IMG/VR virus record: IMGVR_UViG_3300035698_009105
Coordinates: 1-50,438 of that record
Reading direction: 5' to 3' (one strand)
Source of the DNA: a virus
Length of the DNA stretch: 50,438 bases
Shown here: in pieces, positions 1 to 50,438 of the stretch
Layout of the letters: every line of letters begins with the position of its first letter
Numbering within the stretch: position 1 is the stretch's first letter
Notes under the pieces: model-generated
Databases searched by the model: none
Told to the model about the DNA's origin: nothing
Seen by the model: only the letters and a program-made list of their open reading frames with translations
Made by a program: the position numbers and the translations under genes

Positions 1-79
1 AGCAATTGCATTGATGTCCCATCATGTCTACGTCACAATCATCAAATGCAGTTATTAAGCTTTTAACTTTATATTTCAT
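1..79 (-). CDS. Partial hypothetical protein, C-terminus off the left edge
   Basis: The first 26 codons of a minus-strand gene are visible; the rest lies outside the window. It starts at an ATG preceded by AAGGATT at good Shine-Dalgarno spacing and just 3 bases after the stop of the transglycosylase-like gene, so the two are probably co-transcribed. The visible residues (MKYKVKSLIT, then a D/C-rich stretch ending GHQCNC) are not recognised. Its position makes it a candidate for further 7-deazaguanine pathway genes, but nothing in the 26 residues shows that. Confidence 0.6.
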   Translation of the reverse strand, partial: MKYKVKSLITAFDDCDVDMMGHQCNC

Positions 80-82
80 TTT

Positions 83-1648
83 TTAATCCTTTATAATATC
101 TTCGTAATTAAAGTGGTCGGGGTCATTACCGAGTGCGTCATGGTCAACAATTCCTTTAGTCTCGTCAAAGAATTCGGAATCTAATTGCTTTTCCGCCGCT
201 AACTGGCCAAAGCTAATTTCATCTAAAAACGGCTTATATTGTTTAAGCATTTTGTATGGATTTGGGTTAGTTGGGTCTAATAAGTCCTTAACAAAACTGT
301 CAAAATATACAACACTATAAGGCACATATGGTGAAAATTCATTTGTGTTTTTGCTTTTCTTATCACCAGTCCAATCAGTATAATGAACGTTGGCGCGGAA
401 TTTTTCTAGATCGCAAAGTCTATTTGCTTCTTGTACCGCTGTAAGATGGTTGTAAACACTGTGCGCCATGTAATACATATAACTTTGTGTATCCCAACTT
501 GTGCTATCTGGCCCTTTAGCATTGCCGTTTTTATCTAAGTCGCCCTCTTCCATGCAACAAATATCGCCAGCAACTAATCGGTTCATAATTGGGCTACCAA
601 ACGGCATTGGTAAATCGCTACCTTTTAATTTTTGTGAATCTATTGCTCTATCCATAAAGTAACTAAACTTCTTAGGAGCGAAAAAATTATGTGAGTATGT
701 TTGGCCAAATGCAGTGTTTACAAATGGACTTGCAGCATCAAAACTTAGTGTAATAGTAGGACTGTCGTGTTCTCGCAAAACACGCTGGATACTGGTTAAG
801 TAACAAGCCCAGTTTAATTTACCAGTTCCCAAAAAGTGCATCCAACCTTTGCCTTCTAGCAATCCATCTCTGCGCAAGTCTAAGATACGCTTAAGTGCAA
901 TATACATAAAGCTTTTGTTAATACCAGCCATTGCATATCCTTCTAGTGTACGGTCTCTATCGCCATACTCTTCTGTTACAAACTTAGGGTCACTGTACTT
1001 TTTAACTGCCTCGTACCATTGATCCGAACTAGCTTCGTCATTGCCTGACAAAATATTCATAAAGTTTGTAGCACCTGGAGTTCTATTTTTCATAAAATAG
1101 TCCAAGTTGAGTAATGTAACATCTAGTGCTGCTTGGAAACTAGTTAAGCCAGTTCTTTGATTAAGGGGAGGAATACACGCCACACTAGGTACATCAAATG
1201 TCATGCTCCAGTCTGCCGTGTGTTCCAACCATTTTAATATACGCTCACAAATAGCTTCACGAGCAGGGTCTCCTGGATTGCCTGCGGTAGTCCAGTCCAT
1301 TTTTAATACACCAGTCGCAACTTGGAAACCACCACTATCACCTAAGATCATAGTTTTACTTCGATCTCGCTTTTGGACCATTGGTTCAGCATCATTAGTT
1401 TTGGTTACGTCCAATTGCGCGTGACCAGCACTGTAAAGTCCCCAAGGATAATGATAGTATCCATTATCGTCTAAAAAGTCTAGACCTTCATTTCCTTTAT
1501 CAAAGCCTCCAGGCACTCTAGCGTCTGCCTTATCTGCACCTACAATTTTTTCTAATTGCTTAGTGTAGAATGAACTAATGGCTGGTAAATATACTGCGTA
1601 GTCTTTTTGTGTAACGCCTAAGTCTACGGTATTTTGTTTTTGTGTCAT
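83..1648 (-). CDS. dpdA: tRNA-guanine transglycosylase-like protein, probably a DpdA-type DNA transglycosylase
   Basis: A 521-residue protein with hallmarks of the TGT fold. DSGGFQ sits near residue 104, where TGT has its substrate-binding aspartate. FDVPSV is near residue 150, and FDAASP near residue 305 lies where TGT and DpdA have the nucleophilic aspartate. Family knowledge: phage DpdA proteins exchange guanine in DNA for 7-deazaguanine precursors, protecting it from host nucleases; ordinary TGT acts on tRNA. I favour DpdA because this is a phage gene, longer than bacterial TGT (about 375 aa), and a QueD-like gene lies 0.4 kb upstream in the same transcription unit. The start is supported by AGGAAG. 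The enzyme family is clear; the substrate (DNA or tRNA) is inferred. Confidence 0.75.
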   Translation of the reverse strand: MTQKQNTVDLGVTQKDYAVYLPAISSFYTKQLEKIVGADKADARVPGGFDKGNEGLDFLDDNGYYHYPWGLYSAGHAQLDVTKTNDAEPMVQKRDRSKTMILGDSGGFQVATGVLKMDWTTAGNPGDPAREAICERILKWLEHTADWSMTFDVPSVACIPPLNQRTGLTSFQAALDVTLLNLDYFMKNRTPGATNFMNILSGNDEASSDQWYEAVKKYSDPKFVTEEYGDRDRTLEGYAMAGINKSFMYIALKRILDLRRDGLLEGKGWMHFLGTGKLNWACYLTSIQRVLREHDSPTITLSFDAASPFVNTAFGQTYSHNFFAPKKFSYFMDRAIDSQKLKGSDLPMPFGSPIMNRLVAGDICCMEEGDLDKNGNAKGPDSTSWDTQSYMYYMAHSVYNHLTAVQEANRLCDLEKFRANVHYTDWTGDKKSKNTNEFSPYVPYSVVYFDSFVKDLLDPTNPNPYKMLKQYKPFLDEISFGQLAAEKQLDSEFFDETKGIVDHDALGNDPDHFNYEDIIKD

Positions 1649-1670
1649 ATTGCTTCCTGGTGTATTTTTA

Positions 1671-1847
1671 TTATGTTGTTGCGTTCATTGCTGCAAAATC
1701 CCTAGCTCTTTTTTCGTTTTTACGAAGCCGTTTTACTTTAGCTAGTTCTAACGCCTTATTATCTGAATCAGACAATACATGTGCTTTAGGTTTAGGGGTA
1801 ATAGGATCAGGATTTACGACTGATGCATTAATGTCAAGATCGTTCAA
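1671..1847 (-). CDS. Small basic protein with a probable TTG start
   Basis: An open frame of 58 codons with no ATG. Its TTG overlaps the stop of the upstream small gene as TTGA, the same coupling geometry as the ATGA and GTGA overlaps elsewhere here, and GAAGAA lies 6 bases upstream. The C-terminus is rich in lysine and arginine (AKVKRLRKNEKRARDF). An alternative is a -1 frameshift extending the upstream gene, since the two frames are related by -1 and abut. Function unknown; a nucleic-acid-binding role is only suggested by charge. Confidence 0.4.
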   Translation of the reverse strand: MNDLDINASVVNPDPITPKPKAHVLSDSDNKALELAKVKRLRKNEKRARDFAAMNATT

Positions 1848-2023
1848 GAGCCATTCTTCTTGTCTTGAATTTCAACACGTCGCACTTTAGCTGCTTTTGT
1901 GATTTCCATTAATGCTTTACGGGCGCGAGCAGCAGCAGCTTTAACACCACCAACTTCAAACTTTTCGCTTTCTACTAAGTATTCTTCAAATAGTGCTTTC
2001 ATCTTAATATGTGTTTCTGTCAT
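1844..2023 (-). CDS. Small alanine/lysine-rich protein, histone-like composition
   Basis: A 59-residue protein beginning MTETHIKMKALFEEYL, with a strong AAAAAGGAAA Shine-Dalgarno. Its central part (GGVKAAAARARKAL followed by AAKVRRVEIQDKK) is helical, alanine-rich and basic. It resembles the short basic proteins of T4-like cyanophages often annotated as histone-like, judged by composition and length rather than alignment. It lies between the QueD-like and transglycosylase-like genes and is coupled to the next frame by a TTGA overlap. Confidence 0.65.
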   Translation of the reverse strand: MTETHIKMKALFEEYLVESEKFEVGGVKAAAARARKALMEITKAAKVRRVEIQDKKNGS

Positions 2024-2083
2024 GATTGTTTTTCCTTTTTATTATTAATCATTTACAACTTTAGTTGTTTTGTTAAACAACGA

Positions 2084-2470
2084 TCACTTAGCCATGTAAT
2101 ATTCTATTTCACAGCCGTTTTCGTTGTCTTCTGCCACGGATATTTTAACCCGTCTGTCTGGATATGTTGTTTTTATTTGATCAGCTAATTCATCTGATAA
2201 CATTTCACAGCTTTTGTAATCAAAGCTTAAGACATTATTTCCAGTTGAATTACTGTACAGTCCTTGGCACCATCTCTTAAACTGTATAAACTCAATGTCC
2301 CTGTCATTATGAAATACTTCTATCCATATTTTAAAATGGAACATGTGCCTATGCTCATATCCTAAAAAACTAACATCATCATTCTTTCCAGTTGCTAGTT
2401 TAGGATCTGTATCAGCACCAGGATACTTATGTGTGCCTTCTGCTTGGAATGTTACCCAAATGCTCCTCAC
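2084..2470 (-). CDS. QueD/6-pyruvoyl-tetrahydropterin-synthase-like T-fold protein
   Basis: A 128-residue protein starting at GTG, whose first bases overlap the stop of the upstream gene (GTGA). The order of motifs matches QueD: TFQAEGTHKYP near residue 7 (QueD F-x-A-x-H-x-x-P), HRHMF near residue 40 (QueD HGHSF, the HxH zinc ligands), DIEFIQFKRW (QueD IDF-x-x-LK), SCEMLSDELADQI (QueD T-S-E-x-L-A-x-x-I) and a terminal AEDNENGCEIEYY (QueD KET...). The catalytic cysteine before HGH and the DH-x-x-LN motif are not visible. QueD makes 6-carboxytetrahydropterin, the precursor of 7-deazaguanines, which fits the neighbouring transglycosylase gene. The altered active site could mean a different reaction. 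Confidence 0.55.
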   Translation of the reverse strand: MRSIWVTFQAEGTHKYPGADTDPKLATGKNDDVSFLGYEHRHMFHFKIWIEVFHNDRDIEFIQFKRWCQGLYSNSTGNNVLSFDYKSCEMLSDELADQIKTTYPDRRVKISVAEDNENGCEIEYYMAK

Positions 2471-2592
2471 GCTGCTACCTTTTTCTTTTTCTTAGTTAGT
2501 TCTCTTTTAACAAGTAGCATCATTTCCATAATGTCATCTATTTCGTCAGAGTCGTCAGTTGTATCAAGTTCTATTGCAATATTAATTTTCAT
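2467..2592 (-). CDS. Small acidic-then-basic protein, unknown
   Basis: A 41-residue frame starting MKINIAIELDTTDDSDEIDD and ending in a KKKKK tail. It overlaps the GTG start of the QueD-like gene by 4 bases (GTGA), which is the main evidence that it is real. No clear Shine-Dalgarno is visible. No family recognised. Confidence 0.45.
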   Translation of the reverse strand: MKINIAIELDTTDDSDEIDDIMEMMLLVKRELTKKKKKVAA

Positions 2593-2647
2593 TAGACTAG
2601 TACTCGTAAAATTCGTAAAATGTAAATTCTAAATCCATAGTATTTAC

Positions 2648-3394
2648 TTACTGTTTAGGTGGTATTAGGTAAGTGTATTCACCCATACCGCTATCAATCT
2701 TAATTTGCATCAATTTGTCATTAATGCTCATGACACAGTCGCCTGTATCGCTTAATTTTAATATTTTTAAAACAACATCTAGTGGCCATTGTCGCTCAGT
2801 ATTAAGTGAACCAGAAATATCACTGTTGATGTTAACTTCTGCACTATCACTTGAGCCATCACCGATTTGGAATGAAAGGGTGGTTCCGTCTGTTTTAGGA
2901 GTAAAGGTCATATCAGTTAATCCTAAAGTAGTATTAAACCAACCAAGGCTTTTAATATTATCTGCGGTAGGTACAAGGTTAACATTGAAGTCAGCACCTT
3001 TAAAGTCAATTGCTGCCATTTGTTGATCTAATACTGCACCAACAGCAAAACGGTAAGTTGCCTTAGTTCCTTCCTTAGCTTTAAACGTTGCGCTAAATGG
3101 GGTAGTAACTCCATTTCTATCTTGTGTAACAATTGACATGGTACCATCATCAGCTGAAAATCCTGGATATTTTAAACAGCCGTCCAATACGCCCATGCCC
3201 CTAAGGCCAATACTCGCATCAATAAATTCAGAAACTGGTTTGTGTGTTACTGCTTTTAGTATTACTGTTTTGTTAGGATCAACAGTTTCAATACCGGTGC
3301 CTTCTGTTGTACCTGTAATGCGCACCATTTCAAAAATACCCAGACCGTGGGTATGCTTTAGTACGTCTTTGAATGTGTCTTTAAGGTGGGTCAT
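2648..3394 (-). CDS. 45: DNA polymerase sliding clamp, T4 gp45-like
   Basis: A 248-residue protein (T4 gp45 is 228) with the clamp pattern: a C-terminus GMGEYTYLIPPKQ, internal repeats of beta-rich segments, and an N-terminus preceding TTEGTG. The trimeric clamp encircles DNA and tethers gp43; in T4-like phages it also activates late transcription. It is followed by an approximately 55-base gap and is preceded by a near-perfect sigma70 promoter and a GGAG ribosome site. The clamp-loader ATPase lies 25 kb away at 28.3-29.3 kb; a gp62 partner was not recognised. Confidence 0.85.
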   Translation of the reverse strand: MTHLKDTFKDVLKHTHGLGIFEMVRITGTTEGTGIETVDPNKTVILKAVTHKPVSEFIDASIGLRGMGVLDGCLKYPGFSADDGTMSIVTQDRNGVTTPFSATFKAKEGTKATYRFAVGAVLDQQMAAIDFKGADFNVNLVPTADNIKSLGWFNTTLGLTDMTFTPKTDGTTLSFQIGDGSSDSAEVNINSDISGSLNTERQWPLDVVLKILKLSDTGDCVMSINDKLMQIKIDSGMGEYTYLIPPKQ

Positions 3395-3427
3395 GTAGCG
3401 TTGTTCTCCATTATTATTTTTTTATTT

Positions 3428-3455
3428 ATTATACACTATATTTAGGTTTTGTCAA
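3428..3455 (-). promoter_or_regulatory. Sigma70-type promoter for the sliding clamp
   Basis: On the minus strand TTGACA (3450-3455) and TATAAT (3428-3433) are separated by 16 bases. Both hexamers are perfect. The clamp ATG is about 33 bases downstream with GGAG in between. Confidence 0.85.
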
Positions 3456-3456
3456 G

Positions 3457-4035
3457 TTATTCACGATAGTTTTCTGGGTTGGAAGGCATGTCAAATGCCA
3501 TATTTACCCAAACCGATAATTCGGCAATTTCAACATTTTGTGGCTGGTTAATGGACCATTTTACCATCTCTGCAAATTGACTAGGTGTTAACATTTTATC
3601 TACTGGTACGTTTGGTACACTGTTTATAATTCTATCTGTACTTACGTAACCAGGCGATAAGTTAATAATACGACATTTACGATTGTAATCATTTAAGGCT
3701 ATATTTACTTCATTGTGTAAATCTATCTTATGCTTGTTGTATTCACGATCATTATGATTGTACCTTGCTCGACTATTGATGTTAACAATTGTTTTGCTGC
3801 TGTCATCAAACCATTCGTCTAACAATAAACTAAAAAGAACACGTTGGGCTGATCTTTCGTAGGCATTGTTAATAAAAACATCACAGTTTTTAACGTGTTC
3901 GATAGTGCGTGTAGGTAACACATAAATGTCAAAGCCATTAGATCTACTTAGACCAGTAATGGTATTGTTATGTGACAAGGCATCAGCAATAGATTTACCA
4001 ATGCCTCGCGTGTGGCCAGTTATTGCTATATTCAT
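3457..4035 (-). CDS. Short-chain dehydrogenase/reductase (SDR)
   Basis: A 192-residue Rossmann protein. TGHTRGIG at residues 7-14 is the classical SDR dinucleotide-binding motif, followed by the structural NNAY at about 56, the catalytic YxxxK as YNKHK at about 108, and LSPGYVSTD at about 137. It is shorter than the usual 250 residues, lacking part of the C-terminal substrate lobe. It overlaps the stop of the polymerase C-terminal gene by ATGA, so it is translated from the same transcript. Substrate unknown; phage SDRs of this size have been proposed in nucleotide-sugar or cofactor metabolism. Confidence 0.8.
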   Translation of the reverse strand: MNIAITGHTRGIGKSIADALSHNNTITGLSRSNGFDIYVLPTRTIEHVKNCDVFINNAYERSAQRVLFSLLLDEWFDDSSKTIVNINSRARYNHNDREYNKHKIDLHNEVNIALNDYNRKCRIINLSPGYVSTDRIINSVPNVPVDKMLTPSQFAEMVKWSINQPQNVEIAELSVWVNMAFDMPSNPENYRE

Positions 4036-5051
4036 CCGAATGAAAAATACTCCTCCATTACTTCACTTTCGTTCATTTTAGATAAGTCAAATCCCATTTG
4101 TCCGATAACGTTTGTGATTTTCTTATCAAGTACTTTTTCTTCCATATCCTTGTCATCAAACGGTAACTCTTTAAACCACTCTGGCAAGTGTAACTCATCT
4201 GTTGGGTAAGCTATACTGTCATAGCCCATTGTGTTTTGCTTCAGCGAGCACACAACAACTTTCATACCATCAGCAATAGTCATGCTATAATTATCACCCA
4301 TAGCTTTTTTATAGTTGTTCCAGTTAACACTAGCCCTAACATGTCCGGGTACGGCATTGTTTTCCTTTTCCGACTTGTACAACTTGTGTAAGTCTCTGCC
4401 GTTAGGTAAGTTAATTCTTCTCTGTATCTTTGCTGTGTATGCAGTAAGATTGTTAACAGCCTTTGGCATTCCTCTTGCCCAAGAAGCTAAACCATTAAAC
4501 TCTTTCTTATATTCTACTATCTTTTTAATAACAGATGCTTCAGGTTCACCGTTAAGACAGTCTAATAATATTTCTTCTAGAAAGTTTTGAATAAACACTG
4601 GGGTGTCAGATCGCTTAAGGTCAATACCCATTGCTTTAAGCTTACCAGCAGTGCCATACCTTTTACCTTCATTATCCATTACCAAAATGGCATATCTTTT
4701 TTTAGAGTTAAATACTGCACTCTTGCCTACAACCTCACGCCCAGCTTTCATAACCGCGCCTGTTGTTAATGCTACGTTAAAGTCCTTCTTTAAAAATTCA
4801 GGAAACGTCTTGCTTACTTCGTCACTTACATGATCATATAACTTAACTGCACTGTCAGTATCAAGTTCGTGTCCTTCCTCTAAAATTGGAACTGCACTGA
4901 AGTAGACCGAGTCTGTGTTATGGACCGCCAATCCATTTGCAAAGAATGTTGGATCACCAAATCTCATTGATATATCGTAAACATAATCGTCTACTTCTCC
5001 TAAACATTCTACTTTTGCTATTCTTTCTCGTTGCGTAACCATGCTATGCAT
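4032..5051 (-). CDS. 43: DNA polymerase C-terminal half fused to the C-terminal part of a split intein
   Basis: 339 residues. The first 45 are an intein C-fragment: VYDISMRFGDPTFFANG followed by LAVHN (blocks F and G, with penultimate His and terminal Asn). Immediately after come TDSVYFSAV, completing the polymerase motif C YGDTDS begun in the upstream gene. The remainder is the family B palm/thumb, with KKRYA-type and KAMGIDLKRSDTP motifs. The +1 residue is Thr (codon at 4914-4916). The start ATG has GAGG upstream and lies inside the end of the endonuclease gene, overlapping it by 34 bases. Trans-splicing with the N-terminal half would restore an intact polymerase. Confidence 0.88.
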   Translation of the reverse strand: MHSMVTQRERIAKVECLGEVDDYVYDISMRFGDPTFFANGLAVHNTDSVYFSAVPILEEGHELDTDSAVKLYDHVSDEVSKTFPEFLKKDFNVALTTGAVMKAGREVVGKSAVFNSKKRYAILVMDNEGKRYGTAGKLKAMGIDLKRSDTPVFIQNFLEEILLDCLNGEPEASVIKKIVEYKKEFNGLASWARGMPKAVNNLTAYTAKIQRRINLPNGRDLHKLYKSEKENNAVPGHVRASVNWNNYKKAMGDNYSMTIADGMKVVVCSLKQNTMGYDSIAYPTDELHLPEWFKELPFDDKDMEEKVLDKKITNVIGQMGFDLSKMNESEVMEEYFSFG

Positions 5052-5974
5052 TGTTTTATTACCTCGTCTCTATTTTGTAAATAATCTGATTCCCAAATTA
5101 CTAGTGTTGGTATATTTCGTTCTTCTAATAGTAATTTTATTTTTTTATTATCTTTTTCCCATATATCTTTTGCTAAACTATCACAATGTGAGTGCATAAA
5201 CCCAGCATCATATTTATTTGGGTTGCAATGCCAATAATCTCCATTAATTTCTATTGCTTTGCTGTTATGCACAATATCGTAAAAATTTGGTTTATTGTTA
5301 CCGTATACACAATATTGCTTACTTAATATACTGTAATCTACTTCTTTGCCTAATACTGATTCTATTTCTACTACGATTGCCATTTCTAATTTAGATGTAT
5401 ATGCTAGCGACACGTTTCTTGCTTCTAATATTAATACTGCTTCTTCTTTAGAACAAGTGTGAACTCGTTGAACATTTTCTAACGTATGTGTTTTTAGTCC
5501 GCACACTGTATTATACTTAATAGTTCCGTTATCTTTTCCATACTTTTCTATAAAATATGATAATGTATTCGTAAATCCCTGCCTTTCACAATATACTTGC
5601 CATTTTATAGCGCCAGCAGTTTCACCGTGGCGAGCAATCATATTTTCTAAAGTCGCAGCTCTTGATTTATTATAATTAATAAAATCCTCTTCAGACCAGC
5701 CGTGCTTTTCCTTCTTGTATTCTAGAGTATTTGACTTCGCCTGCTTATTTTTATATGACACCCACCGACATTCGCCTTCTTTGTTGCCATATTTGTTAAT
5801 TAAACTAGCTCTTGTTACGGCGGCCCGCTTCCTTAATTCAAGATCAACTAACTCTGCTCCAGGATAAACATTGCGATATTCTCCACCATTAGAAAAACGA
5901 CCAGTGCATTTATACTTAAAATGTGTCCATTGTAATCTTGATGCTTTAAATCCGCACTCTAAACAAGTAGGCAT
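5018..5974 (-). CDS. Vsr-like homing endonuclease between the two polymerase halves
   Basis: 318 residues. The N-terminus has CLECG zinc-finger-like cysteines, followed by repeats resembling small DNA-binding modules (LINKYGNKEGECRW, MIARHGETAGAIKW, FIEKYGKDNGTIKY). The C-terminal 120 residues show the Vsr/EDxHD nuclease pattern: FYDIVHNSKAIEINGDYWH, then KDNKKIKLLLEERNIPTLVIWESDY. It has its own GGAG site and a GATAAATA octamer at the preceding stop codon. Free-standing Vsr-like homing genes inside split-intein genes were described as 'fractured genes' in environmental phage data (Dassa and co-workers). Likely role: cleaving uninterrupted polymerase genes at the insertion site to spread the split intein. 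Confidence 0.85.
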   Translation of the reverse strand: MPTCLECGFKASRLQWTHFKYKCTGRFSNGGEYRNVYPGAELVDLELRKRAAVTRASLINKYGNKEGECRWVSYKNKQAKSNTLEYKKEKHGWSEEDFINYNKSRAATLENMIARHGETAGAIKWQVYCERQGFTNTLSYFIEKYGKDNGTIKYNTVCGLKTHTLENVQRVHTCSKEEAVLILEARNVSLAYTSKLEMAIVVEIESVLGKEVDYSILSKQYCVYGNNKPNFYDIVHNSKAIEINGDYWHCNPNKYDAGFMHSHCDSLAKDIWEKDNKKIKLLLEERNIPTLVIWESDYLQNRDEVIKQCIAWLRNEKE

Positions 5975-6016
5975 ACATTATCTCCTTTATGCTGATACGT
6001 TGTATCGCTATACAAC

Positions 6017-8248
6017 TTATTTATCTTCTTCAGCAGCGGATATGAGCAAATCAGTATCTTCCAGTTCAGAGGGCTTAATATCTAATGTAAATCCATGTCG
6101 GTCAACAATTAAACTATGATCTTCAGTAACTGTAATGGTTTTTCCTGATTCTGTGGTAATTTTATATAATTTCTTTTTAGTTTTATGACGCATCACGTAA
6201 TCAATACTGCTATATTTTGCAATATCGTCTAACGACTGATAACTTAATACCCTAGCTTGTTCTCGCTCATCAGTCGGCACAGCATATTCTTTTCCTGAAT
6301 CGGATATTGTTTTTTCGGGAATACGCCCAAATAATGACGCTATAGTAATAGATGATCCGTCTTCTAAATCAATCATTGAATCGCCAGTAACGCTGTCACC
6401 ATAAATGATAGTTTTACCTTCGTGGTCGTATTCGCCAGTGAACATTCTGTTAGTTTCAGCACCCATATGTCGTGTAATGCGTCTACCAGTAAGTGTAGTT
6501 GACTGTCCTAGCCGTTTGTCATAAAAGCGACAACCGTTATTTAGTAACGCACCATACAAGCTATTCAAGTTAATCTTTTTAACTAGTTGCCGCTTATCCC
6601 AAAACTTTTCATCTTCAGAGTCTGGTACTGCTGCTTTCTTTTTACCTTGCAACTCAATACGTTCTTCAAACCAACGCCGTAGTAATCCAGGTATAACACC
6701 TTCTTGGTCAGTTTTAAATACAGTACCATTTGCACTAATATTCCAAGGCTGTCCGCTGTTAAATACTAAATTGTATATTTCAGCACCATTCGTTTCAACT
6801 ACAGTATTAGTCATTGCATCACGATCAACCATTTCTAGTTTTAACGGAATGTCAATGTTTTTCTCCATAACAAGCTCATATTCATTAGCACCAAATTTAC
6901 CTTGCCATGCATCCCCAACCGTCTTTGACTTCCTTGCAAACTTACCAGTTGTTTTGTCTAGCCAAGTACCTGCCATTTTGCTTGCGATTTCAGCATCGGT
7001 ATATTCTAAGCTAATTTGCGCAACCATGGTTTCATTTGACATATTCAAAGCCCGTAGTACGCTTGGATATAGACTAGTTAAGTCACTGCTGCCTACCCAT
7101 TTATGGAAACCCCGTTTAGGAGTAGCAACAAACGCGCCTGCTGCTTTTTCATGATCGGCTCTGTTTCTAATTCTGTCAGGAACTACCATACCTCGATTGT
7201 GCGCTTCATTTATAATTGCTTGTTCAGTGGTAGCAACTGCGCCCATTGTTACGGGCAAGAGTACGGTGTTTTCATGTGCAATCAAACTTGCCAATTCAAT
7301 AAATCTAAGCTTCTTATCGAGCTTATCTAGCAGCATAACGTCTTGTATGTTGTAGAGTAAGAACTTTTCAAAGTCATAGTTATATAGCCGATCTAAGCTT
7401 CCTTCATATGCTACTTTTCGTTCACCTACTTCCATTTCACCAATGTAATCTAATCGGTAAGTGTGTCGCTCTTCATAGTTGTATTTCTTATATAAGTGCA
7501 TGTAGTCAAGATGTACGCGACCAATTAAGTCATATGTTTTACGTTCGGCACCATGGCTTTCATATGTGCGTTGGGGAGGCAGCTGGCCAAATAAGCAAAG
7601 CTTTCTTGTTGCTTCTTTACCTAGTGTGCGTATAGTTCTATTAATAGTGTAAGGTATGTCATACCCTTCACTGTTCCAGCCACTAAGTATATCAGCATCT
7701 TCAACTATATCTAGGAAGGCAGCTATCATTTCTCCTTCTGTGCGAAACAAAACAACTTCAGGTATTTTGGCTGCAATTAATGATGCTTGCTCCCAAGTTA
7801 ATCTTTTAGGGGGCACAGCTAGACAAACCATTACGTCCATCCATTGTAAATAAACGCCAATTGATGTAATAGGCATAAATGCATCTTCAGGCGAACTGTA
7901 GCCACGTTGCGGGTCAAAATCGACCTCAATGTCAAAAAATGCATTATGTAGTATTGGCGGGGTGGCGCCTAAGAAGTGCTTGGCCAATGTTTTATTAACT
8001 GGCTTAACGTCACTTTCAAAAAGTTTATTATGCTTGTTAAATGCCACATTTTTCTTAAATTCTTTTCCTGACTTGCACCGCATTTCAGTAACCTTGTCAC
8101 CATGGATACTGCGTAGCTTTCCATTAGGATCGCCATAGTAGAAATTGTATTCGGGACGCATTTCACTAACAATACGCTTTCCGTTAACTCTTTCTACAAT
8201 ATGAACAACATCTTTATTTTTGTTGAAGTATGCATCAACGTAGGAGAT
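6017..8248 (-). CDS. 43: DNA polymerase N-terminal half fused to the N-terminal part of a split intein
   Basis: Family B polymerase: exonuclease motif FFDIEVDFD, motif A DLTSLYPS, motif B NLNSLYGALL, and the start of motif C at IIYGD. The extein ends at YGD. From Ser (codon 6392-6394) an intein N-fragment of 125 residues runs to the stop: block A SVTGDSMI and block B GKTITVTEDHSLIV (TxxH). The first ATG in frame is at 8161 and has no ribosome site. Homology-like sequence (SYVDAYF...HIVERVNGKR) continues upstream to 8248. There a perfect GGAGGT (8256-8261) sits 7 bases before an ATC codon and an in-frame stop is close behind, so I take ATC as the likely start. An undetected sequencing error ATG to ATC is the alternative. 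Confidence 0.85.
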   Translation of the reverse strand: MSYVDAYFNKNKDVVHIVERVNGKRIVSEMRPEYNFYYGDPNGKLRSIHGDKVTEMRCKSGKEFKKNVAFNKHNKLFESDVKPVNKTLAKHFLGATPPILHNAFFDIEVDFDPQRGYSSPEDAFMPITSIGVYLQWMDVMVCLAVPPKRLTWEQASLIAAKIPEVVLFRTEGEMIAAFLDIVEDADILSGWNSEGYDIPYTINRTIRTLGKEATRKLCLFGQLPPQRTYESHGAERKTYDLIGRVHLDYMHLYKKYNYEERHTYRLDYIGEMEVGERKVAYEGSLDRLYNYDFEKFLLYNIQDVMLLDKLDKKLRFIELASLIAHENTVLLPVTMGAVATTEQAIINEAHNRGMVVPDRIRNRADHEKAAGAFVATPKRGFHKWVGSSDLTSLYPSVLRALNMSNETMVAQISLEYTDAEIASKMAGTWLDKTTGKFARKSKTVGDAWQGKFGANEYELVMEKNIDIPLKLEMVDRDAMTNTVVETNGAEIYNLVFNSGQPWNISANGTVFKTDQEGVIPGLLRRWFEERIELQGKKKAAVPDSEDEKFWDKRQLVKKINLNSLYGALLNNGCRFYDKRLGQSTTLTGRRITRHMGAETNRMFTGEYDHEGKTIIYGDSVTGDSMIDLEDGSSITIASLFGRIPEKTISDSGKEYAVPTDEREQARVLSYQSLDDIAKYSSIDYVMRHKTKKKLYKITTESGKTITVTEDHSLIVDRHGFTLDIKPSELEDTDLLISAAEEDK
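6018..6025 (-). promoter_or_regulatory. Late-type promoter octamer GATAAATA before the intein endonuclease gene
   Basis: GATAAATA on the minus strand overlaps the stop codon of the polymerase N-terminal gene and lies 43 bases before the endonuclease ATG. Because it is part of codons (Asp-Lys-stop) it could be chance, but the same octamer precedes both other homing endonuclease genes. Confidence 0.5.
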
Positions 8249-8266
8249 GAGATTTACCTCCGTTTA

Positions 8267-8274
8267 GATAAATA
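8267..8274 (+). promoter_or_regulatory. Late-type promoter octamer for the plus-strand homing endonuclease
   Basis: GATAAATA on the plus strand, 35 bases before the ATG of the DUF723/Vsr-like endonuclease gene and within the 5' flank of the DNA polymerase gene. Confidence 0.6.
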
Positions 8275-8309
8275 CAGTTACGTAGACGCATATTACAGAG
8301 GTTTAAGAA

Positions 8310-9059
8310 ATGAGTAAAATACAATCCATCGCCCAAATTGAGCGATTTAAAAAAAGTGCAATAGACCGAAAAAACAAGTTTATTGAAAAAGCTAGTAAGA
8401 TTCATAATAATTTATATTCCTATGACCTTGTTGAGTATAAAGCAGCACAATCCAAGGTTAAAATTGTTTGCCCGATTCATGGTGTTTTTGAAAAAAGAGC
8501 ATGTGATCATATTGGACCGCATAATCAAGGGTGTCAATTCTGCGCACATAACCTGCCATTAACACTTAATGATTTCCAAAAACGTAGTAATGAAAAATAC
8601 AATAATAACTTTAAGATTTTATCATTCACTGGTATCAAAAATCCTGTAACTATTGAATGTAAAGAACATGCCTGTGTATTTACTATAAAAGTTGCCGAGA
8701 ACCACACTAAAAAAGATGGCTGTTGTCCTGTTTGCTTATCCCTTACTCGATTTAGTAATCTAAAACCAGGTAAAATAAGTAAAGCCGAAACTGCATGGTT
8801 AGACACTTTGTTGGTTCCGATGCGCCAAGCACCACTATATTTTGGAGACCGCACTATTCATGTGGATGGATTTGACCCATCCACTAATACAGTCTACGAA
8901 TATTACGGAAGCTATTGGCACGGTGACCCTTCTAAATATGCTCCCGATGAGTGGAACTCTAAAATTGGACTCACTCATGGGGAAATATACAAAGCAACTC
9001 TTCTGCGTGAAGAATTGATTAAATCAAAGTTTAATTTGATTGTAGAATGGTCTACGTAA
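8310..9059 (+). CDS. Homing-type endonuclease with DUF723-like zinc domains and Vsr-like nuclease
   Basis: 249 residues. Residues about 23-75 form a DUF723-like module (F...K-x-HNNLYSYDLVEY...KIVCPIHGVFEKR...GCQFC). A second degenerate copy follows (IECKEHACVF...GCCPVC). The C-terminus VDGFDPSTNTVYEYYGSYWHGDP with a final VEW resembles the Vsr-like/EDxHD nucleases. It is on the opposite strand to its neighbours, directly before the DNA polymerase gene, the usual placement for an intergenic homing gene. The octamer promoter lies 35 bases upstream; the start gives MSKIQSIAQIERF. It is not clearly a copy of the other Vsr-like gene at 5.0-6.0 kb. Confidence 0.75.
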   Translation: MSKIQSIAQIERFKKSAIDRKNKFIEKASKIHNNLYSYDLVEYKAAQSKVKIVCPIHGVFEKRACDHIGPHNQGCQFCAHNLPLTLNDFQKRSNEKYNNNFKILSFTGIKNPVTIECKEHACVFTIKVAENHTKKDGCCPVCLSLTRFSNLKPGKISKAETAWLDTLLVPMRQAPLYFGDRTIHVDGFDPSTNTVYEYYGSYWHGDPSKYAPDEWNSKIGLTHGEIYKATLLREELIKSKFNLIVEWST

Positions 9060-9064
9060 CTCAA

Positions 9065-9274
9065 TTATTTTTCATCCTCAATTGAAAGTATCTTACCGTC
9101 TTTTGCGACACTAATCCTAGAATTAGATCCAGCACCACTAACAATTACTGTTTTTCCAGTTGCTTTATGTATAGTAAGGGCAATAATGTCCTTATCCCCT
9201 AAGTGCTGGGAACTCGTAGCAATAATAATTTCAGTGTGTCCACTGTCAAGTACCATCGATTCAAATTTAATCAT
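9065..9274 (-). CDS. Small hypothetical protein, beta-rich
   Basis: 69 residues (MIKFESMVLDSG...), predicted mostly beta strand. It overlaps the upstream gene by ATGA, so it is translated together with it from the promoter at 9586-9613. It converges with the plus-strand endonuclease gene with only 5 bases between stops. No family recognised. Confidence 0.6.
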   Translation of the reverse strand: MIKFESMVLDSGHTEIIIATSSQHLGDKDIIALTIHKATGKTVIVSGAGSNSRISVAKDGKILSIEDEK

Positions 9275-9537
9275 AGTGTTTTCCCCACAGCATCGAGAAT
9301 GGTTTCCAAAGCATCAAAGTCATGTTGTGCATCTTGGAATTTTGCTTTATGTGCGATGGATATAGCTTTGTTGAGGATTGACGCTTTAATGTCTAATTCT
9401 TCTGCGTGTGCTTTAACTGTTTCACGCAAGCCTGTTTTAAGTGCGTCTACTTCGTATGCTGTTTGCACACCGTCATCAATTAGTCTTTTAAGTCTTGCAA
9501 CTTCCTCTGCGTTAAAGGAACGGTTAAACTCTGTCAT
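9271..9537 (-). CDS. Small helical protein, possibly T4 DsbA-like DNA-binding protein
   Basis: 88 residues, entirely helical: EEVARLKRLIDDGVQ, then LRETVKAHAEELDIKASILNKAISIAHK and a C-terminal FDALETILDAVG. Length (T4 DsbA is 89) and the pattern 'LK-x-L-I-x-x-G ... K-A-x-A-E-E-L-D-I' match the small protein of T4-like marine phages annotated DsbA, a dsDNA-binding helper of late transcription. This is pattern recognition only. Driven by a sigma70 promoter about 50 bases upstream. Confidence 0.55.
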   Translation of the reverse strand: MTEFNRSFNAEEVARLKRLIDDGVQTAYEVDALKTGLRETVKAHAEELDIKASILNKAISIAHKAKFQDAQHDFDALETILDAVGKTL

Positions 9538-9585
9538 TTAAATACCTCTGTTATTATAGTTATAATATTTATTTTTAATAGGACT

Positions 9586-9613
9586 ATTATAACAGAGTTT
9601 GCGGAAAAGTCAA
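9586..9613 (-). promoter_or_regulatory. Sigma70-type promoter
   Basis: TTGACT (9608-9613), 16-base spacer, TATAAT (9586-9591) on the minus strand, upstream of the DsbA-like gene. Confidence 0.8.
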
Positions 9614-9645
9614 GTATTACAGTAAGTTACCTGATAATGCAGTCA

Positions 9646-9670
9646 TAAAAAGCCCCAAATTAATGAGGCT
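9646..9670 (-). terminator. Rho-independent terminator
   Basis: Minus-strand AGCCTC, an 8-base loop, then GGGGCT (6-bp stem with a G-U pair) followed by four T. It closes the transcript of the 9.7-11.0 kb genes just before the next promoter. An almost identical hairpin lies at 11066-11091. Confidence 0.75.
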
Positions 9671-9685
9671 CATAACCGTATTAGA

Positions 9686-9835
9686 TTACTTTTCAACTTC
9701 GTTTTCGTTACTATTGCGTGACCCACCGCCTGATGTGGTTTTTATTTGGTCATCAACGTCTTTTTTCTTATCCTTACTTCTTTTGTATATTACAGCTACT
9801 ACAATGGCGATTAAAACTATTACTAAATATTCCAT
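9686..9835 (-). CDS. Small single-pass membrane protein
   Basis: 49 residues: MEYLVIVLIAIVVAVIYKR, a transmembrane helix, then a lysine/aspartate-rich and serine/glycine-rich tail. The ATG overlaps the stop of the upstream gene (TAATG). It ends just before a terminator. Function unknown; N-in or N-out topology cannot be settled, although the KRSKDKKK stretch after the helix suggests a cytoplasmic tail. Confidence 0.6.
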   Translation of the reverse strand: MEYLVIVLIAIVVAVIYKRSKDKKKDVDDQIKTTSGGGSRNSNENEVEK

Positions 9836-10206
9836 TACCTTTTTCCTTTTAGTTGTATACCTTTTATTCTTGCATATTTAATTAATTCATTATGCCCAAA
9901 TGGACCACGTAGGCCTAATTGGTCTCTGGTTGGAGCGCCAAGCCTAATAAATAATTCAACATCAGCTTCAGAAGGATCACCATATGGAGTCCAGTCCATC
10001 GGGTAATTCTTGCCTGCAGGTGTAGTAACACTATGAAACTTTTTAAGCACGTTGCCGTCTGTTTCTTCCTCAGATTGGAACGCATATTCTTTACCGTTAA
10101 CAACTACACTATAAGCAGAATCACCACTAGCTTCCTCTATACTGTCATAACTTGGCTGGCTAGATTTATAATCGTCTTTCTTCCAAAATATTTCGCTAAT
10201 TTTCAT
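9835..10206 (-). CDS. Hypothetical protein
   Basis: 123 residues beginning MKISEIFWKKDD. The MKI-x-E-I/L start is common to small T4-like phage proteins. The middle has a beta-rich stretch (SVVVNGKEYAFQSEE); the C-terminus contains GLRGPFGHNELIKYARIKG, a helix with several basic residues. No family recognised. Confidence 0.6.
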   Translation of the reverse strand: MKISEIFWKKDDYKSSQPSYDSIEEASGDSAYSVVVNGKEYAFQSEEETDGNVLKKFHSVTTPAGKNYPMDWTPYGDPSEADVELFIRLGAPTRDQLGLRGPFGHNELIKYARIKGIQLKGKR

Positions 10207-10298
10207 AGTTTTTAACTTCCACGTTTTTCTTTCCTTTGAGCATTTTTAGCCCTAAGTATAGCATCCCGTTCTTCTGGGTATTTTGCTATTTTCCTGTT

Positions 10299-10607
10299 TT
10301 ATTGTGCGTCAGTGCTAGCCTCAAATTCAAATTCAAAATCAAATTCTTTATCGAGTTCCATAGCTATAAGATCGCCATCTTCTTCTGTAATATCCTCTGC
10401 TAATACTACTTCGTATATATTTTCGTCATTGTTATTATATGCAATAACTTCAACATTTATCACTTTTCCAGCGTCGTCATCAAATGCAGTAACTAGCTTA
10501 GTATGCACTATGCTTTGAACTATGTCAAAAAAAGTAATTACTTGTTCGTTTTCTAACTCAATGTCAGTAATAAACCTACAAAAATGCTTTGAGAATTTTT
10601 CGTTCAT
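10299..10607 (-). CDS. Hypothetical acidic protein, predicted leaderless mRNA
   Basis: 102 residues, strongly acidic (AEDITEEDGDLIAMELDKEFDFEFEFEAS near the C-terminus). Its ATG is just 5 bases after the GATAAATA octamer and has no ribosome site, which predicts translation from a leaderless transcript. Downstream of the TAA the same frame stays open for 28 more codons rich in K and R (10212-10298) without any ATG. Confidence 0.6.
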   Translation of the reverse strand: MNEKFSKHFCRFITDIELENEQVITFFDIVQSIVHTKLVTAFDDDAGKVINVEVIAYNNNDENIYEVVLAEDITEEDGDLIAMELDKEFDFEFEFEASTDAQ

Positions 10608-10612
10608 ACGTC

Positions 10613-10620
10613 TATTTATC
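10613..10620 (-). promoter_or_regulatory. Late-type promoter octamer, 5 bases before a start codon
   Basis: GATAAATA on the minus strand with the ATG at 10607. If it acts like the T4 late -10 box, transcription would begin at or next to the start codon. Confidence 0.6.
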
Positions 10621-10659
10621 TAGACTTACTTTTTAAGTCCGCCTTTTCCTGTTTGCTAT

Positions 10660-11013
10660 TTATTTTTTAGACATATACGTGGTGAATCCCATGTATGCAC
10701 CAACAACACCTGCTTGAGCTATGTAAAATAACCCAAGTAAGTCAGCAAGAGCTGAAACTCTGCCTTCTGTTAGTAATGGAGTAAACAACACAATAGTAAA
10801 AATTAACATAGATGCCATAGCAATCCACGCCATACGCTTCTGTGTGTCAGCTTTTTCTTCTCGTAATTCTAATTCTAGTCGTTCACGTTTTTCAGCAAGG
10901 TCTTCTTGTCGAACATCTCCTTCTAGATACTCTAATGTATCTTTAACAATTTCTTCTCTTTCGGCTGCTTTACTTGCACCTATGTTTACGTTTATGTTTT
11001 TTTCGTCTGCCAT
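10660..11013 (-). CDS. Two-helix membrane protein with N-terminal coiled coil, holin-like topology
   Basis: 117 residues. Residues 15-60 are charged and helical (EERE, ERLELELREEKAD), followed by two membrane segments (about 62-82, MAWIAMASMLIFTIVLF, and about 89-110, GLFYIAQAGVVGAYMGF) and a short KK tail. Size and two-TM layout are compatible with a holin, as is late-type transcription from the octamer 33 bases upstream, but similar small membrane proteins of unknown role are common in marine T4-like phages. The spanin genes lie elsewhere (22.2-23.1 kb). Confidence 0.6.
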   Translation of the reverse strand: MADEKNINVNIGASKAAEREEIVKDTLEYLEGDVRQEDLAEKRERLELELREEKADTQKRMAWIAMASMLIFTIVLFTPLLTEGRVSALADLLGLFYIAQAGVVGAYMGFTTYMSKK

Positions 11014-11046
11014 GATATGCGCCTACCTATGTTACTCTACTAACTG

Positions 11047-11054
11047 TATTTATC
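11047..11054 (-). promoter_or_regulatory. Late-type promoter octamer
   Basis: GATAAATA on the minus strand, 33 bases before the two-helix membrane protein gene. Confidence 0.65.
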
Positions 11055-11065
11055 AAAATAGCTCA

Positions 11066-11091
11066 CAAAAAAGCCCCACGTTAATGAGGCT
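11066..11091 (-). terminator. Rho-independent terminator
   Basis: Minus-strand AGCCTC, an 8-base loop, then GGGGCT and six T. It would end transcripts arriving from the exported-protein genes at 12.1-13.9 kb. Near-duplicate of the terminator at 9646-9670. Confidence 0.75.
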
Positions 11092-11147
11092 AGTAAATAA
11101 GAACCTCTCCTTAACCGTTAAGTAAGAGGAGAGGAGGTGTTATGCTG

Positions 11148-11249
11148 TTAGTTAGACGCTTGTGATGCCATATCACGTGCCTGTCGCTCTGCTAGCAGTG
11201 TTTCGTAACCCTCATTGTCCAAGTGCGTAATAGCTAACCACGCATGGGT
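11148..11249 (-). pseudogene. Displaced 3' end of the cytochrome/monooxygenase-like gene
   Basis: 33 codons plus stop with no start: THAWLAITHLDNEGYETL and onwards to SQASN. They match the C-terminus of the 447-residue protein encoded at 12124-13467 (THAWLSISHF...), which has 32 residues from that point. Homology starts exactly at Thr-His-Ala-Trp-Leu and not before. The HNH endonuclease gene lies between the two copies. The simplest reading is that the homing gene arrived with its own version of the target gene's 3' end, leaving the old end stranded. A strong stem (CCTCTCCT paired with AGGAGAGG, 11104-11134) lies just downstream of it. Confidence 0.7.
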
Positions 11250-11275
11250 TATTAGTGCATAAAATTACAAAATAT

Positions 11276-11283
11276 GATAAATA
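11276..11283 (+). promoter_or_regulatory. Late-type promoter octamer for the HNH endonuclease
   Basis: GATAAATA on the plus strand, 60 bases before the HNH endonuclease ATG. With the flanking terminator (11066-11091), a hairpin and the gene remnant, it accounts for the otherwise gene-free 11014-11343 stretch. Confidence 0.6.
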
Positions 11284-11343
11284 AATGTGTAGATCGCGTA
11301 TTGACGTACCATCTACTCTAATGCTAAAAAAGGAGCACCAGCA

Positions 11344-12123
11344 ATGATATTTATCATCAACAAATATACTACTCTGTATTATTTGATTATTGAATCAGCA
11401 AAAGCAAACCAATTCAATGGTTACACAGAAGCACACCATATTATTCCTAAGTCGTTAAACGGGCCTAACACTAAGGCTAATCTAGTAAATCTTTCAGCAA
11501 GACAACATTGGCTTGTTCATAAACTGTTGACTAAGATGACAACTGGAAACAGCAAGCGTAAAATGATGTATGCGTTTGGCATGTTTCGCGTCAACAAAAC
11601 AGGAGACAGAGTTCTTACTAGTAAACAATATACTGAATCTAGAGAAGCTTTCATTGAAGCACATAGTAACAGAATAGTGTCTGGCATCACAAGAGAACGA
11701 CTTAGAAAAGCAAATACTAACCAACCAAAAGATCACACTTGTGCTCATTGTAATAATGATTTTACTAAAGGGAAATTTAATCAGTTTCATGGCGGTAAAT
11801 GCAAGATGAATCCAAATGTTGATCTTGTTATGTTAGAAGAACGCAGATTATCTAGAAAAAAATCTGACGATGTTAAGGAAAGAATGAGTCTGCGACATCA
11901 AGGAACGTGTAATCCATTTTATGGTAGAACGCACACTGAAGAAACTAAGGCAAATATGAAGGGCCGAACTGCACATAATAAAGGGAAGCCCATGTCTAAG
12001 AATCAACGGGACCAACTGTCAGCAAAAAGAAAGGGCCGTAAATGGTATTACGACCCTGTTACTTTAAAATCTAAACAATCGTACACCAAGCCTAAAGACT
12101 GGGTACCTGGAAGAAAACTTTAA
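11344..12123 (+). CDS. HNH homing endonuclease with NUMOD3-type DNA-binding motifs
   Basis: 259 residues. EAHHIIPKSLNGPN at about residue 30 followed by NLVNLSARQHWLVHKLL is the HNH (AHH-type) active site. CAHCNNDFTKGKF...GGKC at about 138 is a zinc-finger-like module. NPFYGRTHTEETKANMKG and HNKGKPMSKNQRDQLSAKRKG at 195-235 are NUMOD3-like helices that contact DNA in homing enzymes such as I-TevI relatives. The start has GGAG 11 bases upstream. It is antisense to all neighbours and ends one base before the stop of the monooxygenase-like gene. Confidence 0.85.
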   Translation: MIFIINKYTTLYYLIIESAKANQFNGYTEAHHIIPKSLNGPNTKANLVNLSARQHWLVHKLLTKMTTGNSKRKMMYAFGMFRVNKTGDRVLTSKQYTESREAFIEAHSNRIVSGITRERLRKANTNQPKDHTCAHCNNDFTKGKFNQFHGGKCKMNPNVDLVMLEERRLSRKKSDDVKERMSLRHQGTCNPFYGRTHTEETKANMKGRTAHNKGKPMSKNQRDQLSAKRKGRKWYYDPVTLKSKQSYTKPKDWVPGRKL

Positions 12124-13467
12124 TTATTTCTTAAGGTACCCGCCTCGGTCAGCAACCAATTTATCAAAATCAGTTTGTGCGTCAGGACCTTCGAAGTGCG
12201 ATATTGAAAGCCAAGCATGTGTCATTTCGTCTCCAGTGCGTGATCCGCCAACTACCCACATATCAGGGTCAGGATTGTTTTTGTTTGCTGATGTATTATC
12301 ATACCATTGGCGAAGTATTAGTACGGCTCCAGCAGGTAACAATGGCGCTGCATCTGGTGAGTATAAGTGACTGTGATGCCACGTAGCTGACCATTTAGAA
12401 ACTTGACTAATTGCTACTGTTTTACCAGTTTCAGGATAGAAAATCTCCAAGCTTGCTGCATTCATTCTTAAATGGCCATGCGGTTGAAAGCTATCAATGC
12501 GCACAGGATGGTCAAAAGTATGAAACCCCTGTGTCATGTAGTAACCATTAGGTGGAATAACCATATCGTCTTGTTCGTCAATCTTGTATAAGCTTAAATT
12601 TTGCTTATACTTTAGATTAGCTTCTTCTTCTTTAGTATGGAACCAAATACCAATTTCAACAACGTTATCTTTAAGAACTGTTCCTGGTGCTGGTGCTAAT
12701 GCTCCAAGTCCACCTGGAAACATATGTATATCCCACGCTACTTGAGAATTGGCCGGTAATGTTCGACATACTCCTTCAGGAACAATCTCTCCCCACTTTC
12801 CCATCGCATATTCAGTTAACATACCAAATGGTGTGCCATCTTCTAATTGTACGGATGAGTTAGCGTGATGTACTGTGCCTTTAGCATCGCCTCTTGGTTT
12901 AACTTGTACCGCTTTAATGCATCGATCTTCTGTTAATCTAGTAGGAACATTATGCTTATGCCATATATCATTGCCGCTTGCTGGAATATCAATAGGAACT
13001 GATCCAATAATAGTATCAGGTTGTCCTAACTCTGATGCAAAGCTCCATTCATCTGGGTCTCTAGTATCAGCTGGTGGCGGGGTAACATCTTTTGGGCCAA
13101 GTGCTGCGCCGGAATCAACCCATGCAACAATTGTATCAATTTCTTCTTGCTTAAGTCGCCAGTCGCCTTGCAAGTCTTGTACACCAATACCATGATCATA
13201 AGCATACGGAGGCATTTCGCGCTCTGCTACTTTATATGATATTAGTGGAGCCCATGGTCGTATTTGGTCATATGTTTCAAACTTCATTGGGCCAATGCCG
13301 CCTTCTTGATGACAAACTACGCAGTTTTCATTCATGATCTCTGCTACGTCTTCGTTATAAGTAGGTGGTCTACTTGCGTTTTGTGCCATTGCTACACTAC
13401 TCAGCAACATTGCAAGTATAATTGCGGGAATACCGCGGGTTAGGTTATTTCTTCCTGCTCTAAACAT
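12124..13467 (-). CDS. Exported heme-c / copper type II ascorbate-dependent monooxygenase-like protein
   Basis: 447 residues. A signal peptide (GIPAIILAMLLSSVAMAQ) ends near residue 29. A c-type cytochrome domain follows with CVVCH at about 49-53 (heme attachment) and a later methionine (EREMPPYA). The rest looks like the peptidylglycine/dopamine monooxygenase fold: VHHAN near 200, WDIHMFPGG, PHGHLRMNA near 331 and WHHSHLYSP near 360 supply histidines suited to two copper sites. Proteins with this pairing are known in bacteria, usually with unknown substrates. I know of no characterised phage example. It has its own late octamer and AAAGGAG ribosome site, and its 3' end has been rebuilt by homing. 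Confidence 0.7.
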   Translation of the reverse strand: MFRAGRNNLTRGIPAIILAMLLSSVAMAQNASRPPTYNEDVAEIMNENCVVCHQEGGIGPMKFETYDQIRPWAPLISYKVAEREMPPYAYDHGIGVQDLQGDWRLKQEEIDTIVAWVDSGAALGPKDVTPPPADTRDPDEWSFASELGQPDTIIGSVPIDIPASGNDIWHKHNVPTRLTEDRCIKAVQVKPRGDAKGTVHHANSSVQLEDGTPFGMLTEYAMGKWGEIVPEGVCRTLPANSQVAWDIHMFPGGLGALAPAPGTVLKDNVVEIGIWFHTKEEEANLKYKQNLSLYKIDEQDDMVIPPNGYYMTQGFHTFDHPVRIDSFQPHGHLRMNAASLEIFYPETGKTVAISQVSKWSATWHHSHLYSPDAAPLLPAGAVLILRQWYDNTSANKNNPDPDMWVVGGSRTGDEMTHAWLSISHFEGPDAQTDFDKLVADRGGYLKK

Positions 13468-13484
13468 TTAATTCTCCTTTATTT

Positions 13485-13492
13485 TATTTATC
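13485..13492 (-). promoter_or_regulatory. Late-type promoter octamer
   Basis: GATAAATA on the minus strand, 17 bases before the ATG of the heme/copper protein gene, with AAAGGAG in the short leader. Confidence 0.65.
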
Positions 13493-13513
13493 AATTAAAT
13501 AACAACTTAATGA

Positions 13514-13858
13514 CTAGCTTCGGTCGCCAAGTATATTAAACACTTGTTTAATAATTACAGTTGGTCTGCTATAAATGTCAACAAATTCTACAATTACTAT
13601 TGCGTTAATTGGTTTCATTAATATTCCCATATCAGCAACCCATTTTGCAGAAGCTATTTCTCGTGTCTTTCCATTTTCGTTTAGTAATGTGAACCGCATC
13701 GTTCCGTGTAAGCTAGTTTTACAAACTAACGATTGAAATAATCCGGGTTCTTCTTGTACAGTACAAACAAGCTCAGATTTTGTTGGTAATACGTCCTGAG
13801 CCATTCCTGACGAACTGAATATAAGTGCTGCAAGCAATAAATAGTTTATTAATCTCAT
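13514..13858 (-). CDS. Small exported protein of unknown function
   Basis: 114 residues with a signal peptide (INYLLLAALIFSSSGMAQ, cleavage near residue 20). The mature part has two cysteines (ELVCTVQ and SLVCKTS) that could form a disulfide and a beta-rich pattern ending in a hydrophobic stretch (MKPINAIVIVEFVDIY). It has its own octamer promoter and sits directly before the exported heme/copper gene, so the two may act together in the periplasm. No family recognised. Confidence 0.65.
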   Translation of the reverse strand: MRLINYLLLAALIFSSSGMAQDVLPTKSELVCTVQEEPGLFQSLVCKTSLHGTMRFTLLNENGKTREIASAKWVADMGILMKPINAIVIVEFVDIYSRPTVIIKQVFNILGDRS

Positions 13859-13880
13859 ATTTTCTCCAATGGATTAATAG

Positions 13881-13888
13881 TATTTATC
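13881..13888 (-). promoter_or_regulatory. Late-type promoter octamer
   Basis: GATAAATA on the minus strand, 22 bases before the small exported protein gene, with GGAG in the leader. Confidence 0.65.
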
Positions 13889-13898
13889 TATGCTTCAA

Positions 13899-14531
13899 TT
13901 ACTGTGGTGGAAATTTAATCCTATTTATAAAGGTTTCATTAAATCCTGTGTATGTGTTTGTTACGTGTGGCCTAACCATACCTGAGACTATATATGTGTT
14001 GTTCACTTCCATTGATTTAGCGGCAAAAAACTTAATAAGGTTTTCATCTTCATCAGTACAGCATACTAACCATTTATCAAATCGGTGCATATTTTTAATA
14101 AATCTAATTTTTAATGATTTAGTAATTCGGTCACCTTGGTTACCAACAAACTCACTAGTCTTACCAATTATTTGTTCCTCGTAGTACCAGTCGTCAGCCA
14201 CTGATGTCTTTAAATACATATCCGGCATCGACGCTGCTATGTTCATCATTTTAGGATCAAACACTTCTACGACTACTATATTTAATATCTTATCTTCATA
14301 ATCAGAAAGATTACGCTCAAATTGTTTTAATCCTAATCCTTTAAGGTATTTAATTACTTTATGTGCTAAAATCTTGTCTTCTTCAATAACCTCAATTTCT
14401 TCTTCACCAAAGAAATGGCCATATGCAATTATTTTATTAGGCCGCTTCACATCGTCTTCTTTAAAGTAGCCACTATTTTCTCTATGTATTGCGCAACAAA
14501 CCGAAATTACATCTATCGTTTTTAAATCCAT
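13899..14531 (-). CDS. Hypothetical protein with a possible OB-fold C-terminus
   Basis: 210 residues from MDLKTIDVISVCCAIHRENSGYF. I chose this ATG because the upstream small gene's stop is one base before it. The C-terminal segment (YIVSGMVRPHVTNTYTGFNETFINRI) resembles the 'G-x-V-K-x-H-x-x-Y-x-G-x-K-x-T' endings of phage OB-fold proteins that bind nucleic acids; this is inference. Two cysteine pairs (VCC at residue 11-12 and VCC near 160) stand out. Function unknown. Confidence 0.6.
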   Translation of the reverse strand: MDLKTIDVISVCCAIHRENSGYFKEDDVKRPNKIIAYGHFFGEEEIEVIEEDKILAHKVIKYLKGLGLKQFERNLSDYEDKILNIVVVEVFDPKMMNIAASMPDMYLKTSVADDWYYEEQIIGKTSEFVGNQGDRITKSLKIRFIKNMHRFDKWLVCCTDEDENLIKFFAAKSMEVNNTYIVSGMVRPHVTNTYTGFNETFINRIKFPPQ

Positions 14532-14532
14532 A

Positions 14533-14661
14533 TTAATTAGCCGCCAGTAATACACCAAAAAATATAAGCCAGCCAGCGCCGGCGACTCCTGAAATCATAC
14601 CCCACATACCAATTGCCATCATGGCAATACCAGCTACAGTTTCTTTATCTAAATCTTTCAT
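14533..14661 (-). CDS. Small hydrophobic membrane protein
   Basis: 42 residues. After MKDLDKETVAG, a long glycine- and methionine-rich hydrophobic stretch (IAMMAIGMWGMISGVAGAG and a second WLIFFGVLLAA) could span the membrane once or twice. GGAGAAAC ribosome site. Its ATG overlaps the stop of the upstream gene (ATGA). Too short to assign. Confidence 0.6.
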   Translation of the reverse strand: MKDLDKETVAGIAMMAIGMWGMISGVAGAGWLIFFGVLLAAN

Positions 14662-14902
14662 TTAAGTTTCTCCAAAAACAATTTACCAAGATCTGTAATA
14701 ATTAATCGAGTTGTTGATGCTAAAGAATAAGCATGCCCATTATGTGTTCTGGTACGGATAACAAACTTCTTTTTTAAAAGATGAGATATGTCAGCATCTT
14801 TAGTTGTGTGCCATCCTTTTTATTTACAATTACGCCACCACACTGTGTTCGCTCGTCTATTGTTCTAAGTAAGTCAATAGCCCGCTCTTTAGTATATCTC
14901 AC
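14658..14902 (-). CDS. Small protein split over two frames: -1 frameshift or sequence error
   Basis: A GTG at 14902 with GGAAG upstream opens a frame (VRYTKERAIDLLRTIDERTQ...) that stops early. Sequence resembling a continuation (GWHTTKDADISHLL...LEKLK) is in the -1 frame and ends with an ATGA overlap to the next gene. The frames meet at a run of five A followed by GG (14815-14821 on the plus strand as CCTTTTT), at codons AAT AAA AAG. A single -1 slip gives a smooth 81-residue, basic, winged-helix-like protein. It may be programmed frameshifting, a true mutation, or a homopolymer error. Confidence 0.45.
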
Positions 14903-14940
14903 GATGTGCGACTTCCTATGCTGTTTCATTATTTATTTGT

Positions 14941-15102
14941 TTAAGAATCATCAATATACAGTCCTTCGTCATCTCTTATGGGATTAAAATTAGCAACAGG
15001 TTCAGGCGGTAAGCACACAGTTTCAAGAAACTCATTTATTCCATGAGACACTCTATCGAATGTTTCATTTGGTTCCCTATATGTAACTAAGTAAATCTTC
15101 AT
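14941..15102 (-). CDS. Small hypothetical protein
   Basis: 53 residues (MKIYLVTYREPNETFDRVSHG...), acidic at the C-terminus (IRDDEGLYIDDS). The ATG overlaps the stop of the upstream gene by ATGA, supporting that it is real. No family recognised. Confidence 0.55.
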   Translation of the reverse strand: MKIYLVTYREPNETFDRVSHGINEFLETVCLPPEPVANFNPIRDDEGLYIDDS

Positions 15103-15320
15103 TCATCACCTTCTTTCAATAGTAAAGCGTAAACATAAAAGTTCCACCGCCACCAATTTGCTTTTCGAATAGCATGCAACACTATATGCAAATATTCATC
15201 TTCAACAATAGCAATATCAGTTTGCTCATCTGATTCGGTTGTTCCAGATGTATTATTGTTAGTTGAAAAGACTCTCCATCTTTGTTTCATTGGGCTATCT
15301 ACCTTTGGTGATATTGCCAC
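15099..15320 (-). CDS. Small hypothetical protein
   Basis: 73 residues; a serine/threonine-rich centre (NNNTSGTTESDEQTD) and a tryptophan-rich stretch (RKANWWRWNFYVY) at the C-terminal side. It overlaps the HNH gene upstream by 22 bases and the next gene by 4. No family recognised. Confidence 0.5.
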   Translation of the reverse strand: MAISPKVDSPMKQRWRVFSTNNNTSGTTESDEQTDIAIVEDEYLHIVLHAIRKANWWRWNFYVYALLLKEGDE

Positions 15321-15586
15321 ATAACCGCATTGCAGTAGGCATGAACTGCTCCTTCTGTTTCGTCATTACTGTGGTTGTGCTGTAAATGAATAGGGTGTTT
15401 CAGGAAGAATGGCGGAAATAAATCCCATTTAATCCAATGATCGGTTATTTCTTTAGGTGGATTAACATCGATTCTATTCTTGCACCAATAGCATAGTCCA
15501 CCCTGTTCTTGAATGTATTGTTCTCTAACGAGCCGTTTTTCTTTTGCATGTAGTTTACTATACAATACTGGTAAGTTATATGTCAT
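15299..15586 (-). CDS. HNH-family nuclease-like protein
   Basis: 95 residues from MTYNLPVLYSKLHAKEKRL. CYWCKNRI near residue 31 is a zinc knuckle, HLQHNHSNDETEGAVHAYCN near residue 68 supplies the HNH histidines and asparagine. The ending GAVHAYCNAVMWQYH is typical of short phage HNH proteins. An alternative upstream start (15613) would deepen the overlap with the CYTH gene. Could be a DNA-packaging or host-DNA nuclease rather than a homing enzyme, since it lies in line with neighbours. Confidence 0.7.
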   Translation of the reverse strand: MTYNLPVLYSKLHAKEKRLVREQYIQEQGGLCYWCKNRIDVNPPKEITDHWIKWDLFPPFFLKHPIHLQHNHSNDETEGAVHAYCNAVMWQYHQR

Positions 15587-16058
15587 TATTTTGCCATTTG
15601 GTATACGGATCAATAACTAAATTTGAGTTGTAGTATAATTTATTTCCAGTTACTTCCTTAACAACCCAATCTGGAATTTTAAATTCATCGTTTTCACTTT
15701 GCAACTCAACTTCCACAACAATTAATCCTGCATTGTCGCCCTCGAAAATGTCAAGTTCCCAAGTATAACCTTCATAGATTATATTATGTCTAACTTTTTT
15801 GATTGTACTAACACACGCTTCTTTTAATAATGCCTGTGCATCAGCGACTGTAATTTTAACTTCAAACTCAAATCCAGTAATTCCTGTTTTGGGCCCTTTA
15901 ATGGCCAGCCAAGCACTGCCTCCAGCCACTCTAACTCGTGTTGTCCATATACTATCATTGCCAATGTAGCCTTGTTCTATCACAGTGCCACACTGTAACA
16001 CGGGTAGTCTATCCTTGTCTACTAAAAACTTGTGTTCTATTTCTAAATATTTAGGCAT
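15576..16058 (-). CDS. CYTH-domain protein (triphosphate tunnel metalloenzyme)
   Basis: 160 residues. It opens with the family signature EIEHKFLVD (ExExK) at residues 6-14, then TTRVRV and WLAIKG basic strands, FEFEVKI, and a final acidic strand IVVEVELQSE. These charged strands line the tunnel that binds a triphosphate and metal. Family members hydrolyse inorganic triphosphate or thiamine triphosphate or make cAMP (class IV cyclase); the size fits the simple triphosphatase type. A phage role could be nucleotide or RNA 5'-triphosphate processing. Assignment to the superfamily is secure; substrate is not. Confidence 0.8.
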   Translation of the reverse strand: MPKYLEIEHKFLVDKDRLPVLQCGTVIEQGYIGNDSIWTTRVRVAGGSAWLAIKGPKTGITGFEFEVKITVADAQALLKEACVSTIKKVRHNIIYEGYTWELDIFEGDNAGLIVVEVELQSENDEFKIPDWVVKEVTGNKLYYNSNLVIDPYTKWQNNDI

Positions 16059-16437
16059 TAAAGCTTTCCATCATATGTTCGTTAACATTTAAAAAATCAA
16101 AAAGTGCAGCTAGGGCTGCGGGATAGTCAGGTTCCATAGTATCAAATTTCACTTCAATACTTGTTCCTTTATACCCATTTTTACGGTGTGAATCACTATA
16201 AATAAACCAACTTGCCAACATTTTATTGTCTCTAAACATCCACACACTGGGATTAGATTCGTATGCAATCATGTTTGCCACTGGTGTCCCAATGTTAGCA
16301 AATACTGCCTCCCAATCGATCATAATATAATCACGCACTTCCTCTTGGGTATAACATACATGGTTAAGTATTGGAACGCAACCTTTTCCCAGTTTACTAA
16401 TTTCCTTCCTAGTGTGTTTTTCTATAATTTGCTTCAT
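16051..16437 (-). CDS. Hypothetical protein
   Basis: 128 residues. The pattern of a YESNPSVWMFRDNKMLASWFIYSDSHRKNGYKG stretch loosely recalls GNAT-type folds (central beta strand then basic loop), but key acetyl-CoA motifs are not visible. Overlaps the CYTH gene by 8 bases. Unknown. Confidence 0.55.
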   Translation of the reverse strand: MKQIIEKHTRKEISKLGKGCVPILNHVCYTQEEVRDYIMIDWEAVFANIGTPVANMIAYESNPSVWMFRDNKMLASWFIYSDSHRKNGYKGTSIEVKFDTMEPDYPAALAALFDFLNVNEHMMESFNA

Positions 16438-16604
16438 TTAGGCATATTCCCTTCAATGAATAATATAGATCTGATTATAATAATAACTGAAACTACAAGA
16501 GTTATAGGTGCTATTGTGTGGAAGCTGAAACCAATAGCAGCGATCATAGCTGCTATGTTAATAATTGAACATATAATCCAAAATAAATTCCATTTTCCAT
16601 TCAT
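16434..16604 (-). CDS. Small two-helix membrane protein
   Basis: 56 residues. Two hydrophobic stretches, about 7-27 (LFWIICSIINIAAMIAAIGF) and about 30-50 (IAPITLVVSVIIIIRSILF), separated by a short loop with His. ATGA overlap with the gene after it. Unknown function. Confidence 0.6.
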   Translation of the reverse strand: MNGKWNLFWIICSIINIAAMIAAIGFSFHTIAPITLVVSVIIIIRSILFIEGNMPK

Positions 16605-16780
16605 AATAGTTTATCCAATTTAATCATAATGCTCACTGCCAACAATAAAGCAGCACTAATACCAAAAACTAAAACCGGATAAGACATTACTACTATACCT
16701 GCCATTAATGCCGTTAAGCAAATGAATGCATACAATAAAAAATCAAACAAAACTAAAACTATTGCCTTTAATATCTTCAT
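16601..16780 (-). CDS. Small two-helix membrane protein
   Basis: 59 residues starting MKILKAIVLVLFDFLLY. I chose this ATG because GGAG lies 9 bases before it and it overlaps the previous stop (TAATG). An in-frame ATG 18 bases upstream lacks a ribosome site. Two transmembrane stretches fill the protein. It precedes another small membrane protein, so the pair may be a membrane complex. Confidence 0.6.
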   Translation of the reverse strand: MKILKAIVLVLFDFLLYAFICLTALMAGIVVMSYPVLVFGISAALLLAVSIMIKLDKLL

Positions 16781-17088
16781 TATGTATTCTCCATGCAACG
16801 CCTTCCAAGAAGGAGTGTATATTGGTAACGGGCTTCAGTAAGATCACTATACAAAAATCCATGCCCAGCTCGGATAACAGGTTCCATTACCTCTAATCCA
16901 CCTTTTACTTTTTTCGACTGCATTAATGTTTTATACATTATATAACTACCAATTGCACCTGGCACAATGAACCATAATTCGTCTAGATTATTTTGCGTTA
17001 GGTATTCACTTGCTTGTTCGGTGCTTTCATACCTTGGCAACTCTAACCATCGTGTTAATGTACGGTATCGCATTTCCCAGTCTCTCAT
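16780..17088 (-). CDS. Hypothetical protein
   Basis: 102 residues, rich in arginine and tyrosine (MRDWEMRYRTLTRWLELPRY...). One moderately hydrophobic stretch (LWFIVPGAIGSYIMYKTLM) may be membrane-associated. The start overlaps the previous gene by ATGA. No family recognised. Confidence 0.5.
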   Translation of the reverse strand: MRDWEMRYRTLTRWLELPRYESTEQASEYLTQNNLDELWFIVPGAIGSYIMYKTLMQSKKVKGGLEVMEPVIRAGHGFLYSDLTEARYQYTLLLGRRCMENT

Positions 17089-17315
17089 AATGCTAGCCTA
17101 ATTTGTTCATCTGACCATTGTTGCAAGTATGTTAACTGATCTTCTGATAAAGTACCAGGACGTGGAGGCAAATCAGCTTCAACACATATTGCCTCTGATG
17201 GGAACATAGTTGGTAAATTTAGTACAGACAATGAGTCTATACATTGCTCCATAGTGTAAGGCGTGCCTGCTACCATAACGTTTACACCAAATAGCTTAAT
17301 AATCATATAAATCAT
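17085..17315 (-). CDS. Small hypothetical protein
   Basis: 76 residues: MIYMIIKLFGVNVMVAG then ALPPRPG-type linker and a C-terminal LTYLQQWSDEQIRLAL helix. The ATG overlaps the TAA of the HAD gene (TAATG), so it is translated from the leaderless HAD transcript by coupling. Unknown function. Confidence 0.55.
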   Translation of the reverse strand: MIYMIIKLFGVNVMVAGTPYTMEQCIDSLSVLNLPTMFPSEAICVEADLPPRPGTLSEDQLTYLQQWSDEQIRLAL

Positions 17316-17923
17316 TATTTTTCTCCTATAATAATATTATAAATTTCTTCCCAATTTTTTACAACCTTAGCGTCACCGTTATAGTCCAAATTGTGTTTGT
17401 GTTCTACTAACAATGACTTAAATCCAACTGCGGTGCCTGCGTCGGCATTTTTAGGTTTGTCTTCAATCCAATAACATTTTCCATATTGAGCATAAAGTTT
17501 AATTAATTCATCGTCTTTGTCTATGCCAGTGTCAATGCAAATAACATCTAAAAATACATCACCGAATAATTTTACCAAGTTTCGTCTACGGAGTTCTCCT
17601 GCATATAGGTTTGTACTTAACGAAGTAAGACAAACAAACCGATATTGGTGTTTTTCACTAAGAAGCTTAACATAGTATTGAGCATCACGCAATGGTGGAA
17701 TAAATCCCATTGCAGCACTTTGATTAAATTCACGTATCAGTGGCATTGCTAAATCTGTGCCTGTGAATCCGTACTGGATATCTATGTCATAATGATTTTT
17801 GTAATCAGCTATTGGAGTATGTCCTTTCCATTTCATCCACTCGTTGAATGCATATTCCCATGCAACAAGGACGCCATCACAATCTGTAATTATTACTTTA
17901 TTTGGGTCGTATATAGTTTTCAT
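17315..17923 (-). CDS. HAD-superfamily phosphatase, 5'(3')-deoxyribonucleotidase-like
   Basis: 202 residues. DCDGVL at residue 13-18 carries the nucleophile and acid/base aspartates; CLTSLS near 106 is motif II; KLYAQYGKCYWIEDKPKNAD near 150 holds the motif III/IV lysine and acidic pair. This matches phage nucleotidase-like HAD proteins that adjust nucleotide pools. I place the start at MKTIYDPNK (17923). A longer version beginning MHVCYN would have to be transcribed from within the promoter. The ATG is 6 bases after TATAAT with no ribosome site, so the mRNA is probably leaderless. Confidence 0.75.
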   Translation of the reverse strand: MKTIYDPNKVIITDCDGVLVAWEYAFNEWMKWKGHTPIADYKNHYDIDIQYGFTGTDLAMPLIREFNQSAAMGFIPPLRDAQYYVKLLSEKHQYRFVCLTSLSTNLYAGELRRRNLVKLFGDVFLDVICIDTGIDKDDELIKLYAQYGKCYWIEDKPKNADAGTAVGFKSLLVEHKHNLDYNGDAKVVKNWEEIYNIIIGEK

Positions 17924-17929
17924 ACATGT

Positions 17930-17957
17930 ATTATAACAGACATGCATTAATAGTCAA
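17930..17957 (-). promoter_or_regulatory. Sigma70-type promoter giving a predicted leaderless mRNA
   Basis: TTGACT (17952-17957), 16 bases, TATAAT (17930-17935). The HAD gene's ATG begins at 17923, 6 bases after the -10 element. Confidence 0.8.
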
Positions 17958-17985
17958 CTGTTAATTTTAGTTAAATAGTGATAAG

Positions 17986-18408
17986 TTAGGTAGACATTAC
18001 GACTTTCATAATTTGGCCATAGTCGTCATAAGTAATGCCATCGCCTACTTCTGATCTATCCATAACTAAACGTAGAAATGCAAAGTTGCCTTGTACGGTG
18101 TATGCTTCAGTTCCACTAATTTTTCCATTAGTAGGATATTCAACGTAAGTTTCACCTGATACAGTGACAAATACTGAGTCACCTGCAACTAAAGTAGGAA
18201 TAATATCGAACCAATCAGTTTCAACTGGCTCTAATGAAAGGGTAGCTTGTATCCTTACACGGCCCTCGAAATTTGCGTAAATAACCTGGATTGTTTGAAG
18301 CCCATCAGTGTAGCCATAGAAGCTGTCGGCCTTTGCAGCAGTACTCGTTTGGTTCATAGTGTCACCAGTAGAGCTCATAAGTGTAATAGCGCGTCGATTA
18401 ATTGGCAT
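17986..18408 (-). CDS. Probable virion structural protein
   Basis: 140 residues, beta-rich and serine/threonine-rich (MPINRRAITLMSSTGD..., SFYGYTDGLQTIQVIYANFEG, EPVETDWFDI). It matches by eye a family of small virion proteins in marine T4-like phages, with the recurring 'DG-x-x-T ... V-x-I-Q-G/A-T-L ... P-x-E-x-D-W-F-D-I' pattern. It has its own octamer promoter and is closed downstream by a promoter-proximal gap, fitting late expression. Confidence 0.65.
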   Translation of the reverse strand: MPINRRAITLMSSTGDTMNQTSTAAKADSFYGYTDGLQTIQVIYANFEGRVRIQATLSLEPVETDWFDIIPTLVAGDSVFVTVSGETYVEYPTNGKISGTEAYTVQGNFAFLRLVMDRSEVGDGITYDDYGQIMKVVMST

Positions 18409-18431
18409 AATAGGTCCTGTTCATTTATAAC

Positions 18432-18439
18432 TATTTATC
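18432..18439 (-). promoter_or_regulatory. Late-type promoter octamer
   Basis: GATAAATA on the minus strand, 23 bases before the virion-like protein gene, with AGGACC in the leader. Confidence 0.65.
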
Positions 18440-18451
18440 TATAGTCAAAGG

Positions 18452-18474
18452 AAAAGGTAGCTAGGCTACCTTTT
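18452..18474 (-). terminator. Strong hairpin terminator, possibly bidirectional
   Basis: AAAAGGTAGC, a 3-base loop, GCTACCTTTT: a perfect 10-bp stem with A-tract before and T-tract after on either strand. It ends the ClpA/DnaJ transcript just after the small gene at 18492-18806. Confidence 0.8.
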
Positions 18475-18491
18475 AAATTAATCCATGGTGT

Positions 18492-18806
18492 TTAACAATC
18501 TAGATCAAAGTCTACATAGTTCTTAATAGCAGCTTTAGTGTTACCTTGTATTGATACCTTTTCATTAGCTTTCCATACGATGAATTCTTCCATATGGGTA
18601 GCAATCTGAGCCCGCAATTCAATCATAGTTTTACCACCCATCCACTGCCTTTTATCCAATGCATCCTTACTTAAATACTCAGTGTCTACGATAAAACGTT
18701 CTAGTTTGGAATCTGGGTCATAAAACCTATGAGTTGGATCAACCATTCCATTTTCTCGCTGCGCGGGAGAGGTGTATACTAGCGTGGAAGGGTTGATCTT
18801 TGTCAT
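18492..18806 (-). CDS. Hypothetical protein
   Basis: 104 residues (MTKINPSTLVYTSPAQREN...; HRFYDPDSKLERFI). It starts one base after the stop of the ClpA-like gene and ends just before a terminator, so it is the last gene of the DnaJ-ClpA operon. A substrate adaptor for the ClpA ring is conceivable from position alone. No family recognised. Confidence 0.6.
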   Translation of the reverse strand: MTKINPSTLVYTSPAQRENGMVDPTHRFYDPDSKLERFIVDTEYLSKDALDKRQWMGGKTMIELRAQIATHMEEFIVWKANEKVSIQGNTKAAIKNYVDFDLDC

Positions 18807-20999
18807 TTATGCCTCTGCGAAGTTATAGCCATCTTCATTAGCTGTAATAATAACTGTGGTGTCCTTTAAGCCATCAAATAATATACGCTTACTAAGCGGT
18901 TTCTTGACTTCATTTTCAAACACGCGCTTTAATGGTCTAGCTCCCATTGATGGTTCATAGCCATCTAATGAAAGTTTTGTTTTAGCTGATTCAGCTAATT
19001 CAATGGATACACCTGACTCGTTTTCTAAAAGTAACGAATTAGTTTCATCTACAAGCCTATCAACAATTTTCAACATAAGTTCTGATGATAGTTTGTTAAA
19101 CCTAATAGTTGCATCTAATCTATTACGGAACTCTGGAGAAAAGAATTTATTAACAGCCTTATCAACTTCCCCAACTTTAACTTGATCACCAAACCCAATG
19201 GCTAATTTTTCACTATCACTAGCTCCTAAATTGGATGTCATTAAAAGCACCACGTTAGTAAAGTCTACGGACTTGCCTGTTGCACCAGTTAGTTTACCAT
19301 CGTCCATAACTTGCAATAACAATTGCAATACCGCAGAGTCAGCCTTTTCAATTTCGTCTAATAGCAACACACAATTCGGCGCCCCCTCTACTGCTGCAAG
19401 CAACTGTCCTTGGCCAACTTTACCTTCAGCATGACCAACATAACCGGGAGGAGCACCAATCAGTTTACTTACACTGTGTCGCTCTTGATATTCTGACATG
19501 TCAAATTTAACTAGTTTCGCATCCATAGCCTTTGCTAATGCCCGGGCAGTTTCTGTTTTACCAGTACCAGTTGGACCCACGAACAAGTAACTACCAATTG
19601 GCTTGTTGCGTTCACGCAACCCTGCCTTAGATACTAGAATATTTTCAACAATAGCATCAACTGCTAAGTCCTGTCCAAAAACTTGTTCCTTAATACGAGA
19701 GTCTAAATTCATAAAACTATCGTTATTTACAACATCTATCATATTTTCGTTAATTTTAGAAACAGTTGCTAATACGGAAGTAACATCATCAATCGTCACA
19801 ACGGCCTCACCTCTTAGCTTAACCTTTGCACCAGCAGCATCCATAATATCAAGTGCTTTGTCTGGGAAGTGTTTATTTTTAATATAACGATCTGTTAAGT
19901 CAACAAGCTTGTCAAGTACGCCTTCTGCATAAGTAACAACATGAAACTTTTCGTAATGTTCGCGCAACCCTTCTAGTATTCTTTTAGTATCATCAATTGA
20001 CGGTTCATCAATATCTAATCTAGCAAAGCGGCGCATCAACGCACTGTCTTTTTCAAACGTGCTTGCAAATTCATCTGGAGTAGTTGCGCCAATAGTACAC
20101 AATCTACCTTTGCCTAGAATAGGCTTAATCATGTTAGCAACATCAACATTGCTATTGCCAGCTGCACCAGCGCCCATAATCATATGTATTTCATCAATAA
20201 ATAAAATACTATCTGGGTTAGCTTCCAATGTACCAAGCACTGACTTTAAACGCTCTTCAAAATCACCTCGGTAGCGTGTGCCTGCTAACAAATCACCTAC
20301 ACATAAACTATAAACAGTTTTGTTTTGCAATAATGGGGGAACTTCACCGTCAACGATTCTCTTTGCAAGTCCTTCTGCAATAGCCGTTTTACCTGTTCCA
20401 GGTTCACCAACAATTACACAGTTGTTTTTTCTTCGTTGAGCTAGTACGTGAACGAGTTGACTAACTTCCATTTCTCGTCCAATTAGAGGGTCAATCCTGC
20501 CTTCTTGTGCTTCTTTATTAAGATTGCTTGTGAACTCATCAACCAAGTCAGCGTCTGATTTATTACGTGTTTTCTTTTCTAAATAATCAGCAATTTTATT
20601 ACGATCAAATCCATTCATCTCGCAAAAGTATCTTGCAAAACATTCATCTTCAACCATCATGCTAGTTAACAAGTCAATTGGTTCTATGCTTTCCCTGCCG
20701 TTAAACATAACATTAGCAAGTGCTCGCTGTGCCACTCGTTCAACACCTGCTGTTTTTTTAGGTCTGCCTTTTGATCCGTTTTCATTGACAAGTCCATTAA
20801 GCTCGTTGTTTTCGAGATAACTTAGGAGGTCTTGTTGAATTTTATCAACATCACCTCCTAACTTTTTAACAACACTTGCTATTTTCTCATCAGCTAAAAG
20901 GCTATGCATGATGTGTTCATTTGTGACATACTCATGATCAAGAGCAGATGCAAACTCTACTGCTGTGCGTATGATGTCGTCAATTGGCTTATTTTCCAT
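18807..20999 (-). CDS. clpA: ClpA-type AAA+ unfoldase
   Basis: 730 residues. Clp-N domain (about 1-145) with [17 protein letters not shown]; first AAA+ domain with GEPGTGKT (198-205) and LFIDEIHMI; second domain with [10 protein letters not shown] and [10 protein letters not shown], and the C-terminal [14 protein letters not shown] sensor 2. No long middle domain, so ClpA rather than ClpB. In the second domain it has [11 protein letters not shown] where ClpA has the ClpP-binding IGL loop; IGF is the ClpX version. Because the phage also carries a full ClpP (34.3 kb), a phage-encoded ClpAP protease is likely. It overlaps the dnaJ gene by 11 bases. Confidence 0.9.
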
Positions 21000-21798
21000 C
21001 TATTACTTTACCTCTTAGTTTAGTTAATATAGTTTTATCTTCTTCGTCCACTATTGTTGGTATAAAAATATCTATAATAATATATAAATTTCCTACAATA
21101 GTATTTACTGGATTAGGCATTCCAAGTCCTCTTAATCTGACTCTATCTCCTGGCTGTGACCCTGCTGGAACTTCAAGTTTATACGTTTTACCTGATACAT
21201 GCTCAATTTCTGCCATAGCGCCTGTCATCGCTGATATGGCGTCTATTTTAGTTTGATAAAATAAATCATCATTAGTCCATCCCCAATTAGGAGGTAATGC
21301 AATATTAACTATTGCGTATAAATCTCCTGGTGGAAATTCTGGGAATCGTTGTGGTCCCTTACCTGGTACTCGCATACGTGTGCCATGTCTTGTACCTGGT
21401 GGTATCTTTATTAGTATGGATCCGTCACGCAAGTCTATGTTAAAGCTTGAACCTGTATATGCTTGCTTTAACGTTACTTGCAAATTGGCCATACTGTCTG
21501 GGTTGGCTTGAGGAGCAGGTCGGCTTTGTCTAAACAAGTCATCAAAATTAAATTGGGTTTCTTGATATCCTCCGCCACGACCGAAATGATCAAATGGGTT
21601 ACCATTTGGATTTGCATCATACTCTGATCTTTTAGTAGCGTTGCCTATAACATCATAAGCTTCTCCAATTTTTTTAAACTGAGTATCATCTCCTTTATTT
21701 TTGTCAGGGTGATGCTTATTGGCTAATGTGCGATATGCTTTTTTAATTTCTGATTGGTTTGCGTTTTTGTCAACGCCAAGTGTTTCATAATATGTCAT
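20989..21798 (-). CDS. dnaJ: DnaJ-like (CbpA-type) co-chaperone
   Basis: 269 residues. J-domain at 1-65 with the HPD tripeptide (NKHHPDKNK) that stimulates DnaK; a G/F linker (NPFDHFGRGGGY) and two C-terminal peptide-binding beta domains (LRDGSILIKIPPGTRHG...; LEVPAGSQPGDRVRLRGLG). The cysteine-rich zinc finger is absent, as in CbpA. It probably recruits host DnaK, since no DnaK is present here. The ATG lies 6 bases after a perfect -10 box with no ribosome site: a predicted leaderless transcript. Confidence 0.9.
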   Translation of the reverse strand: MTYYETLGVDKNANQSEIKKAYRTLANKHHPDKNKGDDTQFKKIGEAYDVIGNATKRSEYDANPNGNPFDHFGRGGGYQETQFNFDDLFRQSRPAPQANPDSMANLQVTLKQAYTGSSFNIDLRDGSILIKIPPGTRHGTRMRVPGKGPQRFPEFPPGDLYAIVNIALPPNWGWTNDDLFYQTKIDAISAMTGAMAEIEHVSGKTYKLEVPAGSQPGDRVRLRGLGMPNPVNTIVGNLYIIIDIFIPTIVDEEDKTILTKLRGKVIDGK

Positions 21799-21804
21799 GT
21801 TAGT

Positions 21805-21832
21805 ATTATAACAGTGAAGTATTAAATGTCAA
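21805..21832 (-). promoter_or_regulatory. Sigma70-type promoter giving a predicted leaderless dnaJ mRNA
   Basis: TTGACA (21827-21832), 16 bases, TATAAT (21805-21810), both perfect. The dnaJ ATG (21798) is 6 bases after the -10. Confidence 0.85.
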
Positions 21833-21836
21833 GTAA

Positions 21837-22163
21837 TTATATGGAGAAGCTTGTACCGCATCCGCAGGTAGCTTTTGCTAGGGGATTAGCGACGCTAAAG
21901 TTTGAGCCCATTAAGCTTTCTGTGTAATCTATAACTGAGCCAACAAGGTATTGGAAGCTTAATGGGTCTATTACGAGTAAATTCTGAATAACAGTGTCAT
22001 CTTCCATAGCCTCTTCATCAAACTTGAAGCCATAGTTAAATCCAGCACATCCACCACCAGTTACGAACGCGCGGAGCTTACCGTTGTTATCTTTTTGTAT
22101 TGATTTTATTTTCTCTTTAGCTGCTGCTGAAAGAGTTATTGGGTCTGCTATTTGTACTGTCAT
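21837..22163 (-). CDS. A-type iron-sulfur carrier (IscA/ErpA/HesB family)
   Basis: 108 residues. Conserved GGGCAGFNYGF at about residue 37 and ATCGCGTSFSI at the C-terminus give the three cysteines that bind the Fe-S cluster. LTLSAAAKEKI-type start is typical. Such carriers deliver clusters to apo-proteins and are recurrent auxiliary genes of marine T4-like phages. It follows the spanin genes with 11 bases between. A SufE-like gene at 34.9 kb may belong to the same function. Confidence 0.9.
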   Translation of the reverse strand: MTVQIADPITLSAAAKEKIKSIQKDNNGKLRAFVTGGGCAGFNYGFKFDEEAMEDDTVIQNLLVIDPLSFQYLVGSVIDYTESLMGSNFSVANPLAKATCGCGTSFSI

Positions 22164-22174
22164 TGGTTTTACTC

Positions 22175-22693
22175 TTATAGTAGTTTAAATATGTCGCCAA
22201 ACCCAAACAGTGCTGGTTGGTCTTCTTTTTCAGGTGCAGGAACTGTGGCTTCTTCTAATGCTTCACGGCGAGCTTGTGTTTCAGCTAACCACCCTTCCTT
22301 GCCTTTAATTTTAGTAGCTTCCATATAGTAAAGGATAATTTCTTGAGACTGTCTGATATACCGTTGTACGTCTTGTAGATTAGCAGCCATATTTTCATAT
22401 GCTTGCGGTGTCATAGAAAATACAACAAAATTGCCTGGCCCTTGCATCTTTTCTACATTGCTTATTTGTTCTGCTATGTTATCTTCATTTTGATTACGAG
22501 TAAGCACGAACCATTCTATAGACTCTATTTGCACTTCCCTAGGCATAGGCGGCGCATATAGTTCTGCTTGAATCACTTCAGTTATAATTTTAACTGGGGG
22601 CAATGGTGTCTTGTCATCCTCGCCGCTAAACATACCGCATGATGTTAACAATAATAGTGATGCTATTAAACTAGTTTTGAGAATTAAAGTCAA
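22175..22693 (-). CDS. Lipoprotein, probable outer-membrane spanin subunit (Rz1-like)
   Basis: 172 residues. The N-terminal LKTSLIASLLLLTSC is a lipobox with the lipidated Cys near residue 19, followed by a proline-rich segment (KTPLPPVKI; LYAPPMPREVQ). This matches an o-spanin, though Rz1 is usually smaller (60-90). Its start is embedded in the last 23 bases of the upstream i-spanin-like gene, the classical overlapping Rz/Rz1 architecture. It ends in a hydrophobic FGFGDIFKLL. Confidence 0.65.
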   Translation of the reverse strand: MTLILKTSLIASLLLLTSCGMFSGEDDKTPLPPVKIITEVIQAELYAPPMPREVQIESIEWFVLTRNQNEDNIAEQISNVEKMQGPGNFVVFSMTPQAYENMAANLQDVQRYIRQSQEIILYYMEATKIKGKEGWLAETQARREALEEATVPAPEKEDQPALFGFGDIFKLL

Positions 22694-23096
22694 CTTCTAC
22701 TCCAGTAGTAATATTTATTAAATCCTGAAACACTTCAGCCGTGCCTCTGTTGATACTGCGTTCAATTAATCCTGGCTTTCTTCTAGCCAATTCAGATAAA
22801 TTGTGTCGTTTAAATATACTTAAATAATCATCACGTTCTCTTTCAATATTAGTATTAACTTGACCGAGAGATGAAATTCTTTCAGCTTGCTCAGATATAT
22901 TTTTATTAAGACTATTAATTGTTTCTAAATTAAGATTAGCTGCTTGTTCCATAGTTGTAACTTGTTGCGAATAAGTTGCAAGATCAAGAGATTGAATTGC
23001 AATTGAGCGTTCCAGACTATTAATTGTACGATAGTGATAAGCAATACCAATCGCCATAATAAACACAGCACCAAACGTTAAATAAATCTTTAACAT
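22671..23096 (-). CDS. Probable inner-membrane spanin (Rz-like)
   Basis: 141 residues. A single N-terminal transmembrane segment (YLTFGAVFIMAIGIAYHY), then a long coiled coil (about 28-90: LERSIAIQSLDLATYSQQV...LNLETINSLNKNISEQAERI) and a C-terminal globular piece with LARRKPGLIERSINRGT that recurs in T4-like phage i-spanins. With the following lipoprotein it would connect both membranes and fuse them at lysis. Confidence 0.7.
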   Translation of the reverse strand: MLKIYLTFGAVFIMAIGIAYHYRTINSLERSIAIQSLDLATYSQQVTTMEQAANLNLETINSLNKNISEQAERISSLGQVNTNIERERDDYLSIFKRHNLSELARRKPGLIERSINRGTAEVFQDLINITTGVEVDFNSQN

Positions 23097-23860
23097 GCTT
23101 TTGATACTAACACAGCTGATGTAGATGGATTATAAATAACAATATAATTGTCGATAGGCAATGCGTTCATTTCTCCTAACATGCCTTTAAGTTTAATAAA
23201 AGCATTTCTATCAAAATCCGATTTGATAGCCGCCTCGTTAATACCTAAGTCCTTGAGTACTGATGGGCCATGGCCAAATGATACGATTTCTAAAGTTGCA
23301 CTATGTTTGTTGTCTTTCATATTTAAAATACGTTCTTTTATTGATAAATTTAATAAATTACTGTCCTTAAAAAATTCCATAATGTCATCTTCGTCAGCAG
23401 TATTATTTACTTCTGATTCCATTTTTTCATTTTCAAGCTTTTCTTTAAACTCTTCTGCTGAAATGTAAGTATTTTCATCTTCTTGAACATATCCTTCAGC
23501 TTTGTCAAGTGGAATAAGGTCAGCAGTATAAGGAGTTTGAATTTCCCAACGTAACTTACCTGATAGTCTTTCAATCTCAGACACTATTGCTCTGACGTTA
23601 TCTAGTAATTTTCCATCTCTGTCTAATTCAACAAATACCATAAAAAATCCATCATCATTTGGATTTGGTGAAACTTCGATATCTCTACTGCTGACAGTAC
23701 TTGTATTTAAAAACACATAAAGGTCGTTGCCAGGAGATTGTTCCATCAAGTAAAACCCAATAACGGCCACTTCATTTTCATCACCAGTTTTTGGAAGGAA
23801 TTCATCAAAGCTAATTTTCTTTAACATGGTATCTTGTAAATCGTTTTCTCTAAGTGACAT
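23090..23860 (-). CDS. Hypothetical protein, possibly structural
   Basis: 256 residues. The N-terminal half is beta-rich and asks for a folded domain (EVAVIGFYLMEQSPGNDLYVFL; FFMVFVELDRDGKLLDNV); the middle is a charged helical linker (EEFKEKLENEKMESEVNNTADEDD), and the C-terminal half is alpha/beta. It overlaps the spanin gene by 7 bases and the previous gene by one, in a unit behind an octamer promoter, so late expression is likely. GGAG precedes the ATG. No family recognised. Confidence 0.6.
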   Translation of the reverse strand: MSLRENDLQDTMLKKISFDEFLPKTGDENEVAVIGFYLMEQSPGNDLYVFLNTSTVSSRDIEVSPNPNDDGFFMVFVELDRDGKLLDNVRAIVSEIERLSGKLRWEIQTPYTADLIPLDKAEGYVQEDENTYISAEEFKEKLENEKMESEVNNTADEDDIMEFFKDSNLLNLSIKERILNMKDNKHSATLEIVSFGHGPSVLKDLGINEAAIKSDFDRNAFIKLKGMLGEMNALPIDNYIVIYNPSTSAVLVSKAC

Positions 23861-24432
23861 TAAAATGCTCCGGGTTGTGAATTAAGGTCAGCTGATCCCA
23901 TTTCATCGCTCATGGTTTCAACTGGTTCTTCTGTTTGTAACTCTGCATCTATGCCAGCATCTTCCATATCAACAAATGCATCTTCATCTGCTTCAACAGC
24001 ATCCATGTTAAACTCGTCAACATATCGCCTTGGCATTTTTACACTCACTACCCATACTGGCTTAGTATCAGTTTTTGCTTTGTATCTTGGTGACCCATCT
24101 GGTCGCTGTTCAATTACAAGATCATCAAATTTGCGAGGCTTGCGTGGTGTTATGAGTGTGTCTTTTTCATAACTAACTAAACATTCTCTAGCCAGCAAAC
24201 GTCTTGCACCTTCCGGATCGGGCATTTCCTTGTAATCATACATTAATTTTACTGTAATGTAATGGCGCGTAAGAAATGGGCCTGCTAGTATTTCGCCTTG
24301 ATCCCAATTCTTATACGCATATAGTTCGATACTGTCTAGTACCTTTTCAAACTCTAAAAGCATATCAAGTAACGTGTTCGTTTCTGACACTTTCTTGATT
24401 TGATCATTTAACATTTTAACTGCAATAGACAT
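23860..24432 (-). CDS. Hypothetical protein, first gene of the late spanin unit
   Basis: 190 residues. FLTRHYITVKLMYDYKEMPDPEGARRLL is a recurrent motif of marine T4-like phage proteins of unknown function. The C-terminus is a disordered acidic tail (EADEDAFVDMEDAGIDAELQ). It has an octamer promoter 23 bases upstream. No function can be assigned; a structural role is likely from its late promoter. Confidence 0.65.
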   Translation of the reverse strand: MSIAVKMLNDQIKKVSETNTLLDMLLEFEKVLDSIELYAYKNWDQGEILAGPFLTRHYITVKLMYDYKEMPDPEGARRLLARECLVSYEKDTLITPRKPRKFDDLVIEQRPDGSPRYKAKTDTKPVWVVSVKMPRRYVDEFNMDAVEADEDAFVDMEDAGIDAELQTEEPVETMSDEMGSADLNSQPGAF

Positions 24433-24455
24433 ATAAATTTAACTCCTGTTACAGC

Positions 24456-24463
24456 TATTTATC
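24456..24463 (-). promoter_or_regulatory. Late-type promoter octamer
   Basis: GATAAATA on the minus strand, 23 bases before the gene at 23860-24432, with AGGAG in the leader. Confidence 0.65.
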
Positions 24464-24489
24464 TATTTCCACAGTTTCATTGTCTAAAT

Positions 24490-25065
24490 TTAACCAAATT
24501 CAAAATACTGATCAAGTATTTCTTGTCTAGGATCGCCGTTCTTCATAGCCATAGCTTCGAAGCTCTCACACTCGTATTCCCACCATTTCCATTTTAAATT
24601 TGGATGACCTGACCAAACTGGACTTACATTTCTTCCAGAGCATCGTTCAATAACAATTTCTACAGTGGTTTTTAAGTGACAGTAAGCACTATGTGGTATA
24701 TAAAAATAATGAAATTTATTCAAATATTTATTATATGCAGCAATCCGTAGCGCCCCTGTTTTGGTAGCTACGTTTCGCACTTGAAAGCTATTAACCCAGC
24801 GGCCAAGCTTTTTGTGATTATTACGAGCACAGCTAACAACAGTTTTAGTGTCAGACCCATCTTGATGATCTCTGCCGGCTTTACTGTCGCCTGGTACTCC
24901 ATTAACACTGGTTACAGCAAGTTCTACCATGCGGTCCCGTTGCAACAACCCAACTTCTGCAATTTCATGCAATGATGCACTTGCTTGGTGTGTGAGTGGA
25001 AGGTATTTTCTGAACTTTTTTAAAAATGTTGTATCATATTGGATACAATTATCAGTACTAGCCAT
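24490..25065 (-). CDS. Hypothetical protein with a D-x-x-D-x-K nuclease-like motif
   Basis: 191 residues. The DSKAGRDHQDGSDTKTVVSC stretch around residue 70 and the VRNVATKTGALRIAAYNKYLNKFHYFYIPHSAY stretch near 105 match by eye a phage family in which D-G-S-D-x-K resembles a restriction-type (PD-D/E-x-K) active site. That would make it a nuclease, but no catalysis is shown. It is followed by an HNH gene and a ParB-like gene and shares a leader element with the latter. TAAGGAA ribosome site. Confidence 0.55.
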   Translation of the reverse strand: MASTDNCIQYDTTFLKKFRKYLPLTHQASASLHEIAEVGLLQRDRMVELAVTSVNGVPGDSKAGRDHQDGSDTKTVVSCARNNHKKLGRWVNSFQVRNVATKTGALRIAAYNKYLNKFHYFYIPHSAYCHLKTTVEIVIERCSGRNVSPVWSGHPNLKWKWWEYECESFEAMAMKNGDPRQEILDQYFEFG

Positions 25066-25090
25066 TATTGGTTATTCCTTATTATTATTA

Positions 25091-25123
25091 TTTAACATAG
25101 CGTCCGCATTTGGACTGGTTAAG
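25091..25123 (-). repeat. Leader element, copy 1
   Basis: On the minus strand: CTTAACCAGTCC, AAATGC, GGAC, three variable bases, ATGTTAAATAA. GTCC/GGAC form a 4-bp hairpin with a 6-base loop. The same element lies before the ParB-like gene (26830-26862) and nowhere else in the window. Followed on the plus side by a short tandem duplication of GGTATTACAG (about 25124-25146). Confidence 0.75.
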
Positions 25124-25149
25124 TGGTATTACAGGGTATTACAGGGTTT

Positions 25150-25617
25150 TTAGTGTTTACTTTTTCTCCTTGCTTTAGGTTGTGTTGAGTCAGTTGCTGA
25201 TGTAAGGTAATCGCCATTTAATATAGTTTTAACATTATGGCAAATGTTACATATATGTGATAAATTTGTCAACGCATTATTGCTGTGATTGCCATCTATA
25301 TGGTCTGTAGTAATAACTACCCGAACAGCACGGTTTCGCATAATTGGATCTTTAATATTTTTGATTGCATGATGCTCCATTGCGTCCATACCGCAATCTG
25401 AACAAATACTAGTTTTTCCTATAGTGTATGGCTTTCTCGAATTTGATAAGCCACCATACTCATGAATTTCCATTGAATGGTCGCGACATAACGTATCTGA
25501 CCCAGGGCCAAGATATGGCGACAACATCAAAGAACATCCGTCTACATGACAAGTCCCTTTAAGGGCACGCGCAAGCGCGGCCCCTGTTTTAGCAGTATCA
25601 ATAGCTAAATCTCTCAT
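25150..25617 (-). CDS. HNH endonuclease, recombination-endonuclease-like
   Basis: 155 residues. Zinc-binding cysteines in CHVDGCS, TLCRDH, CSDCG; the core TDHIDGNHSNNALTNLSHICNICHNVKT near residue 105 is an HNH site (His, Asn) with a CNICH metal knuckle. The H-x-D-G-x-x-x-N-N pattern is that of the HNH_3 class. It could be a homing or a host-DNA/phage nuclease; it is co-oriented with its neighbours and overlaps the next gene by 4 bases, which argues against a recent homing insertion. Confidence 0.75.
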   Translation of the reverse strand: MRDLAIDTAKTGAALARALKGTCHVDGCSLMLSPYLGPGSDTLCRDHSMEIHEYGGLSNSRKPYTIGKTSICSDCGMDAMEHHAIKNIKDPIMRNRAVRVVITTDHIDGNHSNNALTNLSHICNICHNVKTILNGDYLTSATDSTQPKARRKSKH

Positions 25618-26807
25618 GCTTGTAACTCCGCTGCTGTAAATTTATACTTAAAATTACCAGTTAGTTGTGGCGTCTTACGGGAAAATCCGTTTGCTTTAAT
25701 TGTTTGTAATATCCAAGCAGGTGCTACTTGTGTTTGGTTACATCTTGCTTTTAACAGTTGTGGGTCAACCCCAGCTGCTATTTGGTTTGCCTTCAAAGCA
25801 TTATAAGATCGCATTACTTTGCCGTGCTTATCAAATTTACCGCGACCTTTATTGTTCCAAGTATTCTTAGTAACCTTGTGTAGTACATCTACAAATTCTT
25901 CAATCCATGTAATATCAACTTTAATACCTGCTTGCCGAGCAAACATAAAGATATGCGCCATGTTATCCATTTCTAAAGGTTCTACGTGATAATTAGGCCT
26001 TGCTAATCCATGATACTTAATTACGTTAATAATGTCTACTGCTTTAAACTTCCGGTCATTGCATACCTCAGTATAACGTGAAAGGGCACCGGGGCTTTTA
26101 TGGTCCGCGCGATTTTCATCTGAGAAAAACATGTTGTTGTTTTCTAATTCAGTTTGAAATGATTCTATTCTTCTATAATACGGTCGATCGGATCCATCAA
26201 GTCTAACAGCATATGTAATTTGTTCTGCCAAGTCACACTTAGTTAATGGACGTTGCAATGAACCATCGTTATTTGAAATAAATCTATTTCGTATTGCTTC
26301 TTTATTGTTTGAGGCAAACATCTGTCCTGGAACACGCACTGTTGCAAACGCCTCGTCTAGTGTTTTACCAAAAAAGTACACGGCCACTAGAGTAAGTACA
26401 GTAGCAGTTTGTTGCCCGTCCCATACACACGTCCTGCCTTCTACTACATTCAAGCTAATTGAATTAACTAGAAACGGACTAAAGTTACCACCAATTTGAC
26501 AAATCCAATCTTGCACTTGTGGGCGCTGAGATGTTTTATCAATATCTAAACTTGAGATAGGCAATAGTCCTTCACCGCATCCTACTAAGTGTGGATACAA
26601 GTCTTCAAATACTTTATAGTTAGGATTTCGTCTTTTGAATTCTTTGCCGTACTCTTTATACAAGAGAGGTACATGAGGGTTAGCAGCTAAGAATGATTCC
26701 ATTCTTTCTCTAAAAGTAACGTAAATATCTAAATTACCTACATTAAACTTTTCGTTTACTTCGTCTGCATATGAGTCAATAGTTTGCTTTTTTTGTGGCT
26801 GAGCCAT
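25614..26807 (-). CDS. ParB/Srx-domain protein
   Basis: 397 residues from MAQPQKKQT (chosen for AAGGAA 8 bases before; an upstream in-frame ATG at 26837 lies in the repeat element). The N-terminal region has SSLDIDKTSQRPQVQDW and, near residue 130, VWDGQQTATVLTLVAVY, the ParB-like 'DGQHR' site. This fold hydrolyses or binds NTP or acts as a nuclease. The long C-terminal helical part (MFARQAGIKVDITWIEEFVDVLHKVTK...) is not recognised. The genes on either side are nucleases, so a DNA-processing function is likely. Confidence 0.7.
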   Translation of the reverse strand: MAQPQKKQTIDSYADEVNEKFNVGNLDIYVTFRERMESFLAANPHVPLLYKEYGKEFKRRNPNYKVFEDLYPHLVGCGEGLLPISSLDIDKTSQRPQVQDWICQIGGNFSPFLVNSISLNVVEGRTCVWDGQQTATVLTLVAVYFFGKTLDEAFATVRVPGQMFASNNKEAIRNRFISNNDGSLQRPLTKCDLAEQITYAVRLDGSDRPYYRRIESFQTELENNNMFFSDENRADHKSPGALSRYTEVCNDRKFKAVDIINVIKYHGLARPNYHVEPLEMDNMAHIFMFARQAGIKVDITWIEEFVDVLHKVTKNTWNNKGRGKFDKHGKVMRSYNALKANQIAAGVDPQLLKARCNQTQVAPAWILQTIKANGFSRKTPQLTGNFKYKFTAAELQA

Positions 26808-26829
26808 CTTATTTTCCTTCTTATTTTTA

Positions 26830-26862
26830 TTTAACATTTTGTCCGCATTTGGACTGGTTAAG
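26830..26862 (-). repeat. Leader element, copy 2
   Basis: Second copy of the leader element seen at 25091-25123, differing only in the three spacer bases after GGAC. It lies between a sigma70-like promoter (26895-26922) and the ParB-like gene. Confidence 0.75.
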
Positions 26863-26894
26863 GTGTAAGTTGCGTATCTGCTACTTACTTGAAT

Positions 26895-26922
26895 ATATTA
26901 GCATTATCTTTAAGAATGTCAA
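26895..26922 (-). promoter_or_regulatory. Sigma70-type promoter upstream of the ParB-like gene
   Basis: TTGACA (26917-26922), 16 bases, TAATAT (26895-26900) on the minus strand. The transcript would begin about 85 bases before the ATG and contain the leader element. Confidence 0.65.
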
Positions 26923-26941
26923 GATTTTGGGGCAAAATATC

Positions 26942-26978
26942 GTACTAATTAGTACTAATTAAACATTAATTAAGTACT
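26942..26978. other. Palindrome cluster in the divergent intergenic region
   Basis: GTACTAATTAGTAC (26942-26955) is a perfect 14-bp palindrome. It partly overlaps a second inverted repeat: AGTACTAATTAA (26951-26962), ACA, TTAATTAAGTACT. The cluster lies between the leftward ParB-like gene and rightward phoH, next to a sigma70 promoter. It could be an operator or a replication start. The region also holds GGTAAATA at 27002-27009 on the plus strand. Confidence 0.5.
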
Positions 26979-27054
26979 ATTTTATACCTCTATCTATCGT
27001 TGGTAAATAATACTGTAATATGATGCATACTAAAAACAAACTACACATTTCAGC

Positions 27055-27088
27055 CCGCACTGGTAATAACACCCGTTGCGGTTTTTTT
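27055..27088 (+). terminator. Attenuator-type terminator before phoH
   Basis: CCGCA (27055-27059) pairs with TGCGG (27077-27081), with three further pairs inside, followed by seven T (27082-27088) on the plus strand. It ends about 20 bases before the phoH ATG, so it may attenuate transcripts entering phoH. Confidence 0.65.
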
Positions 27089-27108
27089 ACGGCTACAGGA
27101 GACGTATT

Positions 27109-27849
27109 ATGTCAAGGAAAGCTAGAAAGGAAAAGTGCAACAAATTTAGGAAAAATCACAAAGGGGATAACAATTTGACAGTGATAGATGGAGGTTTTCA
27201 ATCCCGAAGACGCCAAAATGAAGTAAACATTATACCACGTAACTTCTCACAAGATGAATTACTTGGCTACCTAGAGGACGACAACGTAAATATCATATTC
27301 GCTGTTGGGCCAGCAGGAACAGGAAAGACACTCATTTCCACACTAGCAGGTATCAAACTGCTTAAACAAAACAAAATAGACAAATTTATTGTAACTCGCC
27401 CAGCAGTTTCTGTTGATGAAGAGCATGGTTTCCTTCCAGGCACACTTCAAGAAAAAATGGCACCATGGGTTATGCCAGTAATGGACCAATTTGAAAATTA
27501 CTATGCACCAGATCAAATTGAATACATGCTGAACGACAATAAAATTGAAATAGCACCGCTTGCTTACATGCGTGGGCGCAACTTTGCTAACTCGTATGTT
27601 ATTGCAGACGAATGCCAACTTACCACTCCAAGTCAAATGAAAATGTTACTTACACGTATCAGTGAAGGTAGTAAATTAGTTATAACTGGAGATTTGGATC
27701 AAGCAGACCGAGGTGACGACAATGGACTTAAGGATTTCTTGGACCGTATCGAAAATAAGAATTCTGACAGAATCAAAGTTGTTAGATTTGATTCAAGCCA
27801 AATTGAACGACACCCTGTTGTAGAAGAAGTATTAAATATTTATAAGTAA
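27109..27849 (+). CDS. phoH: PhoH-like ATPase
   Basis: 246 residues from MSRKARKEKCNKFRK (start chosen for GGAG; a TTG in frame further upstream is within the terminator T-run). Walker A GPAGTGKT is near residue 68, with ITGDLDQADRGDD near 201 and the conserved PAVSVDEEHGFLPGTLQEKM near 97. PhoH is an NTPase seen in most marine T4-like phages and bacterial PhoH is phosphate-responsive; the precise role in phages is unsettled. It is one of only two non-homing genes on the plus strand. Confidence 0.9.
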   Translation: MSRKARKEKCNKFRKNHKGDNNLTVIDGGFQSRRRQNEVNIIPRNFSQDELLGYLEDDNVNIIFAVGPAGTGKTLISTLAGIKLLKQNKIDKFIVTRPAVSVDEEHGFLPGTLQEKMAPWVMPVMDQFENYYAPDQIEYMLNDNKIEIAPLAYMRGRNFANSYVIADECQLTTPSQMKMLLTRISEGSKLVITGDLDQADRGDDNGLKDFLDRIENKNSDRIKVVRFDSSQIERHPVVEEVLNIYK

Positions 27850-27860
27850 TTATCAGTACG

Positions 27861-27898
27861 TAATATGGCAAACAATGTCTTGTTGTTTTGCCATATTA
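27861..27898 (+). terminator. Hairpin after phoH
   Basis: TAATATGGCAAA pairs with TTTGCCATATTA in a 12-bp stem with a 14-base loop. A T-run after the stem is lacking, so it may be a weak terminator or processing site. It occupies bases that a longer reading of the next gene would translate. Confidence 0.6.
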
Positions 27899-27899
27899 C

Positions 27900-27907
27900 G
27901 ATAAATA
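27900..27907 (+). promoter_or_regulatory. Late-type promoter octamer, 5 bases before a start codon
   Basis: GATAAATA on the plus strand; the ATG of the next gene is at 27913, 5 bases later. This is the same spacing as at 10613-10620 on the other strand. Confidence 0.65.
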
Positions 27908-27912
27908 ATACT

Positions 27913-28338
27913 ATGAGATTATATGAACTATTAACAATCAAAGACAAAAATTTAATAATACAAAATAATATGGAGATCGTACATGATGTTAATGTTGGCG
28001 ATTACACATTAGCCTTAATTCGTGAACTAGGCATGTATCAAGTATCCTTATCTAGACAAGGATTAGATGTAGTTTCAAAACAAGCCCAAACTACAAAAGT
28101 GCCACTAGAAGTTCCAGCGTCATATGAGCATTTAGACTTAGTTTTTAAAAAAATAGCAGAATGGGTTGATGCTTACCAAGCTGTAGCTATTGGTAGCCAA
28201 GATCCCAATAAAGAACGAATCTATAATAAATTATTTAAACGATATGGACCAAAATACGGTTTAAAGTCAAGGATAGTTCGTGTTGGTAACGAGAGTCATT
28301 TAATTGTTTCTAAACAACCGCAACAACCTGCTAATTAA
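27913..28338 (+). CDS. Hypothetical protein, predicted leaderless mRNA
   Basis: 141 residues from MRLYELLTIKDKN. I reject an upstream ATG at 27865 because it is inside the hairpin and before the promoter. The MR-x-x-E-L-L start matches other small T4-like phage proteins; the centre is alpha/beta (YTLALIRELGMYQVSLS), the C-terminus basic (KRYGPKYGLKSRIVRVG). No family recognised. It is the only late-type plus-strand gene that is not a homing endonuclease. Confidence 0.65.
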   Translation: MRLYELLTIKDKNLIIQNNMEIVHDVNVGDYTLALIRELGMYQVSLSRQGLDVVSKQAQTTKVPLEVPASYEHLDLVFKKIAEWVDAYQAVAIGSQDPNKERIYNKLFKRYGPKYGLKSRIVRVGNESHLIVSKQPQQPAN

Positions 28339-28348
28339 ACGGCAATTT

Positions 28349-29275
28349 TCAGTTTTTTAACATTCCTAATTCAATCAAACAAGCTGCCAGATTAATCTCT
28401 GGATCAGCACATAGTGCTTCTTTTGCCATGCTATTGCGAATAGTAACTACTGCCATGTCTTGTTTTTCTTCAGTATCTCCCCATAACTCTAAATTACGAT
28501 ACATAAATTTATAAACATCCTCGTACTCTTCAGGTCTTGCTTGCGTGCAGATTAATGTCCTTGCTTCTTTAAATTGTCCAGCCTTGAATAGTTCAATTGA
28601 GTTAATCATCCAATCGCTAGAGCCGCCATCACCTTCCTGTGGACGCTGTAAGACGCCATCTACCACGTTTTGTTGTACCATGTTAATACACTTGCGTAGG
28701 TCGGGGTATGTTGCTTGTACGTAAGTGTCGAGCGTCTCTAAGTCTATATCTACATTTTCCTCAATACAAATCTCTGCGACTCTAGCAGTAACACCATTTA
28801 CGTCTTGATTTTGAATTTTAAATCCTTGACATCTACTGTGTACAGCAGGTAAAATACGTTGTGGGTAATTACAGGTTAGCATAAAGCGGCAATGAGCTGT
28901 GTTGTCTTCCATAACACCACGCAAGATTGCTTGTGCGTTAGGAGTTAAATAATCAGCCTCATCTAACAATACGTACTTCATATCACCATTAAATGACATT
29001 AGTGTTGCAAAATCTAAAATTCTATTTCGTATTGTTTCTACATTGTTTTCGTTACTTGCGTTAATTTGCATGAAGTCTAGTTTATTAACCTTCAACTCAT
29101 TCATTAACAATTTGCATATTGTAGTCTTGCCAGTGCCAGCAGCACCACTAAATAATAAATGAGGCAGGGCGCCTTCATCTACCCATCCCTGTACTTGTCT
29201 TCTTTGTGTTTCATCTTTAAAAACGTAATTGGCGATATTTTGAGGGCGATATTTTTCAGTCCATAATTCGTGCAT
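28349..29275 (-). CDS. 44: Clamp-loader ATPase, T4 gp44-like
   Basis: 308 residues. AAA+ family: LWTEKYRPQNIANYVF start, Walker A GAAGTGKT at about 44-51, Walker B LLDEADYL near 105, the arginine-finger SRC (HSRCQG) near 155, and a C-terminal collar domain. T4 gp44 is 319. The ATPase subunit opens and loads the clamp (2.6-3.4 kb). The gene is preceded by a sigma70 promoter and AAGGAAAAG ribosome site. No gp62-like second subunit was seen here. Confidence 0.9.
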   Translation of the reverse strand: MHELWTEKYRPQNIANYVFKDETQRRQVQGWVDEGALPHLLFSGAAGTGKTTICKLLMNELKVNKLDFMQINASNENNVETIRNRILDFATLMSFNGDMKYVLLDEADYLTPNAQAILRGVMEDNTAHCRFMLTCNYPQRILPAVHSRCQGFKIQNQDVNGVTARVAEICIEENVDIDLETLDTYVQATYPDLRKCINMVQQNVVDGVLQRPQEGDGGSSDWMINSIELFKAGQFKEARTLICTQARPEEYEDVYKFMYRNLELWGDTEEKQDMAVVTIRNSMAKEALCADPEINLAACLIELGMLKN

Positions 29276-29296
29276 TAAAACTTTTCCTTTATTCTT

Positions 29297-29325
29297 ATTA
29301 TATAATGAAAGTGTAGTCTTGTCAA
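29297..29325 (-). promoter_or_regulatory. Sigma70-type promoter for the clamp-loader gene
   Basis: TTGACA (29320-29325), 17 bases, TATAAT (29297-29302), minus strand. Confidence 0.75.
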
Positions 29326-30138
29326 CTACTTACGTGTGGTTTTGTTTGATTCGATTGCTTGCTGTAACACAGATAAATCTACATCACAGTCCTGTGCGTA
29401 GGTTATTAATGCATCTGTATCTTTAGGAAAGCACATACCACCAAACCCAAATTGTCCATCTGCACCTGGTACTTGCATGTGACTGTTTCCTACTCTGGGG
29501 TCAGTAGTTACGATTTTCGTAAATTCGTCCCACTGTATGGTAGAATTACTTTCTTGGTGTAACTGATAAAACTCATTCATAAATGACACTTTAGTAGCCA
29601 ACCAAGAATTCAAAAAATACTTAACTAAGCTAGCAGATGCGATATCTGTTTTGTATACAGGGCAAGCTTTTATTTTTGTATTATGCTTAATAAATCGTTC
29701 AACATCATGAATGTCATCAACACGTCCACCAAAAATATGAAATTGTGGATGTAACATATCATGTAATGGGTTGGCTTCTCTAATAAATTCAGGAAAATAT
29801 ACAAATCTTAATTTAGCGTACCGTTGCATAAATCTTTCTAAATGTTCTGGAGTCATTGTGCTTTTAATAGCAACTATTCCGTTGTATTTACTTTGTGCTA
29901 AAGTGTCTAAGTAATAATTAAAACATTCAATGTCTATTCTACCGTCTGGCTGTGTTGGTGTAGGGAGACAAATAAATGTAATATCTCCATCAGTACTAAA
30001 ATTAACATGTTGTTTGTGGGCGGGGTCTACTACTGCGTAACTTACATCTTTAAAAGTGCCAATAAAGGCACCACCAACAATTCCAGCGCCTACTACTGCT
30101 ACTTTAAAATTAGATTTTGTCAACTCGGATAATCCCAT
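29326..30138 (-). CDS. UDP-glucose/GDP-mannose dehydrogenase-like protein, shortened
   Basis: 270 residues from MGLSELTKSNFKVAVVGAG. The Rossmann motif GAGIVG is followed by FICLPTPTQPDG (NAD and sugar-nucleotide domain) and later GFGGMCFPKDT, holding the catalytic cysteine of UDP-sugar dehydrogenases. Full-length enzymes are about 390-440 residues; the C-terminal UDP-binding domain is missing here. It may still oxidise sugar nucleotides or work as a reductase-like partner. Overlaps the Smr gene by 29 bases. Confidence 0.75.
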   Translation of the reverse strand: MGLSELTKSNFKVAVVGAGIVGGAFIGTFKDVSYAVVDPAHKQHVNFSTDGDITFICLPTPTQPDGRIDIECFNYYLDTLAQSKYNGIVAIKSTMTPEHLERFMQRYAKLRFVYFPEFIREANPLHDMLHPQFHIFGGRVDDIHDVERFIKHNTKIKACPVYKTDIASASLVKYFLNSWLATKVSFMNEFYQLHQESNSTIQWDEFTKIVTTDPRVGNSHMQVPGADGQFGFGGMCFPKDTDALITYAQDCDVDLSVLQQAIESNKTTRK

Positions 30139-30316
30139 ATTGAGGTAGTGCAACTTGGCACCCAATTCGCATAGTGACCTTGTGTACCAAGCTCATCATG
30201 CGCTTACTTTTGCCACATATTATTGTGTGTGGTAAGTCTTCTTGGTTTTGTAAAATAAAATTTTCTACTAATCTTTCTACTTCACTGTGTGTTACTCCGT
30301 GCAGGTCTAGTTTCAT
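30110..30316 (-). CDS. Stand-alone Smr-domain protein
   Basis: 68 residues: LDLHGVTHSEVERLVENFI (the Smr LDLHG motif at 3-7) and later TIICGKSKRMMSLV (usually I-x-x-G-K-G). The G-K-G is changed to G-K-S. Smr domains, known in MutS2 and alone, cleave DNA branches or RNA. The short form lacks the third conserved block, so activity is uncertain. Overlaps both neighbours. Confidence 0.75.
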   Translation of the reverse strand: MKLDLHGVTHSEVERLVENFILQNQEDLPHTIICGKSKRMMSLVHKVTMRIGCQVALPQYGIIRVDKI

Positions 30317-30471
30317 CTTACGTTTGCCTCATTTCCTATACCGGCAAGTGCAAAAAAGACACCAAGCATTAGCCACCATGGAACTAGTTGGCCCCATATT
30401 ACTCCTGCTATAATTACAATGCCTAACAGTCCCATTGTTCCCGCACCGCTTGATGAGATTGGCAATTTCAT
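30313..30471 (-). CDS. Small membrane protein
   Basis: 52 residues. Two hydrophobic stretches (GLLGIVIIAGVIWG and LVPWWLMLGVFFALAGIG). The ATG overlaps the stop of the co-chaperonin gene and its own stop overlaps the Smr start, both as ATGA. Unknown. Confidence 0.6.
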   Translation of the reverse strand: MKLPISSSGAGTMGLLGIVIIAGVIWGQLVPWWLMLGVFFALAGIGNEANVR

Positions 30472-30827
30472 TCTAATATTTTCTTTGGAGCGTCTACTGC
30501 ATTATTTCCTAAGTTAAATGATTCAGGCTTTTCATCACTGATCATTAAGCAAGCATCAGGATCAACCTTCCATATTTTTTCACGCGGAGATAATCGCTCA
30601 TCACTAATGTTAATACCTTCAGTCCATCTGCCATGCTCAACAAGTACCCAATCACCTTCATTTAAGTCGTGTATTTTAGGACCAACAGTTAACACTCGGA
30701 ACCATCGCGATACTACGCCATCAACTGTACCAGTTGTACTTTTAATTATAATGCCTGATTTGGTAGTAGCATCACCAAAATCACCTTCCCTGCATAAAAT
30801 ATGATCGCCTATTGCTTTAATTTTCAT
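30468..30827 (-). CDS. GroES/gp31-like co-chaperonin
   Basis: 119 residues. KIKAIGDHILCREGDFG is the GroES-type first strand; GIIIKSTTGTVDGVVSRWFRVLTVGPKI and DWVLVEHGRW follow the GroES fold (G-x-I-x-x-P positions degenerate). The mobile loop region (about 15-25) is short. T4 gp31 is 111 residues and replaces GroES to fold the capsid protein. Here it sits with DnaJ and Clp proteins elsewhere in the window as part of a phage proteostasis set. Confidence 0.8.
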   Translation of the reverse strand: MKIKAIGDHILCREGDFGDATTKSGIIIKSTTGTVDGVVSRWFRVLTVGPKIHDLNEGDWVLVEHGRWTEGINISDERLSPREKIWKVDPDACLMISDEKPESFNLGNNAVDAPKKILE

Positions 30828-31120
30828 TGAGATTTACCTCGTATAATTGTCATTTCTTTTTCTGGTGCATTTTCTCTAATCCAAGTTAATACAATCTCGT
30901 CTAGTTTGGTCTGTTCCTCTTCAGTAATGTCTGTAATTTTTAATACAATTTCAGCGGCCAAAGAATTAATAAGCTCCTTCATTACGTTGATTTGATGAAG
31001 GGACTCACAGTCGGCTATTAGCTCGCTTGTTGCAGCAGCATGAAGATTAACTTTATCGAATATTATTTCAAGACGTTGTTCCTTCTTGCTAGCCGTGTAT
31101 GACAATTCTATGTTTCTCAT
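30824..31120 (-). CDS. Hypothetical helical protein
   Basis: 98 residues, alpha-helical, with acidic C-terminal half (TDITEEEQTKLDEIVLTWIRENAPEKE). ATGA overlaps on both sides. No family recognised. Confidence 0.6.
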   Translation of the reverse strand: MRNIELSYTASKKEQRLEIIFDKVNLHAAATSELIADCESLHQINVMKELINSLAAEIVLKITDITEEEQTKLDEIVLTWIRENAPEKEMTIIRGKSQ

Positions 31121-31554
31121 TTTTTCTTTCCTTTACTTTTAACTATCCTGTCTGTTTCAGAATAAAATGGTACCATTTCGATATCACCATTTGGTAAAGT
31201 AACCTCATTGTGTCCTAAAGGCTCAATTTCGTCTGGCTCATCAAACTCACTTGGCTGTTGAGTACGGAAATTTTCTTTTGCAGTTGCCGCAGTTTTGGGC
31301 TTAGTTAACGGATTTGAGGTAACATCAGTCTTTATGGGACTATTTTGTACACTAGTAGCAATACTAGTCGTTGTGTTGTCTTTATAATAATTCCTAACCC
31401 GGTCCTCGTTGCTTTCGATAATTTTACCGCCAGCACCTAATCGATTACCTTTAGCATCAATGCCCATATTGCCTACAGCAGGTATACCGCCTTGTTGCGC
31501 CAATAGCGCGTCAAAATCTATGATTTGTCCTCTGTTTGATCTACGTTGTACCAT
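31117..31554 (-). CDS. Hypothetical phage protein, N-terminal 'RRSNRGQIIDFD' family
   Basis: 145 residues. The N-terminus (VQRRSNRGQIIDFDALLAQQG) is a recurring sequence in marine T4-like phages. The middle is low-complexity, rich in S, T, K and N (TSIATSVQNSPIKTD), suggesting disorder, and the end is acidic-proline (SEFDEPDEIEPLG) then KSKGKKK. Function unknown. Confidence 0.65.
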   Translation of the reverse strand: MVQRRSNRGQIIDFDALLAQQGGIPAVGNMGIDAKGNRLGAGGKIIESNEDRVRNYYKDNTTTSIATSVQNSPIKTDVTSNPLTKPKTAATAKENFRTQQPSEFDEPDEIEPLGHNEVTLPNGDIEMVPFYSETDRIVKSKGKKK

Positions 31555-32021
31555 TACTTTAAAAATTCCTTTATGTCTAAATTAAATCGAACTGAATCGA
31601 TTTTGTGTATTCCTATTAAGTACAATACGTATGAGGCAACTGAACTACCTCTACCTACGCCCCATACTAGGTTGTTTTTCCGCATTTCGTCAACTATATA
31701 TATACATAATTGAAGTATTGGAAGTAAATTCCTGGAAGCAAACATAGCTAGTTCCATTTCTACTCGTGCGCGGACATCTGTCTCTACTGCATCGGTAACT
31801 AGACTTAAAACATAATCTACCACATCAATATCCTTATACATTTGTGGCATATTAAATTGTTTGCTCCAGGAAGGTTTACTCAAAAGCGGTGCAATATCTA
31901 ACTCGAAACAAGTATTGTTGTGTTGTATTATATTGTCAAAGGGCACTCGAGAAATATTTCTACCCCTGTATAACAATTCTATACCTTGTTCTTCTGTTGC
32001 TATTTCTACTTTGTTAACCAT
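31554..32021 (-). CDS. Fragment-like protein related to DNA polymerase III alpha (DnaE)
   Basis: 155 residues. The C-terminus (VWGVGRGSSVASYVLYLIGIHKIDSVRFN) matches by eye the DnaE segment 'G-x-G-R-G-S-x-x-x-S-x-x-x-Y-x-L-x-I-T-x-I-D-P-x-x-F-x-L-x-F-E-R-F', just before the catalytic palm, and the protein ends there. None of the catalytic aspartates is present, so it is not a polymerase. The ATG is 5 bases after a perfect TATAAT, predicting a leaderless mRNA. The gene is complete (ATG to stop) and expressed at a strong promoter, so it is probably functional. Confidence 0.6.
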   Translation of the reverse strand: MVNKVEIATEEQGIELLYRGRNISRVPFDNIIQHNNTCFELDIAPLLSKPSWSKQFNMPQMYKDIDVVDYVLSLVTDAVETDVRARVEMELAMFASRNLLPILQLCIYIVDEMRKNNLVWGVGRGSSVASYVLYLIGIHKIDSVRFNLDIKEFLK

Positions 32022-32026
32022 TCGCT

Positions 32027-32054
32027 ATTATAACACATTTTTATTTTTTGTCAA
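32027..32054 (-). promoter_or_regulatory. Sigma70-type promoter giving a predicted leaderless mRNA
   Basis: TTGACA (32049-32054), 16 bases, TATAAT (32027-32032), with the DnaE-like ATG at 32021, 5 bases after the -10. The -35 overlaps the stop of the upstream gene. Confidence 0.85.
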
Positions 32055-32761
32055 ACTATAGTTGGTTCCCACTTGCCCTTTTTCTTAGCTTCTGCCAAAT
32101 CAATAAGCTCTGCAGGTTTAGTTGGTTCGTCGTCAAACAATGAGTTAATCTCACCATCAATAATAGATAATTCTATTTCACCAGCAGATTCAATTTCAGA
32201 TCTAAATATTTTTAATGATTTAGCATCAGCGGCTTCATCATCAAACGTTGAAATGTCATAACGTTGCCACCAAGGAATAGTGTAAAGACTGAGTTTGCTT
32301 ACCCATTCTTCAACATCAGGTAAGTTGTATTCAGGTTTTGGTTCAGGTATTAAATCATAACCTACGTCAGTTTCTAAGTCTTTTAGTGATATTTGGTCTA
32401 TAAACGTTGACTTTCCGCACAACACAGACATTTTAGAATGAATTGCTTCAAGTAAAGTAGTTTCTGAAAAATCAGGTAAAGTAATAAAATTGTTGTCAGC
32501 TTCAGAAAACATTTTTTTCATCCTTACAGCATCGTCTACTGTGTATGAAATAGACGAATCTAATATTGACTTAACAAAAAAGTTAACTTTCATGAATGCT
32601 TTGTTTTGATTTTTTGAAGTAGTAACTATGTCATCTCCATCTATTGGCAATGAAAACATACTATAAGATATTTCATAATTTTTAATATCAATGAATTTAC
32701 TATAAGAATCCATACATATCAATTTAATCGTGTGTTTTTGCTTTAATCTCATTGAGTTCAT
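32051..32761 (-). CDS. Hypothetical protein
   Basis: 236 residues, acidic in the C-terminal half (DGEINSLFDDEPTKPAELIDLAEAKKKGKWEP). Middle has NNFITLPDFSETTLLEAIHSKMS and a possible WWQRYDIS. It overlaps the gene before by ATGA. The position next to proteins 33.0-34.2 kb suggests a shared unit, but no family is recognised. Confidence 0.6.
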   Translation of the reverse strand: MNSMRLKQKHTIKLICMDSYSKFIDIKNYEISYSMFSLPIDGDDIVTTSKNQNKAFMKVNFFVKSILDSSISYTVDDAVRMKKMFSEADNNFITLPDFSETTLLEAIHSKMSVLCGKSTFIDQISLKDLETDVGYDLIPEPKPEYNLPDVEEWVSKLSLYTIPWWQRYDISTFDDEAADAKSLKIFRSEIESAGEIELSIIDGEINSLFDDEPTKPAELIDLAEAKKKGKWEPTIV

Positions 32762-33069
32762 TTATTATCCTTTAAAAAAGTAGTATATGCATCTATTACT
32801 GCTATTGTTAGTTCTTCTTTTGATTCATATTCTACTACTGTACTTTCTATTTCTCCAAGATCAATAATATCTGGTGTTTGATCTGTTTTGAGACTTGTTA
32901 CTGCTATTTTGTCTTGATATATTGCATCAGCTGTTTCAATAACATCTGACATTTGATTAAACATTGGTGTGCCAGGCCGTAACATCATTAACTTAGATCT
33001 TAATCCTTGTATTTCAGTGAACAGTTTTCCTTGCTCCATACTTAAATATTTTTGCCAATAATCCATCAT
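32758..33069 (-). CDS. Hypothetical helical protein
   Basis: 103 residues (MMDYWQKYLSMEQGKL...). Mostly helical: KLFTEIQGLRSKLMMLRPGTPMFNQM. Overlaps both neighbours by ATGA. Similar small proteins are common near T4-like baseplate/neck genes, but no assignment is possible. Confidence 0.6.
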   Translation of the reverse strand: MMDYWQKYLSMEQGKLFTEIQGLRSKLMMLRPGTPMFNQMSDVIETADAIYQDKIAVTSLKTDQTPDIIDLGEIESTVVEYESKEELTIAVIDAYTTFLKDNK

Positions 33070-33419
33070 GATAATATTATTTCCGCTAACATTATTTTGA
33101 ACTCTAACAGTTCACTTTCTTCTTTAAATCTAAATTCACAACCAAGCAAATTGGATCGGGGTTCAGAAACAAATCGCGATTGGTAATCAAACGGTTGTCT
33201 TAGTCCCTGTGTTTTTAATCTAAAAACTGCTTCTATGTGTATTAACTTGTCTTTTGTGTAATAAACACAATGTGAAGTTCCTATCCATTTATCCCATAAC
33301 TCATTGCGATGATCTGCCCTACTACTTAGTGTAGGAGAAACAGTACCAAACGCCTCTATCATCCTATTATCTGGAAACAAATCCCTAGCTATGCTACTCC
33401 TTGGTACTGGCTTGGTCAT
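33066..33419 (-). CDS. Hypothetical protein
   Basis: 117 residues (MTKPVPRSSIARDLFPDNRMIEAF...). C-terminal half has LGCEFRFKEESELLEFKIML. It overlaps the previous gene by 26 bases. Unknown. Confidence 0.6.
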   Translation of the reverse strand: MTKPVPRSSIARDLFPDNRMIEAFGTVSPTLSSRADHRNELWDKWIGTSHCVYYTKDKLIHIEAVFRLKTQGLRQPFDYQSRFVSEPRSNLLGCEFRFKEESELLEFKIMLAEIILS

Positions 33420-34239
33420 AATACTGTAAACTTTCCTCTGTTATTTTTAAATAATTATTGCGTTCTCTAAAAATAAGGTTAACATTAATCATACCGTTAG
33501 GTATATAATTTTCTATGCTATAACTATTTTTGTTTCCAAACGCCTTACAATTATATCCTTTTATTTTATGGGCAATCTTGCTAAACGATTCCACTTGATT
33601 ATCTTTAAATTCCATTAACTCTATTTTATTTATGAGCATATAACTAGTACATTTAAACACATCAGCTGTGTCTATGACAATAGTACCAACACCACTGTTG
33701 GTTTTATTCTCTACAAATATAGAAAATTGGTTGTTTGGTAATATGTACCGTGTATAGTTATTTAACTCTGATGAGGATTTTGCCATGCGATTTATGATAT
33801 CAATAGTGGACTGATCATTAGTATCAATAACTACACCAGTAAAGATAGCAAATCCAGGATTTGCTATCTTACTTTCGTCCAAAATTTCATAGTTATCGGC
33901 AAATTGATCAATGCCATTTGCTGGCAAGAGATAAAAATTGAAGGTGTTTTCATCATTACTAATAACATAAAAGTCAGTGTAAGGGTCAATACGAGCATCA
34001 TCACATTGATCTAATTGTTCTTGGTCGACCATTAGACCAAGGCCAGTTATTCCTTCAATGCTTAACTCGTGGTTGTCCTTCAATAAAAGAATGCACCTGT
34101 TTTGGGCCCATACGGTAATATTGCTATGAGCGTGCCTGCACCGGCAAACAAATCCTAATGCAGTCAAGCTAGCAAATAAGTATACTGGGTCCTTTTCTAC
34201 TGAATTGTAACTATATTCAAAAAAACTAAAATTGCCCAA
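33394..34239 (-). CDS. Hypothetical protein with a probable TTG start
   Basis: 281 residues from MGNFSFFEYSYNS, read from a TTG with AAGGGG about 10 bases upstream; there is no ATG for the first 70 codons. The N-terminal half is beta-rich (SNITVWAQNRCILLLKDNHELSIEGI), the C-terminal half alpha/beta. Function unknown. It starts the 31-34 kb unit, with a hairpin (34246-34262) directly before it. Confidence 0.55.
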   Translation of the reverse strand: MGNFSFFEYSYNSVEKDPVYLFASLTALGFVCRCRHAHSNITVWAQNRCILLLKDNHELSIEGITGLGLMVDQEQLDQCDDARIDPYTDFYVISNDENTFNFYLLPANGIDQFADNYEILDESKIANPGFAIFTGVVIDTNDQSTIDIINRMAKSSSELNNYTRYILPNNQFSIFVENKTNSGVGTIVIDTADVFKCTSYMLINKIELMEFKDNQVESFSKIAHKIKGYNCKAFGNKNSYSIENYIPNGMINVNLIFRERNNYLKITEESLQYYDQASTKE

Positions 34240-34245
34240 CTACAC

Positions 34246-34262
34246 AAACCCCTTAAGGGTTT
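34246..34262. other. Hairpin before a TTG-start gene
   Basis: AAACCC, a 5-base loop, GGGTTT. On the plus strand it is followed by five T, on the minus strand it sits within 10 bases of the TTG start, so it could regulate translation or act as a weak terminator. Confidence 0.4.
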
Positions 34263-34328
34263 GATTTTTAAAATACATCATGTATGTGTCCCTTTACTAC
34301 TATTTAACAAAAAAGGTAAAAATATATT

Positions 34329-34916
34329 TTAACGTTTTTCGATAATACGGTCAATTAGTCCAAATGCCAATGCTTCTTTAGCAGTCATGAAGTTGTCTCG
34401 ATCGCCAGCTGCTGTCATTTCATCAAACGTTTTCCCTGCACTGTTATGATAAACATAAAGTTCAGCAAGTTCTCGTTTAATTCGGATGATTTCTTCAGCT
34501 TGGATTTGAATATCACTAGCTTGTCCAGCTGACCCGCCGCTTGGTTGGTGTACCATGTGTCTTGCATTAGGTAACATAAATCGCTTACCAGGTGATCCTG
34601 CTGTTGAAAGTAGACTACCCATACTAGCCGCTTGACCCATAACAATAGTAGTAATTTCTGGCTTAATATACTGCATAGTATCATAAATGGCCATACCTGA
34701 AGTAACTACGCCACCTGGTGAATTGATATAGAGGCTAATACCTGCATCTTGGTCTTCAGCTTCTAAAAATAAAAGCTGGGCGCAAATGCTGTTGGCTCCA
34801 TTGTCCTCTACTGGTCCGTTTAAAAAGATGATTCGTTCCTTTAGCATACGACTATATAAGTCATAACTACGTTCACCTGCGCTTGTTTGTTCTATTACAA
34901 AAGGTACGATGCTCAT
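34329..34916 (-). CDS. clpP: ATP-dependent Clp protease proteolytic subunit (ClpP)
   Basis: 195 residues, the normal ClpP length (E. coli 207 with propeptide). Catalytic Ser98 in MGQAASMGS, His123 in [10 protein letters not shown], Asp172 in TAAGDRDNF; oxyanion segment YINSPGGVV. Proteolysis requires a Clp ATPase; the phage ClpA-like protein (18.8-21.0 kb) carries an IGF loop at the ClpP-docking position. Phage ClpP-like proteins are common in marine T4-like phages, usually thought to process virion proteins or remodel the host. It starts one base after the stop of the SufE-like gene. Confidence 0.92.
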
Positions 34917-35303
34917 TTAATTTCCTTTGGTTAGTTGTTTAAATTTATTTAAAATTGCTTGTATTAATTGCTTATCTTCTTTAACAAAATGTTTGCCTAA
35001 TTCAGAAAAATCAGACCAAACTGTTTCACTTAGTTCTTTTGCTGTCATACCGTCTAAAATTTCACACATCATAACACCAATGCCACGATTTTGAAAATTA
35101 CCACCTTGTATGTGGAATTCCCATCCTACTGGAGTTTCATTGGCATCAAACCACATTTCACTGGAGTAACCCCTCACACTAGATGAGTATGAAGTTGGTT
35201 CAGTTGATTCTGTATGGTGCTCTCCTAAATTAAGGAGGTGCATGTATTTTCCTTGACCGTCTAAATGTTCTAATATTTGTACATATGTTTTAATGTTATT
35301 CAT
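34917..35303 (-). CDS. SufE-like protein lacking the catalytic cysteine
   Basis: 128 residues. GKYMHLLNLGEH at 16-28 is the SufE 'R-Y-x-x-L-I-x-L-G' entry. VRGYSSEMWF at about 42-52 is the place where SufE has V-x-G-C-x-S-x-V-W, and the catalytic Cys is Tyr here. NRGIGVMMCEILDGMTAKEL follows the SufE helix pattern. SufE activates SufS by accepting persulfide; without Cys it may bind SufS as a decoy or scaffold. The ATG is 7 bases after a TATAAT and has no ribosome site. It is co-transcribed with clpP. Confidence 0.65.
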   Translation of the reverse strand: MNNIKTYVQILEHLDGQGKYMHLLNLGEHHTESTEPTSYSSSVRGYSSEMWFDANETPVGWEFHIQGGNFQNRGIGVMMCEILDGMTAKELSETVWSDFSELGKHFVKEDKQLIQAILNKFKQLTKGN

Positions 35304-35310
35304 ATCATGT

Positions 35311-35338
35311 ATTATACATTATTTTTGTGTATTGTCAA
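35311..35338 (-). promoter_or_regulatory. Sigma70-type promoter giving a predicted leaderless mRNA
   Basis: TTGACA (35333-35338), 16 bases, TATAAT (35311-35316). The SufE-like ATG at 35303 is 7 bases after the -10. Confidence 0.85.
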
Positions 35339-35385
35339 GCTTAGGCAAGAATGCCTACGTATTTAAGGCAGGCACTCAATGGGGG

Positions 35386-35541
35386 TTATATAGCGGTTAG
35401 TGCTACGCCCATAGCATAAAGCATACTCATGGCAAACATGCCAGTTAGTATTAATTCACAAATTAATCCGTCTGGGCAGATTTTTTTTGCGAAAGCTTCA
35501 ATCCTACGGGAGAAGTTTAACCTATCAGTTTTGATAGACAT
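35386..35541 (-). CDS. Small membrane protein
   Basis: 51 residues from MSIKTDRLNFSRRIEAF (start chosen for GGAG with 8-base spacing). The second half ICELILTGMFAMSMLYAMGVALTA is a membrane helix. A long structured leader lies upstream. Confidence 0.55.
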   Translation of the reverse strand: MSIKTDRLNFSRRIEAFAKKICPDGLICELILTGMFAMSMLYAMGVALTAI

Positions 35542-35574
35542 AATATTTTCTCCAAGTTCTAATTGCATTAGCAA

Positions 35575-35710
35575 CCTGTTTCATAGCCCGTTACCGGCGC
35601 TACTCAAGTCGTCCAATGTGTCCTACTTTCGTAGCAACACTATTCCAAGGGATCTCCTCGAAATTTGGCTTACCTTGTTGTGGAAGTAAGGTATGCGTGA
35701 CTTCCAATAC
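35575..35710 (-). other. Long structured non-coding leader
   Basis: Between the octamer promoter at 35711-35718 and the small membrane protein gene there are about 170 transcribed bases with no convincing gene. Several potential hairpins are visible on the minus strand (for example GGAAGT...ACTTCC at the 5' end). A 19-codon frame (35525-35584) overlaps the next gene's start. It may be a structured leader or small RNA. No tRNA or known riboswitch pattern was recognised. Confidence 0.35.
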
Positions 35711-35718
35711 TATTTATC
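35711..35718 (-). promoter_or_regulatory. Late-type promoter octamer before a long leader
   Basis: GATAAATA on the minus strand, about 170 bases before the nearest good start codon at 35541. Confidence 0.55.
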
Positions 35719-35791
35719 TGATTGTGTTACTATGAGTTACAAACCTGGGCCATTTCGCCCTAAGTGTTTTTAAAATTCTTGGCTTCATTCT

Positions 35792-35995
35792 TTATTTAAT
35801 TCCGGCTAAATGCTTAATCCTATAAAGACATAGATAGTGGTGGTCAGAAAGGACATCATCATTACTAACACCGCAGTAAATGCATTCCGCGGCAAGTTTC
35901 CGTTCTGCGATTTCTAGTTTGTCTATTGTCCAATCTAATTTCTCATTTTCGTCAGTAACACCAAAGATGCTAGTGTTTTTATATTTTTTAGTCAT
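35792..35995 (-). CDS. Small protein with a CxxC knuckle
   Basis: 67 residues; CIYCG at about 38-42 followed by H and C in the DHHYLCLYRI stretch may bind zinc. The N-terminus is basic (MTKKYKNTS). No family recognised. Confidence 0.55.
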   Translation of the reverse strand: MTKKYKNTSIFGVTDENEKLDWTIDKLEIAERKLAAECIYCGVSNDDVLSDHHYLCLYRIKHLAGIK

Positions 35996-36000
35996 TATGT

Positions 36001-36465
36001 TTACGGTCTTTGTGTGATAATTTTAATTGTAGGGCAATATTTGTTTTTCCATCCATCGTATGCTATTTTAGTATTTTCTGAAAACAGATTAATTGACCCT
36101 CCAGGTGACTTAATTACGCAACAAATAATATACTCTAGGGCTGTTAATATCAAAAATAGAATACCTAAAGTAATAAACCCTAAGATTGTGACTGTTAAAA
36201 CATACAATCCCATACTGCCAAATGCTGTTAGGATTGATAAAAAGTCAAATCCAACAACATCAGTTGATTGTCCAATTAACGTTAACGCGCATACATAAGT
36301 CATACCAATTATAACGATAGCGGCAAGTGTAATAAGTACAAAGTTTAATACTCCCTGCCAAAAGAGTTTACAGTAATTATTGTCACGCGTGTCAATGGAC
36401 ATCAAACCACCCATAGTTAAAAATTTCCACATGAATGATCGGTCATCTATTTCTATTTGATTCAT
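36001..36465 (-). CDS. Multi-pass membrane protein
   Basis: 154 residues. Hydrophobic segments at about 32-62 (GVLNFVLITLAAIVIIGMTYVC) and about 82-115 (GSMGLYVLTVTILGFITLGILFLILTALEYIICC). No family recognised. AAAGGAAAC precedes the ATG. Confidence 0.6.
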   Translation of the reverse strand: MNQIEIDDRSFMWKFLTMGGLMSIDTRDNNYCKLFWQGVLNFVLITLAAIVIIGMTYVCALTLIGQSTDVVGFDFLSILTAFGSMGLYVLTVTILGFITLGILFLILTALEYIICCVIKSPGGSINLFSENTKIAYDGWKNKYCPTIKIITQRP

Positions 36466-36540
36466 ACTAAATGTTTCCTTTTAATGTACACTGTATTGAT
36501 TGATTAAAATTTTCATAATTCACACTGTTACTTATTCGTG

Positions 36541-37374
36541 TTATTCCCGATCTATATTAAATTTTAGTTGATTTCCGTAGGATCTACGATCACCATACTT
36601 AATAGGTGTGTTTCGGATCATGTAAAGTACTTCTTTAACAAACCTAGCAACAGCAATATTTTCTTCTAGTATCAATTCTTTTACTAGTTTTGATGAAGCA
36701 CTTGTATCCCACTTTGCAATCCCTTTAGCTTCTAGGTATGCAAATATTAATCCTCTTTTTTGTGTCCGTCGGTCCCATTGGCCAGTAGTTGTATATCCCT
36801 TGGTTCCCATTTTCGACATATCTTTTAGAATGTGATAATATGCTCTTTCCTCTGAAAAATAGCCACTCTCGTCATCTTTATCATCGATCATTGCAATCAA
36901 ATATGCTTTAATTTTTTTAGCTGACTTCTTAGCTTCTGCTTTTATTAAAGGTTCATATTTATTAACAGCATCCTCGAATTCTTTTAGGTAGTCCTTTGTG
37001 TCTGATATGTTAACACTTATCCTACGCTCAGCATTAGACACTTTGTCTAATGCTTTGTATGTTAACCAACCGGGACCAGTAATACTAGCCCAAGCGCCTG
37101 TTAATGAATTGCAACCGCAACATGCACCAGAGCCTGCCATACGTATGGCAGTTCCAGACCCATAAGAAGTTCCAGTTTCTATCATAGCTTTGGATTTGCC
37201 ATTGTTATTAACAGCAACTATGAGTGATCCGCACCGTAATGCTTCTTTCGCCGCGCCCTTCGTTGGTACTAATTCAAATTGAGTATCATGATTTAGTCTT
37301 AATTCTCGATGAATATTACCAATATCAGCTACAGAAACGCCAATGTTTGTTAATTGTGATGATCTCTTATTCAT
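36541..37374 (-). CDS. Hypothetical protein with a CCxC motif
   Basis: 277 residues. Residues 70-95 are glycine-, serine- and cysteine-rich (TSYGSGTAIRMAGSGACCGCNS), the rest charged and helical (NKYEPLIKAEAKKSAKKIKAYL). The glycine-rich and CCGC region could bind a metal or a nucleotide. No family recognised. It is the longest unassigned gene in this part of the window. Confidence 0.6.
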   Translation of the reverse strand: MNKRSSQLTNIGVSVADIGNIHRELRLNHDTQFELVPTKGAAKEALRCGSLIVAVNNNGKSKAMIETGTSYGSGTAIRMAGSGACCGCNSLTGAWASITGPGWLTYKALDKVSNAERRISVNISDTKDYLKEFEDAVNKYEPLIKAEAKKSAKKIKAYLIAMIDDKDDESGYFSEERAYYHILKDMSKMGTKGYTTTGQWDRRTQKRGLIFAYLEAKGIAKWDTSASSKLVKELILEENIAVARFVKEVLYMIRNTPIKYGDRRSYGNQLKFNIDRE

Positions 37375-37417
37375 AATTTTTACCTAACAGTCCTTCTTCA
37401 AATATTACTTTGTTTAT

Positions 37418-37657
37418 TTAAATTCCTGATTGGTAAATGTAATCCAGCAATATAAGGAATGGGAGAAAACAAATTGCTATCCAACTTGCTAGTTCTATTA
37501 ATTTTAATGATATAAACCACAATATAACCGCCAACTTACTAACTACCCCGTAGTTATTAAATTTGACTCCGTACAATTTAGATTCAGTAGTATGCCGAAT
37601 AAACTTGCTGCTTAGAACTGCTAAAATTAATGCTACAATAAATAAATAAATATACAT
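37418..37657 (-). CDS. Small membrane protein
   Basis: 79 residues. Two hydrophobic stretches, MYIYLFIVALILAVLSSKFI at the N-terminus and a second LAVILWFISLKLIELASWIAICFLPFLILL. Starts 2 bases after the stop of the ligase gene. Unknown. Confidence 0.55.
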   Translation of the reverse strand: MYIYLFIVALILAVLSSKFIRHTTESKLYGVKFNNYGVVSKLAVILWFISLKLIELASWIAICFLPFLILLDYIYQSGI

Positions 37658-37659
37658 TG

Positions 37660-39066
37660 TTATGTTTCCAGTAACGCAAGGGCATCTGTAAACGCCGCCT
37701 CTTGCTCTTGTATTTTAATTAAGTCGTCTGCTTCAAACTTGTCTAAGCGGAATTCCTTAAAACGTGGTAAGTATAGTGAAAACATATTAGGATTAGACCT
37801 GCTAGAAGTTACACCGTTGCATTTCATTGTAAATATAGCTTTCTCATTTACAGCTCTATCTGCACGCGATTTGCCATTTAATGCCTCTAGGTCTCTAATC
37901 CAGCCTACTCGTTGTTGTAAACTGTATCCGCCACCACACCTAACTTCAATCTTGCCGCATTTACTTCTAGCAAGGAATCCACCTAAGTTGTGTTCGTGTT
38001 GGTGTCCTGCATGGCCGTAATACCATGCAACCACTTCCATTTCAACTTCAATTACAACTTTTAGTTTAACCATATCGGTTGACTTGCCGTCTTTCCAGCA
38101 AGCTGAAGGACTTTTAAGAATAAGTCCTTCTTCACCACGGTCACGCACGTCTTTAAAATGGTCTACAATGTCTTGCACTGTAAGACAAAGTCTATCTTCA
38201 GTAAGCTTAATACGTATACCTGGAGACACTTTTAAGAAAACAGTTAAACGATCCAAGCATGTTTGATAAGGAGTAGTAGATTTAATTTTGAGGCATTTTG
38301 GATTCCATTCACTTAGTGGAAGCATGTTCCACGCCGCAATATGGATTTTGCTTAAGTCTTTGTCATCACGGTTCATATAACCATTTGATGCTTCTCGCGC
38401 CATTAACTTTCCATCATCACCAGTAACAAGAGCCTCACCCATTATTACAAATTCGCCATTAGCTCTTGCTTCATTTATTAAGATGCTATCACGGCTTGGG
38501 TCATTAATGGGAAGTTCGTTTCCTACTCGAGAATAGTATGTTACTGTTTCTGTTGTTACTACAGCATCACAATACAGTCCATCTGATTTGAGCTGTGAAC
38601 GAACTGGTAGTTTTAATTTCTTCAATACGGCTGTACTAAATGAACTACATTTATTATATGGATGAACTGGAATTAAGTTCTTCCATACCTTATTAGTTGT
38701 ACTTGAGGAAAAGCCTGATCTCAAGTCTTTCTTAATAACACGCGCAAGCACTTCTGCATCTTCGTTTGTAAGGCGAGACATAACATGCAGTAATTCATCC
38801 TTAGCTGTATTTCCTGTAACTTTACGGGTAACAAGGTTATCTGTAATCCAACTAATCGCTTTACTTAACGGCATATCACCTGAGAAAGACTCAGGCATGT
38901 CAAATTTCTTAATATTATATGCAGTAGTAGTAGTTTGCGAAGCCGTTAATACAGATTGAAACAGATCATTAAATGGGCTGGACTGTATGCCACGCAAAAT
39001 GTCTTGCTTGGCATTTTTACCCGGCTCAGCTGCAATAGTTTCTAAAAGTGATAGTATGGTTGACAT
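37660..39066 (-). CDS. 30: ATP-dependent DNA ligase, T4 gp30-like
   Basis: 468 residues (T4 ligase 487). The adenylation motif K-x-D-G occurs in SQLKSDGLYCDA near residue 160. Motif IV-like GEEGLILKSP near 320 and motif V-like MVKLKVVIEVE near 338 follow in order. The enzyme seals Okazaki fragments. It has a sigma70 promoter with an AAAGGA leader, and the polymerase, clamp and loader genes are elsewhere in the window, so replication genes are dispersed, as in T4. Confidence 0.9.
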   Translation of the reverse strand: MSTILSLLETIAAEPGKNAKQDILRGIQSSPFNDLFQSVLTASQTTTTAYNIKKFDMPESFSGDMPLSKAISWITDNLVTRKVTGNTAKDELLHVMSRLTNEDAEVLARVIKKDLRSGFSSSTTNKVWKNLIPVHPYNKCSSFSTAVLKKLKLPVRSQLKSDGLYCDAVVTTETVTYYSRVGNELPINDPSRDSILINEARANGEFVIMGEALVTGDDGKLMAREASNGYMNRDDKDLSKIHIAAWNMLPLSEWNPKCLKIKSTTPYQTCLDRLTVFLKVSPGIRIKLTEDRLCLTVQDIVDHFKDVRDRGEEGLILKSPSACWKDGKSTDMVKLKVVIEVEMEVVAWYYGHAGHQHEHNLGGFLARSKCGKIEVRCGGGYSLQQRVGWIRDLEALNGKSRADRAVNEKAIFTMKCNGVTSSRSNPNMFSLYLPRFKEFRLDKFEADDLIKIQEQEAAFTDALALLET

Positions 39067-39098
39067 GTTTTCCTTTCCTAGCTGTTTAATATGCAGAT

Positions 39099-39126
39099 AG
39101 TATAACAGTTAATAGTAATTAGTCAA
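39099..39126 (-). promoter_or_regulatory. Sigma70-type promoter for DNA ligase
   Basis: TTGACT (39121-39126), 16 bases, TATACT (39099-39104), minus strand. Confidence 0.75.
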
Positions 39127-39160
39127 CAATAGAATTTAACCTACTTGGAAATACATTACA

Positions 39161-39649
39161 TTACACTTTTACTAATGTAATCTCAATTTCAGGTATAGTA
39201 GATAACACTTCATTCGATAGAGATGGCAGCATCTCGTCTGGGACTAGTGCGGCGGTATACTCTCCCCACTTATGTTTTTCTAATTCATACAGATTACCAT
39301 CATATTCAAACTGATCTGGTTTTAAGTACACGTGATTATACCTCACAGTGTTGCTATAAATACTGCAAAAGATGTCAGATTTAAACCCGTCACATCCATG
39401 GATGAGTGGTATTAACACGCAATTATTTTTACTTAAGCTAGCAATTATTTTTTCACATTCAGCAGTTGCACTAGCCACCGCAGACGCAGAATCAAAATGA
39501 TATAGTCCATCTATTGCAGGAACTAAATATTTAATTATATCCCCAGTTGACAAGGTGATTGCAATTTGAGGACGATACGTAATAATTTCCTTACATGGAA
39601 CAGTTATAAATTCGTTCTCAACTTTTTTCTTACGCTTAAAATTAAACAT
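39161..39649 (-). CDS. Hypothetical protein
   Basis: 162 residues from MFNFKRKKKVENEF (overlapping the previous stop by TAATG). Beta-rich with two cysteines in NNCVLIPLIHGCDGF. It lies in the block of small genes behind the early-type promoter at 40163-40191. No family recognised. Confidence 0.55.
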   Translation of the reverse strand: MFNFKRKKKVENEFITVPCKEIITYRPQIAITLSTGDIIKYLVPAIDGLYHFDSASAVASATAECEKIIASLSKNNCVLIPLIHGCDGFKSDIFCSIYSNTVRYNHVYLKPDQFEYDGNLYELEKHKWGEYTAALVPDEMLPSLSNEVLSTIPEIEITLVKV

Positions 39650-39885
39650 TACATGCATCCTGTTCGACTACATAACTTAACAATCACGTAATTACCTTTC
39701 TTTCTAGGATTTTCTGACTTTATATATTCAGCCCAAGATACTGCATGTTCGTAAGAAACTAGAGGACGGCAGCAAGACTCGTATTTCATTGCTCTACTTG
39801 GATTAGATGAACATTCTCGCATCACTGTATATCGTTCGTTTGTTTCTAAAGCTTCCTCGGTCAGTTCTGGTAGTTGTGTACTCAT
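39649..39885 (-). CDS. Small cysteine-rich protein
   Basis: 78 residues with cysteines at CSS, SCC and a final CSRTGCM. The CxxxxCM tail could bind a metal. Overlaps the previous gene by ATGA. Unknown. Confidence 0.5.
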   Translation of the reverse strand: MSTQLPELTEEALETNERYTVMRECSSNPSRAMKYESCCRPLVSYEHAVSWAEYIKSENPRKKGNYVIVKLCSRTGCM

Positions 39886-40148
39886 CGTCTATTTTCCTTT
39901 GGTGGGTTTCCGTGATTTCCTTGATATGACTCAGCAGTGCTATCGCTGCTTTCAGCTTCTTCTGCTAAAATTGCATCATCTACTATTTTCGCCACTGCAT
40001 TTATTGTCATTGCTACGAATATTTCAGCATTACTTCTTTCACCTGGGTCTCTTATTCTGTTAATGTACCGATCCATCCATTCTAATGATTCCGGAACGTG
40101 ATATCCTTTGCGCTTTTTAATTGGGTTTTTCATTGAATGCTTTTCCAT
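39882..40148 (-). CDS. Small charged protein
   Basis: 88 residues from MEKHSMKNPIKKRKGYH, basic at the N-terminus and acidic at the C-terminus (LAEEAESSDSTAES). SLEWMDRYINRIRD near residue 20 weakly recalls TLEWMENLIRSYEG of the gene at 42602-42829. The ATG is 14 bases downstream of a TATACT. Confidence 0.55.
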   Translation of the reverse strand: MEKHSMKNPIKKRKGYHVPESLEWMDRYINRIRDPGERSNAEIFVAMTINAVAKIVDDAILAEEAESSDSTAESYQGNHGNPPKENRR

Positions 40149-40162
40149 ATTAGTGTAAAAAT

Positions 40163-40191
40163 AGTATACAGTAGAAAAAGAAAGGTGTCAA
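40163..40191 (-). promoter_or_regulatory. Sigma70-type promoter for a small-gene unit
   Basis: TTGACA (40186-40191), 17 bases, TATACT (40163-40168), minus strand. Confidence 0.75.
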
Positions 40192-40201
40192 CTGTTAAAA
40201 C

Positions 40202-40348
40202 TTAGGATAAATTTTTGAGTGGTGCTGGCGGGATAATCCAATTGGAAGCCTTGGGGTCAAATTTTACACCGTTAACTGTGATTTGTATATTAGTATAAAA
40301 ATTATAGTTAGGCATACCTGGAAAGGTACTACTGTGTGATAGGATCAT
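40202..40348 (-). CDS. Small hypothetical protein
   Basis: 48 residues (MILSHSSTFPGMPNYNFYTNIQ...; ending NWIIPPAPLKNLS), with TAAGGAG 5 bases before the ATG. It fills the gap between the small genes at 39.9 and 40.4 kb. Unknown. Confidence 0.5.
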   Translation of the reverse strand: MILSHSSTFPGMPNYNFYTNIQITVNGVKFDPKASNWIIPPAPLKNLS

Positions 40349-40418
40349 AATACTCCTTAAAGAATGCAGGCACTTCCCCTGCGCGTCTCATAAGCATGAA
40401 AAGAGAGTAAGTAATTAT

Positions 40419-40691
40419 TTAGCCATTAGCTAAGGCTAATGCCCGGTAGCCAGCAGCCACTACAGCTCTTGACGGCTTGCCGATACGGTAGAACGTTTTA
40501 ATACGTCCTTTTGTGTCTGTATGCTGGTTGGCATAAATCGCGTAACCTTTCATACGCAATGCGCTAACAGTGGAACGTGCGTTACCTACGCTGAAGCGTG
40601 CTTCGATTTGAGCAGCGGTTAGTCCTTTAGTAAAGGCAAGACTTTCTACCTGAAGTGCTTCAAGCACTCTGCTTTCTTTTGTATTAGACAT
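40419..40691 (-). CDS. Winged-helix DNA-binding protein
   Basis: 90 residues. LTAAQIEARFSVGNARSTVSALRMKGYAIYANQ is a helix-turn-helix with a wing, followed by TKGRIKTFYRIGKPSRAVVAAGYRAL. This family recurs in marine T4-like phages. It has its own perfect sigma70 promoter and an AAGGAG site, so it is expressed early and may regulate transcription. Confidence 0.75.
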   Translation of the reverse strand: MSNTKESRVLEALQVESLAFTKGLTAAQIEARFSVGNARSTVSALRMKGYAIYANQHTDTKGRIKTFYRIGKPSRAVVAAGYRALALANG

Positions 40692-40734
40692 CTATATGTC
40701 TCCTTTAATTACTGCCTAATTGCAGTTAGTTTAT

Positions 40735-40762
40735 ATTATACACTAAATTAATAGTATGTCAA
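40735..40762 (-). promoter_or_regulatory. Sigma70-type promoter for the winged-helix protein
   Basis: TTGACA (40757-40762), 16 bases, TATAAT (40735-40740), both perfect; the leader carries AAGGAG. Confidence 0.85.
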
Positions 40763-40766
40763 GTTT

Positions 40767-41078
40767 TTAGAACGGATTGCCGTTGCCACCGCGATTGGTA
40801 TTCATAATGGCACGCCTATTCATTAGGTTTGTGAACTCAGTGAGATGAAAGAGCATTTCCCGATATTCGTCTTGATGCTCCATTCCAATAGTTTCCTTTT
40901 TCAATTGTGCCAAATCTATGCGCATATTATCTAATTCAGCTGTCAAATTACGAATATTTTCTGCTAATTTAATATTGCAGTTTAGTGAATGTATAATGCC
41001 ATCATTTCCAACTCTCGGCCCGCCACAATATTCACAAGTACCAGCTAATTTGTTTTCCACCCTAGTTATTATATCCAT
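40767..41078 (-). CDS. Small zinc-knuckle/coiled-coil protein
   Basis: 103 residues. N-terminal CEYCGG and a downstream C (SLNCNIK) may form a knuckle; then a helix (NLTAELDNMRIDLAQLKKETIG). Unknown. Confidence 0.55.
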   Translation of the reverse strand: MDIITRVENKLAGTCEYCGGPRVGNDGIIHSLNCNIKLAENIRNLTAELDNMRIDLAQLKKETIGMEHQDEYREMLFHLTEFTNLMNRRAIMNTNRGGNGNPF

Positions 41079-41085
41079 ATTAATA

Positions 41086-41373
41086 TTATGCCTTAAACCC
41101 TGATAATTTTAATAAGTACTCGGCTGCATCTGTTCTTGTCTTAAACCCGTCCATTAGTGAGATACGCTTGCGAACAGTTATTGGAAAATCATATAAACTG
41201 TCGTGTGTTAATACTGCTGTCCAATATTTCCCTCGTCCTCGTGTGTCCATTCGAAAGATGCTCCCAAATTTAATTATATCATCTCCACTGCCCACATAGA
41301 ATTGGAATTCAAAGTCTCGTATTTTTTTATAATGGTAATCTAAAACTTTCCCGTCATGAATAAGTGAATACAT
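41086..41373 (-). CDS. Small hypothetical protein
   Basis: 95 residues from MYSLIHDGKVLDYHYK (AGGATC at 5-base spacing; the longer frame reading MLSCWRAGKGLTRHV is out of keeping with the overlap to the previous stop). FGSIFRMDTRGRGKYWTAVLTHDS is recognisable in small genes nearby only in style. Unknown. Confidence 0.5.
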   Translation of the reverse strand: MYSLIHDGKVLDYHYKKIRDFEFQFYVGSGDDIIKFGSIFRMDTRGRGKYWTAVLTHDSLYDFPITVRKRISLMDGFKTRTDAAEYLLKLSGFKA

Positions 41374-41374
41374 G

Positions 41375-41737
41375 TTATGATCCTGGTACGTAATCACTAC
41401 CAAACATTTCACATGCCTTGTCAAACCCTTTCCAGCACGCCAGCAACTCAGCACCGGTAGAATGTGGATTCTCTTTCAATGATACCGATAATACTCTACC
41501 ATGGAACATGTATAGATTAACATACATACCTGTTCCGTCTTTTGCGTAAAAGGCCTCTGGTGCTCCTCTCTTCCTCGGCCTAGATTCTAAAAATACGTAA
41601 CCATCATCAAGTAGTGCTGTTGCAGCTTCTTCCTGTGTTTTACACTGTTCTACTAATTTGAATACTTTGGTCGCAGCTTCTTCATCCTTCAAATATGTAC
41701 TGAACCATAGGTTCTCATGTTGTCCGTGTAACCGCAT
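41375..41737 (-). CDS. Small hypothetical protein
   Basis: 120 residues (MRLHGQHENLWFSTYL...). A basic loop (LESRPRKRGAPEAFYAK) and a GFDKACEMFGSDY ending. Overlaps nothing; spacing of 1 base to the next. Unknown. Confidence 0.5.
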   Translation of the reverse strand: MRLHGQHENLWFSTYLKDEEAATKVFKLVEQCKTQEEAATALLDDGYVFLESRPRKRGAPEAFYAKDGTGMYVNLYMFHGRVLSVSLKENPHSTGAELLACWKGFDKACEMFGSDYVPGS

Positions 41738-41738
41738 C

Positions 41739-41966
41739 TTATTTCCCTTCCATTATGTGATATATGTCATTAATGCACATTGGCTTAGATTGGTTATCTG
41801 TAAATCGAAGTGGCCAAGCTGTATTTTCTGGCCAATAATTAGTTCCATTTTTGCCCATTTCTATGAAATATAACCCACTGGTTTCTTTACTTAGTATAAT
41901 TTTAGTAATTTTAAATCTTCCCTGTTTGTTTTGAAATCCCGAAACATAAAATCTTCTTTCATCCAT
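41739..41966 (-). CDS. Small hypothetical protein
   Basis: 75 residues, beta-rich (RRFYVSGFQNKQGRFKITKIIL), GKNGTNYWPEN. Overlaps the next gene by one base. Unknown. Confidence 0.5.
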   Translation of the reverse strand: MDERRFYVSGFQNKQGRFKITKIILSKETSGLYFIEMGKNGTNYWPENTAWPLRFTDNQSKPMCINDIYHIMEGK

Positions 41967-42247
41967 TAATTCTTTTCCTGCGCGTGTATGGGAATTTCAT
42001 AAGCATTAGGACGTAAAGTTTTTAAGTCTCGCAATGGCATGAAATGCCGCTTACCTTTACATGATACAGTGTAACCCGCCTCACCATGAATTAGTCCAGA
42101 ATTCCTCCCGTAACGATCCCAATATTTAGTACGAGCTAATGGCTTTAATTCGCCTGATATTTTAATTGAATACAGTTGGTTTGATGCTGGATGAAAGAAA
42201 TATCCAGGATACCGTATAGCTATAAATCCTGCTGGAAATGTTATCAT
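41966..42247 (-). CDS. Small protein with repeated 'x-YSIK-x-SG' pattern
   Basis: 93 residues. GYFFHPASNQLYSIKISGELKPLAR and later GYTVSCKGKRHFMPLRDL form a pattern known from short phage proteins, resembling NUMOD4-like DNA-binding modules of endonucleases. No nuclease domain is present. Unknown. Confidence 0.5.
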   Translation of the reverse strand: MITFPAGFIAIRYPGYFFHPASNQLYSIKISGELKPLARTKYWDRYGRNSGLIHGEAGYTVSCKGKRHFMPLRDLKTLRPNAYEIPIHAQEKN

Positions 42248-42302
42248 AATTTATTTTCCCTTTCTGGTATTCGTGTAACTTGGTCCATTGTTTTACTTAA
42301 CA

Positions 42303-42506
42303 TTAGATTGTCTCGGTTATTTTGACCATTATTATTTGCGAATGCGGCCAGAAAATTTCACTTCGTATTTCGTTGGCCGACGAATCTTTAAGTTGCAATA
42401 AAAATCCACTCTTAAGGTAACTGTATTCGTCATACAAACCAATCACAATTTTTAGATCGCCACTAATTGTTTTTAACGTCAATGTTGCTGGTCTATTAAC
42501 TTTCAT
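42303..42506 (-). CDS. Small hypothetical protein
   Basis: 67 residues, beta-rich (PATLTLKTISGDLKIVIGL). TGGAGC before the ATG. Lies at the end of the block behind the promoter at 42555-42583. Unknown. Confidence 0.5.
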   Translation of the reverse strand: MKVNRPATLTLKTISGDLKIVIGLYDEYSYLKSGFLLQLKDSSANEIRSEIFWPHSQIIMVKITETI

Positions 42507-42554
42507 TTATTGCTCCATGCTTTATTTTTCTATAATTTTGGCTTAACTAGTTGC

Positions 42555-42583
42555 AGTATAAAGCATTAAAGGTCCACTGTCAA
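42555..42583 (-). promoter_or_regulatory. Sigma70-type promoter
   Basis: TTGACA (42578-42583), 17 bases, TATACT (42555-42560), minus strand. Confidence 0.75.
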
Positions 42584-42601
42584 GAGTAAAGTGTGCGCGG
42601 C

Positions 42602-42829
42602 TTACCACTTGTTATTTTCAACTTCGTCAATTTCAAATTGACTAAACGATCCACCCTGACGGTCAACATTTTGATGAGCATCCCAGTCTGTGGTATCACG
42701 TTGCGCTAGTTTTAGTATGATTGCACGAGCGTCATTAAGACACGCAACTGTTTCTTCAGACTCACCTTCATATGATCTTATTAAATTTTCCATCCATTCT
42801 AAAGTTTCACTTACTTCTTGTTCTATCAT
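42602..42829 (-). CDS. Small charged protein
   Basis: 75 residues, acidic. ETLEWMENLIRSYEGESEE near residue 9. A variant octamer (GATAAATC at 42857-42864) lies 27 bases upstream. The resemblance to the gene at 39882-40148 is weak. Unknown. Confidence 0.5.
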   Translation of the reverse strand: MIEQEVSETLEWMENLIRSYEGESEETVACLNDARAIILKLAQRDTTDWDAHQNVDRQGGSFSQFEIDEVENNKW

Positions 42830-42912
42830 AGTTATTACTCCGTAATGTCTTTTGTTGATTTATCTATCAATGTTAAAGATGCTTTCCTAATAAAATTAGC
42901 AAGTTAGTTGGC

Positions 42913-44148
42913 TTAGTCAGTAAAATACGCTTGCTCAAACCCTGATGTTGAATTGGATAGTGTAAAGTTATTTTCAATAAATTTAATTACTGAAGTTGGA
43001 GCTATGTTGCTATTAAATACAATATTAGGTCCATGATTTTCAAGCATTACAGCGTAAATTCCTGGAGCACATTCCTTTAATCCATCAGCAGTATTTTGTC
43101 CACATTCATGTGACCCACATTCGTATTCCTTTTGAGAAACAATTGGCACAATGCTATTTTCCTTTATTGGGCAATGGAAATGTACAATGCAATCAGTATT
43201 AGTAAGTGACTCAAACACAATACGTTGACTTTGTCCACCAACTGATGGTTTTGATCCGTAACTGATAACATTATCGTCACCGTTTGTTCTAACTCGAACC
43301 ATACCACTTTCAGCAATATCGTTAAAATTTGTTTTGCGTATAGATGTTAAAAACTCACCTTTTCCTATCTTCGCGGCGAAATGTCCAGTTGTTACGCCAT
43401 TAAATGTCTTGTATGCATTTTTATCTATGCACCAATCAACTACATTACGCAGGGCAGCAGGAACAGCACTATCAGCCCAGCCTACATGCACCCCGTCAAC
43501 AACTGTTGATCTAGTAAAAGATAAATGACTGCGCCAATAAGCCATATCAACAAGTTGAGCTAAACATTCTTCTCTTGTTCCATTGTACACTCCTTCTTCA
43601 GGAGTAACAATAAAGTTATTCCTAGTACTAATGTCATTCGCTAGTACCAAATTGCAAGATGAGGTTTTAAGAAGGTTTAGTGCTGCTTTATATTGTTGCT
43701 CAGGAGATGCATTACTAGTAGTCTTAAATGCTACAAGAAATATGTCTTTGCGTTTGGCTCTAATTTTACTTACAACTTTGCTCGTTGGCGTAATGCGCAT
43801 TTCTTGCACACCATCAGTGGTTTTCAATCTAGCAGCGTCCTTACCAGACGCAGGATGTGAAACATTTCCAGTGTAATCACACATTGCGACATTAAAGAAA
43901 ATTATTTTGGTTGTGTTGTCTGCAATTAAAGTATCAATGTACGCTTCAACGTCATCATTTGTGATGAGCTTTGAATTGCAATCGGCCATTTTTGTAAGCA
44001 TGAGATTAACGTCCATGTTCTCAAATTTTACGTTACATAGGTCAGCAAGTTGTTTTGCTGTAGCACCAAACGCTGGCGCAGCTAGTGCTAAATGAGAGCG
44101 CACGTGGTTAAATGTTCCACCACCCAATACTATAACTTTTTTATTCAT
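42913..44148 (-). CDS. Fusion of CoaB-like (DFP) and class II aldolase-like domains
   Basis: 411 residues. N-terminal half (about 1-215): LGGGTFNHVRSH, FFNVAMCDYTG, RLKTTDGVQEMRITPTSKVV, DIFLVAFKTTS and NLVLANDIS follow phosphopantothenate-cysteine ligase (CoaB) in order. C-terminal half (about 225-411): IVHFHCPIK (HxH metal ligands), CGSHECGQNTADGL, and VMLENHGPNIVF follow the class II aldolase/adducin family. CoaB makes a CoA precursor; aldolases cleave phospho-sugars. I know of no bacterial enzyme with this pairing. Neither activity is established; it may be a nucleotide- or sugar-modifying enzyme of the phage. Confidence 0.7.
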   Translation of the reverse strand: MNKKVIVLGGGTFNHVRSHLALAAPAFGATAKQLADLCNVKFENMDVNLMLTKMADCNSKLITNDDVEAYIDTLIADNTTKIIFFNVAMCDYTGNVSHPASGKDAARLKTTDGVQEMRITPTSKVVSKIRAKRKDIFLVAFKTTSNASPEQQYKAALNLLKTSSCNLVLANDISTRNNFIVTPEEGVYNGTREECLAQLVDMAYWRSHLSFTRSTVVDGVHVGWADSAVPAALRNVVDWCIDKNAYKTFNGVTTGHFAAKIGKGEFLTSIRKTNFNDIAESGMVRVRTNGDDNVISYGSKPSVGGQSQRIVFESLTNTDCIVHFHCPIKENSIVPIVSQKEYECGSHECGQNTADGLKECAPGIYAVMLENHGPNIVFNSNIAPTSVIKFIENNFTLSNSTSGFEQAYFTD

Positions 44149-44149
44149 T

Positions 44150-44590
44150 TTATTTTACCTCTGTGATAAATTTTGGTAGGGAATTAGAAACTCTAACTCG
44201 CTCTGCTTGCTCAAATAAAACATCCGTGGCCGATTGATGGAGCTTTGCTAATTGATATAATTTGTTGGCAATTTCTTCCATGTTAAAAAAGGTCTTTCCA
44301 CCAGCTTCCAATATTCTTTCATTTAAGTCTGAAACAAATAATAAAGATTTTGTTAATGATGTGTCATTGCATGGCCAACCTTCATAATTTTCATCTATCA
44401 TACCAAGTTCATCTAATACGTCATGTATTAGCCATTCTCGAGGAGCCGTATCGCTTATACTGCCGTTCTTGACTTCTTGTAGTGTTTCTTCATTACCTAT
44501 ATTGTTAAGAATTTTTACTAGCAATGTATGAGGAAGACCAATTTGGTAGTATTTTTCCAAAACACGATTTGTTTCTTTTAAGTCCAACAT
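44150..44590 (-). CDS. Hypothetical helical protein
   Basis: 146 residues, almost all helical (EYYQIGLPHTLLVKIL... FNMEEIANKLYQLAKLHQSATDVLFEQAERVRV). It directly precedes the CoaB/aldolase gene in transcription with one base between. Unknown. Confidence 0.6.
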   Translation of the reverse strand: MLDLKETNRVLEKYYQIGLPHTLLVKILNNIGNEETLQEVKNGSISDTAPREWLIHDVLDELGMIDENYEGWPCNDTSLTKSLLFVSDLNERILEAGGKTFFNMEEIANKLYQLAKLHQSATDVLFEQAERVRVSNSLPKFITEVK

Positions 44591-44591
44591 A

Positions 44592-44765
44592 TTAATCTAC
44601 CTCCGCTTCAGCATAATATTCAGTAACTGAATATGAACCGCCACGATGGGCAACTCTTATTTGGTTAGTGTTATTAGGAGGGAACTTAGTCATAGTGTAC
44701 CCTTTAGTTTCAATATAATCACGAATAGCTTCTTGAATTTCCTTTCGTTCCAGTGTAAGTATCAT
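44592..44765 (-). CDS. Small hypothetical protein
   Basis: 57 residues (MILTLERKEIQEAIRDYIE...; PPNNTNQIRVAHRGGSYSV). ATGA overlap with the previous gene. Unknown. Confidence 0.55.
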   Translation of the reverse strand: MILTLERKEIQEAIRDYIETKGYTMTKFPPNNTNQIRVAHRGGSYSVTEYYAEAEVD

Positions 44766-45004
44766 ACCTTATCTCCGCTTAATTTTGCTTCTGCTATTGC
44801 ATGCACGATCGCTGTACCATCTAAAAATGTGCATTTTGTTATACACTCAATAGAGTCAATAGCATCAACACTAGTTTCGTAATCATATGCCATACTTACT
44901 AAAAACCCTTGTTCTATGATTTGATTCAGTAATGATACAGGAATAGCTAATGATTTGTAATTGCCAAGTATTGCGTATTTTGTATTTGCGTTTAATTTTG
45001 ACAT
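44762..45004 (-). CDS. Small hypothetical protein
   Basis: 80 residues from MSKLNANTKYAILG (the ATG overlaps the previous stop as TAATG; an in-frame TTG lies 6 bases upstream). Two cysteines in IECITKC. Unknown. Confidence 0.55.
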   Translation of the reverse strand: MSKLNANTKYAILGNYKSLAIPVSLLNQIIEQGFLVSMAYDYETSVDAIDSIECITKCTFLDGTAIVHAIAEAKLSGDKV

Positions 45005-45282
45005 TACCAAATATCCGATGTTCCAAATAACGTGGCTGGCTTACCAGTTAATTCTTCGAACTGAGCCCCTAGTTTTTTTACGCTTGTAGTAAAGTTGTCA
45101 ATGTCGGCAATACTTGAATCTTTTATTTTAAATCCAAAAATGTTGTCTGCTATATCTGCATCATACCACGGCGACATCCGATCCAGGTCGTTTTCTTCTG
45201 ACCATTCATCAAGATCTTCAATATGATTAAGCTCATCGCCATAACACCCAACAATCATTCCACCTTCAATATCCATTCCCAT
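45004..45282 (-). CDS. Hypothetical acidic protein
   Basis: 92 residues, rich in D and E (ELNHIEDLDEWSEENDLDRM). Ribosome site AAGGAAC. Unknown. Confidence 0.55.
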   Translation of the reverse strand: MGMDIEGGMIVGCYGDELNHIEDLDEWSEENDLDRMSPWYDADIADNIFGFKIKDSSIADIDNFTTSVKKLGAQFEELTGKPATLFGTSDIW

Positions 45283-45302
45283 TATCTTGTTCCTTTATTA
45301 TA

Positions 45303-45314
45303 AAGCCTAAGGCT
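45303..45314 (-). terminator. Short hairpin after a small gene
   Basis: AAGCC, TTA or TA, GGCTT with TTTAT after it on the minus strand; it separates the 45.3-45.9 kb genes from those below. Weak. Confidence 0.35.
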
Positions 45315-45346
45315 TAATGTGTGGTCTGTCTTTAATCAATTATTTC

Positions 45347-45571
45347 TCAATAAGCGCCATGAGGATCGACATGATTATCTATGCTTCTTTTTTGTCGGGC
45401 ATCAGCAGCCTCGTCGCAAGAATCAGAGCAAACGTATCCTCCCCAAGAACTTACATCGCATGTTTTATTGGTCTTTGGGTGGTATGCGTTTCCTCCCATA
45501 TAGTAAGGGGTTCCAACTAACTCCATACCACAACCTCTACACGTTGCTTTTTCTATTATATTCTTTGACAT
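45347..45571 (-). CDS. Small zinc-ribbon-like protein
   Basis: 74 residues. CRGCGM at about 11-15 and CDVSSW...YVCSDSCDEAAD give four to five cysteines in a ribbon pattern. Could bind DNA or RNA or another protein. Unknown. Confidence 0.55.
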   Translation of the reverse strand: MSKNIIEKATCRGCGMELVGTPYYMGGNAYHPKTNKTCDVSSWGGYVCSDSCDEAADARQKRSIDNHVDPHGAY

Positions 45572-45584
45572 ATGTTACCCTTAT

Positions 45585-45926
45585 TTAACATGAGGCTGGG
45601 TATTTGGGACGGCTTACAAACTTGACGTAACTTATATCAGCAATATCATAAAATTTTCGTTGATTAATAAGTAGAAATAATCCGCCAATGTCATAGTAAG
45701 ACTGCAAAACTTCACCATCTACTACAATCCAACAAGCCCCATTTTGTGATCCTGCAGGATCAAAGTCTTCAATTGCTACCCATGCGCTATTCTGTAAAGA
45801 GGCTATAGAACGTTGCAGTACATCTTTAAGAAACGCTCTGTCATTAACGTCAGGGACAACATCAGCGCAACAATAAACATCACTACACATAAACTTTAAA
45901 TCTTCAATTACGTTGTCATAGTTCAT
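45585..45926 (-). CDS. Hypothetical protein
   Basis: 113 residues (MNYDNVIEDLKFMCSDVYCCADVVPDVNDRAFLKDVLQRS...). C-rich N-terminal part; beta-rich end. Preceded by AGAAG and a perfect sigma70 promoter. Unknown. Confidence 0.55.
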   Translation of the reverse strand: MNYDNVIEDLKFMCSDVYCCADVVPDVNDRAFLKDVLQRSIASLQNSAWVAIEDFDPAGSQNGACWIVVDGEVLQSYYDIGGLFLLINQRKFYDIADISYVKFVSRPKYPASC

Positions 45927-45955
45927 AAATTTCTTCTATTGCTTAATATATATAC

Positions 45956-45983
45956 ATTATAACAGTTATAAACAGTATGTCAA
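45956..45983 (-). promoter_or_regulatory. Sigma70-type promoter
   Basis: TTGACA (45978-45983), 16 bases, TATAAT (45956-45961), perfect, minus strand, upstream of the gene at 45585-45926. Confidence 0.85.
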
Positions 45984-46012
45984 TACATAATTTTATTAAT
46001 TTATAACCAAAG

Positions 46013-46034
46013 AAAAGCCGGATATTAACCGGCT
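46013..46034 (-). terminator. Rho-independent terminator after the flotillin-like gene
   Basis: Minus-strand AGCCGG, loop TTAATAT, CCGGCT, then TTTC. It closes the transcript of the flotillin-like gene. Confidence 0.75.
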
Positions 46035-46068
46035 AGTCCCTATCTACATTTTAAGTTTTATTTAACTG

Positions 46069-47367
46069 TCACTTAACCTTAGTTGCGGGTCTTGCTGCTT
46101 CAGTAGATGTACCTCGTGAGGCAGTTTGTGCAAGTCCAATAGTTAGTAACTTTTGTAGCGTATCAGTAGCATCTGCAGACCCTTGCTCGCCACTCCCACC
46201 ACCAATAAACACTCCAGGTACTAATGCTTGGCCACTTTCGGAAAGCGCCCGTGCTACACCGATTGCGATATCTTTCTGAGCAGTCAATCTAATCTCAAGT
46301 GCGTCATCAGCTTCAAATATTAAAGCGCGGGTTTCAGCTTCAGCTTTACCTTCACGCAATACAGCATCAGCTTTAAATCCTGCTTCTTCAAATCTAACTT
46401 CTGCTTGATCGCGGACTATCTCAGCATCTCGAACAATGTTAACACGTTTTACTGCCATGTCTTTTTCTGCTGTAATTGCAGCGGCGGTTGCGACGTCCTG
46501 CTTGGATGTTTCTTTTGCCATACCAACTGTTCTTTCGGTATCAGCTGTTGCTTCACCAACAAGCCGTTTAGCTTGTACATCCTCTAAGTCAACTATACGA
46601 TTAGATTCAATACCTTTCTGATCAACAAATTGCTTTGCGCCAATTCCTTCAAGATCAACAAGCTTCTTAGCTTCAATTTCTTTAAGGTTAACTTCCTTTT
46701 GAGCTTCAATTTCAGCCTGCTTGGCTAACTTGTGATTTTTTGCAACCTCAACACGAGATTCCATCTCGATATGAGATTTCTTCTTTGCCATGATGTTATC
46801 AATTACCATGCTACCCTTAGCATCACGAATGTCCATTAGTTCCAAGTTTTTAACTGGAACAACACCCCAACCTTGCAATTCAGGAGACACGGCTGCTGTA
46901 AATGCATTACCAAATGTGTCGCGTTCCATCATGATCTGGTCTATTGTGTGTGATGCTAAGATTGTTCTAATTGCACCCTTAACAATAAGGGTAAGTTGTC
47001 CTTCTAATTCAGTAATACTAGAAACACGTTGCGCTGCCATATTAGTATCTTCAATTCTAAAGAACGCTGCAACATCTGCAACTAGCGGTACGCGATCACG
47101 GTCATATGCATCATACCCGTTTACACTTAAGTCAAAGTTACTGACTGGTAAAATTACTGTGGTGACACCAAGAATTGGAATCCAACTTGGCCATGCATAA
47201 TATACGTTGTTAGCTGATGAGATACCATATGATATGGTAGTTTTAGCTGATTGGACAATGTGTACCTGATTAGGGTCAACAACTCGTCTTAAATAAGCCA
47301 ATGTAGCAATCACAGCTATAAGTGTTACAAGTGCAATACCTGCAAATAATAATGGAGTCATAATCAT
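46069..47367 (-). CDS. SPFH/flotillin-like membrane-associated protein
   Basis: 432 residues. An N-terminal membrane segment (PLLFAGIALVTLIAVIATLAYL) is followed by VVDPNQVHIVQSAKT, the usual start of the flotillin/Band 7 core, and by FFRIEDTNMAAQRV and ILASHTIDQIMMERDTFGNAF typical of SPFH. From about 190 to 350 is a long coiled coil of repeated 'E-x-K-K-L-V-D-L-E-G-I-x-A-K/V' units. The C-terminus has a glycine-rich and serine/threonine-rich tail. Such proteins form ring or cage scaffolds on membranes. In a phage it is unusual; its job may be membrane domain organisation during infection. Confidence 0.85.
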   Translation of the reverse strand: MIMTPLLFAGIALVTLIAVIATLAYLRRVVDPNQVHIVQSAKTTISYGISSANNVYYAWPSWIPILGVTTVILPVSNFDLSVNGYDAYDRDRVPLVADVAAFFRIEDTNMAAQRVSSITELEGQLTLIVKGAIRTILASHTIDQIMMERDTFGNAFTAAVSPELQGWGVVPVKNLELMDIRDAKGSMVIDNIMAKKKSHIEMESRVEVAKNHKLAKQAEIEAQKEVNLKEIEAKKLVDLEGIGAKQFVDQKGIESNRIVDLEDVQAKRLVGEATADTERTVGMAKETSKQDVATAAAITAEKDMAVKRVNIVRDAEIVRDQAEVRFEEAGFKADAVLREGKAEAETRALIFEADDALEIRLTAQKDIAIGVARALSESGQALVPGVFIGGGSGEQGSADATDTLQKLLTIGLAQTASRGTSTEAARPATKVK

Positions 47368-47394
47368 TTTTTATTCCTTTAGTTAATTTAAATA

Positions 47395-47411
47395 TTTGAC
47401 AAAATGTCAAA
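47395..47411. promoter_or_regulatory. Inverted repeat TTTGACA / TGTCAAA
   Basis: Seven-base arms separated by three A, just upstream of the flotillin-like gene. Each arm contains a TTGACA. It may be an operator or a -35 element; a matching -10 on the minus strand is weak. Confidence 0.4.
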
Positions 47412-47450
47412 TTTTGTTTGATCCGATAGGGATTCTATATCAAAACACAT

Positions 47451-47477
47451 ACTATACTCTAGTGTTCCAAATGTCAA
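47451..47477 (-). promoter_or_regulatory. Candidate sigma70-type promoter for the flotillin-like gene
   Basis: TTGACA (47472-47477) with TATAGT (47451-47456) at 15-base spacing on the minus strand; spacing is shorter than at the other sites, so the assignment is weaker. The transcript would start about 75 bases before the ATG. Confidence 0.5.
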
Positions 47478-47691
47478 TTAAAATTTGTCGTACTCTTATT
47501 TCAACTTCATCAGAATGTCGGTAAGTGTGGATACACCACGTATCGCGTTCTTCCAATGTCATATGATCGGATTTCTGCAAGTCAGTTCCAATTCCACAAT
47601 CAATACACGCCACATTTAGCTGTGTACCGACCTCACCGTCTAAAGCAATATTTTTACTACCACAAAATGGACAAGGTTTTAATATATCCAT
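47452..47691 (-). CDS. Lar-like restriction alleviation / zinc protein
   Basis: 79 residues. LKPCPFCGSKN at 4-14 and CIDCGIG at about 30 are the four cysteines of the Lar family; the ending WNTRV is also typical (WN-x-R). Lar of the Rac prophage relieves type I restriction; in phages such proteins are common but rarely tested. The 3' end overlaps the candidate promoter of the flotillin gene. Confidence 0.65.
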   Translation of the reverse strand: MDILKPCPFCGSKNIALDGEVGTQLNVACIDCGIGTDLQKSDHMTLEERDTWCIHTYRHSDEVEIRVRQILIDIWNTRV

Positions 47692-47694
47692 AAG

Positions 47695-47913
47695 TTAGCC
47701 ATATACTTGTGCAAACGCAAGACCTAATATAACAGTAATAAATACCATTACTAATATGAACCCCGCCCAACTATCGTCTTTGGAAGGGAAGCCACTAGCA
47801 CTGCGTTTATTAACAATACCAATCGCTAATTTATCAACTTCATACTGATTTAGGTAATATGCAATACCAATGCCTGATACTATAAAAAATAATGCAACAT
47901 ATATTCCGAACAT
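47695..47913 (-). CDS. Small membrane protein
   Basis: 72 residues. Two membrane helices, IYVALFFIVSGIGIAYYL at the N-terminus and WAGFILVMVFITVILGLAFA at the C-terminus, joined by a charged loop. Unknown. It lies between the RNA ligase and the Lar-like gene. Confidence 0.55.
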   Translation of the reverse strand: MFGIYVALFFIVSGIGIAYYLNQYEVDKLAIGIVNKRSASGFPSKDDSWAGFILVMVFITVILGLAFAQVYG

Positions 47914-47943
47914 TTTCTTTCCTCTTTAATTAAAATTAATAAT

Positions 47944-48828
47944 CTATGCGCCTAAAAACTTACGAACATAAGCCAAACGGTTTTGTTCTGAAAGTGAGGT
48001 AAAAACTTCAATATCTTTCTGAATACATTCAAGTAATGGATAGTATTCTTCGTCAAGTATTTCTTTTGCATTTTGCTTAAATAATTTTTCAGTATTTGGG
48101 TTACGGGCAACAAATTTTGATGCTAAGTAAAATGGTGATTTGATTTTTGCACCAATTCCATCGTCCGTGTAAAATACAAATCCCTCATGCTTTACATTTT
48201 TGACCTCAGCCAACAGTTCTCCTAATGTAGTCCTGCGAGACTCTACTAGTTCTGCGGCAAAAGCTACAGTGAATTCCATGTTTCGAGACGTAGTAATATT
48301 ACTATCCCACGTTTTTTCACGGTACCCAAGTAAGTACATTCCAAGAGTTTCTGGTACAATGTGTGGATCCTCAGCATGCACACACTCAAATAAGAATGTA
48401 AGTTTAGGATTTTCAGAGCATACTTTCTCATACAATGGCACGTCCATCATTTCTCGCGCATAAGCCACAAATGGTGAATCAGTACTTCCAGTTGTTGACA
48501 CGAGCAATTGACCATCATGCCAGGTAGCAGCGCACATAAATCCATTAACTTTACGGTGTGAAGTGATTACTTTATTTGACTCGAAGACCGGAGATGAGTT
48601 TTCAACTCCATAGTTGTATATTTTTGTGAAAGGTCGCGACACTACGTTAAAATCGGCATCAACAAGTGTACCACGGCATTCTTCTAAATATGCATTCCAT
48701 AATCCCTTATAGAATACTTTTCTTTTATACTTGAGAACAAAAACACCAGGAAATGAAACAGACTCTCGTACTGTTACCAGCCCTGGGTTCTTTTCTATGT
48801 AATTACGCAAATCTTTCTTGTTTACCAT
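47944..48828 (-). CDS. rnlA: T4 Rnl1-like RNA ligase
   Basis: 294 residues (T4 RnlA is 374). KVNGFMCAATW at about 93 is the adenylation motif K-x-x-G; ECRGTLVDADFNVVSRPFTKIYNYG upstream is the Rnl1 signature. LTFLFECVH is motif III-like, KHEGFVFY motif IV and GAKIKSPFYL motif V. The enzyme joins RNA 3'-OH to 5'-phosphate ends and in T4 repairs tRNA cut by host anticodon nucleases together with Pnkp. The kinase partner gene here is 1 kb upstream. Confidence 0.88.
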   Translation of the reverse strand: MVNKKDLRNYIEKNPGLVTVRESVSFPGVFVLKYKRKVFYKGLWNAYLEECRGTLVDADFNVVSRPFTKIYNYGVENSSPVFESNKVITSHRKVNGFMCAATWHDGQLLVSTTGSTDSPFVAYAREMMDVPLYEKVCSENPKLTFLFECVHAEDPHIVPETLGMYLLGYREKTWDSNITTSRNMEFTVAFAAELVESRRTTLGELLAEVKNVKHEGFVFYTDDGIGAKIKSPFYLASKFVARNPNTEKLFKQNAKEILDEEYYPLLECIQKDIEVFTSLSEQNRLAYVRKFLGA

Positions 48829-49145
48829 ATATTATCCCTATGCTTCCCACTTAGCTTATATTCAGCTACTAGTTCATCAAAATTCTTTGTAACATCTAAG
48901 CCTGCTGTACCATTGTCAACTTCATCCATTAGTGTGTTAAAGGATTCATACACTTTAACAACATTTGATGATTCTGTCAATGCATTTGTATTTCTCTTTA
49001 CCCAAGATTTTCTGCTTGTGGCCAAAAGCTTAGATTCAAAATTAAAAAATTTTGTACCGGTAAGTTTATATCCTCTACGAATACCAAACCTACCATTTGA
49101 AAATCTTACTATTTTGGTTGAATTGAATAATCTTCTAATATTCAC
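48822..49145 (-). CDS. Tandem paralogue 1 of a small unknown family
   Basis: 107 residues from a GTG start that overlaps the previous stop (GTGA). Begins NIRRLFNSTKIVRFSNGRFGIRRGY and ends AEYKLSGKHRDNIW. Shares with its two neighbours the 'K-I-V-(R/K)-F-x-(N/D)-x-x-(Y/F)-G-I-(R/K)' N-terminal block and the 'AE(Y/F)-x-LSGK' C-terminal block. It overlaps the start of the RNA ligase gene by 7 bases. Function unknown. Confidence 0.7.
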   Translation of the reverse strand: MNIRRLFNSTKIVRFSNGRFGIRRGYKLTGTKFFNFESKLLATSRKSWVKRNTNALTESSNVVKVYESFNTLMDEVDNGTAGLDVTKNFDELVAEYKLSGKHRDNIW

Positions 49146-49453
49146 TTGTCTTTACCACTTAAATTATATTCTGCCACTTGATGTTTGTACGAACTGGTAA
49201 CATTTTTTCCTTTTCCTAGGCCTTTAGTATTTTCACTTGTTACAAAAATATATTGTGAATGCAAGAGCGTTAAGTTTTCAGTGTTACATGTACCGAATTC
49301 ATTATCTAAAATCCAACGACTTTTTGAATAGTTTTTTGAATCAAAATCATAATACTCTGAAAAAAGCCAATATCCTTTTTTAATACCGTAAGTATTATCA
49401 TTGAATTTTACGATTTTAAAAAACTTAAAGGGATTATTCATAGTGTTTTCCAC
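49142..49453 (-). CDS. Tandem paralogue 2 of a small unknown family
   Basis: 103 residues. MNNPFKFFKIVKFNDNTYGIKKGYWL at the N-terminus and AEYNLSGKDK at the C-terminus match the neighbouring paralogues. Between them lies a variable region (SRWILDNEFGTCNTENLT). ATG preceded by GGAAAA. Function unknown. Confidence 0.7.
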   Translation of the reverse strand: MENTMNNPFKFFKIVKFNDNTYGIKKGYWLFSEYYDFDSKNYSKSRWILDNEFGTCNTENLTLLHSQYIFVTSENTKGLGKGKNVTSSYKHQVAEYNLSGKDK

Positions 49454-49853
49454 TTAATTTAAACTCAGCAGTTTCTAAATCTACGTCTTCTACTATACAC
49501 CCAACACCACAAGCAACTGCGGCTTCGATTCTCGCATTGGTAAGTTTTTCATACGCTAGGTATGGTTTATTTAAAAGTGTATTTTTTACTTCTATTAAAT
49601 TTTTACTCCTACACGTATCATCCTGATTGAATAAGTGGTCTCTTTGATGCCACCAATATTCTCGTCCAGTTATGCTTGCTTTAAGGTCTAAAAATTCGTA
49701 TTCGGTGTGTTGTAGTTTTCTTCTAATGCCATAAGTACTGTCATTAAACTTCACAATCATTTCGGATTCTTGCTTAAGCATGGTGCTTTTATTAACAGAC
49801 ACTAAAGGCATTGCCTTTTTTATTCCAAATACATTTTTTAAAATTTTAAACAT
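49434..49853 (-). CDS. Tandem paralogue 3 of a small unknown family
   Basis: 139 residues from MFKILKNVFGIKKAMPLV (GGAG 7 bases before; an earlier ATG in frame lacks it). The block MIVKFNDSTYGIRRKLQ begins about residue 30, with AEFKLSGKHYE at the end, so it is the longest member with an N-terminal extension. Contains VACGVGCIVEDVDLE near the C-terminus. Overlaps the kinase gene's stop. Confidence 0.7.
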   Translation of the reverse strand: MFKILKNVFGIKKAMPLVSVNKSTMLKQESEMIVKFNDSTYGIRRKLQHTEYEFLDLKASITGREYWWHQRDHLFNQDDTCRSKNLIEVKNTLLNKPYLAYEKLTNARIEAAVACGVGCIVEDVDLETAEFKLSGKHYE

Positions 49854-50241
49854 CAAACATCTCCGAAATATCCCAAACAAACCGATTACGCATTCTCAAA
49901 AGCGCCTCTTCAGGAACAGCGTGTATGTTAGTAAATTCATTCTGTGCAATAATAACAACCGGAACAATATTCAATGCTGCTGCAATATTAAAATAGGGAC
50001 GAAGCTCCTTAATAGTAGTAAATGTATTACTTACTATTACATTGCACCCTTGTTCTAATTGCTGCGCGGTAGTATCCTGACACCATTTATGTGCTGATTT
50101 TAATTTCGAGGCCTGCCAATCATATACCCCTTCTTCGGTCATATGAAACATGTCAGCTTCTATGTGATAACCCCCAAGTTCTTTGGCAATGGTGCTCTTT
50201 CCTGAGCCGGGTAATCCTCTAATTAATGTCAACGTAGTCAT
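49846..50241 (-). CDS. P-loop kinase, polynucleotide-kinase-like
   Basis: 131 residues. LIRGLPGSGKST at 6-17 is a Walker A like that of T4 polynucleotide kinase (GCPGSGKST). IEADMFHM follows, an acidic motif; NVIVSNTFTTIKELRPYF is a substrate-binding helix. Unlike T4 Pnkp it has no 3'-phosphatase domain. Near the RNA ligase, it is the plausible 5'-kinase of a split RNA-repair pair. Alternatives are other small-molecule kinases of the same fold. Confidence 0.75.
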   Translation of the reverse strand: MTTLTLIRGLPGSGKSTIAKELGGYHIEADMFHMTEEGVYDWQASKLKSAHKWCQDTTAQQLEQGCNVIVSNTFTTIKELRPYFNIAAALNIVPVVIIAQNEFTNIHAVPEEALLRMRNRFVWDISEMFDV

Positions 50242-50250
50242 TATAATTCC

Positions 50251-50436
50251 TTATTGCAATCCGCAATTAATTCTATTAGGTGTATTAGGTGTAGACATAC
50301 CAGTCTCTAAAAACAAACGTTTGTTATTTATTTGCCGTTGGGTCGTGGCAGTCATACCGTTCTTAACATAAAAGTCATAACATTTTAAATCATACTTATC
50401 GAACTTCTTAACTATTTCGCTATCTGTCAATTTCAT
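50251..50436 (-). CDS. Small hypothetical protein at the right edge
   Basis: 61 residues: MKLTDSEIVKKFDKYDLKCYDFYVKNGMTATT..., two bases from the window end. It ends 9 bases before the kinase gene start. No family recognised; any ribosome site lies outside the window. Confidence 0.5.
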   Translation of the reverse strand: MKLTDSEIVKKFDKYDLKCYDFYVKNGMTATTQRQINNKRLFLETGMSTPNTPNRINCGLQ

Positions 50437-50438
50437 AA

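What the first reader, a model, noticed from the sequence alone, without database searches (positions are those of the whole stretch)
4032..8248. DNA polymerase split at its catalytic motif by a split intein, with a Vsr-like homing gene between the halves
The upstream gene ends in an intein N-fragment beginning with Ser directly after YGD. The downstream gene starts with a 45-residue intein C-fragment ending His-Asn and is followed by TDSVYF. Together they restore YGDTDS, the metal-binding motif C. A homing endonuclease with a Vsr-like domain fills the gap. The gene organisation resembles the 'fractured gene' arrangement described in marine phage data (Dassa and co-workers). The active enzyme would exist only after protein trans-splicing at the most conserved site of the polymerase. 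The intein may be a useful natural split intein with Thr at +1.
Basis: partly seen in the sequence, partly recalled or inferred. Interest (0 to 1): 0.9.

Follow-up and report, generated by a model that had tools for sequence, protein, structure and literature searches.

The report
Phage DNA polymerase with split intein
A bacterial virus carries its DNA polymerase gene in two pieces that protein trans-splicing should rejoin at the enzyme's catalytic motif, with a selfish DNA-cutting gene between them; this is a well-formed new example of an arrangement already known from other phages, and relatives show it jumping between viruses.

Summary
On the minus strand the window encodes a family-B polymerase N-half ending YGD plus a 125-aa intein-N, then a 318-aa endonuclease, then a 45-aa intein-C followed by TDSVYF and the polymerase C-half. 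Joined exteins (912 aa) align without a gap to 38 full-length uninterrupted phage polymerases, so it is no chimera. The intein has Ser1, Thr+1, the NX and N3 histidines and a terminal His-Asn; its nearest solved structure is 9hth, the trans-splicing Aes123 PolB1 intein. The endonuclease C-domain folds like Vsr and I-Bth0305I. Over 50 distinct viral cassettes share the order. Mobility is visible: Klebsiella phages KP13-7 (occupied) and RaK2 (empty) are 99% identical up to the insertion point, and in two other pairs the cassette is about 100% identical between polymerases only about 80% identical, with edges 20-45 nt from the splice sites. Relatives show endonuclease loss and one fused (cis) form. 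The kind is already known from Aeromonas, Campylobacter, Tenacibaculum and Pseudomonas phages. New details: the YGD|TDS (Thr+1) site, a late-promoter-like GATAAATA at the intein-N stop, and a relative with two inteins separated by only Thr-Asp. Splicing and cleavage were not tested here.

The parts
6395..8248 (-). N-extein: family-B DNA polymerase residues 1-618 (exonuclease and first part of polymerase domain), ending YGD
   Evidence: Pfam DNA_pol_B_exo1 and DNA_pol_B; phrog_262 E 8.8e-133; starts at an ATC aligned with relatives' ATG/TTG
6017..6394 (-). Intein-N fragment, 125 aa plus stop: Ser1, NX motif Arg-His (VMRHKT), N3 motif TEDH
   Evidence: TIGR01445 48.8 bits over cut-off 24.5; PDB 9hth E 5.6e-17 for IntN+IntC
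6018..6025 (-). Late-promoter-like GATAAATA overlapping the intein-N stop codon, 51 nt upstream of the endonuclease start
   Evidence: ATAAATA upstream of the endonuclease in 30 of 38 loci, shuffles mean 2.1, max 7
5999..6016 (-). Hairpin GTTGTAT-AGCG-ATACAAC upstream of the endonuclease RBS (does not cover the RBS); function inferred
   Evidence: fold; similar hairpin position in L101, L103, L130
5982..5987 (-). Shine-Dalgarno AAGGAG of the endonuclease gene
   Evidence: sequence
5018..5974 (-). Free-standing homing endonuclease, 318 aa: N-terminal CxxC...H...C likely zinc finger, helical middle, C-terminal Vsr-like nuclease domain (191-317)
   Evidence: phrog_22677 E 6e-56; model pLDDT 91; 1cw0 Z 11.2, 3r3p Z 10.2; invariant E197, D233, E242, H249 in 42 sequences
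4917..5051 (-). Intein-C fragment, 45 aa: C2 motif VYDIS, FFANGLAVHN
   Evidence: TIGR01443 16.5 bits over cut-off 15.6
4032..4916 (-). C-extein: 294 aa of polymerase beginning Thr+1 TDSVYF, plus stop
   Evidence: phrog_262 positions 578-849, E 2e-45

Best explanation
This is a family-B phage DNA polymerase (T4 gp43-like) whose gene has been invaded at the codon boundary YGD|TDS of catalytic motif C by a homing cassette: a naturally split, cysteine-independent class-1 intein with a free-standing Vsr-fold homing endonuclease between the halves. The two half-proteins are made separately. IntN and IntC associate, Ser1 and Thr+1 carry the ester steps, Asn cyclisation releases the intein, and an uninterrupted 912-aa polymerase results. 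The endonuclease probably cuts intein-less copies near the insertion site, so that the cassette is copied in by repair. It is probably expressed from its own late promoter so that it does not disturb early polymerase synthesis. Shown: anatomy, conserved catalytic residues, empty-site relatives, exact insertion, recent horizontal transfer of cassettes in relatives. Inferred: splicing, cleavage and late expression in this phage.
For: Anatomy and profiles. Intein matches 9hth, taken to be the Aes123 PolB1 intein that splices in trans (PMC11923092); NX Arg-His specific to Ser1 inteins present (PMC10189870). Endonuclease fold matches Vsr and the I-Bth0305I catalytic domain. More than 50 distinct viral cassettes, in nearly all of which Ser1 and HN|T or HN|S junctions are kept. 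38 full-length relatives uninterrupted with exteins abutting exactly (619|1), none with intein or endonuclease. KP13-7 versus RaK2: 99.4% and 99.3% identical flanks, insertion exactly at YGD|TDS. L067/L071 and L014/L018: cassette about 100% identical, polymerase about 80%, edges 21-44 nt outside the splice junctions. Intein tree separates the two insertion sites with 1 change while the polymerase tree needs 7. Low dN/dS in intein halves and endonuclease where measurable.
Against: No splicing or cleavage was measured. The window phage has no close occupied relative: intein about 58% and endonuclease 57% identical at best. Its polymerase group is otherwise intein-free, so recent homing is shown in relatives, not in this phage. 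The polymerase start codon is an unusual ATC, and a sequencing error or weak expression cannot be excluded.
Confidence: 0.93

Rival explanations
1. The two halves do not splice but assemble non-covalently into an active polymerase, as proposed for other split phage enzymes (gp43A/43B of Aeromonas phages, NrdA of Aeh1).
For: Split phage enzymes that work without splicing exist (PMC2988022, read).
Against: The known gp43A/43B break lies elsewhere. Here 170 intein residues would lie between the two motif-C aspartates. Splicing residues stay conserved across >50 cassettes, also where the endonuclease is gone (L011, L012, L050, L052).
Confidence: 0.03
2. The element is decaying: the intein is inactive and the phage replicates with another polymerase.
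For: No expression data; unusual ATC start at 8248.
Against: All splice motifs intact, all three ORFs open, polymerase motifs kept, low dN/dS in relatives. The window is only a 50-kb fragment, so a second polymerase was not ruled out.
Confidence: 0.03
3. Assembly artefact joining two genomes.
For: The window is a metagenomic virus record.
Against: Both halves are closest to the same intein-free polymerase group and abut exactly; gene order around them is conserved; the same order recurs in dozens of independent contigs and in isolates.
Confidence: 0.01

Closest known systems
Aes123/Aes508/Aes516/AS-gz PolB1 split intein of Aeromonas phages (JN377894, JN377905, MF479730; structure 9hth)
   Same: Split family-B polymerase at motif C, cysteine-less class-1 intein with Ser1, Vsr-type endonuclease between halves (absent in Aes516), trans-splicing shown experimentally
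   Different: Insertion is two codons later (xDTD|S, Ser+1); intein about 32% identical; the polymerase also carries a second split and a group I intron
Klebsiella phage KP13-7 (OP617745, genes annotated only as hypothetical)
   Same: Same site YGD|TDS, Thr+1, same order IntN-endonuclease-IntC; empty counterpart RaK2
   Different: Intein and endonuclease 34-51% identical to the window's; the alignment covers the endonuclease only from residue 45
Pseudomonas phages MIJ3 / PA5oct / Cassandra
   Same: Split PolB intein at motif C in a related large phage; polymerase C-half 47% identical
   Different: Site YGDTD|S; endonuclease of another (HNH) type
I-Bth0305I and the EDxHD (Vsr-like) homing endonucleases of fractured genes (Dassa et al. 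2009, not held in the library)
   Same: Vsr-like catalytic domain, free-standing gene inside a split-intein gene
   Different: Only about 20% identity over the domain; different N-terminal part with a likely zinc finger
Nanoarchaeum equitans split Pol intein (from general knowledge)
   Same: Natural split intein at PolB motif C with Ser1 and Thr+1
   Different: Archaeal chromosome, halves far apart, no endonuclease

Membership tests
Fractured-gene arrangement (split intein plus free-standing homing endonuclease) | Host gene broken into two ORFs that end and begin with matching intein halves | tested here: met
Fractured-gene arrangement (split intein plus free-standing homing endonuclease) | Homing endonuclease ORF lying between the halves | tested here: met
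   fold
Fractured-gene arrangement (split intein plus free-standing homing endonuclease) | Uninterrupted homologues of the host gene exist, with exact joining | tested here: met
Fractured-gene arrangement (split intein plus free-standing homing endonuclease) | Trans-splicing and cleavage of the intein-less gene | not testable with these tools
   needs bench work
Cysteine-independent (Ser1, Ser/Thr+1) class-1 split inteins of PolB | Ser at position 1 and Ser or Thr at +1 | tested here: met
   SVTGDS... and HN|TDS
Cysteine-independent (Ser1, Ser/Thr+1) class-1 split inteins of PolB | NX-motif histidine preceded by Arg/Lys, plus N3 histidine | tested here: met
   VMRHKT and TVTEDHS in IntN; definition from PMC10189870
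Cysteine-independent (Ser1, Ser/Thr+1) class-1 split inteins of PolB | No cysteine at a catalytic junction position (a non-conserved cysteine elsewhere is allowed, as in the published members) | tested here: met
   only cysteine is in VECLGEV of IntC; CP21, LCGC14 and GOM-OPS-1 each carry one such cysteine (PMC12707363)
PolB1 allele of Aes123 | Insertion after xDTD with Ser+1 | tested here: not met
   the window is at YGD|TDS; intein tree separates the two sites
EDxHD (Vsr-like) homing endonucleases | Vsr-like catalytic fold | tested here: met
   Z 11.2 to Vsr 1cw0 and 10.2 to I-Bth0305I 3r3p
EDxHD (Vsr-like) homing endonucleases | Catalytic E, D, H, D residues | tested here: inconclusive
   E197, D233, E242, H249 invariant and D246 over 90%, but not placed on the active site of 3r3p
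T4-type hairpin- and late-promoter-regulated homing endonuclease genes | Late-promoter-like sequence directly upstream | tested here: met
   GATAAATA at 6025-6018; 30/38 loci against 2.1 by shuffling; promoter activity not tested
T4-type hairpin- and late-promoter-regulated homing endonuclease genes | Hairpin that hides the ribosome-binding site in early transcripts | tested here: inconclusive
   relatives 76.6% paired against at most 52% when slid, covariation weak; window hairpin lies upstream of the RBS, z -1.3

The most novel reading that the evidence does not exclude
Beyond being a selfish passenger, trans-splicing at motif C acts as a timing or dosage switch. No active polymerase exists until both halves accumulate and splice, while the late promoter built into the IntN stop codon separates homing from replication.
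Probability: 0.07. Interest if true: 0.7.

Novelty: new member of a known kind. Interest (0 to 1): 0.38.

Why it matters
Cysteine-less split inteins are called rare and are sought as protein-labelling tools; this lineage offers dozens of naturally split Ser1/Thr+1 pairs at a site little studied in phages. The relatives catch a homing cycle in the act (empty, occupied, endonuclease eroded or lost, halves fused). They also provide near-isogenic isolates, KP13-7 and RaK2, in which homing of a split-intein cassette could be tested directly.

Tried and rejected
Looking for splicing-independent function: no feature supports it. Sequence search of the endonuclease against Pfam and NCBIfam found nothing; the single-sequence PDB search gave only an unrelated protein at E 0.25, and the profile reached Vsr only at E 0.08, so the fold comparison was needed. 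Plain Foldseek gave no hit at E<=0.001; VIA-align 2 on its candidates gave the Vsr match. The hairpin that hides the RBS in relatives was tested for the window and is weak there, so I do not claim it. Paper search for 'split intein' with 'gp43' found nothing, and the original fractured-gene paper (Dassa 2009) is not in the library, so statements about its content rest on citing papers and general knowledge.
Full report
WHAT IS THERE. The window is a whole 50,438-base virus record. On the minus strand lie three consecutive ORFs: 8248-6017, 5974-5018 and 5051-4032. The first is a family-B DNA polymerase (exonuclease domain and start of the polymerase domain; Pfam and phrog_262 E 8.8e-133) that ends ...KTIIYGD followed by 125 residues starting SVTGDSMI. 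These score 48.8 bits on TIGR01445, intein N-terminal region. The third starts with 45 residues ending FFANGLAVHN (TIGR01443 over its cut-off) followed by TDSVYF and the rest of the polymerase (phrog_262 positions 578-849).

IT IS NOT A CHIMERA. The joined exteins were compared with 75 further viral loci. In 38 full-length relatives the polymerase is one ORF. The two halves match it at 63-72% and 58-66% identity, abut with distance 0 (N-half residue 619 to C-half residue 1 in the query numbering used there), and no intein or endonuclease is found. The gene upstream of the polymerase (homologue of 9271-9537) and the sliding-clamp-like gene downstream (2648-3394) are at the same place in most of them. 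The window's polymerase group is therefore normally uninterrupted, and the cassette is an insertion.

THE INTEIN. Nearest solved structure is 9hth (E 5.6e-17 for IntN+IntC), which I take to be the Aes123 PolB1 split intein: PMC11923092 reports a 1.38 A crystal structure and splicing data for that intein, and the 9hth chain closely resembles the Aes508 homologue read. Three further PolB split inteins, CP21 PolB1, LCGC14 PolB2 and GOM-OPS-1 PolB2, were tested in PMC12707363 and all use Ser+1. The window's intein has Ser1, Thr+1, the Arg-His of motif NX that marks cysteine-independent inteins (PMC10189870), the N3 TxxH and the terminal His-Asn. Its one cysteine (VECLGEV) is not at a junction. The oxyester class-1 pathway is thus the expected mechanism. 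Splicing itself was not tested here.

THE ENDONUCLEASE. The 318-aa ORF has no Pfam or NCBIfam match but is PHROG 22677. A model built on 42 relatives (pLDDT 91) matches Vsr 1cw0 (Z 11.2, 114 residues, 2.8 A) and the catalytic domain of the homing endonuclease I-Bth0305I 3r3p (Z 10.2, 96 residues, 2.8 A) over residues 191-318. E197, D233, E242 and H249 are invariant; C4, C7, H18 and C23 are nearly invariant and look like a zinc finger. A distant relative of the same endonuclease also sits in what looks like a split terminase gene (L128, L131).

RELATIVES AND TWO INSERTION SITES. At least 53 distinct cassettes with a full endonuclease were found, 35 at YGD|TDS (Thr+1) and 18 at YGDTD|S or its equivalent (Ser+1). 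On the intein tree the sites separate with one change (support for that branch is low, 50). The polymerase tree needs 7 changes, at least 5 forced by well supported branches. So related polymerases carry different inteins. For example, L012 (Thr site, no endonuclease) and L103 (Ser site, endonuclease) are mostly 85-90% identical in flanking DNA.

MOBILITY. Three observations support homing. (1) Klebsiella phages KP13-7 and RaK2: bases 13-4018 of the KP13-7 locus match RaK2 at 99.4% and 5778-8351 at 99.3%, contiguous in RaK2, so the cassette sits precisely at YGD|TDS in one and is absent in the other. (2) L067 and L071, same endonuclease group as the window (SH-aLRT 99): cassette about 100% identical, polymerase about 80%; identity runs from 24 nt before the upstream junction to 44 nt after the downstream one and then drops. 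Several contigs carry each version. (3) L014 and L018 show the same with edges about 21 and 28 nt away. Such short co-conversion tracts are what cutting near the insertion site would leave. The converse is also present: cassettes without endonuclease (L011, L012, L050, L052), with a remnant (L022, L038, L045, L053), and one with the two intein halves in one ORF (L023).

REGULATION. Between IntN and the endonuclease most relatives carry ATAAATA 31-51 nt before the start codon: 30 of 38 loci, against a shuffled mean of 2.1 and maximum 7. This resembles the T4 late promoter TATAAATA (general knowledge). In the window GATAAATA overlaps the IntN stop codon; [N]ATAAATA stands before many other minus-strand genes of the window. 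In relatives a hairpin with GGAG in its loop and the start codon in its stem is suggested (76.6% paired, at most 52% when slid; covariation not clearly beyond the shuffles). This is the design known for I-TevI, SegB and MobE. The window instead has a hairpin upstream of a free RBS, like seg43(25) of Aeromonas phage 25 (PMC2988022). I treat the promoter as likely and the hairpin effect as unproven.

KNOWN OR NEW. The arrangement is known: Aeromonas phages are annotated 'intein-containing split DNA polymerase precursor' with a 'VSR' endonuclease, Tenacibaculum phage PTm1 likewise, MIJ3 was described in 2019 (PMC6892783), and homologues have been shown to splice. The window is a new, divergent member at the Thr+1 site. 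The surprising item is outside the window: L101 has a split intein at YGD|TD directly followed by a contiguous mini-intein at TD|S, leaving a two-residue extein.

Noticed in passing
L101 (IMGVR_UViG_3300009194_000009) 5420-5941 and 6863-8380: Two inteins back to back in polymerase motif C: YGD|split intein (with Vsr-like endonuclease)|TD|contiguous mini-intein|SSYF. The middle extein is the dipeptide Thr-Asp, so both splicing reactions share it.
   Followed up: partly
window 8246-8248 (-): Polymerase N-half appears to start at ATC (SD GGAGG upstream) where relatives have ATG or TTG; L185 also has ATC.
   Followed up: partly
window 8310-9059 (+): Second endonuclease-like gene (DUF723 repeats, Vsr-like EYYGSYWHGDPSKY) inserted divergently just upstream of the polymerase, with its own GATAAATA at 8267; the relatives checked showed no match to it.
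   Followed up: partly
window 11344-12123 (+): HNH/NUMOD3 homing endonuclease gene, a third homing-type gene within 7 kb.
   Followed up: no
L023 5308-5787: Intein-N and intein-C fused into one ORF without endonuclease, about 80% (N side) and 74% (C side) identical in DNA to the split form L017: a natural split-to-cis (or cis-to-split) pair.
   Followed up: partly
L006 (Klebsiella phage KP13-7) 1865-6628: Split polymerase, intein and endonuclease are annotated only as hypothetical proteins; RaK2 is the empty-site sister at 99% identity.
   Followed up: yes
L128 2633-5833 and L131 783-4178: A relative of the endonuclease lies in what looks like a split terminase gene (break after SSRQSGK), with a short intein-N.
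   Followed up: no
window minus strand, e.g. 13888, 13492, 11054, 10620, 9573, 3430: [G/A]ATAAATA precedes many minus-strand genes and is probably this phage's late promoter.
   Followed up: partly
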